Assembly: GCA_020061355.1 (NCBI GenBank)
Contig: JAGUYK010000017.1
Coordinates: forward strand, 1-59,514
Origin: Ignavibacteriales bacterium
GTDB lineage: Bacteria > Bacteroidota > Ignavibacteria > Ignavibacteriales > Melioribacteraceae
Reading direction: 5' to 3'
Length of the DNA: 59,514 nt
This document shows, piece by piece, positions 1 through 59,514 of the stretch. Below the pieces are notes generated by a model. It was not told the origin of the DNA and searched no databases. It saw only the letters and a program-made list of their open reading frames with translations. Both the position numbers and the translations under genes were made by a program. Positions within the stretch are counted from its first letter, which is position 1; each line of letters begins with the position of its first letter.

Positions 1-1770
1 ATGCTGATTTATTTTTATCAATTCAGGTTTTTGTTTAAATAACTTTAGTACATCTTCAAATAAAAATTTTTTTTTAGGGTTGTATAACGCTTTATATAAT
101 TCTTCGATTAGTCTGAAATCTTCTTCAGTATCTACTGTCCATCGGTGAAATGAGTAATCTTTATTGTTAGAAAAATTTTTTGTTTTAAATTTATCTTTAT
201 AGTTGTAAATATATGGTGTTACATGTTCTCGTTCATAAGGTGTTGCTGCATCATTCATTGCCTTTTCAAGTGCATTAAAAGTGAATATCTCCGTATCAAG
301 TCCGCGGGGAAAAGTTCTATCAATCACATTGCTCATATAATCGTATTCATCACTTTCTGATAAGAAGTGTTTCAGCATTTTGTCTATGATCGCGGGATCA
401 ATAATGGGGCAATCCGAAGTTATTCTAATAACAATATCTGCTTTGAAGAGTTTTGCTGTTTCGTAATAACGGGATAATACGTCACCAACGCTTCCTCGGA
501 AATAATCTATTTTATAATTTTTACAAAATTGTTCTGTCTTGTCATCAGCAAAATCTGTTGTAGTAGCAATTACAATTTTATCAATTAATTTTGAAAATGA
601 GAGACGATTAATGACGTGCCATAGCATTGGCATGCCGGAAATCTCTTTAAGTATTTTTCCCGGTAACCGGGTAGAGCCGTACCTTGCCTGAACTATTGCG
701 ACTTTATTCATTGATGAAATTTCTTTACTCAATAAATCCCAACTTAATGGTGTACCTCTTTCAATATTTACTTTAGCTTTTTTACCGAGTATCTCTTTTA
801 AGAATTTTGGCGGCAATCCATTTGATGGTCGGATTGAACGGACATTCGATTCCGTCAGCAATTCCCCCTGTTTAATATCCTCGACAATAAAAAGTGAACG
901 TGCAAATGTTCTACTCTTTTTAACTTTCTCCGACTGCTCAAATCCGGATTTACCAAGTGCCATTTCAATCGATCTGATCTCATCAACCATTTTCTTAAAT
1001 TGATCCGGCTCAAGTGAAAATTCTGAATCGGGTCCGTCAAGTTTTTTATCAAGTATGAAATGCTTCTCAATTATTCTTGCTCCAAGAGCAGAAGCCGCAA
1101 GAGGCACAGTTGTGCCGAGTGTGTGATCTGAAAGTCCAACAACAGTCTTAAACTTTTTTTGAAGGTATGGAATCGAATTTAAATTGGCATCTTCAATTTT
1201 TGCTGGATACTCTGAGGTACATTTTAAAAGTGCTATTTGATTATTACCCATTCTCTTACAGGCATCAATTGCTTCCTGTATCTCTATTTCAGTTGCAATT
1301 CCTGTTGATATGATAATTGGTTTTCCTTTTGAAGCGGCATACTCAACCAATGGTATATCAACAATTTCAAATGATGCAATTTTGTAAGCCGGTACATTCA
1401 TTTGCTCTAAAAAATCAACTGCAGTTTTATCAAATGGAGAAGAGAAACAGATTAAACCAAGTTCATCTGCAATTTTTTTTAGTTTCGGCTGCCACTCCCA
1501 TGGTGTAAATGCTTTCTTATAAAGCTGGTAAAGCGTTGTACCGTCCCAGATAGTCCCTTGTTGAATCTTGAAATATTCTTTGTTGCTGTCTATTGTTAAA
1601 GTATCTGCTGTGTATGTTTGTAATTTTACCGCGTCAGCGCCGCATTCTTTAATTACCTTAATAGACTCAGCCGCGACATCAAATTGCTGATTATGATTGG
1701 CAGAAAGTTCTGCAATTATAAATACTTTATTATCCTCTCCGAATTCAATATTTCCGATTTTTAATTTCAT
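1..1770 (-). CDS. PseI-SpsF fusion: pseudaminic-acid-type synthase fused to a cytidylyltransferase (3' end beyond window)
   Basis: One uninterrupted frame starts at the ATG at 1770 and is still open at position 1, giving at least 590 codons. Residues 1-270 are a NeuB-family synthase that condenses a hexose with phosphoenolpyruvate. The motif FIIAELSANHN near residue 17 is typical of PseI/SpsE, and SDHTLG lies near 214. An antifreeze-like SAF domain ends at GTPLSWDLL (about 339-347). After a short linker, residue 354 begins a COG1861/SpsF-type CMP-sugar transferase with VAIVQARYGSTRLPGK and later RITSDCPIIDP. The Met at 711 is exactly 353 codons downstream in the same frame with no stop between, so this is a true fusion. 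The last visible residues (ELIKINQH) look like the normal end of SpsF. It follows the PseG-PseH gene by two bases. Together the domains would make and CMP-activate the nonulosonic acid. The exact sugar is inferred from the neighbours. Confidence 0.88.
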   Translation of the reverse strand, partial: MKLKIGNIEFGEDNKVFIIAELSANHNQQFDVAAESIKVIKECGADAVKLQTYTADTLTIDSNKEYFKIQQGTIWDGTTLYQLYKKAFTPWEWQPKLKKIADELGLICFSSPFDKTAVDFLEQMNVPAYKIASFEIVDIPLVEYAASKGKPIIISTGIATEIEIQEAIDACKRMGNNQIALLKCTSEYPAKIEDANLNSIPYLQKKFKTVVGLSDHTLGTTVPLAASALGARIIEKHFILDKKLDGPDSEFSLEPDQFKKMVDEIRSIEMALGKSGFEQSEKVKKSRTFARSLFIVEDIKQGELLTESNVRSIRPSNGLPPKFLKEILGKKAKVNIERGTPLSWDLLSKEISSMNKVAIVQARYGSTRLPGKILKEISGMPMLWHVINRLSFSKLIDKIVIATTTDFADDKTEQFCKNYKIDYFRGSVGDVLSRYYETAKLFKADIVIRITSDCPIIDPAIIDKMLKHFLSESDEYDYMSNVIDRTFPRGLDTEIFTFNALEKAMNDAATPYEREHVTPYIYNYKDKFKTKNFSNNKDYSFHRWTVDTEEDFRLIEELYKALYNPKKKFLFEDVLKLFKQKPELIKINQH

Positions 1771-1772
1771 AA

Positions 1773-3236
1773 TTACGAACGCTCTAAAATGTATTTCATA
1801 AAAATGTGACCATTAATTATTTCATCACCGGTTAAAATAAATCCAGAAGAGATAAAACTGTTTATCGAAACATTGTTTTCTGGACGGATAAATGCAATAA
1901 TATTTTTAAGTGAATGTTTTTCAGCAAATATTTTTGAACAGGCACATTTTATAATTTTTTTGGAAAGACCTTTGCCCCGATATTCACTTGATATACTGAT
2001 GCTGGTAACTGCCGAGCTATCACTTAATTCGAATCTAATTTGACCTATGAAGCCATCCTTTTTATCGAACACCAGATAAAATCTGTAATCTTCTTGTGTA
2101 ACCTTTTTTGTGAACCATTGCTGATGTTCATTCCACCCAATTGGTTGAGTGTTTATTGAATTCTGTCTGACAGCGGGATCATTTGATAATCCGTAGACAA
2201 TTTCGGAATCCGATTCAATAGCATAACGGAAATAAAAACCATTCATATCGCATACTTTTTCAATCAGATAATTTACAACTCTTCTCGAACCCTGCCCATC
2301 AACATTATCTTTTCCTATTTTACTCAATTTTTTTCTGATAGAAATACTTTCTAATTTTTTTAACTCATCATTTAGTTTACGCATATAAAAACGGTCGTTA
2401 TGAAGAATCACATTTAGTAAAAATCCCTGCTTTTTCCATTCGCGGATATTATTCATCTGATTATCGGCAACAGCAATGGCTGTTGTAGGCGTTCCGGTTA
2501 CGGCAAGTTCATACAGGGTTTGACCGGCAGCGGTCACAGCAAAATCACTTGAAAGCATAAGGTTGCGCATTTGATTCGCATCCGGTGAATAATGAAATTC
2601 AACGTTATCATTCTTCAGATTTTCTATTTTATCTTTATTCTTAAATCCGCTTCCAATTACTACACTTTTTCTTACCAAAGGATAATTATCATTTAAGCTT
2701 TGTAGAATACCGGGCGTTAAGTTCTTTATATCCTGTCCGCCGAATGTAATGAGTATTGAAGAGACCTCTTTATTAATTTTTCGAACCGGAACATTCCAGA
2801 ATTCTTTTCTTATTGGAATATATTTAGCACCAAGTAGAAACTCATTTCCTGTTTTTTTATAAGGGAAATTTTCTGAATTAATAGTTCCGTTTAATATTAT
2901 TCCCTCAGGGTATTCTATTCTTAGGTTATCATCAATATAAAGGGAGTTGCCGGCTAATTTCCAGAAGTGACTATAGTATTCCTTTCCGGCAAGATAAGAA
3001 TCAATAATTAAAATATCGCTGTTGTTAATTTCCGTTGTAAGTTTTGTGGGGTGAGTAAGCCAATCCATAATTTCATAACGGCAATTAACGAGCAAAGACT
3101 GAGCATGTTTGTCCCCGTTTACATAAATAGTTGGAAAAATATTATGTTCAGCAAATGCCTGGTAAAGAGAGAGACATCGTGTTATGTGTCCGTGCCCGGT
3201 GTTTTCGAATCCCTCTGTAATTATTGAAACTTTCAT
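1773..3236 (-). CDS. PseG-PseH fusion: UDP-sugar hydrolase and N-acetyltransferase
   Basis: The 487-residue protein has two enzymes. Residues 1-325 match PseG/SpsG, a GT-B-like hydrolase that removes UDP from the 2,4-diacetamido sugar. Features are GHGHITR at 14-20, which places a His at 17 as in the catalytic His17 of Campylobacter PseG, GGQD at 166-169 and an AAGQTLYELA glycine loop at 237-246. Residues 332-487 are a GNAT acetyltransferase resembling PseH, with the acetyl-CoA loop SSEYRGKGLSKK near 416-427. In the Pse pathway PseH acetylates the 4-amino group just before PseG acts, so the fusion joins consecutive steps, though in reversed domain order. The start overlaps the pseC stop by four bases (ATGA), implying translational coupling. 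Domain assignment is firm; the substrate is inferred from the operon. Confidence 0.88.
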   Translation of the reverse strand: MKVSIITEGFENTGHGHITRCLSLYQAFAEHNIFPTIYVNGDKHAQSLLVNCRYEIMDWLTHPTKLTTEINNSDILIIDSYLAGKEYYSHFWKLAGNSLYIDDNLRIEYPEGIILNGTINSENFPYKKTGNEFLLGAKYIPIRKEFWNVPVRKINKEVSSILITFGGQDIKNLTPGILQSLNDNYPLVRKSVVIGSGFKNKDKIENLKNDNVEFHYSPDANQMRNLMLSSDFAVTAAGQTLYELAVTGTPTTAIAVADNQMNNIREWKKQGFLLNVILHNDRFYMRKLNDELKKLESISIRKKLSKIGKDNVDGQGSRRVVNYLIEKVCDMNGFYFRYAIESDSEIVYGLSNDPAVRQNSINTQPIGWNEHQQWFTKKVTQEDYRFYLVFDKKDGFIGQIRFELSDSSAVTSISISSEYRGKGLSKKIIKCACSKIFAEKHSLKNIIAFIRPENNVSINSFISSGFILTGDEIINGHIFMKYILERS

Positions 3237-4441
3237 TTGGTTTCAAGAGCTTTAACAATTGCACGTGAAATGTATTTTATGTCGGTCTTAGTTAGACCCG
3301 GATAAATTGGAATAGAAATTTCACGTTCATAAAATTTTTCAGCAACCGGAAAATCACCCGGTTTAAATCCGAATTTTTTTCTGTAAAACGGTTGTAGATG
3401 AACTGGAATGTAATGCACCTGGAAAACAACCCCCAATTCCTTTAAACGGTTATAATAAACTTTTTTATCAAGCTTAAGCTTATCAAATTTTATTTGAAGC
3501 GGGTACAAGTGATAAGCGTGTTTTGTATGTTTTGAAACATAAGGCGTTATTAAATTAATATAACCTGTAAAAAATTTGTTGTAGTAATCAGCAATCTTTC
3601 TTCTTTCGGTTAAGAACTTGTTGAGTTTTTTTAATTGGCTGATTCCAAGCGCGCACTGAAAATCAGTTATACGGTAATTAAATCCGACCTCGTGCATTTC
3701 ATAATACCATGGACCATCATTCTTCTCGAGTATTGAATCATCTTTGGTCATTCCATGTGTTCGAAGGATTTTAATTCGTTTATCAAGTTCAGGATTGTTT
3801 GTGAGGACAGCACCGCCTTCACCGGTTGTAATATGTTTTACCGGGTGAAAGCTGAGGTTAACGGCATCAGCATATTTAACGGCGTAATGAAGGTCGTTTT
3901 TATATTCGGCACCGAGAGCATGACAGAAATCATTTACTAATTGAAAACCGTACTTCTTCTTAAGCCGTGAAAGTGAATCCCAATCACATGGATGACCGGC
4001 ATAATCAACAGCAACAACTGCTTTAACTTTTTTATTTCTTGCGAGATAATATTTTATTTTTTTCTCTAGTTTCTTTGGATCTATATTATATGTTTTATTG
4101 TCGATGTCAGCGAAATCAACTTTTGCACCTGCATAAATTGCACAGTTAGCACTTGCAAGAAAGGTTATTGGAGAGGTAATAACAAGATCACCTTTTTTCC
4201 AACCGAGTCCTAGAGCAATTAAATGAAGTCCGGCAGTTCCGTTTGCCGCCACTGAGGCATATTTGGCGCCGAAATATTTACAAAGTTCCTGTTCAAATTG
4301 TTGAGACACAGGTCCCTGAGTAATGAATTGTGAAGGTAAAATTTCAGCTACACTTTTAATATCGGAGTTATCAATTGTTTGTTTGCCGTAGTAAAAAACT
4401 TTTGTTATTTGTGATTTGTGATCTGTAGTTGGTTTTTTCAT
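3233..4441 (-). CDS. pseC: PseC-like UDP-4-keto-6-deoxy-sugar aminotransferase
   Basis: This is a 402-residue DegT/DnrJ/EryC1-family PLP enzyme that adds the C4 amino group to the product of PseB. The PLP lysine is K202 in NLSFHPVKHITTGEGG, and ND at 170-171 sits where the pyridine-nitrogen Asp is expected. QTIDNSDI near residue 21 matches the usual start of PseC proteins, which normally begin at a YG(K/R)Q-like motif. Here about 16 residues precede that motif (MKKPTTDHKSQITKVF), encoded mostly by a 7-bp degenerate tandem repeat at 4401-4435. No other Met lies before the motif, so the extended start is kept. The gene lies 62 bases after pseB. Confidence 0.9.
   Translation of the reverse strand: MKKPTTDHKSQITKVFYYGKQTIDNSDIKSVAEILPSQFITQGPVSQQFEQELCKYFGAKYASVAANGTAGLHLIALGLGWKKGDLVITSPITFLASANCAIYAGAKVDFADIDNKTYNIDPKKLEKKIKYYLARNKKVKAVVAVDYAGHPCDWDSLSRLKKKYGFQLVNDFCHALGAEYKNDLHYAVKYADAVNLSFHPVKHITTGEGGAVLTNNPELDKRIKILRTHGMTKDDSILEKNDGPWYYEMHEVGFNYRITDFQCALGISQLKKLNKFLTERRKIADYYNKFFTGYINLITPYVSKHTKHAYHLYPLQIKFDKLKLDKKVYYNRLKELGVVFQVHYIPVHLQPFYRKKFGFKPGDFPVAEKFYEREISIPIYPGLTKTDIKYISRAIVKALETK
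4401..4435. repeat. Degenerate 7-bp tandem repeat inside pseC
   Basis: Five consecutive heptads read on the plus strand: TTTGTTA, TTTGTGA, TTTGTGA, TCTGTAG, TTGGTTT. They lie in frame inside the first 14 codons of pseC and encode the non-conserved N-terminal extension. Similar heptads are found in pseB and in the GT4 gene at 14126. Confidence 0.7.
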
Positions 4442-4503
4442 TTGATCTTCGATTTAATAGAGTTGATTAACGAATTAATTTTCATGCTATTTACCAATAA
4501 AAA

Positions 4504-5538
4504 TCACCGGTTACTGGTCACATTTTTACTAATTAACTGTTTTAACTCATCCACAGATAAAAACCAGGGGTTTGTACCACTGTTATACTTGAAACTAAAT
4601 TCGCAAAACTTACCTGGTTTACTGTTACTGGTTGTTCTGAATTTTTCAGTATCCCATAATTTTAACTGCTCATTTAATCCAAGCTGAACCGAAGGAAGGA
4701 TAACAAAATACTTTTCGAACTCAATTGTATTTAATGCGTCAGCTTCGGTTATCATTTCCTCATGGATTTTTTCACCGGGACGAATACCAACAATTTCAAT
4801 TTTGCATTCTGGCGCAACGGCTTTTGCGAGATCAGTTATTGTGAATGAAGGAATCTTAGGTACAAACAATTCACCGCCCCACATTCTATTAAGGCATGCT
4901 AAAACAAAATCTACACCTTCTTGCAAGGTTATATTAAATCGGGTCATTCGTTCATCTGTAATTGGAAGTAAACCGTTTTTCCTCTTATCGATAAAGAACG
5001 GAATGACCGAACCGCGGCTTCCCATTACATTTCCATAACGTACCACAGAGAATTTAATATCATGTGTTCCGCGGTAATTGTTTGCGGCAATAAATAGTTT
5101 ATCGGAGGTGAGTTTCGTTGCGCCGTAAAGGTTTATAGGAGCGGCGGCTTTATCAGTACTTAGCGCTATTACCTTTTTTACTCCCGATTCAAAGCATGCA
5201 TCAATTACATTTTGTCCGCCGATAATATTTGTCTTAACCGCTTCGAAGGGGTTGTATTCTGCAGCCGGAACCTGTTTAAGAGCAGCGGCATGTATTACTA
5301 TTTCAACTCCTTCCATTGCACGAACAAGGCGTTTTTCGTCTCTAACGTCACCGATAAAGTAGCGCATCAAGACACCTTCTTTTTTGAATCTAGAGTTGTT
5401 TTGCATTTCGTATTGCTTTAATTCATCCCGGCTGTAAATAATTATTTTCTTCGGGTTATACAGTTTGAGAACCGTTTCAACAAACTTTTTGCCGAAAGAA
5501 CCGGTTCCGCCGGTTATAAGAATAGTCTTGCCGTTCAT
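4504..5538 (-). CDS. pseB: PseB-like UDP-GlcNAc 4,6-dehydratase (C5-inverting)
   Basis: This 344-residue extended SDR enzyme would catalyse the first step of pseudaminic-acid-type synthesis, making the 4-keto-6-deoxy-L-altro intermediate from UDP-GlcNAc. The NAD(P) loop GGTGSFG is at 10-16. The catalytic segment STDKAAAPINLYGATK at 127-142 carries the Asp-Lys pair of inverting dehydratases plus Y138 and K142. A good AGAGGA ribosome site precedes the ATG. It heads the pse gene run. The C-terminus after about residue 295 is low in conservation and partly coded by heptad repeats (4609-4636 and 4506-4526), making the protein slightly longer than the roughly 330 residues usual for the family. Confidence 0.92.
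   Translation of the reverse strand: MNGKTILITGGTGSFGKKFVETVLKLYNPKKIIIYSRDELKQYEMQNNSRFKKEGVLMRYFIGDVRDEKRLVRAMEGVEIVIHAAALKQVPAAEYNPFEAVKTNIIGGQNVIDACFESGVKKVIALSTDKAAAPINLYGATKLTSDKLFIAANNYRGTHDIKFSVVRYGNVMGSRGSVIPFFIDKRKNGLLPITDERMTRFNITLQEGVDFVLACLNRMWGGELFVPKIPSFTITDLAKAVAPECKIEIVGIRPGEKIHEEMITEADALNTIEFEKYFVILPSVQLGLNEQLKLWDTEKFRTTSNSKPGKFCEFSFKYNSGTNPWFLSVDELKQLISKNVTSNR
4506..4636. repeat. Two short heptad repeat patches in the 3' part of pseB
   Basis: At 4609-4636 the plus strand reads CTTACCT, GGTTTAC, TGTTACT, GGTTGTT. At 4506-4526 it reads CACCGGT, TACTGGT, CACATTT. The two patches share the element GGTTACTGGT-like sequence with 7-bp spacing. Both are translated, giving Thr/Ser/Asn/Lys-rich stretches near the pseB C-terminus. 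The repeats are degenerate, so the call rests on period and shared sub-motifs only. Confidence 0.5.
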
Positions 5539-5618
5539 AAATCCTCTTGTTTAACTAAAGGCAAATTTAGGAAAATTATTAATCTTATTGTTGTGAAAAT
5601 TTGATATGACTTAAGGTA

Positions 5619-5650
5619 TAAAAGGGGGAGACGCGATAAATCGCGTCTCT
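5619..5650 (-). terminator. Rho-independent terminator of the AbgT gene
   Basis: GAGACGCGAT at 5628-5637 pairs perfectly with ATCGCGTCTC at 5640-5649. Read on the minus strand, the hairpin follows the transporter stop by a few bases and is followed by CCCCCTTTTATA, a short U tract. It separates the transporter from pseB downstream. Confidence 0.75.
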
Positions 5651-5656
5651 TCAGGA

Positions 5657-7195
5657 TTAATTTAGAAATAATGGTCCATCCGGTCCGGTTGGTAAACCGA
5701 GCCACATCCATAAAACAAGTAGCAATGTCCATAAAATTGTAAAGATAATTGAATAGGGAATCATTGTAGAGATGATGGTACCAATTCCATACTTCTCATT
5801 GTACTTTTGGGCGAATGCAACTATTAATGCAAAGTAGCTCATCATTGGTGTTATAAGGTTTGTCACCGAATCACCAATTCTGAAAGCTGCTTGTGTAAGT
5901 GCCGGGTGATATCCGAGCAGCATGAACATCGGTATAAAGACCGGAGCCATAATTGCCCACTTAGCAGAGGCGCTTCCCATGAACATGTTAATGAAAGCTG
6001 CAAGTAGAACGAACATTACAATTAAGGGAACTCCCGTCAATCCAATATTTTTAAGAAACTCGGCGCCTTGGATTGCAAAAATCAACCCTAAATTGCTGTA
6101 ACGGAAAAAGTAAACAAACTGTGCAGCAAAAAAAACAAGAACAATATATGTTGCCATTGTACCCATCGATTTAATTATATGCTTCATCATGTCCTTATCA
6201 TTCTTAATTGACTTAACAACAATTCCATAAACCAGTCCGGGTACAAGAAAGAAAATAAGTATTCCTGTTATTATTCCATCGAAAAAAGGCGAGTGAAGGA
6301 TTTCACCCGTTTTAGGATTTCTGAACAAACCATTTTCCGGGATTACGGTTAAGGCAAGAAGAGCAATAATTATAATCAAACTAATTCCGGCCCATTTCAA
6401 TCCTTTCTTTTCAATAAAAGTTATTTCTTCAACTGGAATCTTTTCTGCACTTCCGTCATAATTCTTTAGTCTTGGTTCAACAATTTTTTCTGTTACCCAG
6501 GTGCCCGCAACTACAATTAGAAATGCCGAAGCAAACATGAAATAAAAATTAACCGCCGCATTAATTGTAATATTCGGGTCAATAATTTGAGCCGCAGATT
6601 GCGAAAGTCCCGCAAGTATAGGGTCAACCGAACCGATCAGAAAATTTGCGCCGAATCCACCGCTTACACCGCAGAATGCTGCGGCCAAACCTGCCATCGG
6701 GTGTCTTCCAAGTGCATGAAATATAATCGCACCGAGTGGAATCAAAATTACATATCCGGCTTCAGATGCAAGATGCGAAATTATTCCGGCGAATACGATT
6801 GTTCCGGTGATAAGTTTTTTTGGTGCATTCAACACTAAAGAACGAATCATAGAAGTAAACAAACCGGATCCCTCAGCAACACCAATTCCTATCATGACAG
6901 CAAGTACATATCCTAACGGCGGGAAGTTTACAAAATTGTAGGTGATGTTTGTATAGATCCATCGGATGCCATCGCCATTAACCAGACTTTTAACAGAGAT
7001 AGTTGATCCATCTGCGGGGTGAATTGCCTGCCAGACAAGTAAATCACCAAGCCACGAAATAAAAACGACCAATAATGCAAGAATTCCAAAAAGAGTTGCC
7101 GGGTGAGGAAGTTTGTTGCCAATAATTTCAATGTAGTCTAATGATTTGTTAAATATTCGGGATGCTAGTTTTGTTGAACTCAATAAAACCTCCAT
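5657..7195 (-). CDS. AbgT-family transporter
   Basis: A 512-residue integral membrane protein with about 11-13 hydrophobic segments, matching the AbgT family (p-aminobenzoyl-glutamate uptake in E. coli; other members export antifolates). Recognisable parts are LPHPATLFGILALLV at the first membrane segment, the SGLFTSMIRS region, SHLASEAGYVILIPLGA, and a C-terminal GDSVTNLITPMMSYFAL segment. Length fits the family. It sits between glycan genes but has its own terminator and a 98-base upstream gap, so it is probably an independent unit rather than a glycan exporter. The substrate cannot be read from sequence. Confidence 0.85.
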   Translation of the reverse strand: MEVLLSSTKLASRIFNKSLDYIEIIGNKLPHPATLFGILALLVVFISWLGDLLVWQAIHPADGSTISVKSLVNGDGIRWIYTNITYNFVNFPPLGYVLAVMIGIGVAEGSGLFTSMIRSLVLNAPKKLITGTIVFAGIISHLASEAGYVILIPLGAIIFHALGRHPMAGLAAAFCGVSGGFGANFLIGSVDPILAGLSQSAAQIIDPNITINAAVNFYFMFASAFLIVVAGTWVTEKIVEPRLKNYDGSAEKIPVEEITFIEKKGLKWAGISLIIIIALLALTVIPENGLFRNPKTGEILHSPFFDGIITGILIFFLVPGLVYGIVVKSIKNDKDMMKHIIKSMGTMATYIVLVFFAAQFVYFFRYSNLGLIFAIQGAEFLKNIGLTGVPLIVMFVLLAAFINMFMGSASAKWAIMAPVFIPMFMLLGYHPALTQAAFRIGDSVTNLITPMMSYFALIVAFAQKYNEKYGIGTIISTMIPYSIIFTILWTLLLVLWMWLGLPTGPDGPLFLN

Positions 7196-7293
7196 CTTGG
7201 ATTAGGGTTTGCAAAGTTAAAATTTTTGTATTTAAGAAAAAAAGAAAAACGGTTTAAATCGATATTGATAGATGACTTAAAATGCTGATTTTG

Positions 7294-8676
7294 CTATAAG
7301 TTTTGAAAAAGGATTCCTTCCTTGAATTTTTTCTCTATATTCTTTTCCCGATAAAATTCGTCAAAATACTGGTTATAGGTACTATAAAGATATTCCAGTT
7401 TATCCATTTTGTAATTTTCAAAAACCCACAAATGTTTTTTTAGTTTATATATCCGGGAAAAAATTGAGTGGTTGTAAAAAGGCGCGGCAATTCGGATTAG
7501 AATGTAAACGAACCAGTGCCATAAATGAAATTCATATTTTGCTTTTTGGATTGTAGAGTTCTGAAGGGTTTTATCGAAATAGTTTGAGGCGCGGATATGG
7601 TTTAATCCGTCACCAAATCCAATAATGTCTTTAATCATTTTTTTTCTGATTGTATCTTTCTCTTCATTAAAAAAATCTTCGATTCTATTTTTTGAATAGT
7701 ACAGATCAATCATTTTTTGCAGAGCTTCGTGGCTTTTTATAAGCGGGGAGCCCTTATAAAGAGGATCTCGGTTAAAATCAGGATCGGGATTTATAAAAAC
7801 TGTCTGTTTACCCATTAACCATGCTTCAAGCGCAGTTGTAGATTCGAAGCAAGTCCACAGGTCGGATACGCTTATTAAATCATGAATTGATTCTTCTCCG
7901 CAGAGATAAATGACATTTTTATAATGTGTAAGCTCACTCATTTCATTCTTAACAGACTCAGGTCTTTCCGGTGCATTCTCTTGGGGATGCTGCTTAAGAA
8001 TGAAAAGTGTATCAGGATTATTTTCAATTGTTAACTGTAAAATATCCCTGACTTTTTTTCTTTGCTCTTCAATCCAGTCTAATTTATTCTTATTACCTTT
8101 TGCCCATGCTAATAATTCTTCTTTTCCCCGCTTATGATCAAGTTTACCAAAAGCCCAGCCGGCATAACCGATTACCTTTTGATACTGTTGCTTATTATAT
8201 TTTTTAAGAAAATCTTCTTTCTTTAAAAACTGGTAAATTTTATAGCGGTCGAATCCAACTCCGCCGGTTACAACGATCTTCTTCTCCGCGTCAGGCACTT
8301 CCTTCTTTAAGAATTCGGCTGTTCTGTCGCTCCAGCAGCAGACATAATCCTGGTAAAATTTTCTAGCGCGGTTAAATCCCCAATAGTTGAAACTGCCGTC
8401 AGTCCTGAAGTTGCCTTCGGAGATCAATGCAAAGAGCGGAATATTTTGTTCGTGAGCAATTTTAGAAATTTCGAAATAGAGATTTGAACCAATTGTATTT
8501 GCCTGAAGAATTACATCTGGTTTTAGTTTATATATCCGGTGAATTTCGATATTGAGCGCATGTTGAAATTCACAGTTGAGCAATCGTTCTGCGAAATAAC
8601 GTATTGGTAGAAGCATCTCAACATCCCGCCCCACAGCATCATCTGTAAAGCATAGAACTTTGAATTTCTTAGCCAT
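7294..8676 (-). CDS. GT-B glycosyltransferase / CDP-glycerol-transferase-like surface carbohydrate protein
   Basis: A 460-residue cytosolic protein with an N-terminal Rossmann-like part (KFKVLCFTDDAVGRDVEM) and a C-terminal nucleotide-binding half around residues 240-330. That half contains FILKQHPQENA, a SDLWTCFESTTALEAWLMGK segment and TVFINPDPDFNRD. The ESTTALEA helix followed by an Asp-rich turn resembles CDP-glycerol glycerophosphotransferase-like and other surface-carbohydrate GT-B enzymes. It lies 23 bases after a GT4 gene in the same transcription direction and likely adds a unit to the same polymer. Donor and acceptor are unknown. Confidence 0.6.
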   Translation of the reverse strand: MAKKFKVLCFTDDAVGRDVEMLLPIRYFAERLLNCEFQHALNIEIHRIYKLKPDVILQANTIGSNLYFEISKIAHEQNIPLFALISEGNFRTDGSFNYWGFNRARKFYQDYVCCWSDRTAEFLKKEVPDAEKKIVVTGGVGFDRYKIYQFLKKEDFLKKYNKQQYQKVIGYAGWAFGKLDHKRGKEELLAWAKGNKNKLDWIEEQRKKVRDILQLTIENNPDTLFILKQHPQENAPERPESVKNEMSELTHYKNVIYLCGEESIHDLISVSDLWTCFESTTALEAWLMGKQTVFINPDPDFNRDPLYKGSPLIKSHEALQKMIDLYYSKNRIEDFFNEEKDTIRKKMIKDIIGFGDGLNHIRASNYFDKTLQNSTIQKAKYEFHLWHWFVYILIRIAAPFYNHSIFSRIYKLKKHLWVFENYKMDKLEYLYSTYNQYFDEFYREKNIEKKFKEGILFQNL

Positions 8677-8699
8677 AAATATATTCCTGCAATTTAATT

Positions 8700-10004
8700 T
8701 TATTGATGATAGCTGCTTATTTGGTTAAGATAACCCGCTAATTTTTTAGTCAGATTTCTATTTGAATATTCTGAAATATCGGTTTCATTTGAGAGCAAGG
8801 TATTGCTCTTAAACTTCTCATATAAATTTTTTATTAAGCCTATAGTCTTCTCAAGATCATCAAATCCGCAATTTGAACCGGCGTTTAAACCGCCAACAAT
8901 TTGAGAGGCATCGCTTTCTTCCGGACCGATAACAACTATTGGTCTTCTCGATGCAAGGTATTCAAAAAGTTTACCGGGCAATCTTCCGTTTACGTTCGGC
9001 ATATTATTCAAAATAAGTAGCAGGACTTGCGAGCGGTGCATTCTTTCCAGTGTTTCTTTTCGTGACAGGTGATCGAAAAAGCTCAAATTGCCTTTTAGAC
9101 CCAGGGATTCTATTTTGTTAATTATTGAATGACCAATAAATCCAGCAAGTTCTATTTCAAGGTCATCTGCAAACTGTTTGTTCTCCTCCGAGATTATTGA
9201 AAGTGCCTTCCAAAGAGTTTTAGCATTCCGATCGGGACCCAAACTTCCATAATGACTGATAGTAAACTTTGGTGACATTTCAACTTTTATATTTGCAAAA
9301 TCATCTTCGTCGTAACCCCAAACGATAACGCCAACATCCTTTGCACCTATTAACTCCAGATCTTTTTTCCAAGTGTCGCTGCATATAGTAACCTTATCGG
9401 CGTTATTAAAAACTCTTCTTTCCATTGCTTTGTGAATTTTTAGGGAGATCGGGTTAAGCATTAGCTGCGGAAAATAGTCAACCTGTGTCCAGGGATCCTG
9501 AAAGTCGGCATGCCAAGGAATCCCGGTTTTCATTTTAACACCGTAAGCTATCATATGTGTAGATTGCGGTGGTCCATTTGTAAACAAAGCATCAACTTTA
9601 TTTTCTTTCAAGTACTTTGTTAAATATTTTACGGAAGGGTTAATCCAGAATCTGCGGGCATCCGGAATAAAAATATTTCCACGGATCCATATTCCGAGTT
9701 TGTGTGCAAAGGTCGTTTCTTCTTCTTCAAGGAAGACATTGTGAATCCTATCTTCTCTTTTCTTACCGGTTATGAACTTAAAAAGATTATACGGTTCCCA
9801 TGTTTTTGTCTTGAGTATTGTCGTTCCTTTTTGAACGTCGATAAAATTTCCTTCGTCCAGAACCGGATATTCCGGATTATCGGCCGTGCAAATTATAGGT
9901 TCCCATCCAAACTCGCGAAGATATTTTGCAAACTTCAAACAGCGATGAACTGCAATTCCACCGGATGGAGGCCAGTAATATGAAATTATCAATACCTTCT
10001 TCAT
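8700..10004 (-). CDS. Glycosyltransferase family 4-like protein
   Basis: A 434-residue GT-B transferase. The N-terminus MKKVLIISYYWPPSGGIAVHR is typical of GT4 acceptor domains. The C-terminal half has SHYGSLGPDRNAKTLWKAL, LILNNMPNVNGRLPGKLFEYLASRRPIV (the PxKxFEYLAxGxPv donor-site signature) and GPEESDASQIV. Its start overlaps the flippase stop by four bases (ATGA), so it is translationally coupled to it. It is probably a cytoplasmic-face transferase building a lipid-linked glycan. Confidence 0.85.
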   Translation of the reverse strand: MKKVLIISYYWPPSGGIAVHRCLKFAKYLREFGWEPIICTADNPEYPVLDEGNFIDVQKGTTILKTKTWEPYNLFKFITGKKREDRIHNVFLEEEETTFAHKLGIWIRGNIFIPDARRFWINPSVKYLTKYLKENKVDALFTNGPPQSTHMIAYGVKMKTGIPWHADFQDPWTQVDYFPQLMLNPISLKIHKAMERRVFNNADKVTICSDTWKKDLELIGAKDVGVIVWGYDEDDFANIKVEMSPKFTISHYGSLGPDRNAKTLWKALSIISEENKQFADDLEIELAGFIGHSIINKIESLGLKGNLSFFDHLSRKETLERMHRSQVLLLILNNMPNVNGRLPGKLFEYLASRRPIVVIGPEESDASQIVGGLNAGSNCGFDDLEKTIGLIKNLYEKFKSNTLLSNETDISEYSNRNLTKKLAGYLNQISSYHQ

Positions 10005-11521
10005 TCCTGAATCAACTCCCTGGAATCTGTCTGACGGGCTGGAGTTTGTGTTAAAACACCTTTTATGAAACCGAACAATTTTTTGGGACTTAATAAAACA
10101 TCAAGTTCTGCTTTTTCGTAAAAACGAAATAGATACAATATCAAAGGGAAAATTCCTACAAGAACTATTTTGATAATAAAACTTGCAACAAAATTTATAT
10201 CGGGTAAGAAATAAATGGTGGCAGATAAAACCGAACCAATGACTATCATTGTAACAAGCTTCGTGTTCTCATAAGGAATTTTAATATACTTGTCTGAAAC
10301 GAGTTGGGTGATGTAATAAAACAGTACATATGCAATCAGTGTGTTTACTGCCGCTGCGATCAATCCGTAAACAGGAATAAAAATAAAATTGAGTATGATA
10401 TTTAAAAGTGCCGAACCGATTGTTATCCATGCAATATTTTTTGTGTTCTTTGTAAGAAGCATTCCGAGTGTTGCAGTAAGTCTCATCCCGCTGAATACAT
10501 ATGAGAGTAAAATAACAGGGATAAAATAATAAGCACTGTAATAGTCCTGTCTGGCAGAAAAAACGTCGATAAGTTCTTTACTGAAAAGAGATAGAAATAC
10601 AAAACCCCAAATAAAAAAGAATGTAGAATATGTCATCATCTTACTGAAATATCTTTTATCATCTTGCTGACCAAAGATTTTGTATGCAATTGGCATTAAG
10701 CTGAGATTGAAGGGAAGTATAAGCAGCATGTTTAATACACCGGCAATCCTGTAACCGAAACCATATAACCCGACAGCTTCAGCCCCGAGTAAATATTTAA
10801 TGATATACCTATCGCTTAGATTAAGCAGATAGTATCCAATCGTTACGAATACCAATGGGAGACCAAACTTTATAGCTTCCCTCAAAATTATTTTATCAAT
10901 ATTCAGTTTCGTGTGAGGGATAACTTTTACGAGAAGCAGTAAAATTATAAATGCTTCACCCATTGCAGCGGAATAAAGAATTCCAAGAATTCCGCTTTGT
11001 GCAAAGGCAACAAAATAAATTGTTAAACCGGTAATTAGGAACACTCGTAAAACGCTTATTAATGTATAATAACCCGATTGTTCATCGGCACGAACTTTGG
11101 CAAGGAATAAATTATTTAATACCCGTAATAAAACTATATAAGCTGCAAGTTTTAAATATGGAGAAGGGAAGTATGTGTTTTCAAAATATGCCGGGAACAA
11201 AGATGTAACCGCCTCGACAAATATAACAAGCAGAGCAGAGATGGATAAAATGAAAACAGTTATTGAAAAAAGAGAAGATTCATTGCGATCCTTGAATTCA
11301 TCAGAGTTGTTGATAAATATTATAGCACTTGCCTGACCAAGAATAAAAATTTCTGCAAGAATAGTAATCGTAACATCCAATAAATCCCAGACGCCGAATT
11401 CGGCAAGTGATAGTTTTGATATATAGAGCGGTAAAAGCAGAACACCGACAGCCTTGGCAGCAATATTGCTAATGCTGTATATGAAAGTATGCTTAACCGT
11501 ATTTTTTAATCGCTCAATCAT
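10001..11521 (-). CDS. Wzx-like lipid-linked oligosaccharide flippase
   Basis: A 506-residue protein of the polysaccharide-transport (MOP/Wzx) family with about 14 hydrophobic helices. It starts MIERLKNTVKHTFIYSISNIAAKAVGVLLLPLY, the classic first helix of this family, and contains LLNLSDRYIIKYLLGAEAVGLYGFGYRIA in the middle, a well-conserved Wzx stretch. Its role would be to flip undecaprenyl-linked repeat units across the inner membrane. It is coupled to the downstream GT4 by a four-base overlap and follows the YfhO-type gene by 29 bases. Confidence 0.88.
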   Translation of the reverse strand: MIERLKNTVKHTFIYSISNIAAKAVGVLLLPLYISKLSLAEFGVWDLLDVTITILAEIFILGQASAIIFINNSDEFKDRNESSLFSITVFILSISALLVIFVEAVTSLFPAYFENTYFPSPYLKLAAYIVLLRVLNNLFLAKVRADEQSGYYTLISVLRVFLITGLTIYFVAFAQSGILGILYSAAMGEAFIILLLLVKVIPHTKLNIDKIILREAIKFGLPLVFVTIGYYLLNLSDRYIIKYLLGAEAVGLYGFGYRIAGVLNMLLILPFNLSLMPIAYKIFGQQDDKRYFSKMMTYSTFFFIWGFVFLSLFSKELIDVFSARQDYYSAYYFIPVILLSYVFSGMRLTATLGMLLTKNTKNIAWITIGSALLNIILNFIFIPVYGLIAAAVNTLIAYVLFYYITQLVSDKYIKIPYENTKLVTMIVIGSVLSATIYFLPDINFVASFIIKIVLVGIFPLILYLFRFYEKAELDVLLSPKKLFGFIKGVLTQTPARQTDSRELIQE

Positions 11522-11550
11522 TCAGATAATAGAACGCCGATTATTAAAAT

Positions 11551-14070
11551 TTATTCTGTTGGCTTTTTTGTTCTCGCTTTTACTATGAGAGACACTATTC
11601 CACCAAGCAACAAAATGTTTAATATCAGAGACAAATATTTCCCGATTATAAATCCGCCGGGCTTGTAAACAAATTCTATTTTATGATTTCCTTCAGGAAC
11701 AATAATTCCCATAAACCCATGGTTGGTTTTATATACTTTAGTTTCTTTATCATCTATCAAGGCTTTCCATCCCGGTAAATATGTGGTGCCAAAGAAAAGG
11801 AAATTATTTCCGCTTGCATTTACATCGGCAGAAATAGTTTCGTCTTTATATTGAGATATCTTTATAGATGATGACTCACTGATTGGATCGAAATCAAATT
11901 CCAGTTTTTCAACGAATGCAACTTTCCCCGGATCAAATGAATCATTTTTAATCTCATTTAAAATTTCTATTGATGATTTCTGCGCAACGGAATCAACAAA
12001 ATAAATTCGAGGTAATGCTCTATCGTTTCTGTGCACCAATAAATTTTCTTTTGTATGAATAGTAACAAATCCGTCAGGCTGAAAAGGTTTATCGGTTACA
12101 ACATATTTTACTCCGAGCATTCGCCAGAGTGTAACATTCATCGGACCAACGACATCCATGATATCCTGATAGCTGCGCGGTTTAACAGCGGAGTAGCCGT
12201 AGAAATCCTCTTGAAGAAAATAGACGTTAAAATTACTATTGCTTTGCAGGGTGCCCATCGAGCCATCCTGTTTAAGATTTAAAATCCGGTAGGGCCCCTT
12301 TTCATTTTGCTGCTTGATAACTGAAATATATTCCGGCTCTCTAAATAGTTCATTGACCTGAGATGCATGTATGTAACTTGCCCCGCGATTTCCGATTCTG
12401 AATAGATCAAAAATAATTACAACAACCAATCCTAATAACAATATATCTTTGTTGATCTTTGACGAAATATAGAAGTAACTCAAACCGAAAGTAAGAGAAA
12501 GCAAAGCAAGGGCAATCTGCAGATCTCCACGGAACATATTGGACATATATTCTGCAAGTGCTGAAAGCATTTGTGCTTGTTGTGACTGACCGAGTCCCGT
12601 AGCGTATGCATTAACCCTTCCGCTAAACCAGCTTGAAATAATATCACCCAGCAAAATTGAAAGAATGAACACTCCGGAAAATATTATTGCTGTGTTGCGA
12701 AACCCTTTTTCAAATTTTGGATTATTTTCTTCTCGAAGAGTAACAATTTTCATTACACCGAATCCGGCAAGAATAGGAAAAATAATCTGAAGAACATGAA
12801 GAATCATTGATGGTACCCGGAAGTTGTCGAATAACGGGAAATAGTAGTAGAATAGATTGAATGTTAATGGAAAATTTTTACCGAATGATATTAGAATAAA
12901 CAGTACTACTAAAATTCCGAAGAATTGTATAACCGGTTCTTTTCTTCTTGCGTATAAAGCAAACAGAGCGAGGGTAAAAATTACAACGCCCATATACATT
13001 GCTGAATCTACAAATGGCATTTGACCGAAGTAAGTATTTACTTCAACATCCTGATTTTGCGAAAGCGGTCCATTATAAGTCGATTTGCCAAACCCATAGT
13101 AAGACGGTACTATGAAAGTAAGAATTTCCGCGGGCGAGAAAGACCAGCTTGTATTATATTCATATGAGTTTGATTGAGACGGTGTGCCGGGATTTTGCAA
13201 TTCATTAATGCTTTTTGTTCCTCTCGTTGAATAAGGTTTATATTCGTAAAGTTGTGAATAGGTATCGAATGACATCGAAAGTGCAATTAAACCCGCAAGA
13301 GCAGATATCCCAATAGATTTCAATAATTGTTTCTTCAGAAAATTATCTTTAGTTAAATATGCTCTTAAAAAAAAGTAAATGAAATAGATTAATACTGTAA
13401 GTACAAAGTAAAAAACGATTTGAACATGTGCGGCAAGTACAAGAAGATGAATTCCGAATATAAAGAGGAGTATGTCAATTAATTTTATTTCTTTCTGGAA
13501 TTTGAAAAGCATAAGAAGTATAAATGGAAAAATTGCGAGACTCATTAATTTGGTTATATGTCCGATGTAAAAAAGGACAAGTATCCCGGTAGAAAATATT
13601 GTACCCATAGCAACAAGAAAGCTGATACCCCGACTGGCTCCAAATCTTCTCATAAAGAAAAAAGACGCGAAACCGAGAATTACAAAACTGAATGTGTAAA
13701 TTGCATTATAATCATTGAATGCAGCAGAATAAACCTGAGTTGTGTATGAATAAATAACAGCGGTTAAATCGAACCAGCGTAATGACATTGAAGTTGCAAC
13801 TGCGGGCATTCCGCAGAATATATATGGATTCCAGAGTGAAAATCCTTCATAGTCTTTGGTTGCGTATTCGCGCAGACTTTTTACCTGAATTAAGTCGCCG
13901 GATGAAGTGGTTTTATCACCGAACATGATTGGTGAAAAAAAGATTAAGATCATGACCAATATTATGATTAGGAATGCCGGTGTCTGGAATTTTTCAGGAA
14001 TAATTTTATCAAATGAAAAATCGATTTTCGAACTTTTCTTTGGTGCCGATTTTTTATGATGCTTTGTCAT
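11551..14070 (-). CDS. YfhO-family multispan membrane protein
   Basis: The 839-residue protein has about 12 membrane segments and a C-terminal extracytoplasmic domain that ends with a further membrane helix. Features are IIFFSPIMFGDKTTSSGDLIQ near residue 45, NPYIFCGMPAVATSM near 102 and the late segment TTYLPGWKALIDDKETKVYKTNHGFMGIIVPEG typical of YfhO/PF09586 proteins. In Firmicutes YfhO modifies teichoic acids with sugars; in FCB bacteria the role is less defined but membership in a glycan locus is usual. The start has a good AGGAGAA ribosome site. It is likely a GT-C-like transferase acting on polyprenyl-phosphate sugars outside the membrane. Confidence 0.82.
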   Translation of the reverse strand: MTKHHKKSAPKKSSKIDFSFDKIIPEKFQTPAFLIIILVMILIFFSPIMFGDKTTSSGDLIQVKSLREYATKDYEGFSLWNPYIFCGMPAVATSMSLRWFDLTAVIYSYTTQVYSAAFNDYNAIYTFSFVILGFASFFFMRRFGASRGISFLVAMGTIFSTGILVLFYIGHITKLMSLAIFPFILLMLFKFQKEIKLIDILLFIFGIHLLVLAAHVQIVFYFVLTVLIYFIYFFLRAYLTKDNFLKKQLLKSIGISALAGLIALSMSFDTYSQLYEYKPYSTRGTKSINELQNPGTPSQSNSYEYNTSWSFSPAEILTFIVPSYYGFGKSTYNGPLSQNQDVEVNTYFGQMPFVDSAMYMGVVIFTLALFALYARRKEPVIQFFGILVVLFILISFGKNFPLTFNLFYYYFPLFDNFRVPSMILHVLQIIFPILAGFGVMKIVTLREENNPKFEKGFRNTAIIFSGVFILSILLGDIISSWFSGRVNAYATGLGQSQQAQMLSALAEYMSNMFRGDLQIALALLSLTFGLSYFYISSKINKDILLLGLVVVIIFDLFRIGNRGASYIHASQVNELFREPEYISVIKQQNEKGPYRILNLKQDGSMGTLQSNSNFNVYFLQEDFYGYSAVKPRSYQDIMDVVGPMNVTLWRMLGVKYVVTDKPFQPDGFVTIHTKENLLVHRNDRALPRIYFVDSVAQKSSIEILNEIKNDSFDPGKVAFVEKLEFDFDPISESSSIKISQYKDETISADVNASGNNFLFFGTTYLPGWKALIDDKETKVYKTNHGFMGIIVPEGNHKIEFVYKPGGFIIGKYLSLILNILLLGGIVSLIVKARTKKPTE

Positions 14071-14125
14071 TTGTTCTCCTGTTAAAAAAAGGATTATTAT
14101 GCGGAAGCACTTAGTATTTATTTTA

Positions 14126-15391
14126 TCAATTTAGTATTGCTTTTGCGTAATTCTCCCAGCTCATTTGTTTTGCCTGTTCTTCAATATGTTCTGGCGGAAT
14201 AGGTTTAGTTAAGGATTTTTTCATCGCCTCACACATCGAGTCAATATCTTCAGGCTCTGCAAGATAACCATTGTAAGCGTCATTTATTGTCTCGGGAAAA
14301 TGTCCAACTCTCGTTGCAATGGATGGAAGCTTAAAGTTATATGCTATCGATTCAACACCCGATGGTGTGGCGACTAAATAGAAGAGAACATTGCAGTCCG
14401 CAACCTGAAAATATTTATGTACTTCTTCATTTCCGACATAACGGTTTATAACAACAACCTCATTTTTTATTCTTAATTGATCAATTAGATCAAGAGGTCT
14501 GTAATCAGTTTCATCATCACCTTTCCTTACAAGGATTTTCTTAATTATACCGAAAAGGTTTTTTTTAATTTTTGTTGAGAACTTTTTAGGGTCAAGAGTT
14601 TCCCAGAAAGATTCTCCAACAATTAATAATGACACATCATCTCTTTCCTCAGCAAGTTTTGCAAATGCCCGGATCACATTGTGAAGCCCTTTGTATCTGC
14701 GTATAAAGCCGAAAAAGAGAAAGACGTGTTTTTTCAAATCTAACTCTGTCTTTACTTTTTCCTTATCGAAATTCGGATCCGGTGTGAACATATCGTAAAC
14801 AGGGTGATAGAGTTTTATAACTGATTGAAATTCAGTGTTCTTAGTTCTTGGTTCTTTGTTAATTAGCTTAAATGATTTTGTAGGAAAGATTTGTTTTAAT
14901 TCCTCAAAAGTTTTTAATGAATGCACAATAAAAGTATGCGGCTTTGAAAGAGCGTACCTCAGCATAATTCCATCTATTGCACTGACCTCCTTCTGTGCAA
15001 CAACATGTAGGTCAAAAATAATTTCACAGTCACAAACATTCCGTAATTTTTTCGAGATGTATCCTATCGGCAAACCCTGAATTGAAACAGACCATTGAAC
15101 AACTACAATTTCAGGTTTTAGCTGTTGAATTAACTTTACTGTATTGCGCCAAGTAAAAGGATTGTTGTAATTCGTTATGTAATGAACTGTTATGTTTGTT
15201 CCTTCCAATAGATTTGACTTACTGCTTCGGTCAATTAGATCACGAGGAAAAATTGAAGGATACATTTGAGTCCATGAAACTATGTGGACTTCAGCTCCAA
15301 GTCGGTCAATTGCTCTTGCTAAAGAGGTAGTATAGTTTGCAATTCCTCCCTTGAATTGAGGACCGGGACCAAAGATGATCACCCTTTTCAT
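14126..15391 (-). CDS. Glycosyltransferase family 4 protein with a repeat-encoded insertion
   Basis: A 421-residue GT4 transferase. GPGPQFKGGIANYTTSLARAI at the N-terminus is the acceptor-side glycine loop. FLFFGFIRRYKGLHNVIRAFA and the late PSGVESIAYNFKLPSIATRVGHFPE segment carry the donor-binding E-x7-E-like region. Just before LYHPVYDMF, where GT4 enzymes usually have a short loop, residues 176-187 (NKEPRTKNTEFQ) are encoded by a 7-bp tandem repeat at 14831-14865. It lies 83 bases after the epimerase with a hairpin between them. Confidence 0.85.
   Translation of the reverse strand: MKRVIIFGPGPQFKGGIANYTTSLARAIDRLGAEVHIVSWTQMYPSIFPRDLIDRSSKSNLLEGTNITVHYITNYNNPFTWRNTVKLIQQLKPEIVVVQWSVSIQGLPIGYISKKLRNVCDCEIIFDLHVVAQKEVSAIDGIMLRYALSKPHTFIVHSLKTFEELKQIFPTKSFKLINKEPRTKNTEFQSVIKLYHPVYDMFTPDPNFDKEKVKTELDLKKHVFLFFGFIRRYKGLHNVIRAFAKLAEERDDVSLLIVGESFWETLDPKKFSTKIKKNLFGIIKKILVRKGDDETDYRPLDLIDQLRIKNEVVVINRYVGNEEVHKYFQVADCNVLFYLVATPSGVESIAYNFKLPSIATRVGHFPETINDAYNGYLAEPEDIDSMCEAMKKSLTKPIPPEHIEEQAKQMSWENYAKAILN
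14831..14865. repeat. 7-bp tandem repeat inside a glycosyltransferase gene
   Basis: Plus-strand heptads TTCAGTG, TTCTTAG, TTCTTGG, TTCTTTG, TTAATTA follow each other exactly. On the coding strand this gives GAACCAA, GAACTAA, GAACACT units. The frame stays open, so the repeat is translated as a hydrophilic insertion. This is the clearest heptad patch in the window. Confidence 0.75.
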
Positions 15392-15404
15392 AATTCAATT
15401 GAGA

Positions 15405-15426
15405 ATCCGCCAATAAGAAGGCGGAT
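15405..15426 (-). other. Intra-operon hairpin between epimerase and GT4 genes
   Basis: ATCCGCC at 15405-15411 pairs perfectly with GGCGGAT at 15420-15426 around an 8-base loop. Read on the minus strand it is followed by TCTC rather than a clear U run, so it is more likely an mRNA processing or weak attenuation element than a strong terminator. Confidence 0.4.
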
Positions 15427-15427
15427 A

Positions 15428-15483
15428 GATTGAGAATGGAAAATTGCGAACTGAAGAATTTCTGATCTCACGTTTCACCTCTC
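15428..15483. repeat. Degenerate heptad repeat spanning the end of the epimerase gene
   Basis: The stretch can be read as 7-mers GATTGAG, AATGGAA, AATTGCG, AACTGAA, GAATTTC, TGATCTC, ACGTTTC, ACCTCTC. Units are divergent, with alternating purine-rich and pyrimidine-rich halves. It covers the last codons of the epimerase and its 3' spacer. Confidence 0.45.
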
Positions 15484-16527
15484 GCGCTTAAGATTTTCAA
15501 CAGCAACATCATAAACTCTTTTCATTCCTTCTTCCAATGAAATTTTCGGTTCCCATCCAATCCGTTCCTTTACAAAGCTCATATCACAATATCGCGAATG
15601 AACACCAACTGGTTTATCTATCAGAGGTTTAATGGTCGGATTGTAACTGGCAAAACTGCTGAATAATTTTATGAGATCAATAAATGAAGTCAATTTACCG
15701 GAACCGATATTAATTGCAGTTCCATCATGAATCTTATCCATTGCTGTAAACATACAGTCCATTACATCATCTATATGGACAAAGTCACGACCCTGCTTAC
15801 CGGATCCCCATACTTCAAATGGATCTTCTTTTCGTGCAGCGCGCCGTGCGATTGCTGGAACCGGGTAACTTAAATCCTGGTCTTCACCATATCCTGAAAA
15901 CGGGCGGATACAAACGATTGAAATTCCATAATGACGGGCAGCTATCTTAGCTAAAAACTCACCTGTCATTTTTGACCAGCCGTAGGTTAAATCGGGCATC
16001 CCCAGAGTAAATCCATCAATATTAATATCGGATTCTTTTAATGCAACAGCATCACTTTCGGTCTGCATATTAATTGGATAAGCTGCTGATGAACTTGGAT
16101 ATAATACACGCTCCGGTTTTGCTTTTGCAATCCAGTTAAAAAACTCAGCATCAATAGAAAGATCAAGTGCAACCGCCATGGGGTCCCCTTCTATCTTAGC
16201 CCTTCCTCCTACTATTGCGGCAAAGTGGAAAGCGTCTCCTAACTCAACATTCAATCCATATTCATTTTTCAACCAATCGGGATTTTCCTGAAGTTTATGA
16301 AGGAATTTCCTGAAATCCATTTTCCAGTAAAACAACCTTTCTTCTTTACCGATGATCTCAACATCTTTAATCTTTTTTGATGAGAAGTCAGGTAACCACT
16401 TCGATGGGTGTGTCCCAACCGAAAGGTCATCAACCATTATTATATTATCCTTTGTACGCTTAAGCAGTTGTTTAACAGTATTGCGACCTACAAATCCGCA
16501 AGCACCTGAAACGAGATGGAATTTCAT
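15475..16527 (-). CDS. NAD-dependent sugar-nucleotide epimerase/dehydratase (extended SDR)
   Basis: A 350-residue extended short-chain dehydrogenase. The cofactor loop is SGACGFVG at 7-14. The acidic VDDLS after the second strand suggests NAD. The catalytic Tyr-Lys pair lies in LTYGWSKMTGE near residue 180, preceded by the Ser cluster LYPSSSAAYP. VRPFSGYGEDQD follows the usual RPxNxYG position. It probably makes an NDP-sugar donor for the glycan genes that follow it. The substrate is not identifiable from sequence. It is the first gene of the minus-strand glycan run, with a 160-base divergent spacer to the permease gene. Confidence 0.83.
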   Translation of the reverse strand: MKFHLVSGACGFVGRNTVKQLLKRTKDNIIMVDDLSVGTHPSKWLPDFSSKKIKDVEIIGKEERLFYWKMDFRKFLHKLQENPDWLKNEYGLNVELGDAFHFAAIVGGRAKIEGDPMAVALDLSIDAEFFNWIAKAKPERVLYPSSSAAYPINMQTESDAVALKESDINIDGFTLGMPDLTYGWSKMTGEFLAKIAARHYGISIVCIRPFSGYGEDQDLSYPVPAIARRAARKEDPFEVWGSGKQGRDFVHIDDVMDCMFTAMDKIHDGTAINIGSGKLTSFIDLIKLFSSFASYNPTIKPLIDKPVGVHSRYCDMSFVKERIGWEPKISLEEGMKRVYDVAVENLKRER

Positions 16528-16687
16528 TATTGTAATCCTATAGTGTGCTCAAAAATAAGAATTTTTGGTTAGAATATTTAGGGCGGAATAATGACAAGTT
16601 TCAACAGATAGCTTTTATAAGTTTTCCGATAGTTGCGTTTGAAATAATATTAATTAGGGATATATTTAACAGCAAAAAATCTTACCT

Positions 16688-18025
16688 ATGAGTCACGAAG
16701 CTATTCTTATCACCTCGTTTATTATCAGTGTTATTGCAATAATATTTTTCACTGCCAAATTAAAAATAAACGCATTTTACGTTTTAATTCTTGCGGGGAT
16801 TTGTGTTGGAATTCTTTCCGGTCTGCCTACAGATAAAGTTATTCAGTCACTAAAAGAAGGATTCGGCAATACGCTTGCATCAATTGGTCTTGTGATAGTT
16901 TTCGGAACAACATTAGGTGTAATGCTGGAAAGAACCGGAGCCGCTTACAGCATGGCGGAATTCATTCTTCGAAAGGTTGGTAACAAAAACGCTCCGCTTG
17001 CAATGACTATAACAGGTTATGTGTTTGGTATCCCGATCTTTTGTGATTCCGGATTTGTAGTTTTGAGTTCTCTTAATCGTTCTGTAGCCGCAAAAACGCG
17101 GCGCTCCATGACAATTATGGGCTCTCTACTAGGCATCAGTCTTTATTCTGTTCACTGTTTAATTCCGCCTCACCCCGGTGCAACTGCCGCTGCGGGAATT
17201 ATCGGCGCTTCACTCGGCAAACTGATGCTCATCGGTTTAGCAGTGGCAATGTTTTCCTTGGCAATTACTTTTTTTTGGATACAGTATATTGGTAAGAATC
17301 ATACAGAACCAGAAGAAGCAATCAATACAGAATCAGATCAAACCAAATATGAATCATTGCCAAATCCACTTTTATCCTTTTTACCTGTGCTGCTTCCGAT
17401 TATTCTGATTGCAATAAAATCTGTGCTAACCACGTACTCTGCAAGTTCTGAAGGAATTTTTATATCTCTAATAATCTTTATCGGCGATCCCTCAATTGCA
17501 CTATTAATCGGACTCTTCACAAGCTTATTTGTAAATCCGCAATTTAAGTTCGCCTCCATTCATTCCGTAATGGAAGAAGCAATTAAAAATGCAGGAGTTA
17601 TTTTACTGATAACAGCCGCAGGCGGGGCATTCGGTTCTGTTCTTAAAACAACAGGAATTGGTGCGGTAATCGGCGAGTATCTTTCTTATTCGGGACTGGG
17701 AATTTTTATTCCATTTTTAATTGCTGCCGGACTTAAAACCGCACAGGGATCCTCAACTGTTTCAATCATAACTACGTCTTCAATTGTTCTGCCAATGCTT
17801 AACGAACTTCAGCTTGCAACGGAGATGGGGCTGATATTAGTAGTACTTTCGATGGGCGCCGGCTCAATGATCTTTTCTCATACTAACGATAGTTACTTCT
17901 GGGTAGTTACAAAGTTCTCTAATATCGAAGTGAATAAAAGTCTGAAGGTTTTCTCTTCATCCACGTTTGTGATCGGTTTATCCGCACAGATAATAGTTTT
18001 TATACTATCCCTTGTTTTTGTTTGA
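16688..18025 (+). CDS. GntP-family gluconate/sugar-acid:H+ symporter
   Basis: A 445-residue permease with about 12 membrane helices. Family marks include GFGNTLASIGLVIVFGTTLGVMLE near residue 60, FGIPIFCDSGFVVL, and the highly conserved HCLIPPHPGATAAAGIIGASLG, the GntP signature region. The C-terminal segment GLKTAQGSSTVSIITTSSIVLP is also typical. It imports gluconate, glycerate or a related sugar acid with protons. No sugar-acid kinase is next to it, so the substrate is open. It is transcribed divergently from the epimerase. Confidence 0.9.
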   Translation: MSHEAILITSFIISVIAIIFFTAKLKINAFYVLILAGICVGILSGLPTDKVIQSLKEGFGNTLASIGLVIVFGTTLGVMLERTGAAYSMAEFILRKVGNKNAPLAMTITGYVFGIPIFCDSGFVVLSSLNRSVAAKTRRSMTIMGSLLGISLYSVHCLIPPHPGATAAAGIIGASLGKLMLIGLAVAMFSLAITFFWIQYIGKNHTEPEEAINTESDQTKYESLPNPLLSFLPVLLPIILIAIKSVLTTYSASSEGIFISLIIFIGDPSIALLIGLFTSLFVNPQFKFASIHSVMEEAIKNAGVILLITAAGGAFGSVLKTTGIGAVIGEYLSYSGLGIFIPFLIAAGLKTAQGSSTVSIITTSSIVLPMLNELQLATEMGLILVVLSMGAGSMIFSHTNDSYFWVVTKFSNIEVNKSLKVFSSSTFVIGLSAQIIVFILSLVFV

Positions 18026-18088
18026 TCAAAAATGATTATAGATCAAAGTGTTGGTAAATGAGCAACGAAATTTTACACTTTAACTAAA

Positions 18089-19222
18089 TCACTTCTTTTC
18101 TTTGATCACGTATTCTTTCTCATCCTGATTTGAATGGACTATCAATTCACCTATCAAACCGATTGCAAAGAATTGAATTCCTACTATAATAAGTAGAATA
18201 CCCAAGAAGAAAATCGGACGATTATTAATTCCAGTACCGAGTATAAATTTTTCATAGGTCAGGTATAAACTTATCAGGAATCCGGCAAAGGCGGCAATCA
18301 ACCCGAAAAATCCGAATAAGTGCATAGGGCGTGTAATATAACGTGTAGTAAATATTACGGTTATCAGATCGATAAAACCTTTGAAGAAGCGGGATATTCC
18401 GAACTTTGTTTTTCCGTAACGGCGCGGATGATGATTCACAACAACCTCGGAAATTGTGAATCCTTTCCATTTAGCAAGTACCGGAATATAACGGTGTAGT
18501 TCACCATAAACATTAATTGCTTGAACGACATCCTTACGGTATGCTTTAAGTCCGCAATTGAAATCGTGTATTTTTATTCTTGTTAAAACACGTGTAACAA
18601 AATTGAAAAACTTTGAAGAGATCTTTTTGATGAATGGATCATATCTTTTCTTTTTCCAGCCGGAAACCAGATCGAAACCTTCCTCAAGTTTTCGCAGCAG
18701 ATTTATTATTTCAGAAGGATCATCCTGAAGATCAGCATCCATTGTAATAATTGCATCTCCCGATGCATGTCTAAAACCCATCTGCAATGCAGCGGATTTT
18801 CCATAATTGGCTCTAAAACTCAAATACTTAATTTTATTATCAGTACGCGCAAATTCTTTAATTATCGCAAGGGACTTATCTGTGCTGCCGTCATCTACAA
18901 AAACTATTTCGCAATCGCATGTAAAACTTTTTATTGCTTTCTTCAATTCAGCATAAAATGGGCGTAGAGATTCTTCTTCATTAAAAAGGGGTACAACAAT
19001 AGATATTTTTTTGAATGTTAGCTTAGTCTTTTCTCTGGGAGAAAATTCCTGCTGCCCCGGTGCCGGCTTGAATTTTTTTCTGTTGTAATAATATTTTCGA
19101 CCGGGTCTTTTATTTTGCGGCTCCTGTTTGCCGGAAGTTGCACCAGGCTGTACAGGGATTGTTTGCTGTACTGGATTAGTAGGAACGTCGGGTTTTTGTT
19201 GTTCGTCCAATGTATTTTCCAA
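18089..19222 (-). CDS. GT2 polyprenyl-phosphate-type glycosyltransferase with a disordered N-terminal tail
   Basis: A 377-residue protein with a dolichol-phosphate-mannose-synthase-like GT2 domain from about residue 72. It shows SIVVPLFNEEESL, VDDGSTDKS, and MDADLQDDP as the metal-binding DxD-type motif. Two C-terminal membrane helices follow, around 290-360, then a short charged tail, as in ArnC/GtrB-like enzymes that load a sugar on undecaprenyl phosphate. The first about 70 residues are Pro/Gln/Lys-rich, lack hydrophobic structure and are absent from most family members. It stands alone, between a plus-strand permease and small plus-strand genes. Confidence 0.85.
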   Translation of the reverse strand: MENTLDEQQKPDVPTNPVQQTIPVQPGATSGKQEPQNKRPGRKYYYNRKKFKPAPGQQEFSPREKTKLTFKKISIVVPLFNEEESLRPFYAELKKAIKSFTCDCEIVFVDDGSTDKSLAIIKEFARTDNKIKYLSFRANYGKSAALQMGFRHASGDAIITMDADLQDDPSEIINLLRKLEEGFDLVSGWKKKRYDPFIKKISSKFFNFVTRVLTRIKIHDFNCGLKAYRKDVVQAINVYGELHRYIPVLAKWKGFTISEVVVNHHPRRYGKTKFGISRFFKGFIDLITVIFTTRYITRPMHLFGFFGLIAAFAGFLISLYLTYEKFILGTGINNRPIFFLGILLIIVGIQFFAIGLIGELIVHSNQDEKEYVIKEKK

Positions 19223-19380
19223 TAATTCTATGTGATTTCATCTAAAAAATGTTACGCTATTCAAAGTTAAAATAAGAGAGGACTAAAATCAATTTTGGAC
19301 TTACAGAAATATTACATTTCAAATTGGTTTGACACTGCCCGAAACAATAATTATGTTTAATTCAAAGAGAAAGAAGTTTT

Positions 19381-19722
19381 ATGGGCGGAATAATATTTTG
19401 GGCTATAATAAGAACAGCCGTATTAATTCCGGCTTTATGGCTGATGCAGGGCTTTATTGAGTATAAATACTGGTGGTGGTTCGGAATTATGGCTGTTTAC
19501 GGTGTAATAATTCACCCGGCTGCAATTCAGTACAGGTTGTTTTTAGAGGAGAATAAAGAAATAATTAAAGACACTCTCTGCTCAACCTGCAAACATTTTG
19601 ATAAAACTGCGGTTCTATGTTTAATTAATGATAAACACCCTACTCTTAATTATCTTCCTTGTGAAGGATTGGATTGGGAACCGGTTAGTAATGGATATGA
19701 GCAAAAAGAAATACATTCATAA
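19381..19722 (+). CDS. Small membrane protein with a C-terminal four-Cys motif
   Basis: A 113-residue protein not recognised as a named family. Two hydrophobic segments occupy about residues 4-22 and 32-50. A charged region follows, then a C-terminal domain with CSTC, a third Cys ten residues later and a fourth in LPCEG, near residues 67-95. The spacing CxxC-x10-C-x13-C suggests a small metal-binding knuckle. Its 3' end overlaps the next gene in another frame, so the two are probably co-translated. Confidence 0.65.
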   Translation: MGGIIFWAIIRTAVLIPALWLMQGFIEYKYWWWFGIMAVYGVIIHPAAIQYRLFLEENKEIIKDTLCSTCKHFDKTAVLCLINDKHPTLNYLPCEGLDWEPVSNGYEQKEIHS

Positions 19723-19933
19723 AAAGGATGAAGCTTCGCTGAAGAAAATTACTTTCTGCGCAGAGTGCGGAGAGGAACTTGAACTCTTTGGTCTATCGGA
19801 AGTTAATGTTGAGAAGATTCGAGAACGTTACAACAATTGTAAAGCGAAAGGAAAGTTTAAAGGTGATAAGTGCGCTATGCTCTTTATTGCCAGCGAAGAA
19901 GAAAACCTCACATTTGAGGATGAAGAAGCTTAA
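19697..19933 (+). CDS. Small cytosolic Cys-containing hypothetical protein
   Basis: The frame is open upstream to 19628, but the sequence looks protein-like only from MSKKKYIHKKDE, so an ATG at 19697 (or 19691) is preferred, giving about 78 residues. It has FCAECGEE near residue 17 and two further cysteines (NNC and DKC) about 25-35 residues later, a plausible zinc-ribbon arrangement. The C-terminus is very acidic. It overlaps the previous gene by about 26 bases and the convergent BtuF-like gene by 26 bases. Function unknown; the tight packing and shared four-Cys theme link it to its upstream partner. Confidence 0.6.
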   Translation: MSKKKYIHKKDEASLKKITFCAECGEELELFGLSEVNVEKIRERYNNCKAKGKFKGDKCAMLFIASEEENLTFEDEEA

Positions 19934-20801
19934 ATAAAGTCTCTACAGCCTCTGCAAATCTTGGTCCCGGCCTACCAAATAAATTTCTATCAATCAAAAG
20001 CACACGATTATTTTTAACAGCACTTAACGATCTCCACTCCGGGTAGGTGTCAATAATATTTTCTACCTTATCATCAATGTGGGCTGTAAATAATAAATAA
20101 TCCGGATCATTTTTTAAAATTTCTTCTCTGCTTAAAACAGGGTAATTATACGGTAAATTTTCCGCTAAATTTTTACCGCCGCAAATCTCAATAATTTCGT
20201 TTATAAAAGTATTCTTACCGGCAACCATCACGGGCTTTAATTCAATAGCACAATACATTGTTGGCTTATCCAGTTTATCTGCTGTTTCCCTAATTTCTGA
20301 GATAGTTAAATTCCATTCTTCGATTCTTGTCTGTGCTTTATTTTGATTCCCGAAAATTCGGCCAAAGTCCAGATAAGTTTTTTTTATACCCCGGAATCCG
20401 CGCGGATTGGAAACAAAAACTTTTAAACCGAGCTCTCTGAATTTATCGTAAGTTTCTTTCGTATTTCCTTCAACGGTAATGAAGATCAGGTCGGGTTTAA
20501 GCATTAAAATTTTTTCGAAATTGAATGTAAGCAGGTCACCAACTTTTTCAACCTGCTTTGCTTCTTCGGGGTAATCGCAAAAAAGTGTATTTCCTACTAA
20601 CCGGTTTCCCAATCCTAAATCATAAATAAATTCGGTAAGATTGGGCGCTAATGTGATAATTCTTTTGGGAGGTTCATCAAACTGGAAACTATTTCCAAAG
20701 TCATCAACTATTAAATCCTGCTGATTAATTTTTTGCTTCTTCTCCGAACAAGAAAACACTATAAATAGAATTAGTATGAAAACGATTTTTAATACCCGCA
20801 A
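19908..20801 (-). CDS. BtuF-like metal-complex/cobalamin-binding lipoprotein
   Basis: A 297-residue protein with a lipoprotein signal peptide ending FIVFSC, which puts the lipidated Cys at residue 18. It then shows a type III periplasmic binding fold: PKRIITLAPNLTEFIYDLGLGNRLVG, typical of BtuF/FecB, and VGDLLTFNFEKILMLKPDLIF. It would bind vitamin B12 or a siderophore-like chelate for an ABC importer. No permease or ATPase gene is adjacent. It follows the nucleoside phosphorylase gene by 20 bases, so it may be read from the same transcript. Confidence 0.83.
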   Translation of the reverse strand: MRVLKIVFILILFIVFSCSEKKQKINQQDLIVDDFGNSFQFDEPPKRIITLAPNLTEFIYDLGLGNRLVGNTLFCDYPEEAKQVEKVGDLLTFNFEKILMLKPDLIFITVEGNTKETYDKFRELGLKVFVSNPRGFRGIKKTYLDFGRIFGNQNKAQTRIEEWNLTISEIRETADKLDKPTMYCAIELKPVMVAGKNTFINEIIEICGGKNLAENLPYNYPVLSREEILKNDPDYLLFTAHIDDKVENIIDTYPEWRSLSAVKNNRVLLIDRNLFGRPGPRFAEAVETLFKLLHPQM

Positions 20802-20821
20802 TTTACCACCGTATCTATTTT

Positions 20822-22132
20822 TTAATTAAAATCCGAAATCGATTTAATAATTTGCTCCGGTTTCTTTTTCTTGCTTGATACAATAATGGCTTTATTAATT
20901 TTCTTTTTTACTGAATCGATACTCTTTTTTTTATCGGTAAATAATTCGGCTATAAGATCACCCTTAGAAATTTTTTGTCCTATTTTCGGATAGAAAATAA
21001 TCCCGGCTTTCGGATCGATTTTATCTTCCATTGTCATTCTGCCCGCACCCAATTCTAACGATGCCATGCCGATCTCGAAAGAATCGATTGTATTAATATA
21101 ACCGGAACTGTTAGCAAATAACTTTTCATGTATCTTCGATTTGGGATATTTTGCAGGATGCATCAGATAAGTCAAATCACCGCCTTGCAGCTTTACAATT
21201 TCCATAAACTTATCGAATGCTTTGCCGCTTTCTATCATTTTACCGGCAATCCAAATTCCTTCTTCTATAGATTTAGATTTATTCCCTAAGTAAATCATAG
21301 CGCCGGATAAGTATAAGCTCAACTCAAGCAGATCATCCACTTTTTCACCTTGAAGCACTTTTATGCTCTCATATACTTCGAGCCAGTTGCCGATGTAATT
21401 TCCAAGAGGTTGATTCATGTCGGTAATGAATGCTATTACTTTTTTCTTAAATGCTTTTGCAGTATTTGAAAGGGATTCTGCCAGAGCCATAGAATCTTCA
21501 TAACTTTTCATAAAAGCACCCGAACCGGTTTTTACATCCAGTACAAGTCCATCAATTCCTTCAGCTAGTTTTTTACTCATTATGCTTGCAGTAATTAACG
21601 GAATTGATTCTACTGTTGCCGTCACATCACGAAGTGCATAAATCAATTTATCTGCCGGAGCAACTTCTTTGGTTTGACCGGCTAACACAGCTCCGCATTT
21701 TTTTATTATCGATTTATATTGTTGGAGTGTAACATTTGTTGTGAAACCCGGAATTGCTTCAAGCTTATCAAGTGTACCGCCGGTATGACCCAGACCTCTT
21801 CCGCTTATCATAGGAACATTTACGCCAGCAGCTGCAACAATAGGAGCAAGAATTAGGGAGGCTTTGTCTCCGACTCCACCGGTTGAATGTTTATCGATCT
21901 TCTTCCCTTTGATAGAATTAAGGTTGATAACTTTACCGCTGTAAAGCATCGACCTGGTTAACTGTGCTGTTTCCTGTTTTGTAAATCCATTTAAAAATCC
22001 TGCCATCAAAAAAGCCGAAAATTGATATGATGGTATTCTTCCCCTTGTAAAACTAAAAATCATAAATTCAATCTCTTCATTTGTTAAGGATTTACCGTTC
22101 CTTTTTTTTCTAATTAATTCTACCGGATTCAT
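20822..22132 (-). CDS. Pyrimidine-nucleoside/thymidine phosphorylase
   Basis: A 436-residue enzyme of the thymidine phosphorylase/anthranilate phosphoribosyltransferase fold that splits pyrimidine nucleosides with phosphate. The family signature KIDKHSTGGVGDKASLI is near residue 78, followed by PMISGRGLGHTGGTLDKLE. The substrate loop contains LRDVTATVESIPLI and the domain hinge VKTGSGAFM. The C-terminal domain (about 340-430) has the biotinyl-like fold of Pdp/DeoA. Length fits. Thymidine versus broad pyrimidine specificity cannot be decided by eye. Confidence 0.92.
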   Translation of the reverse strand: MNPVELIRKKRNGKSLTNEEIEFMIFSFTRGRIPSYQFSAFLMAGFLNGFTKQETAQLTRSMLYSGKVINLNSIKGKKIDKHSTGGVGDKASLILAPIVAAAGVNVPMISGRGLGHTGGTLDKLEAIPGFTTNVTLQQYKSIIKKCGAVLAGQTKEVAPADKLIYALRDVTATVESIPLITASIMSKKLAEGIDGLVLDVKTGSGAFMKSYEDSMALAESLSNTAKAFKKKVIAFITDMNQPLGNYIGNWLEVYESIKVLQGEKVDDLLELSLYLSGAMIYLGNKSKSIEEGIWIAGKMIESGKAFDKFMEIVKLQGGDLTYLMHPAKYPKSKIHEKLFANSSGYINTIDSFEIGMASLELGAGRMTMEDKIDPKAGIIFYPKIGQKISKGDLIAELFTDKKKSIDSVKKKINKAIIVSSKKKKPEQIIKSISDFN

Positions 22133-22167
22133 TTATTCTCCATATTTAATGTTGCATTTTAAACACT

Positions 22168-22197
22168 AAGATCAAGATTAAGATCATGATCAGGAAT
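22168..22197. repeat. Hexanucleotide-period degenerate repeat in a divergent intergenic region
   Basis: The units AAGATC, AAGATT, AAGATC, ATGATC, AGGAAT follow each other without gaps. It lies between the divergently transcribed phosphorylase and peptidase T genes. The same hexad family is seen at 42754, 44225 and 55476. Confidence 0.65.
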
Positions 22198-22312
22198 ATA
22201 TAATTGAAAGATTAATACGAGAAATATAAAGTTCCTATTTATTGAAACAGATACAGATTTTCTATTAACTTACAAACAAGAATATCCATTAATAATAGAA
22301 AATGAGGTTATC

Positions 22313-23563
22313 ATGTTCGATCCTAATTACAAATTTACTGTCGTAGAACGCTTCCTAAAATACGCAAAAATCGAAACTACTTCAGATGAAGAATCAAAAA
22401 CTTTTCCGAGCGATCCTAAGCAGCTTGAACTTTCTAAATTACTTGTCGAAGAGCTAAAACAGATTGGAATGAAAGAAGTTGAGATGGACGAATTCGGTTA
22501 TGTGATAGCTACATTACCTTCTAATACAGAAAAACCCGTTCCGGTAATAGGATTTATTGCACATGTTGATACATCGCCGGCTGTAAGCGGAAAGAATGTT
22601 AACCCGATAATAAACAAAAACTACCAGGGCGGTGATATCGTTTTAACGAAGGACACAACAAAAATAATTGATGCTGCTGGTAACCCTGAATTAAAAGACA
22701 TGATTGGATTTGATATTATAACAACAGATGGAACAACATTATTGGGTGCCGATGATAAAGCAGGTGTTGCAGAGATAATTGATGCTATGAATTATCTAAT
22801 AAAACATCCTGAGATTAAACATGGTAAGATTCGTGTCTGCTTTACACCTGATGAAGAAGTCGGACGTGGAACCGAAAAATTTGATGTTAAAAAATTCGGG
22901 GTGAAGTATGCCTATACAATCGATGGCGGGACGCGCGGTGAAGTTGAAACGGAAACCTTCAGCGCCGATGCGGTTGTTATAAAATTTAACGGGAAGAATG
23001 TTCACCCCGGTTATGCAAAAGGGAAAATGATCAACTCAATAAAAATTGCTGCCCGGTTTTTAGAAATGCTGCCTAAGGATTCTCTTTCACCTGAAACAAC
23101 TGAAAAAAGAGAAGGATATGTTCACCCTGTATCAACAACCGGAAATGAAACCCAGACTATAATTAAGTTCATCATTAGAGATTTTGATGCTGAAAAACTG
23201 AAAGAGTATGAGAATTTCTTAAAAGGCTTGGTAGAAAAAACTGTCGCTCAATTCCCGGGTTCATCATTTGAATTTGAGGTTATTGAACAATACAGAAACA
23301 TGAAATATGTTTTGGATCAGCATCCTCAGGTTGAAGAATTTGCAGTAGAGTCATTAAACCGTCTCGGTATTAAACCGTTAAAATCTTCTATCCGCGGAGG
23401 AACCGACGGTTCGCGTTTAAGTTTTATGAATCTACCTACGCCTAATTTATTTGCAGGCGGTCATAACTTTCATGCCTATACCGAATATGTTGCCGTTCAG
23501 GATATGGAAGCTGCGGTAAAAAATATTGTTACTTTGATCCAGGTCTGGGAAGATAAATCTTAG
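22313..23563 (+). CDS. pepT: Peptidase T (tripeptide aminopeptidase, M20B)
   Basis: A 416-residue cytosolic zinc aminopeptidase that releases the N-terminal residue of tripeptides. Metal and catalytic motifs visible are GFIAHVDTSPAVSG near residue 82, LLGADDKAGVAEI near 143 and CFTPDEEVGRG near 175. The lid-domain segment NVHPGYAKGKMINSI and the late RGGTDGSRLSFMNLPTPNLFAGGHNFH carry the remaining ligands. A strong terminator follows 40 bases after the stop. Confidence 0.95.
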   Translation: MFDPNYKFTVVERFLKYAKIETTSDEESKTFPSDPKQLELSKLLVEELKQIGMKEVEMDEFGYVIATLPSNTEKPVPVIGFIAHVDTSPAVSGKNVNPIINKNYQGGDIVLTKDTTKIIDAAGNPELKDMIGFDIITTDGTTLLGADDKAGVAEIIDAMNYLIKHPEIKHGKIRVCFTPDEEVGRGTEKFDVKKFGVKYAYTIDGGTRGEVETETFSADAVVIKFNGKNVHPGYAKGKMINSIKIAARFLEMLPKDSLSPETTEKREGYVHPVSTTGNETQTIIKFIIRDFDAEKLKEYENFLKGLVEKTVAQFPGSSFEFEVIEQYRNMKYVLDQHPQVEEFAVESLNRLGIKPLKSSIRGGTDGSRLSFMNLPTPNLFAGGHNFHAYTEYVAVQDMEAAVKNIVTLIQVWEDKS

Positions 23564-23603
23564 ATAATTATTAGATTCTTTCAATATAATTCTGCTTATT
23601 TTT

Positions 23604-23632
23604 ATACCCCGTATTTGACGGGGTATTTTTTT
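23604..23632 (+). terminator. Terminator after pepT that abuts the next gene's ribosome site
   Basis: TACCCCGT at 23605-23612 pairs perfectly with ACGGGGTA at 23618-23625, followed by seven T residues. It ends about 13 bases before the GTG start of the CDF gene, whose GGGAGAA ribosome site begins almost directly after the T run. Confidence 0.85.
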
Positions 23633-23644
23633 CGGGAGAAGTAA

Positions 23645-24496
23645 GTGCCTCACAGGTTAAAAAGAGCAGTTGATATAACACTTGTTGTAAATATTTTCCT
23701 TTTTATTATAAAAGGCATTGTGGGGGTACTATCAAATTCAATTGCAGTTATTTCCGAAGCATTAAACTCATTAACGGACATTATTTCATCATTTGCTATA
23801 AAGCGTGCGGTAGATATTTCGAGCCAAAAGCCGGATCCTAATCACCAGTTCGGACATAATGCCGCTCAGCCAATTGCCGCTTTTATTGTCTCTGTGTTTG
23901 CATTTGTAGTAGGTATAAATATTGTTGAAGAATCAATTAAAAGAATTATCGAACCGCAGGGTATTAGAGCAATCCCAGCAGTATATGTTGTTCTTATTTC
24001 TACAATTGTTATTAAAATTGTTTTAAATAGATACCAGAGTTATATCGGGAAGTTGTATAAAAGTCCGGCAATTAAAGCAGCAGCCGTAGACAGTCTGAAT
24101 GATATTCTCGCTTCATCTATTGCATTGCTTGGTGTGTTGGGAACCGGTCTCGGATATAAAGTTGTTGATGGTGTAGCCGGAATTCTTGTAGCAGCATTTA
24201 TTTTTAAAACGGGTTATGAAGTCGGCAGACAAAATATTGATTATTTAATGGGGCATTCGGCTGATCAAAATTTTGAAAAAAGAATAAGGGAGACTACACT
24301 TGCAATTAAAGGTGTTAAAGGAGTTAATGATCTCCGGTCGCATTATGTTGGTAACAAATTTCATATTGAAGTACATATCGAGGTCGATAAAAATTATTCA
24401 ACTCTGGTTTCGCACGATATTGGAAACAATGTGCGGTTTACACTTGAACAGCTTGAAGACGTCCAAAAAGTTTTTGTGCATGTTGATCCCGTTTAA
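23645..24496 (+). CDS. Cation diffusion facilitator, possibly manganese-type
   Basis: A 283-residue exporter with six predicted helices and a C-terminal cytosolic domain. The start is GTG at 23645, chosen because GGGAGAA lies just upstream and PHRLKRAVDITLVVNI fits a CDF N-terminus. Helix 2 has ALNSLTD (NxxxD) and helix 5 has VDSLND (DxxxD). The Zn/Fe types usually have His in one of these sites; an Asn/Asp-only set is the pattern described for Mn-CDFs, so manganese export is an inference. The C-terminal domain (about 200-283) ends HVDPV. The gene starts right after a terminator hairpin. Confidence 0.85.
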   Translation: MPHRLKRAVDITLVVNIFLFIIKGIVGVLSNSIAVISEALNSLTDIISSFAIKRAVDISSQKPDPNHQFGHNAAQPIAAFIVSVFAFVVGINIVEESIKRIIEPQGIRAIPAVYVVLISTIVIKIVLNRYQSYIGKLYKSPAIKAAAVDSLNDILASSIALLGVLGTGLGYKVVDGVAGILVAAFIFKTGYEVGRQNIDYLMGHSADQNFEKRIRETTLAIKGVKGVNDLRSHYVGNKFHIEVHIEVDKNYSTLVSHDIGNNVRFTLEQLEDVQKVFVHVDPV

Positions 24497-24534
24497 TTAG
24501 TCTATTACCAAATTATTTAATTGGAAAAGAAAAA

Positions 24535-26229
24535 ATGTATGAATTAAAAACGAAGACATTATTACAGGTATTGAACAGCGCTTCCGAAAAATATTCTGAA
24601 CTTCCGGCAGTTTCTTTTTTAAATTCAGAAAAAATCACATTCGGAGAATTTAAAAAAAGAGTAGACACGATTATTGGATTTTTGAAAAACGAAGGAATAG
24701 TGGCGGGTGATCGGGTTGCTATACTTAGCGAAAATCAACCTAACTGGGGAATAGCCTATTTTGCTGTTACTACAATGGGCGCGGTAGCAGTTCCAATTAT
24801 GACTGAATTTCATTCAACGGAAGTTCATCATATTATGCGTCACTCTGAAAGCAGGGCGATTTTTGTTTCTGCAAAGTATTTTAATAAGATTGACGAGTTC
24901 GAAGCTGATTTTTTGAAGGCAAGAATCCTTTTAGATGATTTTTCGATTATTCCGCCGGAAACCAAGATTGATTTACTTAAAGAAGTTATTGCCGGTGGAA
25001 AAAAAGAATTTGCTAAAATTAAAACAGCCGCATTAAAATTTGTTGGGTTGATTCCCGCTGAAGTAAAAGAAGATAGCATCGCATCTATACTTTATACTTC
25101 CGGCACAACCGGACATTCAAAAGGTGTAATCCTTACTCATAAAAATATAGTCTCTAATGCTCTTTCCACTCTTGGTATTGTGGATGTTGTACCGGGAGAC
25201 AGGATGCTTTCCATCCTTCCTCTATTTCACACAATTGAGTCAACACTTGGTTTAGTAATACCTTTTATTGCGGGTGCATCGGTTACATATTTAGATAAGC
25301 CACCAACGGCAGCAGTTCTTTTACCGGCACTATCAATTGTAAGACCGACAATAATGCTTGCAGTGCCTTTAATTATAGAAAAAATATTCCGCTTAAAAAT
25401 ATTACCTGAGATTAATAAAAAACCGATAGTGCGCGGACTTTATAAGTTGCCGACCGTTAGAAAAAAACTTCACAAGATAGCCGGCAAAAAATTATTTAAA
25501 ACATTCGGCGGTGAACTTAAAATGTTCTGTATCGGAGGAGCATCATTAGCGGCTGATGTAGAAAGATTTCTTAAAGAAGGTGGATTTCCATATGCAATTG
25601 GATATGGGCTAACGGAAACATCGCCGCTTGTTACCGGAACCAATCCGGCGTTAGTCCGTTTAAGATCAGCCGGTAAAGTAATCCCCAACGTTCAGATTAA
25701 AATTGATAACCCTGATCCCAAAACAGGCGAGGGAGAAGTCCTTGTTAAAGGTCCTAATGTTATGAAAGGTTATTACAAAGACCCTGATAAGACAAAAGAA
25801 GTATTTGATGATGAGGGATGGTTTAAAACGGGCGATCTTGCAGTTGTTGATAAAGAAGGATATTTGTTCATTAAAGGAAGGTCGAAGAATGTTATCATCG
25901 GTTCGAACGGAAAGAACATTTATCCCGAAGAAATTGAATCCATTATTAATGAATTTCCTTATGTGTTAGAATCACTGGTTATTGAACGTGAGGATGGATT
26001 AATAGCCAAGCTTTATCTTAATCATGATCAGATTGATGAAGCTTTTAAAATCCAGAAATTGAATGAATCCCAGGCACGGGAAATAATCAATAAAATTCTT
26101 GCAGACCTTTTGATAAAAATAAATGAACGGGTGAATACTTTTTCGAAGGTAAATAAAATTATTGAACAGCGTGAACCGTTTGAAAAGACACCCACTCAAA
26201 AAATTAAAAGATACCTGTACGTGGAGTGA
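24535..26229 (+). CDS. Long-chain fatty-acid-CoA ligase-like AMP-forming enzyme
   Basis: A 564-residue adenylate-forming enzyme. The P-loop-like motif YTSGTTGHSKGVILTH is near residue 188, GYGLTETSPLVTG near 359, and the hinge region WFKTGDLAVVDKEGYLFIKGRSK near 431. The C-terminal lysine that completes adenylation is in PTQKIKRYLY at the very end. It activates a fatty acid as acyl-AMP then acyl-CoA. It lies 38 bases after the CDF gene and could share its transcript. Chain-length specificity is not readable. Confidence 0.9.
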   Translation: MYELKTKTLLQVLNSASEKYSELPAVSFLNSEKITFGEFKKRVDTIIGFLKNEGIVAGDRVAILSENQPNWGIAYFAVTTMGAVAVPIMTEFHSTEVHHIMRHSESRAIFVSAKYFNKIDEFEADFLKARILLDDFSIIPPETKIDLLKEVIAGGKKEFAKIKTAALKFVGLIPAEVKEDSIASILYTSGTTGHSKGVILTHKNIVSNALSTLGIVDVVPGDRMLSILPLFHTIESTLGLVIPFIAGASVTYLDKPPTAAVLLPALSIVRPTIMLAVPLIIEKIFRLKILPEINKKPIVRGLYKLPTVRKKLHKIAGKKLFKTFGGELKMFCIGGASLAADVERFLKEGGFPYAIGYGLTETSPLVTGTNPALVRLRSAGKVIPNVQIKIDNPDPKTGEGEVLVKGPNVMKGYYKDPDKTKEVFDDEGWFKTGDLAVVDKEGYLFIKGRSKNVIIGSNGKNIYPEEIESIINEFPYVLESLVIEREDGLIAKLYLNHDQIDEAFKIQKLNESQAREIINKILADLLIKINERVNTFSKVNKIIEQREPFEKTPTQKIKRYLYVE

Positions 26230-26404
26230 TTCCGGATTCTTGATACTTGTGTCCGATAATAGAATAATTGGTATTGTGTTGCTAAATCTGAATAAATTTA
26301 TCAACGCCTATTTTTTGTACTAAATATGTGAGTCAATTAATTACACTTTTGAAACAAATCCAGTATTTTACTGTATGATAAATCAAATCATGAAAGAATA
26401 GGAA

Positions 26405-28477
26405 ATGAAAAGACTAATAATACTTGTAATATTTCTCATTGCCATAAATGGATGCTATGCACAGAATCCGGAAGCGGTTCTGTCCAAAGATCACAAAATA
26501 GATTCTACAAAAGTAATTTTACCGGACGAATCCTATCAAAGAATTAATCAGGTAATTTCACAGATATTTTCAAATTATCATTACCGCAAACAAACAATTA
26601 ACGATTCCCTTTCGTATTTAATTTTTGATGAGTACTTAAAAAACCTTGATAACAATAAACTCTACTTTTTAGCATCCGATTTAGAATCGTTTACTCAATA
26701 CCGAGAACAGTTTGATAATTTTGTGATTGAAGGAAAACTTGATGTTCCATTTCAAATCTTCAATTTATATAAAAAGAGAGTTGATGAAAGGATTCGATTC
26801 GTTAATAAACTTTTAAGTAAAGAATTTGATTTTACAATAGATGAAGTATATAAACCCGACCGTACCGATGCAACCTGGGCGAATTCAAAAGAGGAACTTG
26901 ATGAGTTATGGCGGCTTAGGGTTAAGAATGATGCTCTAAATCTAATGCTATCTGGTAAGGAATGGAAAAGCAGCTCGGAACTATTACTTAAGCGATATCA
27001 TAACTTTCATAAAATAATTTTACAGTATGAAGCTGAAGATGTCTTTTCACTTTTTATGAATGCTTTTACAAGAACTTATGATCCTCATTCAGATTATTTT
27101 TCGCCGGCTGCCTCTACAAACTTTAATATTGCAATGAAACTTTCTTTAGAAGGAATAGGTGCTACATTAAGAAGCGAGAACGACTATACAATTGTTGCGA
27201 GTATAGTTCCCGGAGGTCCGGCAAATAAAAGCGGACTGCTTCAAGAAGAAGATAGAATTGTTGGAGTTGCACAAGGTGACGAAGGTGAATTTGTAGATAT
27301 AATCGGCTGGCGTCTCGATGACGCAATTCAGCTTATTAGAGGAAAGAAAGGTACCGTTGTCCGGCTTCAGCTATTAAAGGCAAAGGATAATATCGGTTCT
27401 GCTCCAACTGAAATACGATTGATAAGAGATGAAGTAAGATTAGAAGAACAGGCGGCTAAGAGTGAGATACTGAATATTAAAGAAAACGGTTCCAGCTTTA
27501 AGCTTGGTGTAGTAAAACTTCCTTCATTTTATACCGACTTTGAAGGACAGAGAACCGGCAAACCGAATTACAGAAGTACAACACGTGATGTACGTGAAAT
27601 ACTCGAAAAATTCAAACAGGAAAAAGTTGACGGCGTTATAATTGATTTAAGGAATAACGGCGGAGGTTCTCTTCAGGAAGCAATTTCATTAACAGGTCTT
27701 TTCATTAAAAATGGTCCCGTCGTTCAAGTAAAAAATTCGGGTAATTTTGTTGAAATTAATAAGGACCCCGATCCTTCTATTGTTTATGACGGACCGCTTG
27801 CTATTTTGATCAACCGGTTCAGTGCGTCTGCATCAGAAATTTTTTCTGCAGCAATTCAGGATTATGGGCGTGGAGTAATTCTGGGCGAGAATACATATGG
27901 TAAAGGTACAGTTCAGAATCTTATTGACTTAAATAAAACCATTCCGGTTAGAGACAGAAATCTTGGACAGGTAAAACTCACTATTGCTAAGTTTTACAGA
28001 ATTGACGGCGGCAGTACTCAGAATAAAGGCGTTAAACCGGATATTGAATTTCCTTCGCCCTATTCGCATGCAGAATTTGGAGAAAGCTCTATGCCGGCGG
28101 CGTTACCATGGGATCAGATTCAACCGGCTGATTATTCTTATTATGGCAACATTTCAAAATTTATTAATGAATTGAAAAAGAAACACGAGGTAAGAGTTAA
28201 TAAAGATCCGGAATATCAACTTGTTGTGGATGAGATTAACGAGTTTATTAAGAACCGTGAGAAGAAAGAATTTTCTTTAAACGAACGTGTCAGAAGAGAA
28301 GAAAGAGATTTAGCAGAAGAGAGGAAGAAGAGAAGGGAAGAAGAACGCGCTAAATTGACAGGAATAAAAATCGAGGATAAAAAGGAAGTGCAACCCCAGA
28401 CTTCCGTTATTAGTGATTTTGAGTTAAGAGAATCCGGCAGAATATTAACTGATTTAATATTAGTAAAAGTAGGTTAA
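26405..28477 (+). CDS. prc: Prc/Tsp-type carboxy-terminal processing protease (S41A)
   Basis: A 690-residue exported protease. A signal peptide covers about residues 1-19 (cleavage near CYAQ). The N-terminal helical domain with DP(H/Y)SDYFSPAA precedes a PDZ domain around 250-335. The catalytic domain carries RFSASASEIFSAAIQDYGRG, giving Ser475, and TYGKGTVQ, giving Lys500, 25 residues apart as in E. coli Prc. The C-terminus (about 620-660) is a charged Arg/Glu-rich helix. It degrades or trims periplasmic proteins from the C-terminus. Length matches Prc. Confidence 0.93.
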   Translation: MKRLIILVIFLIAINGCYAQNPEAVLSKDHKIDSTKVILPDESYQRINQVISQIFSNYHYRKQTINDSLSYLIFDEYLKNLDNNKLYFLASDLESFTQYREQFDNFVIEGKLDVPFQIFNLYKKRVDERIRFVNKLLSKEFDFTIDEVYKPDRTDATWANSKEELDELWRLRVKNDALNLMLSGKEWKSSSELLLKRYHNFHKIILQYEAEDVFSLFMNAFTRTYDPHSDYFSPAASTNFNIAMKLSLEGIGATLRSENDYTIVASIVPGGPANKSGLLQEEDRIVGVAQGDEGEFVDIIGWRLDDAIQLIRGKKGTVVRLQLLKAKDNIGSAPTEIRLIRDEVRLEEQAAKSEILNIKENGSSFKLGVVKLPSFYTDFEGQRTGKPNYRSTTRDVREILEKFKQEKVDGVIIDLRNNGGGSLQEAISLTGLFIKNGPVVQVKNSGNFVEINKDPDPSIVYDGPLAILINRFSASASEIFSAAIQDYGRGVILGENTYGKGTVQNLIDLNKTIPVRDRNLGQVKLTIAKFYRIDGGSTQNKGVKPDIEFPSPYSHAEFGESSMPAALPWDQIQPADYSYYGNISKFINELKKKHEVRVNKDPEYQLVVDEINEFIKNREKKEFSLNERVRREERDLAEERKKRREEERAKLTGIKIEDKKEVQPQTSVISDFELRESGRILTDLILVKVG

Positions 28478-28483
28478 TTTTTT

Positions 28484-28522
28484 TTAAAGCCCTTCTCTTT
28501 GGAAAGGGTTTGGGATGGTCTT
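28484..28522. repeat. Small palindromic repeat element before the YbaK gene
   Basis: A stem of CCCTT (28490-28494) with AAGGG (28504-28508), extended by AAAG/TTT pairing, is followed by TTTGGGATGG. The layout, a hairpin of CCCTTCTC-TTTGG-AAAGGG then a G-rich tail, resembles small dispersed palindromes seen in many Bacteroidetes-group genomes. Only one copy is in this window, so the repeat status is from general knowledge. Confidence 0.35.
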
Positions 28523-28987
28523 TTGAAAACCAACGCAATTAGAATTTTAGAATCCCAAAATATTTCCCATTCTCTTATTGAATACGAAGTTGATGAAGAA
28601 AAATTAGACGCTGTTTCCGTTGCACTCAAAATAGGATTTGAACCTGAAAGAGTATTTAAGACATTAGTTGCGAGAACTGATAAAAACGAAATTGTTGTTT
28701 TTGTAATACCCGGTAACTATGAACTTAATTTGAAGAAAGCTGCTTCGATTTCAGAAAGCAAAAAAGTTGAAATGATAAAAGTAACAGAGATTCAGCCATT
28801 AACCGGTTATATTCGAGGCGGCTGTTCTCCAATAGGAATGAAGAAACACTACAAAACATTTATAGATGAAACTGCTCAGCTCTTCGATACTATATCAGTA
28901 AGTGCCGGCTCGAAGGGTATTCAGATGATTATTTCACCTGCCGATTTATTATTCGTAATTTGTGGAAAATATGCGGATTTACTTTAG
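28523..28987 (+). CDS. ybaK: YbaK/EbsC-family Cys-tRNA(Pro) deacylase
   Basis: The frame is open from 28499, but that TTG is inside a hairpin repeat. The family usually begins K-TNAIRILE, so the TTG at 28523 is preferred, giving about 154 residues. Features are KIGFEPERVFKTLVA, IPGNYELNLKKAA with the conserved catalytic-site Lys, and GYIRGGCSPIGMKK, the GGxSPxG-type signature of YbaK. It removes cysteine wrongly attached to tRNA-Pro. It sits directly after prc with no room for an obvious separate promoter. Confidence 0.88.
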   Translation: MKTNAIRILESQNISHSLIEYEVDEEKLDAVSVALKIGFEPERVFKTLVARTDKNEIVVFVIPGNYELNLKKAASISESKKVEMIKVTEIQPLTGYIRGGCSPIGMKKHYKTFIDETAQLFDTISVSAGSKGIQMIISPADLLFVICGKYADLL

Positions 28988-29081
28988 AAAAGACCGATTT
29001 TCTTCTATTCGCATTGTCTTAAGTTTTCATTTAAGCCGGATTTTTTTTAGATTTAGCCCCGAATTTTAAGGAGTTTATGTA

Positions 29082-29246
29082 ATGGCAAAACAACAATCAT
29101 TTGCGGATAAAGCAAAGAAGAAACATGGTTCAACCCATGTTAATGTGAAAGTTATAAGGACAGTAAAATCAGCTAACGGTTCTTATAAATTTCATGAAAA
29201 ATTTGTAAAATTAGACGATATCAGCAAGGTTGCTACACTTAAGTAA
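29082..29246 (+). CDS. 54-residue basic protein, DUF4295-like
   Basis: An ATG at 29082 has a strong AAGGAG ribosome site nine bases upstream and opens 54 codons. The protein is Lys-rich (11 of 54) with KAKKKHGSTHVNVKVIRTV and a SANGSYKFHEKFVKLDD segment. The alternation of basic strands and the VKVI-VKS-G-Y-F-E-V pattern recalls the small DUF4295 proteins encoded near ribosomal-protein genes in Bacteroidetes. That link is tentative. A perfect terminator follows the stop by eight bases, which together with the ribosome site shows this is a real, discrete gene. Confidence 0.75.
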   Translation: MAKQQSFADKAKKKHGSTHVNVKVIRTVKSANGSYKFHEKFVKLDDISKVATLK

Positions 29247-29253
29247 TAAAAAG

Positions 29254-29277
29254 ACCACCGATCACCGGTGGTTTTTT
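29254..29277 (+). terminator. Rho-independent terminator
   Basis: ACCACCG at 29254-29260 pairs with CGGTGGT at 29266-29272 around ATCAC and runs into six T residues. It ends the transcript of the 54-residue protein gene. Confidence 0.85.
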
Positions 29278-29464
29278 AATATATTCGGAAAAATTTTTCA
29301 TTTCTTGACATTCTCCTAAAATATTTTATTTTGTTAAAGGTTTTATTCATATAACGGTTCAATTAAACCAGAATCGTTCACTTCTCAACTCGGGTTTTTA
29401 ACTTTTTCGGAAATGTCAATACTCGAATTACAGTATTCTTTATCAATAAAAAATAGGAGGAAGT

Positions 29465-30808
29465 ATGGCAGCTAATTCTTTCAAGAGTTACTCCCTTCGA
29501 AATTATAACGATATACCACAAATACAAAAACTATCACAAAGCGACAAAACGGCTATTGAAATTGTTGGCAATGTCCTTCCTTTCAAGACAAATAATTATG
29601 TAATAGACAACTTGATTAATTGGGACAATATTCCTGTTGACCCGATATACACATTAACATTCCCGCGTAAAGAAATGCTTCTCGATAAACACTATTTAAT
29701 AATGGAAAAACTGATTAAAGAAAATCCGTCACGGGAAATTTTAACTAAAGAGGCGAATAGAATTAGAATGGAATTAAATCCGCATCCTGCCGGACAAAAA
29801 CATAATGTACCAAGTGTTGATGGGATTGAATTAGCCGGGGTACAGCACAAGTATAGAGAAACGGTGTTGTTCTTTCCGAGTCAGGGACAAACCTGTCATG
29901 CGTATTGTACATTTTGTTTCCGCTGGCCCCAGTTTGTCGGAATGAACGAATTGAAATTTGCAACGAAAGAGATTGAGCTGCTATCGCGTTACCTTATGCA
30001 GCACAGGGAAGTGACTGATGTTTTATTTACAGGCGGCGATCCGATGATTATGAAAACCAAGATTCTTTCTGCTTATATCGAACCTTTGCTTGATGAAGCG
30101 CTTTATAATATTCAGACAATCAGGATTGGGACAAAAGCAATTGGATACTGGCCAAATCGGTTTTTAACCGATGACGATGCCGATGATTTGATGCGTCTGT
30201 TTGAAAAGATCAATCGGTCCGGAAAAAACCTTGCGATAATGGCTCACTTCAATCATCCGGTTGAACTGTCGACAGTTGCTGCACAGGATGCGATTAGAAG
30301 GATAAGAGCAACGGGGGCACAGATCAGAACTCAATCACCCGTTCTAAAACATATCAACGATTCACCCGATGTCTGGGCAGAGTTATGGCGCAAGCAAGTA
30401 AACAATAATTGCATCCCGTATTATATGTTTGTTGCGCGTGATACCGGAGCACAGCATTTCTTTGCAGTTTCACTTGTTGATGCATGGAAAATATTCCGTG
30501 AAGCATATCAGAAAGTAAGCGGTGTTTGCAGAACTGTGCGTGGTCCAAGTATGAGTTCCACACCGGGAAAAATTCAGGTGCTTGGTGTAAGTAATGTAAG
30601 AGATGAAAAAGTAATTGTAATGAGATTTCTTCAGGGCAGAGACCCGGACTGGATTGCCCGCCCGTTCTTTGCTGAATATGATGATAGTGCGACCTGGCTG
30701 GATGATTTAAAACCGGCTTTTGGAGAAGAGAAATTTTTCTTCGAAGATGAATTAGAAAATATATTCCATGAACATGTTTACGATGATGAAGTGGAGAACT
30801 TTGAATAA
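29465..30808 (+). CDS. KamA-family radical SAM protein (lysine 2,3-aminomutase-like)
   Basis: A 447-residue radical SAM enzyme. The 4Fe-4S motif CHAYCTFC places cysteines at 144, 148 and 151. LFTGGDPMIMK follows as the SAM-binding GGDP motif, and RIGTKAIGYWPNRF matches the KamA R-x-H/GT-R strand region. Lysine aminomutases have the PLP lysine in a PGGGGKIPV loop; here the corresponding segment appears to be STPGKIQV, so a lysine is kept but the glycine run is not. It therefore belongs to a divergent KamA branch whose substrate may not be lysine. It has its own AGGAGG ribosome site and a TTGACA-like box at 29305. Confidence 0.83.
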   Translation: MAANSFKSYSLRNYNDIPQIQKLSQSDKTAIEIVGNVLPFKTNNYVIDNLINWDNIPVDPIYTLTFPRKEMLLDKHYLIMEKLIKENPSREILTKEANRIRMELNPHPAGQKHNVPSVDGIELAGVQHKYRETVLFFPSQGQTCHAYCTFCFRWPQFVGMNELKFATKEIELLSRYLMQHREVTDVLFTGGDPMIMKTKILSAYIEPLLDEALYNIQTIRIGTKAIGYWPNRFLTDDDADDLMRLFEKINRSGKNLAIMAHFNHPVELSTVAAQDAIRRIRATGAQIRTQSPVLKHINDSPDVWAELWRKQVNNNCIPYYMFVARDTGAQHFFAVSLVDAWKIFREAYQKVSGVCRTVRGPSMSSTPGKIQVLGVSNVRDEKVIVMRFLQGRDPDWIARPFFAEYDDSATWLDDLKPAFGEEKFFFEDELENIFHEHVYDDEVENFE

Positions 30809-30815
30809 ATAAAAA

Positions 30816-30958
30816 AGAGGCTGTTTAAAAAGCAATTTTTTGTTATAGAATAGTCCACGGATAATACAGATTTAACTGATCCTCCAGAGGCGGAAAGGTT
30901 TTTGCAGATTTTTTATTGAACAATTACTTTTGAGATAGCCTCTATAAATTGTTCGATC
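30816..30958. other. Intergenic inverted repeats between convergent kamA-like and nfu genes
   Basis: AGAGGCT at 30816-30822 is complementary to AGCCTCT at 30937-30943. A second pair, TTGAACAATT near 30916 and AATTGTTCGA near 30948, brackets the latter arm with one mismatch. The spacer is AT-rich. These could fold the 3' ends of both convergent transcripts. No coding sequence is evident. Confidence 0.3.
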
Positions 30959-30969
30959 AATTATTTGAA

Positions 30970-31512
30970 CTAGTCTGAGACAACTTCAATTGCCGGGTTG
31001 ATCTCTCTGCGTAATAAGTTTTCGATAGCAACTAAGGTTCCGCGGATAGAACTCGGACAGCTTCCGCATGCACCCTGATAACGGATTTTAAGTGTGAGAC
31101 CTTCAAGTCCCGTTACTTCCAATCCGCCGCCGTCACCGGCAAGAGCCGGACGAACACGCTGATCTAATATTTCATTAATTTTTTTAAGTAGAACGGTCTC
31201 TTCTTCTTTTGTAGCTTGGAATTCCTGTTCCTGAGGAATTAGAGTACTGTCAAAATTTTTAATGAACTCAACAAACGGTCTTTGAATTTGTCCCCACTGA
31301 ATTTTGGAGTCCTTCTCGATCGTGATAAATTTATCCATATAGAAAACTGATACAACACCATCAATCTCAAAAATACCTTTTGCCAAGGGATCAATCTGAG
31401 CTTCTTCTTTATTATTAAAATGACGTGTTTCTCTATTCAATAATTTTTCGTTAAGAATAAATTTCAATGCCTGAGGGTTCGGCGTCAAATCTACATCCTG
31501 GACAATTAACAT
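30970..31512 (-). CDS. Nfu-type iron-sulfur cluster scaffold protein
   Basis: A 180-residue protein with two domains. The N-terminal Nfu_N domain (about 1-90) shows QDVDLTPNPQALKFILNE and VVSVFYMDKFITIEKD. The C-terminal NifU-like domain (about 105-178) has RPALAGDGGGLEV and the cluster-binding GACGSCPSS, a CxxC motif. It carries a 4Fe-4S cluster to apo-proteins in the cytosol. It is monocistronic; the 161 bases between it and the convergent KamA gene hold a long imperfect inverted repeat but no gene. Confidence 0.92.
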   Translation of the reverse strand: MLIVQDVDLTPNPQALKFILNEKLLNRETRHFNNKEEAQIDPLAKGIFEIDGVVSVFYMDKFITIEKDSKIQWGQIQRPFVEFIKNFDSTLIPQEQEFQATKEEETVLLKKINEILDQRVRPALAGDGGGLEVTGLEGLTLKIRYQGACGSCPSSIRGTLVAIENLLRREINPAIEVVSD

Positions 31513-31652
31513 GGTTTTCTCCTTCGTTTAACTAATAAACTTAATATTTCTTCAATTAGTTCTATTACAAGATTATTAAAATTTAGATTAGGATTCAAGG
31601 ATGATAAAAGATGATTTCGAAAAATCGGGCAAGATTAGATACAGTATTTTAA

Positions 31653-32078
31653 TTAAGACTTTTTAGAATGGTCTACTTTCGGTAGTAGAAATGAGAGAAT
31701 TAGAATAATTCCTCCGGTAATAGCAGTTGCCGGCTGCATCCATGAGACATATTCAATTATTGCAATTTGAACAGAGAGCCAAACAAAAACTACTATAACT
31801 GAACATATCACTGCCGCTCTGGCAATTGAGAGTTTTGCAATAACTGCAATTGACGCAAATAGAAACGAACCTCCAACTACTACAAAAAGAATAAGTCCCG
31901 GAATAAAGTAATCGCTGAACGGACTTCCTTCAAGCCATTCAGCAGGAACTCCCTCTGCTCCAGCCATTCCATAATAACCGCCGCCGAAAGCATTAAGTGC
32001 AGCGAATAATAGAAGTATACCTAAAGTATAACGTATGAAGTTTTGAAATGACCCGAACAATTTATTATCTCTCAACAT
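31653..32078 (-). CDS. Hypothetical four-helix membrane protein
   Basis: The frame extends to a TTG at 32096, but the ATG at 32078 (MLRDNKLFG) is the better start, giving 141 residues. Four hydrophobic segments lie at about 12-30, 58-75, 83-105 and 113-130. A loop between the first two has YYGMAGAEGVPAEWLEGSPF, a motif reported in small DoxX-free inner-membrane proteins, but the family was not identified with certainty. It follows the VanX-like gene by 50 bases in the same direction. Confidence 0.65.
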   Translation of the reverse strand: MLRDNKLFGSFQNFIRYTLGILLLFAALNAFGGGYYGMAGAEGVPAEWLEGSPFSDYFIPGLILFVVVGGSFLFASIAVIAKLSIARAAVICSVIVVFVWLSVQIAIIEYVSWMQPATAITGGIILILSFLLPKVDHSKKS

Positions 32079-32129
32079 TTTTTTACCCGCTGTCAATAAA
32101 TGATTAAACGATGAAGCAATTTGTATCGA

Positions 32130-32804
32130 CTACAGCTCTTCAAATGGTAAATTGAGTATAGGATAGAGCCGCCAATCTTTATAATCGAAATGCCACCATT
32201 CTTCCTTTAATACCTGGAATCCTTCAGATTCCATTGTGCTGCTTAATAAATCTCGTAAGCGGATCGCTTCCGAATCTCCGCCGCTGAAGTCAGAAAAGGC
32301 TCGTTCTGTAAACTCATCATATTCACTTGGCATTACTACTTCTTTACCGGTTTCTAAACTGTAGAGTGTTAGATCCACAGCACAGCCGCGGTTGTGTCGT
32401 GAACCTTTTTGTGGGTCGGCTACAAATCCTGCTTGCCGTTCTTCCTCAGTAACCGAATCCCAGAATAATTTTGTTACAGACCAGGGACGGTAACCGTCAA
32501 AAATAATAATTCCGTATCCTTCTTTTTGTAATTTTCTATTTGCACGAATCAAAGCTTCGGCTGCGGGTCTTTGTAAGAATGCCCGCGCCTGCATATAAAC
32601 TGGTTTACCTAAAAAGTTATTGTCAGTTGCATATTTTATATCAAGATGAAAAGTTGAATCGAGTTTTATCGGCTCAACCAGATCCGGTTGTCGGAACTCT
32701 CCACTCTCTTTGGGCTGACCATTACTACATGAGTATGTCAGAACAAACAAAGAGAGTAAAAAATAACGGGAAAGAACTCTAATATTCAATTTAGATGTTA
32801 TCAT
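32130..32804 (-). CDS. VanX/DdpX-like D-Ala-D-Ala dipeptidase, lipoprotein
   Basis: A 224-residue M15D zinc peptidase. A signal peptide ends FVLTYSCSNG, giving a lipidated Cys near residue 26. Zinc motifs are SRHNRGCAVDL (SxHxxGxAxD) near residue 134 and EWWHFDY near 203, with the DGYRPW arginine loop that positions the substrate at about 103. It splits D-Ala-D-Ala or related peptidoglycan-derived dipeptides in the periplasm, probably for nutrition or recycling; no vancomycin-resistance genes are near. Confidence 0.9.
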   Translation of the reverse strand: MITSKLNIRVLSRYFLLSLFVLTYSCSNGQPKESGEFRQPDLVEPIKLDSTFHLDIKYATDNNFLGKPVYMQARAFLQRPAAEALIRANRKLQKEGYGIIIFDGYRPWSVTKLFWDSVTEEERQAGFVADPQKGSRHNRGCAVDLTLYSLETGKEVVMPSEYDEFTERAFSDFSGGDSEAIRLRDLLSSTMESEGFQVLKEEWWHFDYKDWRLYPILNLPFEEL

Positions 32805-32859
32805 AAAAATTTCCTTTGCTTCCTCTTATCAGTGAGGATTTCTTGATTGTCATCCAATT

Positions 32860-33870
32860 TCATTTACTCTGATAGAAGTTTTGTATTGTATTAAAGAATG
32901 CATCAATATTTGCAAGGGGTGTCATTGGAGGAATATCACAACCGGAAGAAATCAACCAGTTTGGATATCTACTCATTTGCTTTAGTAAAGACCTGGTTGA
33001 GTTTGTAATAGATTCAATTGTCCCGTTAAGAAATACACCAGCAGGATCAAGATTGCCCATAATTAATTTTTCTTCCGGGTACTTGTGGATCACATCAACA
33101 AGATTGATTGCATTACCAAGATGAATAACCCTTGCATCGGTTGATATAATTTCGTTTATAAGTGGAGCAGTATTACCGCAATTATGATACACAACCAGGA
33201 AGTTTTCGTCTTCAACTGTCTCAATAATTTGTTTTATATAAGCGCTCGAAAACTCGGAACACAGTTCAGGGGATAAAAGTCCGGCAGCAGGTTCTGCCAT
33301 TACAATTCCGTTTGCGCCGGCTTCTTTGAATGCAAGAATATAATCTGTTAAAAACTGTGCAGCTTTAACAAGTACTTTGTGTGCAATATCGGGTTCTGTA
33401 ATCGTTTTCATCATGAACTCGGTGATTTCTACCAATCGCCCGCTTAGTGAAAAGGGGCCGATAACACCGGCAAGGACTGGCCTATCTGTAATTTTTTTAG
33501 ATGCAATTTCAATCGCTTTGATATATTGACCTGTGCGTGCGGTTTCTACTTTGGGAATTTTTAGCGCTTCGACTTCTTCATCTGTATTGATCAAAGATCC
33601 GGTTACCGTCGGCACTTCATAATCAGAAAAAACAATATTAGCGCCAAAAGCCTCTGCTTCAACAGAAAGATCCATATTGCTTACCGAGGCAGCGGTATCA
33701 TAACGGTCTGCAATTGCTTTCATACATTTTGCTTGAAGTCCGCCGTTTTCCACAATTTCACGTACGGTGATATTTAGAATTTGAATCCCAGGGAAAGAGA
33801 GAACCGGCATCGGTTTTTTTATCCGGGAAGATTTGATTTCTTCAATCCAACGGAACATGTTTCGCTTCAT
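32860..33870 (-). CDS. UroD-fold MtaA/MtbA-like cobamide methyltransferase
   Basis: A 336-residue protein of the uroporphyrinogen decarboxylase superfamily. Haem-pathway UroD lacks the zinc set seen here: YHNCGN near residue 227 and SSGCDIPPMTP near 310, giving a His-Cys-Cys centre as in methylcobamide:coenzyme M methyltransferases. MDLSVEAEAFGANI and VIGPFSLSGRLVE also fit the MtaA/CmuA branch. A likely role is moving a methyl group between a corrinoid protein and a thiol or folate. No corrinoid protein is adjacent. Its start overlaps the upstream rRNA-methylase gene stop by four bases. Confidence 0.8.
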   Translation of the reverse strand: MKRNMFRWIEEIKSSRIKKPMPVLSFPGIQILNITVREIVENGGLQAKCMKAIADRYDTAASVSNMDLSVEAEAFGANIVFSDYEVPTVTGSLINTDEEVEALKIPKVETARTGQYIKAIEIASKKITDRPVLAGVIGPFSLSGRLVEITEFMMKTITEPDIAHKVLVKAAQFLTDYILAFKEAGANGIVMAEPAAGLLSPELCSEFSSAYIKQIIETVEDENFLVVYHNCGNTAPLINEIISTDARVIHLGNAINLVDVIHKYPEEKLIMGNLDPAGVFLNGTIESITNSTRSLLKQMSRYPNWLISSGCDIPPMTPLANIDAFFNTIQNFYQSK

Positions 33871-34562
33871 TGGCGGGATCCTTTGCTGTTATCTATAACG
33901 AGTACAAATTCACCTTTAAGCTTTTTTTCTTCTGCAATATTAAGAAGTTCGGAAGCGGTCCCTCTATAAAACTTTTCAGTCGGTAAAGTAAGATCGAATC
34001 CAATAACTATATCTATCCTTGGTTTGAATGATTTTACAATATCGCTCAATATTGCCTTTAGTCGGTAAGGCGTTTCCATCAATACAATAAGTTCTTTAAT
34101 ACTTTTTAAACGAAGAAGTTCTCTTATCCGCAGATCGGATTTCGGTGAGAGCCACCCGGCATAATAGAATTTATCGAGATTAAAACCTGAACCAACAAGT
34201 GCCGCCATTATTGAACTTGCGCCGGGAATCGGTATAACTTCAATTTTAGCATCAATGCACATTCTAACAAGCAGCAAACCCGGGTCGGAAAAAAGGGGGG
34301 TGCCGCAATCAGAAATCATTGCGGCGGATTTACCTTCTTTGATCTTTGTAAAAATTTCGCGGCTTACTTCCTCCTCGTTGTGTTCGTTAAGTGATGTTAA
34401 TTCTTTTTCTATTTTGAGGTGGGATAATAATCTTCTGGCTTCTTTAAATTCCTCACAGATTATGAAATCGACTTCTTTTAGTGTATTTATGGCACGTAAA
34501 GTAATATCATTGTAATTACCAATAGGAGTTGATACTAAAAATAATTTACTTCGTGAATCCAT
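33867..34562 (-). CDS. RsmI-like tetrapyrrole-methylase-fold SAM methyltransferase
   Basis: A 231-residue protein. LFLVSTPIGNYNDITLRAI near residue 7 and SDCGTPLFSDPGLLLV near 85 are diagnostic of RsmI, which methylates the 2'-O of C1402 in 16S rRNA. VIPIPGASSIMAAL follows. It is shorter than E. coli RsmI (about 286) because the C-terminal accessory domain is absent. The usual ED(T/S)R motif reads EEFKEARR. This may be the short RsmI-like form found in some Bacteroidetes-group genomes, so the exact target is less certain. It is coupled to the UroD-like gene. Confidence 0.8.
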   Translation of the reverse strand: MDSRSKLFLVSTPIGNYNDITLRAINTLKEVDFIICEEFKEARRLLSHLKIEKELTSLNEHNEEEVSREIFTKIKEGKSAAMISDCGTPLFSDPGLLLVRMCIDAKIEVIPIPGASSIMAALVGSGFNLDKFYYAGWLSPKSDLRIRELLRLKSIKELIVLMETPYRLKAILSDIVKSFKPRIDIVIGFDLTLPTEKFYRGTASELLNIAEEKKLKGEFVLVIDNSKGSRQ

Positions 34563-34579
34563 CTGTTTCCTGTAAAAAA

Positions 34580-35452
34580 TTACGAATTGAATTTTGGCAT
34601 TTCTTTAATATGGATATCCCGCTGAGGGAATGGAATTTCAATATTGTTTTCCTTAAAGCGTTTAAATATTTCAAAATAGAGCTGACTTTTGAGAACCCCG
34701 GGCCGATCTATATAATCATTTGTCCAGACTCTCAGATTAAACATCAATGCACTATCAGCATACTCGGTAAAAAGTACATCGGGTTTGGGATCTTTAAGCA
34801 CCCCGGGATTATCGGAAGCAACTTCGATAAGAATTTTCTTAACTTTTTGGGGATCTTCTATGTATGAAACGCCGACCGGATAATTAAATCTTACTTTGCG
34901 GTCCGTGTGACTCCAGTTTATCACCGTTGATGATATGAATTCAGAATTAGGGACAATTATTGAAATATTATCATTGGTAACAATAGTCGTAGCACGCATC
35001 GAAACCTTAATTACATCTCCGGCTACTCCGGCTACCTCAATCCGGTCGCCAACTTTAATAGGTCTCTCAAACAGAATAATCAAACCGCTAACAAAGTTAT
35101 TGGTAATGTTCTGAAGCCCGAAACCAATACCAATGCCAAGCGCTCCAAGTAATATGGTTATGCTGCTTAAATTAATTCCAACAGTTTGCAGTATGATAAT
35201 GAATCCCACAGTCAAAATTACATACCTTAGGATTGTACCTACAGCTATTCTAACTCCAAGTTCAATTTTACTTTTTGCCAGAAGTTTATAAACGATTACC
35301 TTATTCATTTTGCTCGTTAATAAATAAAGTAACCAAAGCAAAAATATTAAGTACGAGAGTGCCCAGAGTGTAATATTTGTTTCACCAATTGAAAATACAG
35401 GAACACTCAGGAATTCAATTATATCTTCTGCTATCTTTTTAATTCCTTCCAT
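34580..35452 (-). CDS. MscS-family mechanosensitive channel
   Basis: A 290-residue channel with three to four N-terminal helices. The pore helix region ILLGALGIGIGFGLQNITNNFVSGLIILFERPIKVGDRIEV near residue 92-130 is unmistakable MscS, followed by the beta domain (VVTNDNISIIVPNSEFISSTVINWSH) and a C-terminal alpha/beta domain ending PFPQRDIHI. It protects cells against hypo-osmotic shock. It sits ten bases after the SLC13 permease gene, likely in one transcript. Confidence 0.93.
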   Translation of the reverse strand: MEGIKKIAEDIIEFLSVPVFSIGETNITLWALSYLIFLLWLLYLLTSKMNKVIVYKLLAKSKIELGVRIAVGTILRYVILTVGFIIILQTVGINLSSITILLGALGIGIGFGLQNITNNFVSGLIILFERPIKVGDRIEVAGVAGDVIKVSMRATTIVTNDNISIIVPNSEFISSTVINWSHTDRKVRFNYPVGVSYIEDPQKVKKILIEVASDNPGVLKDPKPDVLFTEYADSALMFNLRVWTNDYIDRPGVLKSQLYFEIFKRFKENNIEIPFPQRDIHIKEMPKFNS

Positions 35453-35461
35453 ATGACCTCC

Positions 35462-37240
35462 TTAAAAAGGAAAGAAAACAGGAATAAATATAGTTGCAAG
35501 GATCCAGAAAATTAAATTAAGCGGGGTTCCAACTTTTAGAAAATCTGAAAACTTATATTGTCCCACACCATAAATCATTGTGTTTGTCTGGTAACCGACG
35601 GGAGTCATAAAACTTGCCGAGGCTGCGAATGTAACAGCCATTAAAAATGGTTTGGGACTCATACCTAAAGATGATGAAGCGGCAATTGCTATTGGTGCAA
35701 GAAGAACCGCCGTTGCATTGTTAGACATAACTGAAGTTAATAAAGATGTCAATAGAAAAAAGACCGCAATAATTGCATAAGGTCCTAATCCTCCAAATAT
35801 TTCAATCATCTTATTTGATAGAAGAAGAGCAGCACCGGTTTTTTCTAATGCGATACCCAAAGATAAAATTCCTCCAAGAAGAAATATTACATTCCATTCA
35901 ATTGATTTATAAGCTTCTTCAAGGGTAATGCATCTTGTCACAATTAGAAGGATGCAGCCAATTATGGCGCTTACCATTATTGGTAAAATTCCTAATGTTG
36001 CAGTCAGTATAATGCCTAAAATTATTAACAATGCGGGAACAATTTTACTCTTTCTGTATTTTGGAAAATCGATATCGGAAACAATAACAAAGTTTCGATT
36101 ATTTCTTAGCTCGTCATAATCTTCTTTTCTTACTTCGATTAAGAGGGCATCGCCGGCATTAAGATATGTGTTGCTGAATCCAACGTTAAATAATTGTCCT
36201 CTGTGCCTAACAGCCATAGCATTCGCTCTGAAAATACTACGAAACCGGGATGACTTAATTGTTTTACCAATCAGGTCTGAATTTGGAGAAATAATTACTT
36301 CTGCAAGGATTAATTCGTCGGACTTAAAATCCGAATCGTGAAGGTTATGCCGGGCTTTAAATGTAATGCCCACTCTGTCTTTTAATTTTTGAATTTTCTT
36401 AATATCGCATATAACCCGCAGAGTATCATCTGCTTCAAGATAAATTTCAGATAACGGTCTAAGTAACCTGTGTTTATTTCTTATTACTTCAAGAATATCG
36501 ATCTCTAATTCTTTTATAAGCGGGGATTCGGTTAATTTTGTTCCCACCGACTTTGCATCAGGCAGTAAGACAATATCGGTTAAATAATCATTCATCTGGT
36601 ATTTCTGAATTAATTCTCCCTCAAATTCTCTTTTGGGAATTAATTTTACTCCAGCAAAAGTCATATAGATCATTCCGGCAAAAAAGAATAACAATCCCAA
36701 AGAAGAGAATTCAAACATTGTAAAAGCAGGTAAGCCATGCTGAACTGCAATTGAGCTTACAAGAATATTTGTTGATGTTCCGATAAGAGTACAAACTCCA
36801 CCGAACATTGAAGCAAATGAAATTGGCATTAAGAGTTTTGATGGACTTAGCTTATTATCTGTTGCTACACTTAAAAGAATCGGGATAAATATTGCTACTA
36901 CCGGTGTGTTGTTAATAAAAGCAGATACAATACCAACTACTATCATCGTACCAACAAGTCCAACCCAGAAATTATGTTTAAATATTTTTGAAGAGATTAC
37001 ACCAAGATAGCTTACTGCACCTGTTTTTTGTAAAGCAGCACTTACGATAAACATTGCACCAACTGTTATGGTTGCAGTATTACTAAAACCCGAAATTCCT
37101 TCCTCCGGATTTATAATTCCGCTTAGAAGAAGTATCCCCATAACAATAATAGCAGTAAGATCAACCGGAATTTTTTCGGTCGCGAAGAGAAATACGGCGA
37201 TAATGATTACACCAAATACAATTACCATTTCAGTTGTCAT
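35462..37240 (-). CDS. SLC13/CitMHS-type permease with RCK-C domains
   Basis: A 592-residue ion-transporter-superfamily permease. Two halves of about five to six helices each carry [12 protein letters not shown] near residue 110 and [13 protein letters not shown] near 510, the repeated SNT-type motifs of DASS/ArsB transporters. Between them, at about 215-380, lie two TrkA-C/RCK-C-like domains ([17 protein letters not shown] and [18 protein letters not shown]). This arrangement is common in bacterial permeases of anions such as sulfate or dicarboxylates. Substrate undetermined. Confidence 0.88.
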
Positions 37241-37343
37241 AAAACTTTATGTCCCTACTAAGTATTTAATGTATTATGCTAGAAGTCGGAAAGAAAAAAT
37301 CCGGAAATCAGTTAAACAGTTCTCTTTTGCCGTTTATAATAGC

Positions 37344-39038
37344 TTATAAATTTTTAGGGAATTCATTTAATGCAACCAAAAGTTTATTCAAATCAAATAC
37401 CTGCTTTTCATTTGTAGCCCGTAATTTCACTTCAACCTTTCCTTCTTTCAGGTTCTTTTCACCTACTATTACCTGAACAGGCATTCCAAGAAGATCTGCA
37501 TCATTGAATTTAAATCCGGCACTTACATCATTTCTGTCATCGAATAAAACTTCAAATCCTTCTTTCAGCAAATCTTCATAAAGTTTGTTTGAAGTTTCAG
37601 CAACCGTTGCGTTTTTCATATTCAGTCCGATTAGGTGAATATCGTAAGGGGCAAGTGGTTGCTTCCAGATAATGCCTTTATCATCATAATTTTGTTCGAT
37701 GTAACATGCAAAAATTCTCTCTACTCCTATTCCGTAGCTTCCCATTACAATAGGATGCTCTTTACCGTTCTCGTCAAGATAATTTACGCCCAATGCTTCG
37801 GAATATTTAGTGCCGAGTTTAAATATGTGTCCGAGTTCAATCGCTTTGAAGACTTCAAGAGTTGAACCGCAGCGGATGCATGGTTCTCCGTTTTCAACAG
37901 TACGTAGGTCTGCATATTCAATATTAGGAACATCGCGCTTAAGGTCAATACCGTCGATATGGAAATTGTTCTTATTGGCGCCGCTGTAAATATTGTTAGC
38001 ATCTTTCAATAGGTTATCGGCAATTATTCTATCCTTAAATCCGATCGGTCCGATTGAGCCGGCATCTGCACCGGAGATTTCTTTTAACTCCTCAGGATGT
38101 GCAGGGCGAACATTCCCGCCAAGCAACGAACCAAGTTTAGACTCGTTCACTTCATCGTTGCCCAGCATTAGAACAAGAACCGGTTTTCCATCATGAATAT
38201 AAACACGCGATTTAGCTGTTTCATGTTCGTTAATTTTTAAGAACTCACATAATTCATCAATCGATTTTACATTGGGCGTGGATATTTCATAATACGATTT
38301 ACTCTCTAAATGCCTCGGTGCCGACTTAGCAACCGATTGAGCGACTTCAGCATTAGCAGCGTAACCGCACTTTTCACAATAAGCAATTGTATCTTCTCCG
38401 GCATCGCTCTTAACCATAAATTCTTCAGACTTACTTCCACCCATCGCACCGGAAGAAGCACCTACTACGAAATACTTCAATCCGCATCTATCGAAAATTT
38501 TTCTGTAAGCCATATCATGTTTTGCATAACCAACATCAAGTCCCTCGAAGTCTTTATCGAGTGTGTAGGCATCCTTCATTAAAAATTGTCTTCCGCGTAT
38601 AACCCCGCTTCTTGGTCTCGGTTCGTTTCTGAATTTTGTTTGTATCTGATACCAGATTTGCGGTAGATCTTTATATGAAGTAACTGCACCTTTAGCATGA
38701 AACGCTATAATTTCTTCGTGAGTGGGAGCTAACACATACTCCCGATTCTTTACATGAAAAAGAATATCTCCGAATGCTTCCACACGTCCTGTTGCGTCCC
38801 AGATCTCTTTAGGATTAAGTGCCGGCAGGTGAAATTCCTGACCGCCGATTGCATTCATCTCCTCGCGGATTATATCAGAAATCTTTCTTACAACTTTATA
38901 TCCGAGAGGCAGAAAGGAATAGATTCCGGCCGAGAGCATTCTTACCATTCCTGCGCGGATCATTAAAATATGACTCGGAATGACTGCATCCGAGGGGACT
39001 TCTTTAAGAGTAGGTAAAAAGTTCTTTGTAAATCGCAT
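37344..39038 (-). CDS. proS: Prolyl-tRNA synthetase, bacterial type
   Basis: A 564-residue class II synthetase with the insertion domain of bacterial ProRS. Motif 1 lies around SFLPLGYKVVRKISDIIREEM, motif 2 has TKFRNEPRPRSGVIRGRQFLMKDAY near residue 134, and motif 3 has MGSYGIGVERI near 434. The editing-type insertion (about 220-385) includes SRVYIHDGKPVLVLMLGNDEVNE. The C-terminal anticodon-binding domain begins about 465. Both the insertion and its length argue for the editing-proficient long form. Confidence 0.95.
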   Translation of the reverse strand: MRFTKNFLPTLKEVPSDAVIPSHILMIRAGMVRMLSAGIYSFLPLGYKVVRKISDIIREEMNAIGGQEFHLPALNPKEIWDATGRVEAFGDILFHVKNREYVLAPTHEEIIAFHAKGAVTSYKDLPQIWYQIQTKFRNEPRPRSGVIRGRQFLMKDAYTLDKDFEGLDVGYAKHDMAYRKIFDRCGLKYFVVGASSGAMGGSKSEEFMVKSDAGEDTIAYCEKCGYAANAEVAQSVAKSAPRHLESKSYYEISTPNVKSIDELCEFLKINEHETAKSRVYIHDGKPVLVLMLGNDEVNESKLGSLLGGNVRPAHPEELKEISGADAGSIGPIGFKDRIIADNLLKDANNIYSGANKNNFHIDGIDLKRDVPNIEYADLRTVENGEPCIRCGSTLEVFKAIELGHIFKLGTKYSEALGVNYLDENGKEHPIVMGSYGIGVERIFACYIEQNYDDKGIIWKQPLAPYDIHLIGLNMKNATVAETSNKLYEDLLKEGFEVLFDDRNDVSAGFKFNDADLLGMPVQVIVGEKNLKEGKVEVKLRATNEKQVFDLNKLLVALNEFPKNL

Positions 39039-39211
39039 ATATCACGGGGTTGTTGAAAAATAATGAGCAAAGATAAGAAATGATGTTTGCAATAGAAAAG
39101 AATTGTTCAAGCGGAAATGTACATTTAATGAATATTATTTTTTATTGTTGAAATTTTGAAGAATATTTTGCAGTTTGTAGTTGCAATTAACAAAATTTAA
39201 AGGGGGCTATC

Positions 39212-40436
39212 ATGAAAAGTTCATCATTTGTTGAATTGTCTTCTCACTCACTCACTCACTCACTCATATAGTTATTCTGTTACTGGTCATATCATTATTT
39301 AACAGTTGTCAAGAAGAACTGCTTCAGCCTAAGGAGGAAACTCATACAACGGAGTCAAAAGTTGTAACTGAAATGGTGCTTGGTGTAAAACCTGGAGATG
39401 ATAATCCAGATAAGAGAGCAAAATTTGAGAAGCTGAAAATTGAACATCAAAAACCATATATTCTTTTAAAAAGTCCGGAAGAAGTTTTAAGAGAGTATTT
39501 GGCCAATAGAAAACCGGGCAAGACAATAGGAAAATTAGATAAAAACGAAGATGCAAAATCAGTAATGAGTGGTTCTTGCTATCGAATTGAGACTGAAAAC
39601 TGGGCATTAATAAAATATACGCCATATTCAGGTTTGTTAGGTATTCTTCCCACAAGTGGTTGGCAATCAAATTTAAGTATTCTTGCAGATTTAAAAAATT
39701 ATGGATTTTCTAATATTATATTAGCTGAAATGGCTGCTAGAAATTGTATTAATATAATGGAGCTTTCAGCCGAGATCAGATCTACTTAGGTTTTGATTTC
39801 GAAGGGACTATTGAACAATGTATAACCACATGGGATAGAGGAATTGTAGCCGGTTGCTATATCGATGAGCCATCTGAAACATATCCATGTGCCCAAGCAA
39901 GGTATAGATTGCAAAATTCGATTATACCTTTGTGGAGAAATAAGTTTGGTTATTCCTCTAAAATTGTATTAGGAGACAGAACACATAGATTGGTTCACGA
40001 ATTTGATGATTTGGTTGATGTTGTGAATCAATCTTCTTACCGGGATTATAGTTATTTCTTTTTCGGAGTATATGATTTTATTTATACAGAGGCGGATCAG
40101 AGAGACGCATGGAACTCATTTAATAGTTCGTTTAGTAATAAATTTAATTGTCTTTGGATTAGTGCAAATTCAGATCAAGAGGAATTCAGCGACTTAATTG
40201 GGCATGCAAGAAATATAGGTAAAAATCAAGTGTGGTTATTTGACGGTGGGGATTGGAACACAATTGCTAATTTTTGCTATTATGCTTGGCAAAATCATTT
40301 TATATCGAGACACGAAAGAAAATATATCTATGTTTGGTCTTATGTTGGTTATGAAGATCCATGTTATGATTATCAAATAACTAGTTGGGAGTTAACTGAT
40401 ATTATTGAAACTAGTGAAACTAGAGTGCTCAATTAA
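39212..40436 (+). pseudogene. Broken lipoprotein gene with a CTCA tract in its signal-peptide region
   Basis: An ATG at 39212 with an AAGGGGG ribosome site opens a frame that stops at TAG 39269-39271, just after six CTCA units. The frame shifted by one then reads IVILLLVISLFNSC, an excellent signal peptide with lipobox, followed by a hydrophilic domain to 39789. One more CTCA (or two fewer) would join the ATG to it. A second break occurs near 39750-39780: the downstream frame continues YNGAFSRDQIYLGFDFEG and runs to 40436. The joined protein would have about 405 residues and contains VAGCYIDEPSE and WLFDGGDWNT, faintly like a TIM-barrel glycosidase. No family is firmly recognised. It may be a decayed contingency gene, or one or both breaks could be sequencing errors. 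Confidence 0.6.
39243..39266. repeat. Tetranucleotide microsatellite (CTCA)6
   Basis: Six exact, uninterrupted CTCA copies occupy 24 bases. They lie 31 bases after a start codon with a good ribosome site and directly before a lipoprotein signal-peptide frame. Three copies encode the four residues SLTH. Exact tetranucleotide tracts in such a place are the hallmark of slipped-strand phase variation. Confidence 0.9.
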
Positions 40437-40458
40437 TTAAGATATCTAAGAGGCAGAT

Positions 40459-41058
40459 ATGAAAAAACTCAAGTTTTCATTTTTGTTTTTTTGTTTTTTC
40501 CTTAGTCAGGAAATAGTTTCACAAAGTTTTCAAGGAAGCATCATTGTTGAGTCAGCAGCTTTGGTTATTAAAAAGCATCAGGAAAATTTTCTTTACATCG
40601 AAAACAATGGAATTATAACTTCAGAGTTTACTTCTGAAGATAAAAGATTAATTCTCTCCGGCTATGGTGTTTATTATAGTGCAAAGTGGAATGTTGGTAA
40701 GCAAATTCAATTAGAAATTCGCCCTGGTTACTTTTTTTCAGAAAAGATTTTTGAAGGATTACAAGTCGGTAGTTATTTGAGATATTTGTTTCCGAAAGGA
40801 TATTATGGAATATTGGGCTTTACTACCGAATTACATTCTGGTGGCGGTGGTAATTCTTATAATCCAACACAACACACATTTACAGCTGGATTATCAATAG
40901 GAAAAATGATAAACAACAAGTTCAGTGCTTTGCTAAGTGTAAATAAAACACTAACCGAATATGCTGGAAGTAATAGAACTAATTTCAGCAATCCCAATTG
41001 GGTGCTTTATCAATATTTATACTGGATTATTAAAATTGGAGTTGAATTAAATATTTGA
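40459..41058 (+). CDS. Secreted, probable outer-membrane beta-barrel hypothetical protein
   Basis: A 199-residue protein with a signal peptide (about 1-21, ending VSQS). The rest is alternating aromatic/polar strands: GYGVYYSAKWNVGKQIQLEIRPGYFF, SYLRYLFPKGYYGILGFTTEL, HTFTAGLSIGKMI. These look like an eight-stranded barrel, ending IKIGVELNI with a hydrophobic last residue as in outer-membrane barrels. The family is not recognised. It follows the broken lipoprotein gene by 22 bases and looks like a paralogue, in size and layout, of the next gene. Confidence 0.6.
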   Translation: MKKLKFSFLFFCFFLSQEIVSQSFQGSIIVESAALVIKKHQENFLYIENNGIITSEFTSEDKRLILSGYGVYYSAKWNVGKQIQLEIRPGYFFSEKIFEGLQVGSYLRYLFPKGYYGILGFTTELHSGGGGNSYNPTQHTFTAGLSIGKMINNKFSALLSVNKTLTEYAGSNRTNFSNPNWVLYQYLYWIIKIGVELNI

Positions 41059-41156
41059 AAACCTGGTGCAGTATTAGGCAGTGTTTAATTTCATTAATTA
41101 TAGCATTAAGTCATGTAAATGTTTTTTCTTTATAATAGAATTTTCTTAATAATGAT

Positions 41157-41768
41157 ATGCTTGTTAGAAAATTAATAACGGTACTCAGTTTTATTTTGTT
41201 TAATAAATTACTTTTCTCGCAAACCTATTTAGGTCTTAGAATTGACCCACTTATCTACGCCGCAAGTGTTGAAAAAGTTAAGTATGGTCCGGAAGAAAGT
41301 GAAACAAATAGTCTTAAAGTAAAGGTTAGCATAATTCCAAAGATTTCTTTTACAACAAGTTTATCTGAGCGTTTAAAGCTAAATGCAAGAGCCGGGATTG
41401 TATTGGGAAGTATTTTTGAAACTGAAATATTTGACAGACTTTATCGCGGCATTGAAGGTTCGTTATTAATAAACTATAATTTTGATCCCAAACAATATTT
41501 AATATTCGGTATAAATGCTCATATTCAAGCGGAATTTGGTGGCAACACATATAGTGGAAATTCCGTGTTTGTACCACATGTGGTTTTAGGGCTTGGCGTT
41601 TTTACAAGTCAAAATTTTTCATTAGAATTTCAATTTAATTTACCTTTAAATAAAGAAGTCTATGGGATATCTAGAGAATTTGAGACAGTAACTTATTATT
41701 CGATCAGACATTTTTATCATGTTGCTGCAATGTTGAATATGAGTTTCGGATTTGATTGCGAACTCTAA
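41157..41768 (+). CDS. Secreted, probable outer-membrane beta-barrel hypothetical protein (second copy)
   Basis: A 203-residue protein with an N-terminal signal peptide (LITVLSFILFNKLLFSQT) and barrel-like strands: RLKLNARAGIVLGSIF, GSLLINYNFDPKQYLIFGINAHIQAEFGG, PHVVLGLGVFTSQNFSLEFQFNLPL. The order of strands and the Gly-Gly-Asn turn after a long strand (EFGGNTY here, SGGGGNSY in the previous gene) suggest divergence from a common ancestor. Function unknown. It lies 98 bases after its neighbour. Confidence 0.6.
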   Translation: MLVRKLITVLSFILFNKLLFSQTYLGLRIDPLIYAASVEKVKYGPEESETNSLKVKVSIIPKISFTTSLSERLKLNARAGIVLGSIFETEIFDRLYRGIEGSLLINYNFDPKQYLIFGINAHIQAEFGGNTYSGNSVFVPHVVLGLGVFTSQNFSLEFQFNLPLNKEVYGISREFETVTYYSIRHFYHVAAMLNMSFGFDCEL

Positions 41769-41908
41769 CTTTATTTTAATTATTTTTTTCTTATGAGGAG
41801 ACGTTTATACGACTCCTCATATCGTACTGCTATTAAAATTACTGAACTAGTCATTTTCTACTTATCTTTGCAATAATTAATTTATAAAAGAATTATTTTA
41901 TTAAAGAG

Positions 41909-42754
41909 ATGAAAATGATTGGTTTTAATCCCGCAACACAGGACGCGCCTAACGACCCCAAATTTCCAGCCTCGATGCAGCCACTTTCATTTACAAGTAA
42001 AGGATGTAGATTGCTCGGCACCTTTTTTCTTGCATCAGGAGAAGGACTTCATCCAACTGTTCTCCTGCTTCACGGTTTTCCGGGGAATGAAATTAATTAC
42101 GACATTGCCCATGCTGTGCGAAGAATGGGTTACAACGTAATGGTATTTCACTACCGCGGATGCTGGGGAAGTGAAGGCGATTATTTATGGACAAACCTTG
42201 TTGAAGATACCGATTCAGCTATTCAATTCTTGAAGAGCGGGGAAGCGGGGGAAAAATACAAAGTTGATAGGAATGAAATTGTTCTTATAGGTCACAGCAT
42301 GGGAGGATTTGCCGCTACATACAATTCAATTAAATATGATGACATAAACAATGTTGCATCGCTTGCCGGTTTCAATGCAGGGCTCTTTGGTGAATTTATT
42401 GAAGGGAATAATGAGTTGATTCAATTCAGTGCAGATACGATGCAGCCGGCAATGGAGTTTGTTAAGTGTGAGTCGGCGGTAACATTACTTAATGAAATGA
42501 TATCGAATAAAAAAGAGTGGAATCTGTTAAATCATCTCGATACTCTTTCGGGAAAAAACTGGCTGATTGTCAGTTCTAAGTATGATACGATTGCACCTCT
42601 GGAGATTCATCATAAACCGTTAGTTGGTGCATTGAAAATGTCCGGCGCAGCAAATTTTGAAGAACATATTTTAGAAACCGGTCACTCCTTCTCCGATAGC
42701 AGAATAAAGCTTACAAGAATTATTTGCGAATGGTTAAGTCAATTAAAATTTTAG
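41909..42754 (+). CDS. Alpha/beta hydrolase
   Basis: A 281-residue cytosolic hydrolase. LLLHGFPGNEINYD near residue 51 holds the oxyanion HGF motif, and LIGHSMGGFAA near 127 gives the nucleophile Ser. The final His is in LETGHSFSD near 262, with the acid probably in SSKYDTIAP. No signal peptide is present. The substrate cannot be inferred. Its stop lies only 11 bases before the likely decarboxylase start, so the two genes are probably co-transcribed. Confidence 0.85.
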   Translation: MKMIGFNPATQDAPNDPKFPASMQPLSFTSKGCRLLGTFFLASGEGLHPTVLLLHGFPGNEINYDIAHAVRRMGYNVMVFHYRGCWGSEGDYLWTNLVEDTDSAIQFLKSGEAGEKYKVDRNEIVLIGHSMGGFAATYNSIKYDDINNVASLAGFNAGLFGEFIEGNNELIQFSADTMQPAMEFVKCESAVTLLNEMISNKKEWNLLNHLDTLSGKNWLIVSSKYDTIAPLEIHHKPLVGALKMSGAANFEEHILETGHSFSDSRIKLTRIICEWLSQLKF

Positions 42755-42789
42755 AGAGCAAGAGTATGAGCAAGATCAAGAGCAAGATT
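42754..42789. repeat. Hexad repeat forming the start of the decarboxylase gene
   Basis: Six consecutive hexads read GAGAGC, AAGAGT, ATGAGC, AAGATC, AAGAGC, AAGATT. The third unit supplies the ATG and the rest encode the first codons (MSKIKSKI). The pattern matches those at 22168, 44225 and 55476. Confidence 0.7.
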
Positions 42790-44217
42790 TTGGGTGATAT
42801 GCCCTCTGAAGAATTCAAAAAGTACGGCTACCAATTAATCGATTGGGTAGCTGATTACCTTGATAACATTGAATCGAATCCTGTACTTGCACAGGTGAAA
42901 CCCGGTGATATTAAATCACAATTACCGAAAGAAGCTCCCAGGAATAATGAATCGTTCGACGAGATGATTGAGGACTTGAATAGAATTATAATGCCGGGGA
43001 TTACTCACTGGAATCATCCGAATTTTATGGCATATTTTAATTCAACATCGAGCGGACCGGGAATTCTTGGTGAATTGCTTGCCGCAGCAATTAATGCAAA
43101 CGGAATGGTCTGGAAATCGAATCCTTCGGGGACAGAGCTTGAAGAGACTGTTCTCCATTGGTTCCTGGACATGATTGGATTACCCCAAAATTATTTTGGT
43201 GTTGTATATGATACGGCTTCAGTAAGCTCTATGCATGCAATAGCCGCAGCACGTGAGCACACAGGTTTGGATATTCGTTCTAAAGGTTTATCAGGACTAC
43301 CCAAATTAATTTTGTATTGCACCGAACATTCACACTCATCAATTGATAAAGGAGCATTAACGCTTGGAATTGGTTTGGATGGAATAAGAAAAATTCCAAC
43401 CGATGAAAATTTTGCAATGATTCCGGAAAAGTTAGCAGACGCTATAAAAGGCGATAGAGCGAAAGGATCTGTTCCGTTCTGTGTAGTTGCAACAATCGGA
43501 ACTACATCATCAACAGCAGTCGATCCGGTGGAGGAAATTGCTAAAATCTGTGAACGTGAAAAGACCTGGCTTCATGTTGATAGCGCTTACGCCGGAGTCA
43601 CAGCGATGCTTCCGGAAATGAAAAGTTATTTTAAGGGGATGGAAAAAGCTGATTCGATTGTTATCAATCCTCATAAGTGGCTCTTTGTCCCGGTCGATTT
43701 CAGTATTCTTTATACTCGCAAACCGGAGATTTTGAAAAGAGCTTTTAGTCTAACACCCGAATACTTAAAAACCACGGAAGAGACTGCAATAAATTATATG
43801 GATTACGGAATTCAACTTGGCAGACGATTCCGCGCAATCAAATTCTGGTTTGTGCTTCGCTACTTTGGAGTGGAAGGACTCAAAGAGAGACTGGGAGAAC
43901 ATCTTAGACTGGCAAAACTTTTTGCTGGCTGGGTTGATGAAAATCCTAACTTTGAAAGATTAGCTCCAGTTTATTTTGGGACAATTTGTTTTCGTGCTAT
44001 ACCTAATAATATTCTAAGTGAAAACGAATTAAATATTCTGAACGAAAAGTTACTCGACTCAATAAATAAGTCTGGCAAACTGTTTCTTGTTCATACAAAA
44101 CTGAATGGAAAGTTTACAATACGGGTGGTAATCTCCGGACTACGGATGGAAGAAAGGCATGTTAAACTTGCATGGGAAATAATAAACTCTGAGTTGGTTA
44201 AATTAATTTCATCCTGA
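42766..44217 (+). CDS. Group II PLP-dependent (aromatic) amino acid decarboxylase
   Basis: The frame is open from 42724, but MPSEEFKKYGYQLIDWVADYL marks the conserved start. The ATG at 42766 is preferred, giving 483 residues. The PLP lysine is K304 in INPHKWLFVP. WNHPNFMAYFNSTSSGPGILGELL near residue 80 and the VDSAYAG motif just before are characteristic of aromatic-L-amino-acid/tyrosine decarboxylases, and FRAIKFWFVLRYFGVEGL near 360 is the conserved helix of the family. It likely makes an aromatic amine; precise substrate uncertain. The first eight codons come from a hexad repeat. Confidence 0.9.
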   Translation: MSKIKSKILGDMPSEEFKKYGYQLIDWVADYLDNIESNPVLAQVKPGDIKSQLPKEAPRNNESFDEMIEDLNRIIMPGITHWNHPNFMAYFNSTSSGPGILGELLAAAINANGMVWKSNPSGTELEETVLHWFLDMIGLPQNYFGVVYDTASVSSMHAIAAAREHTGLDIRSKGLSGLPKLILYCTEHSHSSIDKGALTLGIGLDGIRKIPTDENFAMIPEKLADAIKGDRAKGSVPFCVVATIGTTSSTAVDPVEEIAKICEREKTWLHVDSAYAGVTAMLPEMKSYFKGMEKADSIVINPHKWLFVPVDFSILYTRKPEILKRAFSLTPEYLKTTEETAINYMDYGIQLGRRFRAIKFWFVLRYFGVEGLKERLGEHLRLAKLFAGWVDENPNFERLAPVYFGTICFRAIPNNILSENELNILNEKLLDSINKSGKLFLVHTKLNGKFTIRVVISGLRMEERHVKLAWEIINSELVKLISS

Positions 44218-44224
44218 TTATTAA

Positions 44225-44260
44225 CTTGTCTTGATCATGATTAAGTACATGAGCAAGATT
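44225..44260. repeat. Hexad repeat between decarboxylase and csp terminator
   Basis: The units CTTGTC, TTGATC, ATGATT, AAGTAC, ATGAGC, AAGATT are contiguous. It begins eight bases after the decarboxylase stop and ends just before the cold-shock gene terminator. Confidence 0.6.
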
Positions 44261-44262
44261 AT

Positions 44263-44288
44263 TAATAAAAACCCCGCCAAAGCGGGGT
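44263..44288 (-). terminator. Rho-independent terminator of the cold-shock gene
   Basis: ACCCCGC at 44271-44277 pairs with GCGGGGT at 44282-44288 around a four-base loop. On the minus strand the stem is followed by TTTTTATTAAT, so it terminates the csp transcript 28 bases after its stop. Confidence 0.88.
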
Positions 44289-44315
44289 CTGCACGAGATT
44301 AAAATAATAATTCTA

Positions 44316-44528
44316 TTATTTCACAAATGTGACGTCTTGAGCTTGCGGTCCTTTCGGTCCATCACCAACTGTGAATTCAACCTTCTGACCTTTTTCAAGA
44401 CTTTTAAATCCTTCGGTTTTGATAGATGAGAAGTGTACAAAAACATCTCCGCCCTGCGTGCGTTCGATAAAACCGAAACCCTTAGCAGCATTAAACCATT
44501 TTACGGTTCCGTGTTCACGTTCTGCCAT
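44316..44528 (-). CDS. csp: Cold-shock domain protein
   Basis: A 70-residue single-domain OB-fold RNA chaperone. The start [32 protein letters not shown] contains RNP1 (KGFGFI) and RNP2 (VFVHF). It melts mRNA secondary structure. The 151-base upstream gap is AT-rich and probably provides a long 5' leader, as is usual for csp genes, but no defined structure was confirmed. Confidence 0.97.
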
Positions 44529-44679
44529 TTAAAACTCCAATTAATATTACTGATAAAACTTTTTTGAAGAACAACATTTCAAGAACAATTTTTTAAGGAA
44601 ACCAAAATTTGTAATTGCTTTCTGCTCTTCGGATCAAACTTAGTAATAATTTGTTTTCGAACAAAAAGATTTTATAAAT

Positions 44680-45024
44680 TTATTTAATCATCATTGCAAT
44701 TTGAGCTGCTTGCTTCTGGTTATATTCAAATGCGATCTTCTTATAGTTAACAAGGTCAATAATTGTACCTATCATACAAATACCGCCAGTTAGCAAATAA
44801 AGAATTCCAAGCCCTATCTGGTCGGTTAAAAATCTTTGTATGCCGGCTATTCCTAAAAATCCAACAAGTGTAACAAGAAGAATCACCTGCGGATCTCTTC
44901 TGCGAGCACGGTAAATATTTGCAAATTGCTGGGCTTTCTGTTCATCGAGATTTTTGATAATGCTCGAAATGTACATTTGCTCTTCGCCCATAATTTCAGG
45001 CATTAGTTCGTAGACGTTTGCCAT
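44680..45024 (-). CDS. TM2-domain membrane protein
   Basis: A 114-residue protein. Residues 1-45 are soluble and helical. The TM2 domain follows from about 47: a hydrophobic helix VILLVTLVGFLGIAGIQRFLTDQIGLGILYLLTGG and a second helix with IGTIIDLVNY. The G-x-x-R-F-L-x(5)-G-x-x-Y-L-L-T-G-G-x-x-x-I-x-D pattern is diagnostic. Its function is not established. The start overlaps the preceding DUF2752 gene by 22 bases, so the two are tightly linked. Confidence 0.88.
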   Translation of the reverse strand: MANVYELMPEIMGEEQMYISSIIKNLDEQKAQQFANIYRARRRDPQVILLVTLVGFLGIAGIQRFLTDQIGLGILYLLTGGICMIGTIIDLVNYKKIAFEYNQKQAAQIAMMIK

Positions 45025-45341
45025 GAAGCACCTCTCTTTGGTTGTTGAAAGTTGTTTATTGTTTGTTTGGCTAATTTTATAATTCTTAATAGAATTAGAA
45101 CAAATGCTGCAATTCCAAGCGGATGAGTCTGAAATGAATCTGTTAAATCACCATGATATAAAAATGAAATTGATCTCCCCAGACCGCAGCCCGGGCAGTA
45201 TTCAATACCCATATTATGGAAAGGACAGAATGTAAATTCCTGAACTTCATATGGATTTATAAAGAGTAGATATAAAAGTGCAAATGACCAAAGTAAGGCT
45301 TCAAAGTTAATCTTCGTTATTATGTTTTTTAATCTATTCAT
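45003..45341 (-). CDS. DUF2752-family membrane protein
   Basis: A 112-residue protein with two membrane helices (about 14-28 and 77-92). The family signature GIEYCPGCGLGRSISFLYHGDL at about 46-66 has the conserved CPxCGLxRS. Proteins of this family often sit next to TM2-domain genes, as here, suggesting a joint membrane function that is not characterised. Confidence 0.88.
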   Translation of the reverse strand: MNRLKNIITKINFEALLWSFALLYLLFINPYEVQEFTFCPFHNMGIEYCPGCGLGRSISFLYHGDLTDSFQTHPLGIAAFVLILLRIIKLAKQTINNFQQPKRGASWQTSTN

Positions 45342-45453
45342 GGATAGATCATAAAATTATGGTTCGATAATACTTGAAAATGATACTTTTATCAAGCTTC
45401 AAATAATTAGTCGTTTGGTTTCATAATTGGTTTTATCCGATCACAAAATTTTA

Positions 45454-45978
45454 TTATTGAAGTACTATTGAAGTGAGGGTCTTTACACTATTGTTCTCAT
45501 AGGAAATAATATCGAGTTTGTTAATTGCACCTACAATCTCAATGTTTTTACTGTTAATTCTGTCTGCAAGACTTTTACATTTTAACGGGTTTAGACTATT
45601 TGCAATTCCCAGGTGTGGAATAAAAGGTATATCAAGACGCAATTCTTTTTCAAGAATCCCGGTGTAAAGTGCATCATGAAGTTTAACAAACAAACGGTAT
45701 CCTTCTTCGGGGATCAAAAATAGATCGGTATAATCGCTGAATGAGTCTTTTACAATTTGAGCGCATCGAAGCACAAAGAAAAATGTTCCGAACTTATTCG
45801 TAATTTTTTTAACATGATCTGCCAATAGATTAAATTCGATATTTGCGACGGGGAAAACAATTGTAAAATGCGGATCAACTATATTATAAAAACGTTCATC
45901 ATGTTTTTTTCGGATCGATTGAATCCAGTTGAAATCTTTTTTATCAATTGTTGGATATGCTACTACTAAATGCGACAT
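45454..45978 (-). CDS. 2'-5' RNA ligase-like 2H phosphoesterase
   Basis: A 174-residue member of the 2H superfamily. The first catalytic motif is PHFTIVFP (HxT) near residue 37. The equivalent second site reads IPHLGIAN near residue 134, with Gly in place of Thr/Ser, so the second HxT is altered. The fold order and length (about 170-180) fit. It may be a hydrolase of cyclic phosphates in RNA or nucleotides. The last codon abuts the DinB gene: its start is directly after the DinB stop. Confidence 0.72.
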   Translation of the reverse strand: MSHLVVAYPTIDKKDFNWIQSIRKKHDERFYNIVDPHFTIVFPVANIEFNLLADHVKKITNKFGTFFFVLRCAQIVKDSFSDYTDLFLIPEEGYRLFVKLHDALYTGILEKELRLDIPFIPHLGIANSLNPLKCKSLADRINSKNIEIVGAINKLDIISYENNSVKTLTSIVLQ

Positions 45979-46488
45979 TTATAAATATCTCTCTTTTATT
46001 ACTTCAAAGTGATGTTCTGCATGTCCTGCAATGATATATGCCAAACCGCGAACAGTTACATCATAACCGGACGCGTTTCCTTTTTTAAGCCACATTTCGT
46101 TTTTCATAGAACGGAATACTGAGATGGTGGATCTACGAAGGTTTAAAAATTCTTCAATTAGGAGTGATAAATTTGTCTTATCATAATTGGAGTTGTTGAT
46201 ATACTCGTTTTCATCAAATCCTTGAAGCGGTTTCTGGTCCCCTCTGGAAAATCTTAGAGCCCGGTATGCGAAAACCCTTTCTGCGTCCATAATATGTCCG
46301 AGTACTTCTCTTATACTCCACTTGCCCGGGGCGTATCTCTGCTTTGATTTATCTTCTGAAATGTTTGAAAATAAATTTACAGCAGCAATTAACTGATCTT
46401 CAAGTACATCAGAAATATCTCCATCCGGAACAGCTTCAACATATTTATGATAATACTCAGCGTATTCAGTTTTGTCAGGTCTATTCAC
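45979..46488 (-). CDS. DinB-family four-helix metal-binding protein
   Basis: A start at GTG 46488 is preferred over the upstream TTG at 46509: GGGAGG lies seven bases before it, and it overlaps the mgsA stop by only eight bases. The 169-residue protein has [22 protein letters not shown] near residue 52, giving the first His, and the C-terminal [16 protein letters not shown] with the other two His ligands. DinB/YfiT enzymes are thiol S-transferases or metal hydrolases. The role here is unknown. Confidence 0.85.
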
Positions 46489-46963
46489 TGTATGACCTCC
46501 CGGAATCAATTCTTCTTTTTCTATAATTATCGTAGTCGGGCATTATTCTTGCGTATTCACTTGTCATAAGAGGTGAAGAAAAAATAAAATCGGCTGATGC
46601 ACGATTACAGGCAATTGGAATATTCCAGACAACGGCAATTCTTAAAAGTGCTTTAACATCCGGATCATGAGGTTGTGCTTCCAGCGGATCCCAGAAGAAT
46701 ATCAGCAGATCGATTTCGCTTTGAGAGATCATCGCTCCTATCTGAAGATCTCCTCCGAGCGGACCACTTTGCAATTTGTTGATTTTAATACCAAGTGATT
46801 GTTCGAGTAGTGTTCCCGTTGTACCTGTTGCTAAAATATTATGGCTGGCAAGAGAATCCTTATTATACTTTGCCCATTCAATTAAATCTTTCTTCTTATT
46901 ATCGTGCGCTACCAATGCAATTGTTTTCCTGCTTGATAATTCTTTTTTCAATACATCTTCCAA
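46481..46963 (-). CDS. mgsA: Methylglyoxal synthase
   Basis: A 160-residue enzyme that converts dihydroxyacetone phosphate to methylglyoxal, a bypass of lower glycolysis. [17 protein letters not shown] near residue 14, [10 protein letters not shown] near 46, [16 protein letters not shown] near 64 and [19 protein letters not shown] near 91 are all classic MgsA, with the catalytic Asp in GGD and the His in PHD. It heads a run with DinB and the 2H enzyme. Confidence 0.94.
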
Positions 46964-46979
46964 TTTAAAATTCCTTCTC

Positions 46980-49322
46980 TTATTTCATCAGTAACAATTT
47001 TATTATAGATGAATATTTATTACTACTTACTTTGCAAATGTACAAACCGGAACCGACTTTTGTATTTAAATTATTTTTGCCATTCCAGTTTATTTTATGA
47101 GTGCCGGGTGATTTATCCGGTTCTTGTGTGGTCCAGATTTCTCTTCCCAATGGATCATAGATAGCAATGGAAACATCTGAAACAGTAGGCAGTTGATATA
47201 AAATTGTTGTTGATGGATTAAAAGGATTTGGATAAGCAGCAACTTTAAATTCCGTCGGAAGCGCTTTCTCTTTTATATTAGTGATAATATTCGATGAGCC
47301 TGGAGTTGGAGACATAAATCTCCAGACGTCAGAGCCGTCCGGAAATCTACCGAACGAAACATCGGTAGTTTGAGATCCAAAGGATAAAGAGTCGAGCCAG
47401 GTTGTACCGTCACGGGATACAATTCCTATAAACTCTCCATCTTTAGAAAGCTTAAAGTTGGTATGTATTCCGGGCTGATTATCGTTATGATTTTCATCGC
47501 ACCAGACAATTAAGTGTTCACCGGGATTTAATATCAGATTGCTATCTTTGAACTGCCACTTTTTTAAATTGTCCTTTTTATCTGTTAGATACATTCCGCT
47601 TAATAATATCTGCTGACCAGTTGGATTGTAGAGTTCAATCCAATCGTCATATTCTCCTGCAGGATCTTTTATTGTATTTGAATTATCAGCCATAAATTCA
47701 TTTATTACAACCGAGTTTGTAATCGATCCTCCTGATTTAACTTCAATAAACTGATTGCGCGGATAGATTACTTTATTACCTTCATTATCGGTTGCCTCAA
47801 TTTTAAATCGTCCAAATCCGTTCTGACCAAGCGGAGGAATTACACCAACCCATCTGTCATTATCGGCAACCTTTCCATTTTGAACAGGACTGAATTTCAT
47901 ATCATAAAAATAAATAACGGTTAAGAGTCCTGGATGGTATTGCATTGTCATGTTAGTAATTGTTCCGCTATCAAATCCGGAAGCATAGACATAAATGGAA
48001 TCATTCGGACCGGGATTCTTGGGTGAATAATCAATCTTATAAATAATCGGTTTAGCATTTACATAATTGATCTGGTTTGATATAGAATTGTACCTAACCT
48101 GGATAAATTCCTTGATGCCCCTTTTGACGTGAAGTTTATTCATTTCATCGAAAGAGTTTGTAAAGTCTGACATTGTAAAGCCGTAATCAAGTGTCCTGTA
48201 AGCATCGCTTACGGCATATCCTGTAATCTTATCGCGAATTGTATTAACCTTCGATGCGAGGTTATTAATGTTTACAAGGTTATTTCTAAAGAACTCTATG
48301 AAGTGAGTATAAAGATTCCTGTACTCCGGAATTGTTAAAATTCTTTCTATCAATGGGCGGGATGAGCTATTATCGACCTTCGGGAAATTATATGGATTAG
48401 CCGCTGCCCAGTTTATATCCCACCAGCTTATACCAAATGTATTATCGTAATCGTAAGGAATCCAGTTAAACTTCTTCTCGGTCGGTTCAAAATAGAGATA
48501 GTAATTATTCATCAACGACCAGTAATCGTCCCAGCCGCCAATCATTAAATTCATTGCCTGGTACATTAAAAATTGTTCAACATGAAAAATTGATTCTAAC
48601 GAATCCGCAAAAACGTTTTGAGGAGTTTGATTAATTATTTTTATAAAACGGGCAAGCTGAGTATAATCGTTTTTACTTTCATTTGTAGTTAGCTCATATG
48701 CTTGCCGATTCCCGGAAAAAAGTTTATATAAGTTTGGATCACTTCCTTTATATGTTAAATCTGCGGGATAGAGACATTTCCAGAGATTGCCGCTGTCGTC
48801 GTTAAAATTCTTCTTTAAAAATTCGTCGTCAATATGCTCAACCGAAATATATAAACCGTGATAAGCGTTATTAATATATACTGCTGCGTGAGCAGCCCGA
48901 CTTGCAATTGAACCAGCATTTTGAAAAAGGTCCCAGCTTATTTTTGCCCGCGCTATAGATGGATCATTATGCTCTCCATTCAGATTCATTTTATCGACAT
49001 CGTAAAATTCTCTGCCCGGAACAAAATCATTAAATGATAGCTTAAATGATTTCTTTCTTGAGTCGCGCGAAGTGTTGCCGCGAATTCTAATGCCTACATC
49101 GGCAATAGTTGTATCGATAAATTTATTTTTAAAATGAATCGAACACCTGTGAAGTGAATCGGAATGCGGATTATTCATCATCCAAGTATAATCTGCACTG
49201 TTCATTGTAATCCCTACAGACGCTACCTCAGTATCATTATACAGCTTCCAGCTCTGATCGGTACTTTGCGCAAATGTTGTTGATAAAAATAACGCTATAA
49301 AAAATGTTGCATAAAGTTTCAT
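46980..49322 (-). CDS. CotH-like secreted protein with lamin-tail domain and T9SS sorting domain
   Basis: A 780-residue exported protein. A signal peptide (cleavage near residue 18, FAQS) is followed by a CotH kinase-like domain, about 35-400, with [21 protein letters not shown] and the late [16 protein letters not shown] segment, which has the metal-binding DxDxx of CotH. A beta-rich linker at about 430-530 precedes a lamin-tail domain ([19 protein letters not shown]) at about 545-655. The C-terminal 90 residues ([18 protein letters not shown] onward) form a type A T9SS sorting domain. CotH kinases phosphorylate secreted proteins; here the substrate is unknown. Confidence 0.88.
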
Positions 49323-49483
49323 TAAGAATCCATTTGGGAAATAATTACATAATTAAGGTAAGAAACTGAATTGAATATTTCTAACCATTATCAATCACAT
49401 TTCATTGAATTTTTATAATAAATAGTAATTGCTTTTGAGGAAATTATTTCAAAATTTGAATTCGGAAATCAAATGGAGTTAGC

Positions 49484-50794
49484 ATGTCATCACGCCGGGA
49501 ATTCCTTAACAAATTTTTACTTTCAACAGGTGCCACATTTGTAGTTCTTAGAACCGATGCAATTGCGAGAGTTGCAGAAGCTGTAGAAGAGCTTGCTATT
49601 GATAAGTCACCAAAAGAACTTGCATCAGACGATGCCTTCTGGGGGCGAATCCAATCCGCATTCGATGTTGACCGGACATTGATCAATCTGAACAACGGAG
49701 GTGTATCTCCGTCACCTAAAGTTGTAATGGATACTTTCAAGAGATACACAGATTATTCCAACCAGGCGCCGGCTTATTTTATGTGGCGGCATGTTGAACC
49801 TCAGATTGAAACTGTTAGAGAAAAGCTTGCTATTGTATTTGGATGCAGCAAAGAGGAAGTTGCAATAACACGTAATGCCAGCGAAGCGCTTCAAATAGTT
49901 CAGCAGGGAATGAATTTAATAAGCGGTGATGAAGTCCTAACAACTACACAAGACTATCCGCGCATGATTACAACTTATACTCAACTTGAAAGAAGATGGG
50001 GTGTAAAACTTGTTCAGGTTCCATATCCAACTCCATTGCTGAATAAAGAAGATTATGTCAATGCATTTCGAAAGGGAATTACTTCAAAAACAAAAGCAAT
50101 TCTTGTAAGTCATATTTGTTTTTTAACCGGTCAGATTTTACCAATACTTCATGTGAGCAGATTAGCTCACGAACACGGAATCCCGGTTATTTGCGACGCT
50201 GCACATTCATTCAATCATATTCCGTATAAACTCTCTGACCTTGAATGTGATTTCTTCGGCACCTCTCTTCATAAATGGACGTATGCACCTGTAGGCACAG
50301 GCATGCTTTATATGAAAAAGGATTTGATTAAAACAATCTGGCCATTAATGGCAGCACCAAAAGAAATGGATGAAAATATCCGCAAGTTTGAAGAGATAGG
50401 TACTCACCCTGCAGCAACACATAATGCAATTGCAGAAGCTCTTGCATTCAACGAAGCAATAGGTATTGAAAGGAAAGCTGAACGATTCCGGTATTTGCAT
50501 TCAATTTGGATAAACAGGGTCCGTGGATTCAGCAATGTCAAATTCAGAGTGAATATTGACGATCCTTCCAACTGGTGCGGTCTGGTTAACTTTTATATTG
50601 ATGGTGTTGATGTTGGAAAGCTTGTGGATTATCTGCTTAGTAAGCATAGAATTTATGTAGTGCCGATTGTTCATCCTGAGTTTAAAGGTATTCGTGTAAC
50701 TCCGAATGTTTATACGCTGACTTCGGAGATTGATCTCTTTGCAGATATAATAATTTCCGTTGCAAAAGGTGAAATTAAAGAGGTGATGGGGTAA
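49484..50794 (+). CDS. Class V aminotransferase-fold protein with Tat signal
   Basis: A 436-residue PLP enzyme. The N-terminus SSRREFLNKFLLSTGATFVV is a twin-arginine-type signal followed by a hydrophobic stretch. The PLP lysine is K264 in TSLHKWTYAPVGTG. NNGGVSPSPKVVMDTFKRY near residue 70 and CDAAHSFNHIPY near 239 match isopenicillin-N-epimerase/cysteine-desulfurase-like proteins. Export of a folded PLP enzyme by Tat is plausible because the cofactor must be loaded inside. The reaction is not determined. Confidence 0.85.
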   Translation: MSSRREFLNKFLLSTGATFVVLRTDAIARVAEAVEELAIDKSPKELASDDAFWGRIQSAFDVDRTLINLNNGGVSPSPKVVMDTFKRYTDYSNQAPAYFMWRHVEPQIETVREKLAIVFGCSKEEVAITRNASEALQIVQQGMNLISGDEVLTTTQDYPRMITTYTQLERRWGVKLVQVPYPTPLLNKEDYVNAFRKGITSKTKAILVSHICFLTGQILPILHVSRLAHEHGIPVICDAAHSFNHIPYKLSDLECDFFGTSLHKWTYAPVGTGMLYMKKDLIKTIWPLMAAPKEMDENIRKFEEIGTHPAATHNAIAEALAFNEAIGIERKAERFRYLHSIWINRVRGFSNVKFRVNIDDPSNWCGLVNFYIDGVDVGKLVDYLLSKHRIYVVPIVHPEFKGIRVTPNVYTLTSEIDLFADIIISVAKGEIKEVMG

Positions 50795-50811
50795 AACGAT
50801 AGCTGGAAGAA

Positions 50812-51852
50812 TCAGAAGAAATTCTTAAAGTAATACCCTTTACTTAGCAGGTAAGACCGATGCTGTTTTATAAATTCCGCAACCGATTCTATACCTATAA
50901 CTTTTGTAATACCTGTCCGCAGTACTTGTTCTTTCTGAACATAGATATCGCCTTTGTAAGGAATCATGGGGTTGAATTCCAGATCCTGTTGTTTGGAAAT
51001 TGGATGAAGTATAAACTGATAATCTGCCGGTACAGATTTTACTAAACCGACAAGTTCGAAATTAGGGACACCATCGCGTATTGCAAGCACAATTCCCCCG
51101 CTTGAACCCCGATTGAAAACAGCATCAATCAGAAAAGTGTGTTTCTCTCTGCCGGGGCTGCTTACAATTCCTTTGGATATCATTTTATAATTCATCGGAA
51201 AACCGAATACATAAATAAAACTGCCCCATTCCAATTCTGTTGAATTACCCCAGGGATAATTAAAAACAGCAAGACTTGCAGTGTTAGTAGGATGGAATTT
51301 CTTTCCAAGTAAGCAAATATCCAGAGATTTATCCATGAGTATTATCTCAAGCTCTCCGCCTTCAGGTAAGTCGGGAATATAATTTGACTGACGAGTTTTT
51401 ACAGAAACACTTTGAACGTATTCTGATAAAGAACCATCGACTTTTACGAAATACGAAATTACTGTATCAGGAAAGTTTACAATGTGCGCAACGCTAAGAA
51501 GCGCAACAATTCCAAGATCTTCTAAAACTACAGTTGCGGTTCCGGATGATGTCCTGTTGAAATAGACAATCTGAGTTGCATTTTTTTCTAATTCAATTTT
51601 TTTTATGTCGTTTACTAATAATTTGGTGGATTCATCAAACACATAACTGTTATAAAAAGCTATACTGTTTAATAACTTGATTGAATTGCTTATCTCTTCA
51701 AGCTGCTTTGAAGTGCTTTTATATGGGAATTCACTATCATACTTTCCGTCTGTTAAAGCCGGGTAAACAGTTTCATAAACGGATGTACATGATAATGTAA
51801 TGAGACTTATAAATAAAGCTGTTAACACTAAAATTCTTTTGCTCAATAGCAT
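50812..51852 (-). CDS. Trypsin-like serine protease lipoprotein
   Basis: A 346-residue protein with a signal peptide ending ITLSC, lipidated Cys at about 22. A chymotrypsin-fold protease domain follows from about 90. The triad candidates are His in LLSVAHIV (about 122), Asp in KSLDICLLG (about 176) and Ser in NRGSSGGIVLAI (about 253). No PDZ domain is present, unlike DegP. A helical segment at 45-85 precedes the protease. It is likely an anchored periplasmic or surface protease. Confidence 0.82.
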   Translation of the reverse strand: MLLSKRILVLTALFISLITLSCTSVYETVYPALTDGKYDSEFPYKSTSKQLEEISNSIKLLNSIAFYNSYVFDESTKLLVNDIKKIELEKNATQIVYFNRTSSGTATVVLEDLGIVALLSVAHIVNFPDTVISYFVKVDGSLSEYVQSVSVKTRQSNYIPDLPEGGELEIILMDKSLDICLLGKKFHPTNTASLAVFNYPWGNSTELEWGSFIYVFGFPMNYKMISKGIVSSPGREKHTFLIDAVFNRGSSGGIVLAIRDGVPNFELVGLVKSVPADYQFILHPISKQQDLEFNPMIPYKGDIYVQKEQVLRTGITKVIGIESVAEFIKQHRSYLLSKGYYFKNFF

Positions 51853-51951
51853 AAAACACCAATTCTTAATTTTTCTCTCCGTTTAAATCTACTTTAATTT
51901 GTTTATATTATAAAGTGTAAAATAAATATCGGAATTGATGTTCTTTATATA

Positions 51952-53772
51952 CTATCTATTTTCCATGTTGCCCTGATAGTTCATTTGATTCTGCATCCAT
52001 GCTTCCCTTAAAGTGATCTGCTCTTTAGTCGGATTCTCCATTACATTGAAAACATGTCTAATTTGTCTTGGTTGAACAGTAATGTTTACTTCTCGTTCTT
52101 CATTGTCTCTTAAGATGGATATTTTGAAACTATCGCCGACTTTAAGTTTGCCAATAGGAGCTAATAATTGCTGAGCATTCTGCAATGTAATTTCCTTACC
52201 ATCAAATTTGAATAAATGGTCGCCGCTTTTTAATTGAGCGATTTGAGAGGGCTCTACATTTGTCACAATAAATTTCCCATCTTTAAAACCGACTCCAAAT
52301 CCGAGACCTATTCTAGAAGAATCAACACCAGCGCTCTCAGTATATTCAATCCCGATTTTTTCAAAATAGTCTTTAACGGGTAGTTTCTCCGTACCGTCAA
52401 TATAGTTATTAATAAAAACTCCGATCTCCGGGTAAGTCATTTTCACAAATTCATCAAAAAATTTCTCTTCGCTGAAAGATTTATTAGCACCATATTTTTT
52501 GGCAAGTTCAAGAATCAATTCTCTCAATCCTCTTTTTCCATTTGATAATTCTAAGAGCCGTATATCAAGAAGAGTTCCTACAACCGAACCTTTGTTGTAT
52601 ATATTAAAGTATTGATCCTGTCTTTCGGTTGATTTTATGCCGAGCGTTGTAAGTGACATCGTCTGATCAAAATTATCATTGATTGAAAGTTTTTGCCGCA
52701 ACTGACGCAGGTAGTCATCAAGATTCATAATGTAATCTCTTAACTGCATTATGTCCGAAGCCCATTCAGTAACGCCTTCATAGAACCATAAGTGTTTGGA
52801 CATAACCGGCTTTTCATAATTGAAATTTTCTACTAACTCGCTGTGAATTAAAAGCGGAGTAACAATATGGAAAAATTCGTGTGCTGCCGTCGATCTGAGC
52901 TCAATTATATTTTGTTCTTTTAAAGTATCTTCTTTCATTACGTATATAGAGCTGTAATTATGTTCCCATGCACCGGCAGAAAAGTTTTCAAAATGGAAAA
53001 GGAATACATACCGTTCAACCGGCAGTCCCTGTAGAAATTGATTGGTCGCACTTAGTACATCTTCCAGAGAGAATAAAATATTTTCCGATTTGATTAATCC
53101 GGTTTTAGAATATGTGAACACATCAATTACAGTCTTTTCAATTTTTGTTGATGCCTTTGAAAGATTGCCTAAAAGTATTGGGGAATCGACGACATAATCG
53201 TATGTTGGTGCGTAATAATATCCATGGTTGTTCTTTTCTAATGCTGTACCTATCATCCAGTCTTCGGGATATTCCAATTTTATCTCGATCGGGTATTTCT
53301 GCATTCCGTGAAAATATCCGAATACAGTCTGACCGTTTATTAAAGCGTGGTCTTCTTCTAATGAACTTCCGCACATCGGGTAAACCGGGTTTTTATCCAT
53401 GGGTGTATCGAAGGTTTCGGCAATAGTATATTCAATTTTAGCAGCAGATTTCGGATCGGATATTTCCCATTGATTGGTAGAAATATTTACTGTTGGAATA
53501 TCCTTACCTTCTTTATCAAATACTTTAAAACTTTTTACATATCTACCGATGTCCATAATTTGATATGTGCCGGGTGCAGTTGCTGCAAATTGATAGATTT
53601 TATTTCTCTCGGTTAATTTCTCCGGAATCAAAGTCACCTTAAACAAATCGTCAGCGCGATCATTAAGATTTACATAAAACTTGTTCTGAGCAGAGAGCGA
53701 TACCAAAGAAATTAATGTGAAAAGAATAAGGAATAGAACAAATCCAATTTTACGTTTCATTTTTATACTCAA
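51952..53772 (-). CDS. M61-family glycyl aminopeptidase-like protease with PDZ domain
   Basis: A 606-residue exported peptidase. A signal peptide covers about 1-28. The N-terminal beta domain precedes the zinc motif HEFFH at 298-302 (TAAHEFFHIVTPLL), with the third ligand expected in WFYEGVTEWASD near 330. A PDZ domain spans about 500-580 (LGFGVGFKDGKFIVTNVEPSQIAQLKSGD). M61 enzymes remove N-terminal Gly/Ala residues. The C-terminus ends with a 25-residue polar tail. Confidence 0.9.
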   Translation of the reverse strand: MSIKMKRKIGFVLFLILFTLISLVSLSAQNKFYVNLNDRADDLFKVTLIPEKLTERNKIYQFAATAPGTYQIMDIGRYVKSFKVFDKEGKDIPTVNISTNQWEISDPKSAAKIEYTIAETFDTPMDKNPVYPMCGSSLEEDHALINGQTVFGYFHGMQKYPIEIKLEYPEDWMIGTALEKNNHGYYYAPTYDYVVDSPILLGNLSKASTKIEKTVIDVFTYSKTGLIKSENILFSLEDVLSATNQFLQGLPVERYVFLFHFENFSAGAWEHNYSSIYVMKEDTLKEQNIIELRSTAAHEFFHIVTPLLIHSELVENFNYEKPVMSKHLWFYEGVTEWASDIMQLRDYIMNLDDYLRQLRQKLSINDNFDQTMSLTTLGIKSTERQDQYFNIYNKGSVVGTLLDIRLLELSNGKRGLRELILELAKKYGANKSFSEEKFFDEFVKMTYPEIGVFINNYIDGTEKLPVKDYFEKIGIEYTESAGVDSSRIGLGFGVGFKDGKFIVTNVEPSQIAQLKSGDHLFKFDGKEITLQNAQQLLAPIGKLKVGDSFKISILRDNEEREVNITVQPRQIRHVFNVMENPTKEQITLREAWMQNQMNYQGNMENR

Positions 53773-53870
53773 TCTAATTTGTGTCTATTTGGACGGATTG
53801 TCGCATGGTATTGTGCCGGTCTTTTAAGAAATTTTTATTTACCAAATGATACTGGGAAAGTAATATTAAT

Positions 53871-53920
53871 AGGCAACCGGTCAAAAAAATAAGAAAACCT
53901 GTTTCCTCAACCGATTGCCT
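53871..53920 (-). terminator. Nested hairpin after the serine hydrolase gene, probable terminator
   Basis: AGGCAACCGGT (53871-53881) and ACCGATTGCCT (53910-53920) form an 11-bp stem with one mismatch. Inside it, on the minus strand, a smaller hairpin GGAAAC/GTTTTC is followed by TTATTTTTTT. The inner part looks like the terminator, with the outer arms enclosing it. Confidence 0.5.
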
Positions 53921-53951
53921 TTAAAAAATCAGTGGACGATCTTTAATTCAA

Positions 53952-55454
53952 CTACTTAACTTTCTCGAATAATAACTCAGTAAATATGAAATCCGGTGAA
54001 TTAGGGACTTCAATAGTAAACTGTCTTATCTCACCGTTGAAGTTCATATCAAACTTAATCCAGCCCCGTGTAAGGAATTCGTCTTCCCAATCGATATAAA
54101 ATTGATCGAAATGGTAATGTTTCAGTTCACCGCGGAAAGTTGGAGATGGTACAAATTGTAAAAATAATTTTCCATCCTTTAGACTTACTTCGGTTTTACC
54201 ATACATTTTATCTTCGTAAGTACCGCAATACTTTTCGAGCGCTAAAGATGGTTTTGTATTTTTTACCCTTATTTCTTCTCTTCGCTTGTTCTCTTTATCA
54301 TAAGCTTCCATTCTTCTCGACCAGGACTCAAGGGAGGTTTTATTGTAATCTTTAGGTTCAACACCTATCATAACATCCATAATATAATTTCTAATTGCAC
54401 CCACCATTCCGGTTTCAAGATTGCTGAGAATAACAATTCCAAGTTTTTCTTCCGGTACGATCGAAACATCAGAAATCATTCCCGGCATTCCGCCTCCGTG
54501 ATTTAATACGCGTTTTCCATTATTATATGCAATAAACCATCCCAGTCCATAATTGCTATTTCCAATAAACATATTGTTTGACCACATCTCATTCGATTGA
54601 CGTTCACTGAAGATTCTAATATCGCCATACTTTCCCTTGTTTAACTGAAGACGAATCCATTGAGCCATATCTTTAACATTGGAATTAATTGCTCCGGCGG
54701 GTGCAACAGTTTCTATTGAATAATAATCGCTTTGGGGAACAACATTACCATCCTTTGTTCTATGCGGCCATGCATTATTTCCTATTTCTTTCATTTCTTT
54801 TATAGTTGTATTGCTTCGTTCCATTCCCAGCGGTTCAAAAAAATTATGTTTTATATAGCTGTGCCAGTTAGTATCGGATACAGCTTTTATTACTTCGCCG
54901 GCAACGCTGAACATGATGTTTTGATATCCATATCTCGATCTGAAACTTGTAGCTGGTTTAAGATATTGAGAACGACGGATAACCTCGTCTTTATCATAAT
55001 TGGAACCGAGCCAGAGAATGTCGCCGCTGAATGTTGCAAGTCCGCTTCGGTGAGTTACTAAATCCCTTATAGTCATTTCCTTTGTAACCCACGGATCGTA
55101 CATGTGGAAATAAGGCAAATATTTAATAACAGGATCATCCCATTTTAATTTTCCCTGATCAACTAATCTTGCAATTGAAGCAGTTGTAAATGCTTTGGAA
55201 CAGGAAGCAATCATAAAATTTGTGTTTTCGTCAACCGGATCATTCTTTTCAATATTTCTAAGGCCATAACCTTTGGCTAAGATAACTGAGTCGTTCTTTA
55301 CAATCGCTACAGCAAATCCGGGCATCTTCCAGTCATTCATTGCTTGCTTGATGTAGCTATCAATTTTTTCGAGTCTGTCCTGCTGAGCGAAGAGATTTGC
55401 TGAAATGAAAAAGAATAGAATAAATGTAAAAGCGGTTTTAATTCTTGATACCAT
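53952..55454 (-). CDS. Class C beta-lactamase-fold serine hydrolase (S12)
   Basis: The start at 55454 (MVSRIKTAF) is preferred because GGAG lies six bases before it; the alternative is at 55466. The 500-residue protein has a signal peptide (about 1-24). Catalytic motifs are SCSK (SxxK) near residue 84, a YQN (YxN-like) near 192 and HGGG near 319. A C-terminal beta domain of about 100 residues (LEKYCGTYEDKMYGK onward, DUF3471-like) follows. It is probably a D-amino-peptidase or esterase rather than an antibiotic-resistance enzyme. Confidence 0.87.
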   Translation of the reverse strand: MVSRIKTAFTFILFFFISANLFAQQDRLEKIDSYIKQAMNDWKMPGFAVAIVKNDSVILAKGYGLRNIEKNDPVDENTNFMIASCSKAFTTASIARLVDQGKLKWDDPVIKYLPYFHMYDPWVTKEMTIRDLVTHRSGLATFSGDILWLGSNYDKDEVIRRSQYLKPATSFRSRYGYQNIMFSVAGEVIKAVSDTNWHSYIKHNFFEPLGMERSNTTIKEMKEIGNNAWPHRTKDGNVVPQSDYYSIETVAPAGAINSNVKDMAQWIRLQLNKGKYGDIRIFSERQSNEMWSNNMFIGNSNYGLGWFIAYNNGKRVLNHGGGMPGMISDVSIVPEEKLGIVILSNLETGMVGAIRNYIMDVMIGVEPKDYNKTSLESWSRRMEAYDKENKRREEIRVKNTKPSLALEKYCGTYEDKMYGKTEVSLKDGKLFLQFVPSPTFRGELKHYHFDQFYIDWEDEFLTRGWIKFDMNFNGEIRQFTIEVPNSPDFIFTELLFEKVK

Positions 55455-55475
55455 ACTAATCTCCATGGGGAAGTT

Positions 55476-55535
55476 AATATTAAGATTATGAGCAGGATTG
55501 GAAAATCACAGTTAATTATTTATCCTGCTCATGAA
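55476..55535. repeat. Inverted pair of hexad repeats
   Basis: The units AATATT, AAGATT, ATGAGC, AGGATT run from 55476. ATGAGCAGGAT at 55488-55498 is repeated in perfect inverse orientation (ATCCTGCTCAT) at 55522-55532. Both arms lie in the spacer between the kinase-like and hydrolase genes and could form an 11-bp stem. Confidence 0.65.
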
Positions 55536-55545
55536 AAATAGTTTG

Positions 55546-56298
55546 TTATTCAATGCCGGGCAATTCAATTTTTGAACGTGTAAAAAAAATGGGAAATCGT
55601 TTCATAACACAGTGTCCAATCATTTCGGAAATCTCTGTAAAACCTAGCAAGTCGGTATTAATGGTTACATGATAGAGATGCGGATCCTCGATGTTCTTAT
55701 GGAAATATTTCCAGATATAATTTTTACGTGCTTCATCTTCGGTTTTAATAAAATCTGCTGCGGCTTTGCGGTCAACCTCATATAATTTCATCGAGTTTTC
55801 TATCCGGAAATTTATTGGAGCCACCAATCGAATATGAAACGCCCGGTGTGTGTTATCTAGAATTATATTAGCACCCCGTCCTACTAAAATTATATTTCCG
55901 TACTCTGCAAGTTTTGTGATCGTATGTGAAGTTTTATGAAGCAGTAATAGTTTGGATGGCGTTATTCCAAGCATTTCTCCGAACCACGAATCAATTTTTG
56001 CAGGCTTCTCTTCGGACAAATATTTTCTGAAATGATCTGGCAGGTTATGATCCTCCATAACCTTTTCCATTAATTCTCTATCAAAGTAAGCCCAATCATT
56101 ATATTCTTCAGCGGCATGTCGATTCAGAAATTCAACCAGACTTTCGCACACTTTTGCGGCACCAGTACCGGTTTCCCTTGAAATCGTAATGATTGGACCG
56201 GGATTTAATTTTCTTCTGTGGCGTTTTGCTTCTTCGGATTCTTCATAATGTTTCTCGATATAGATGCGGGCTTTTTCATATGAACCAAGGACTTTCAT
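55546..56298 (-). CDS. Cytidylate kinase-like protein
   Basis: A 250-residue protein of the cytidylate-kinase-like family (PF13189). ITISRETGTGAAKVCESLVEFL near residue 35 is an altered P-loop in which the GxxGxGKS/T lysine is replaced, as in this family. NIILVGRGANIILDNTHRAFHIRLVAP near 135-160 is also typical. The N-terminal about 30 residues are charged. The actual phosphoryl acceptor is unknown, so nucleotide kinase activity should not be assumed. Confidence 0.83.
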   Translation of the reverse strand: MKVLGSYEKARIYIEKHYEESEEAKRHRRKLNPGPIITISRETGTGAAKVCESLVEFLNRHAAEEYNDWAYFDRELMEKVMEDHNLPDHFRKYLSEEKPAKIDSWFGEMLGITPSKLLLLHKTSHTITKLAEYGNIILVGRGANIILDNTHRAFHIRLVAPINFRIENSMKLYEVDRKAAADFIKTEDEARKNYIWKYFHKNIEDPHLYHVTINTDLLGFTEISEMIGHCVMKRFPIFFTRSKIELPGIE

Positions 56299-56427
56299 AA
56301 TTCACCTCCTCATTTTTGTGGTTGAATGGAGGAGAGGAAAATTTCTAATTAAAAAATAATGAAAGAAATCTTTAAGTGCTTGGGTTTATTGTTAAAGAAA
56401 AAATCCACTTTGTAAAGAGGGCTTTCT

Positions 56428-57720
56428 TTATAATCTATTAACCTTCATACCGAGCCACTTTCCCAGAGTTGTGTAGATTAACTCTTTTTCTTCGCCATCA
56501 AAACTCCTGATGCTGGTTCCGTGTGCACCGCCTTTTTTAACCATCTTAAGGGAGTTGTTTTCACCTAATAGCTGCACTGAAGTTGCGCTCCATGTATCAT
56601 TTCCACCGTAAATGTATAGAATATTACTCGCTTCTTTCTGTAACCATTTGTTTACTTTCTGCATCGAACTGCAGTTGTATTCAATCTTTGCACTTTCCGG
56701 TACCAACATAATATTTGAACCATCTTTTATTTCAGTCAGTAAATCTTTGAAGGGGGAAAGGTCATAGCCATAGTAACCAATTTCATTATAAGCTTGAACA
56801 TAAAATGGAGCAAAATCTTTCATTGCCTGTTCTGTAAAGAAATAGAGAGGATTAGAAGCTTTCATGTGATTGTACAAAACTTCGGCGCTCGCATCGGGTT
56901 CGGGAATATCTTCGCATTTTGTTTGTCCCCACTGCCAGAATGCAAATGAGTATTCAAGTGTCATATATTCAAGTACAAAATCATAATCCCATGCAAAACG
57001 GATTTGACCCTGTTCGGCATCTTTCATTAGCAGATTTCTAACTTCATCTCTTTTGGAAAGAAATGCCCGTTGAAACTTTTTAATTTTTTCTCTGCACTCT
57101 TCCGTACCGACTGAATTAAGGAACATATAGATGCGTGGATCTTCCTGTGCAAGATTAATTGGTGCAACATATGGTACGGACACATCCACATCATGAGGAT
57201 AGAAATAACGATGGTAAAGAGTCGTCTGTCCTCCTTTGCTAACTCCGGTATTAACCCATTTGCCTTTGTAAAGTTTTTTGAATAATTCTACGATTTCATG
57301 ATGATCGTTTGCAGCCTGCTCTACTGTTAAATAATTCCAATCAAGATTTTCAGGAACGGATTTGCCGAAATAGCGATGTTCAACAATTATTTGATTAGCT
57401 TCTAAAATTCTAGCCAGTTCGGTTTTTGAACTTCGGTTTGCTGCATAACCCTCTGTTACAAATACCATCGGTTTTGAATAATCAGAATGTGATAGATAAA
57501 TTTTCTGTGTGAATGTTTTGCTCTTCGGATTTTTATGATCGACTGGTTGATTTATTAGTATTTCATATCCTTCCTGATATGTCGTATCAGTTTTGATCTC
57601 TTTTATTTCAGCAATTTCCCTGAAGGATTTTAGTTGTTTTAATAATTCTGATTCAGTCTGTGAGTATGAGATTGAATAGATAAAAAGGACCAGAATGAAA
57701 TAGTTTAAACAGCGTCTCAT
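56428..57720 (-). CDS. S37-family tripeptidyl/prolyl aminopeptidase
   Basis: The start at 57720 (MRRCLNYF) is chosen because AAAGGAG lies six bases before it; 57747 is less likely. The 430-residue protein has a signal peptide (about 1-20). The serine nucleophile is in TGVSKGGQTT near residue 160, with IVEHRYFGKS near 120 and the final His in GGAHGTSIRSF near 400. The pattern matches the S37 (PS-10) family of secreted tripeptide-releasing peptidases. Confidence 0.82.
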   Translation of the reverse strand: MRRCLNYFILVLFIYSISYSQTESELLKQLKSFREIAEIKEIKTDTTYQEGYEILINQPVDHKNPKSKTFTQKIYLSHSDYSKPMVFVTEGYAANRSSKTELARILEANQIIVEHRYFGKSVPENLDWNYLTVEQAANDHHEIVELFKKLYKGKWVNTGVSKGGQTTLYHRYFYPHDVDVSVPYVAPINLAQEDPRIYMFLNSVGTEECREKIKKFQRAFLSKRDEVRNLLMKDAEQGQIRFAWDYDFVLEYMTLEYSFAFWQWGQTKCEDIPEPDASAEVLYNHMKASNPLYFFTEQAMKDFAPFYVQAYNEIGYYGYDLSPFKDLLTEIKDGSNIMLVPESAKIEYNCSSMQKVNKWLQKEASNILYIYGGNDTWSATSVQLLGENNSLKMVKKGGAHGTSIRSFDGEEKELIYTTLGKWLGMKVNRL

Positions 57721-57855
57721 ATAATTCTCCTTTAAAATGCTTTCCATTCATTAAGAAGGGATCTATTTAAGAAGCAAAATAATCACGAAGCTTGATTAAA
57801 ACCACCTCTCTTTGCTCGATTTTTTTCTTAAATTTAACATTGGAAAACTGCTATT

Positions 57856-58443
57856 ATGAATTTCATTAAGATAAAAGAGAGACTTAAGACAAAAACCGTC
57901 GGCGTTGCCGGATGCGGTGGCCTGGGGTCAAATGCTGCTGTCGCGCTTGCACGTGTAGGAGTTGGAAATCTGATAATTGCTGATTTTGATAAGATAGAAG
58001 TGAGTAACTTAAATCGGCAATATTTTTTTCATGACCAGATCGGGAAATTCAAAGCTGAAGCGCTTAAAGAGAACATTTCCCAAATTAATCCGGAAGTGAC
58101 AGTTGAAGATCATGTTATTACACTTAATCCGGAATTAATAATTAAAATGTTCGCGGGATGTGATGTTATAGTTGAAGCATTCGACAAATCTGAAATGAAA
58201 GAGATGATCGTAGGAACGGTGCTTTCTCAATTCCCATCCACTCCTTTGGTTTGCGGGGTTGGACTTGCAGGATGGGGAGGCAATAACTTAATTAAAACTG
58301 AACAATTCGGGAATTTATATATTGTTGGTGATCGGGCTAACGAAACATCCGAAGAGAATCCGCCTTTAGCTCCGCGAGTTGGCGCTGTTGCAAACATGAT
58401 GGCAAATATTGTCCTGGAATTATTATTGGGTAAAGACAAATGA
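57856..58443 (+). CDS. thiF: ThiF-type adenylyltransferase for sulfur carrier ThiS
   Basis: A 195-residue member of the E1-like superfamily. GVAGCGGLGSNAAVALAR near residue 17 is the nucleotide loop, ADFDKIEVSNLNRQYFF near 41 holds the conserved DxDxxxxSNLNRQ, and VEAFDKSEMK follows. It activates the C-terminal glycine of ThiS as an acyl-adenylate for thiazole synthesis. It is the short form (about 200 residues) lacking the C-terminal zinc cysteines. It overlaps thiS by four bases. Confidence 0.9.
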   Translation: MNFIKIKERLKTKTVGVAGCGGLGSNAAVALARVGVGNLIIADFDKIEVSNLNRQYFFHDQIGKFKAEALKENISQINPEVTVEDHVITLNPELIIKMFAGCDVIVEAFDKSEMKEMIVGTVLSQFPSTPLVCGVGLAGWGGNNLIKTEQFGNLYIVGDRANETSEENPPLAPRVGAVANMMANIVLELLLGKDK

Positions 58444-58649
58444 AAATCGTTCTGAATAATAGAGAAGAAATATTAGAAACTAATCTGGAAGAAATTAATG
58501 TCGACAAACTTCTGAAGATCAAAAAATTTTCTTTTACGAGATTGATTGTTAAAATCAATGATCGATTCATTCCAAAAGAAAATTATGGTATAGCTTCTAT
58601 TCATCCTAATGATAAAGTGGATGTGATCCATATGATTAGTGGCGGATGA
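58440..58649 (+). CDS. thiS: Sulfur carrier protein ThiS
   Basis: A 69-residue ubiquitin-like protein ending in Gly-Gly (MISGG), the site adenylated by ThiF and converted to thiocarboxylate. The beta-grasp pattern is VLNNREEI, LLKIKKF, RLIVKINDRFIPKE and DKVDVIHMISGG. It is coupled to thiF by the ATGA overlap. No thiG or thiC is in the window. Confidence 0.9.
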   Translation: MKIVLNNREEILETNLEEINVDKLLKIKKFSFTRLIVKINDRFIPKENYGIASIHPNDKVDVIHMISGG

Positions 58650-58700
58650 TTTAATAGGTATAAGATACAAACAAAAAGACTCAAGGAATTTGACAGTAAA

Positions 58701-58728
58701 AAATCCCGAAGCTATCCGGGATTTTTTT
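58701..58728 (+). terminator. Rho-independent terminator after thiS
   Basis: AAATCCCG at 58701-58708 pairs with CGGGATTT at 58717-58724, followed by further T residues. It lies about 50 bases after the thiS stop and could also act on the minus strand because of the A-rich 5' flank. Confidence 0.82.
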
Positions 58729-58740
58729 AGTAACGGAACT

Positions 58741-59232
58741 TTATTTGAATTTCCATTCGATTTCTTCATATTTAGACTCAAGCTCAAGAAGTTCCTGTAG
58801 GTCTATTTTTAACTTTTTAAGATGTTCAAAAGCTGGAACGCGTTTATATCCCATCAGCGGAATTTATAAACGGCATCGAGGAGTTTTTCATGTTTTGCCT
58901 CGCGGAACTTTTTTAATGCAGCTCGTTTTTCATCAATCGATTTGCCTTCTATATCATAGCCATATTCTTCTTTCAATTGTTTTTCATATCGTTCCTATCT
59001 TGATAAATATTCTTCTTCGGTATCTGCTTTATAAATCGTGACATAATTATCAACATATTCAGGTACTTTAGCCGGTTCATCGGTTGGTGCGTAATCTCTT
59101 GGTTCCACATCATTCCATGGAAGTTTGCAGAAACCGGCAAGCCCAAACTCATTTCAATGAACCAAATTTATACCTAAGAGCGATTGTTGTATGAAACCCA
59201 AATAATTATTAGACTTTGTATCAAAAAATTGA
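58741..59232 (-). pseudogene. Decayed gene, C-terminus resembling tungsten aldehyde:ferredoxin oxidoreductase
   Basis: On the minus strand one frame is protein-like but interrupted: TGA at 59156-59154, TAG at 58997-58995 and TGA at 58856-58854. A one-base frame change at 58854 then leads to a natural-looking end (TAA at 58743-58741). Readable pieces are NEFGLAGFCKLPWNDVEP, KEEYGYDIEGKSIDEKRAAL and EKLLDAVYKFR followed by GYKRVPAFEHLKKLKID. The last part matches the usual end of AOR-family proteins (kLLdavYkrRGW-x-GvPt-ekLkkLgid). The adjacent WtpA tungstate-binding gene supports this, but the similarity was judged by eye. The upstream limit is approximate. Confidence 0.45.
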
Positions 59233-59243
59233 TGGAAAGTGAA

Positions 59244-59514
59244 ATGAAGCTGCTTCCAGCTCTAAAATTGCTAATTGCAGCATTTTTTTTAACAATTACA
59301 ATAAAACCACAGATATCGAATCGAATAACAATTTTTCATGCCGGAAGTTTAACCATTCCTTTTGAAAAAATAATTGAAGGATTTAAAAAAGAAAATCCCG
59401 GAGTTGTAGTCTTAAAAGAGATTGCCGGTAGCCGAGAAGGTGCACGGAAAATTACCGATTTGAACAAAGCTTGTGATGTTTTTGCCTCGGCAGATTATTT
59501 TGTGATTGACCAGC
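59244..59514 (+). CDS. wtpA: WtpA/ModA-like tungstate/molybdate-binding protein (5' part only)
   Basis: An ATG at 59244, with GGAAAG just upstream, opens a frame still open at the window end (90 codons). A hydrophobic signal segment covers about residues 5-20. The mature part has ITIFHAGSLTIPFEKIIEGF, then KEIAGSREGARKITDL and DVFASADYFVID. These are the oxyanion-binding AGSL, AGSR-ARKI and SADY motifs of WtpA-type tungstate/molybdate receptors. ABC permease and ATPase genes are expected to the right. It diverges from the decayed AOR-like gene. Confidence 0.88.
   Translation, partial: MKLLPALKLLIAAFFLTITIKPQISNRITIFHAGSLTIPFEKIIEGFKKENPGVVVLKEIAGSREGARKITDLNKACDVFASADYFVIDQ

Follow-up and report, generated by a model that had tools for sequence, protein, structure and literature searches.

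The locus considered here raises the question of why six exact copies of CTCA should separate a start codon from a lipoprotein signal peptide that lies in another reading frame, and whether such an arrangement represents a switch of the contingency type or a gene on its way to being lost. The DNA analysed, hereafter the window, is the whole stretch of 59,514 nucleotides from an Ignavibacteriales bacterium (contig JAGUYK010000017.1 of assembly GCA_020061355.1). The genome of this bacterium is labelled G000 in all comparisons, and the other G-numbers designate the genomes of relatives.

The CTCA tract and its reading frames

A preliminary description had placed at this locus a start codon with a Shine-Dalgarno sequence followed by (CTCA)6, a stop right behind the six copies, and a lipoprotein signal in a frame other than that of the ATG. 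Frame reading confirms all three, with the following features, all on the forward strand:

39200 to 39206 (+): Shine-Dalgarno-like AAGGGGG, read from the sequence
39212 to 39271 (+): OFF product, a short ATG frame of 19 codons plus TAG, from frame reading
39243 to 39266 (+): (CTCA)6 tract, the proposed switch, from repeat search, frame reading and chance tests
39262 to 39789 (+): first part of the lipoprotein, in the other frame, with the signal peptide and the N-terminal half, closed by TAG 39787-39789
39759 to 40436 (+): continuation of the lipoprotein, third frame, behind a second frame break

The tract starts 31 bases past the A of the ATG at 39212, and is a perfect tandem repeat, read in frame near the start, whose unit is not a multiple of three. 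The frame of this ATG, MKSSSFVELSSHSLTHSLI, terminates at TAG 39269-39271, and the lipoprotein frame, counted from 39214, continues as ...THIVILLLVISLFNSC with no stop until 39786. The signal peptide IVILLLVISLFNSC contains a lipobox Cys, encoded at 39307-39309, and the product is a predicted lipoprotein as read from its sequence; in the alignment, homologs carry S-C or a similar pair at this position.

Such an arrangement would allow slipped-strand mispairing to add or remove CTCA units, each change shifting the start codon into or out of frame with the lipoprotein signal peptide. The two would share a frame only at copy numbers of one remainder modulo three, six being an OFF state. Translated in any of the three frames, the repeat gives T-H-S-L without a stop, and would therefore be tolerated before the hydrophobic core. 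The switched product would be a surface lipoprotein, encoded beside small secreted partners; its switching would presumably be reversible in the population, and its display at the surface may confer a benefit.

It had also been proposed that seven or four copies would give a continuous lipoprotein. This stands up to 39786, but a second frame break at about 39787 had been missed: the lipoprotein frame closes there, and family homology continues in the third frame to 40436. Most wholly read homologs are one frame of about 340-430 codons. A change in repeat number alone would therefore give only about the first half of the predicted TIM-barrel lipoprotein.

Concerning the origin of the tract, chance is ruled out by a Markov simulation and by shuffling of the window. 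In 412,631 bases of G000 (the window plus sampled stretches, ~11% of the genome), (CTCA)6 is the only tetranucleotide run of at least four copies, and the search for further tracts at gene starts of this genome, suggested at the outset, accordingly yielded none of that length in these bases. Runs of at least three copies number 10, and a first-order Markov simulation leads one to expect 9.0 of these, 0.2 of at least four copies and 0.0 of at least six. The whole G000 genome contains a single tract of (CTCA)4 or more, that of the window. Within the window we found no other match to (CTCA)6 with up to three mismatches, save the tract's own register shift, and 100 dinucleotide shuffles of the window gave zero such matches. 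Of the ten runs of at least three copies, three (CTTT, TTGA and GCAA, of 3 copies each) lie within 1 kb on contig C19 of G000 (L121, 16950-17930). The window also has an imperfect 6-base repeat, AGAGCA in 5.5 copies, at 42755-42787, between the hydrolase gene described below and a decarboxylase gene.

Copy numbers and frame states in related genes

Seven related lipoprotein genes, the window's included, carry a CTCA- or TTCA-type tract at the signal-peptide position, in 2, 3, 5, 6 or 8 copies:

G000 (CTCA)6; G014, of the same genus, (CTCA)8; G013 (CACT)3; G019 (TTCA)5
G068 (TTCA)8 and (TTCA)6, in tandem genes; G065 (TTCA)2

Homologs without a tract, for example a paralog on contig C19 of G000, have an ordinary signal peptide. 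In the stretch 26960-29658 of C19, this paralog is followed by partner-like genes and by a small lipoprotein remnant with a stop. On contig C103 of G022 (L035), an imperfect (TTCA/CTCA)4 lies in frame within a long open frame, where it reads FTHSLI.

Repeat number differs among close relatives in a manner that shifts the frame: G065 and G068 have 2, 6 and 8 copies behind near-identical leaders, a comparison between species. Of the two tandem genes of G068, that with 8 copies is in frame and that with 6 copies is out of frame. Only 15 of 1,128 body bases, and no indel, separate the latter from its 2-copy ortholog in G065 (98.7% identity; dN 0.0098 and dS 0.030 by NG86), and a difference of four repeat units despite so few changes in the body indicates that the tract changes faster than the rest.

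Similar tracts occur at other genes of this bacterial family, with (YTCA)4 in 8 of 80 genomes and (CAAT)4 in 7 of 80. The tracts of G047, (CTCA)11, G044, (CAAT)4, and G002, (CAAT)9, lie behind a start codon in genes that end in a type IX sorting domain scoring above the cut-off, and a gene of G033 whose contig starts inside the tract ends in such a domain too. Among tracts of at least five copies, six of ten YTCA tracts in the family follow a start codon, and only two of eight CAAT tracts clearly do so when read by eye, one more, on contig C43 of G047, being ambiguous; other tracts in the family lie between or within genes. A general rule that such tracts mark gene starts is refuted by these two of eight CAAT tracts and by the other family of the order, where none of six tracts is at a gene start. 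The reversed-pattern control for CAAT gave zero matches in all 80 genomes. For YTCA this control is not independent, because CTCA read backwards is the same repeat; it gave one match each in G031 and G063, both without a forward match. In G033, three of the five CAAT tracts (C74, C224 and C433; L051, L052 and L054) lie within 20 bases of a contig end, for which a simple model gives a chance of about 2e-6, as if the assembler had broken there, which long tracts or tracts of mixed length would be expected to cause. G047 also has long degenerate intergenic arrays of CAAT- and CTCA-like units (L041, L059).

Ten genes, of several families, combine a start codon with a tract and a readable frame; contig C465 of G033 (two possible starts, body of 44 codons), G058 (no ATG before the tract) and the contig-end tracts of G033 were excluded. 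Three of the ten are in frame (the 8-copy gene of G068, the gene of G065, which is so only via its TTG start, and that of G002), and seven are out of frame (G000, G014, G019, the 6-copy gene of G068, G013, G047 and G044). The probability of three or fewer in frame at one in three is 0.56, so the frame states look random, as if the frame were free to move. Five of the seven out-of-frame genes have open bodies (G019, the 6-copy gene of G068, G013, G047 and G044).

We weighed these data against the reading of a plain decaying pseudogene, in which the genome is losing the lipoprotein, the tract has arisen as a side effect, and ordinary decay explains the 5' breaks and those of the body alike. Decay or assembly error marks both copies of this genus at the locus: G000 has its second break, and the body of G014 contains two in-frame stops. 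G017 retains a truncated remnant, and lipoprotein-family members from beyond this bacterial family frequently have an out-of-frame 5' end with no tract, which counts against a switch. However, the bodies of the tract-bearing genes of G019, G068 and G013 are open, one of them in frame, and simple decay would have to account as well for four units of difference in copy number between genes with nearly identical bodies, and for the presence of tracts both at this position across several genera and where unrelated secreted genes begin. We consider this explanation unlikely. As for G000 itself, the gene is OFF and has a second break in the assembly, and this copy is thus either decaying while OFF or misassembled there.

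An error of assembly or base calling, the gene being truly in frame and always made and either the repeat number or the second break being wrong, appears very improbable: repeats can be mis-assembled and G000 is in 47 contigs, but 24 bases are short for a read to span, and out-of-frame tracts recur across independent genomes. Still harder to credit is the production of the lipoprotein whatever the repeat number, by another start or by ribosomal frameshifting, since the downstream ATG in the lipoprotein frame, at 39373, omits signal peptide and lipobox, and the 90 bases upstream of the tract contain no ATG, GTG or TTG in the right frame and open to the tract in G000, G019, the 6-copy gene of G068, G047 or G044, although G014 does have two TTG codons in the lipoprotein frame 5' of its tract, with no clear Shine-Dalgarno, which make its OFF state less sure.

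A tetranucleotide switch of the contingency type is thus the best explanation, and probably the correct one. Support is good for these genes as a group; for the window copy, OFF and broken as assembled here, we infer the switch. The logic of contingency loci, invoked in the preliminary description, agrees with the relatives' tracts, copy numbers and frame states, but the window gene has no intact ON product; such a product is encoded by the 8-copy gene of G068.

The lipoprotein, its neighbours and a possible exchange of bodies

The lipoprotein gene lies in the following context:

37344 to 39038 (-): divergent flank, which we take, by recognition, to be a proS-like gene; 92% identity in G014 and 80% in G019
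39104 to 39211 (+): leader 5' of the start codon, common to G014 (89 of 108 bases identical) and missing in G015 and G016, which are of the same genus and have no lipoprotein
40459 to 41058 (+): signal-peptide protein of 199 residues, a likely partner, with homologs behind related lipoproteins
41157 to 41768 (+): signal-peptide protein of 203 residues, a second likely partner; 30% identity in G014, 25% in G019 and 24% in G028
41909 to 42754 (+): alpha/beta hydrolase (Pfam PF12697), downstream flank; 85% identity in G014

Homologs of the 199-residue protein have 36% identity in G068 and G065, and 31% and 26% on contig C19 of G000. A scan for promoters and terminators gave no excess over shuffles, promoters of the Bacteroidota type being outside its coverage.

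A search for proS gave matches, some of them weak, in 79 of 80 genomes, and we surveyed 43 stretches upstream of this gene. The lipoprotein is present at five of these loci (G000, G014, G019, G028 and G017), intact and with no tract in G028 and as a short remnant in G017; 23 have the hydrolase without the lipoprotein, and 15 have neither, including three stretches of less than 200 bases. G015 and G016 align with the window up to 39102/39103, and again from 41904/41928.

Elsewhere, the C-terminal part of the lipoprotein is matched in 26 of 80 genomes of the same bacterial family, G000 included (E 0.001), and the lipoprotein profile in 42 of 342 genomes of the class (E 1e-8). In members from outside the bacterial family, those of G096, G097 and G098 (L149, L150, L154, L158), the reading frame is lost or meets a stop close to the 5' end, and in G096 seven consecutive C come right after the lipobox.

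The lipoprotein and its two small partners gave only sub-cut-off matches to Pfam and NCBIfam families, where a cut-off was shown; a family scan of 21 lipoprotein members gave a best E-value of 0.0013 (DUF2208), and a profile search of solved structures two weak matches (E 0.0059 and 0.83). A model of the G019 homolog (mean pLDDT 72, from eight sequences) has an eight-stranded alpha/beta barrel over residues 73-320, and the lipoprotein is accordingly predicted to fold as a glycosidase-like TIM barrel. In enzymes of the GH-A clan, strand 4 ends in an acid/base Glu and strand 7 carries a nucleophile Glu. Strand 4 of the G019 model ends in DEP, which is found in 18 of the 20 aligned rows covering the position, and no matching Glu was noted at strand 7. 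A sugar-directed role at the surface may be envisaged.

Comparison of G000 with G014 suggests that bodies may be exchanged behind the tract. The two DNAs are 83.8% similar over 37405-39266, and similarity resumes at 41856, shortly ahead of the next conserved gene, with one 66-base patch at 41218-41283; where exactly it ends inside the tract is uninformative, given the repetitive sequence there. Upstream of the tract the leader agrees, as listed above, and so do 29 of 31 coding bases; downstream, the share of aligned bases that agree is 44.2%, shuffled sequence giving 44.4%. The bodies also fall into separate groups, each with 100% ultrafast bootstrap: the body of G000 (C-terminal half) joins G068 and G065, the G014 body joins G050 and G022, and the G019 body joins the C19 type. 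In G068, the tandem genes likewise have leader, tract and N-terminus in common, then diverge. The simplest reading of these alignments is that leader and tract were kept in G000 and G014 while a body of another subfamily was exchanged, very fast divergence being the alternative. We propose, tentatively and with some doubt, that leader and tetranucleotide tract act together as a transferable phase switch in front of interchangeable surface-protein bodies, so that these free-living anaerobes would both turn expression on and off and alter which protein is displayed.

Significance and comparison with known switches

Known repeat switches, those of the literature covered here included, come mostly from host-adapted bacteria. 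In the switching systems of mycoplasmas, lipoproteins are the switched product and the displayed protein changes. Reports on the present lineage were absent among the matches listed from the open-licence literature. If our reading is true, free-living Ignavibacteria switch surface lipoproteins and cargo of type IX secretion. Something other than immunity would then have to drive the switch, for instance phages, predators or neighbours, and these bacteria would offer a harmless system for asking why phase variation of surfaces evolves. If bodies are indeed exchanged while the leader is retained, this would tie on/off switching to surface diversification.

The likeness to mycoplasmas, drawn from description, lies in a lipoprotein as the switched product; unlike here, the mechanism that a review names for mycoplasmas, in the passages listed, is site-specific recombination (PMC11868660). 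Among these same passages, Bacteroides is named for inversion systems (PMC11868660). In Haemophilus influenzae, as excerpts describe them, tetranucleotide loci are mainly lipopolysaccharide, haemoglobin-binding and adhesin genes (PMC2651432), and the likeness extends to 4-base units at the 5' end of surface-related genes, with CAAT also at some gene starts in the present bacterial family. However, the tracts of H. influenzae are, in the same excerpts, longer as a rule (PMC2651432), and the six copies of the window are short beside most, which counts against a switch.

The closest precedent, in the part of the literature covered, is autB of Neisseria meningitidis, described in excerpt as having AAGC repeats within the DNA of its signal sequence, as mostly out of frame and as often further disrupted, with repeat numbers of 3-19 in Neisseria and variation demonstrated between isolates (PMC5118866). 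While autB has AAGC and encodes an autotransporter of a human-adapted bacterium, the window gene has CTCA and encodes a lipoprotein, and the differences known here are between species. Like autB, it carries a tetranucleotide repeat in the signal-sequence DNA of a putative surface protein, and it too is OFF and further disrupted.
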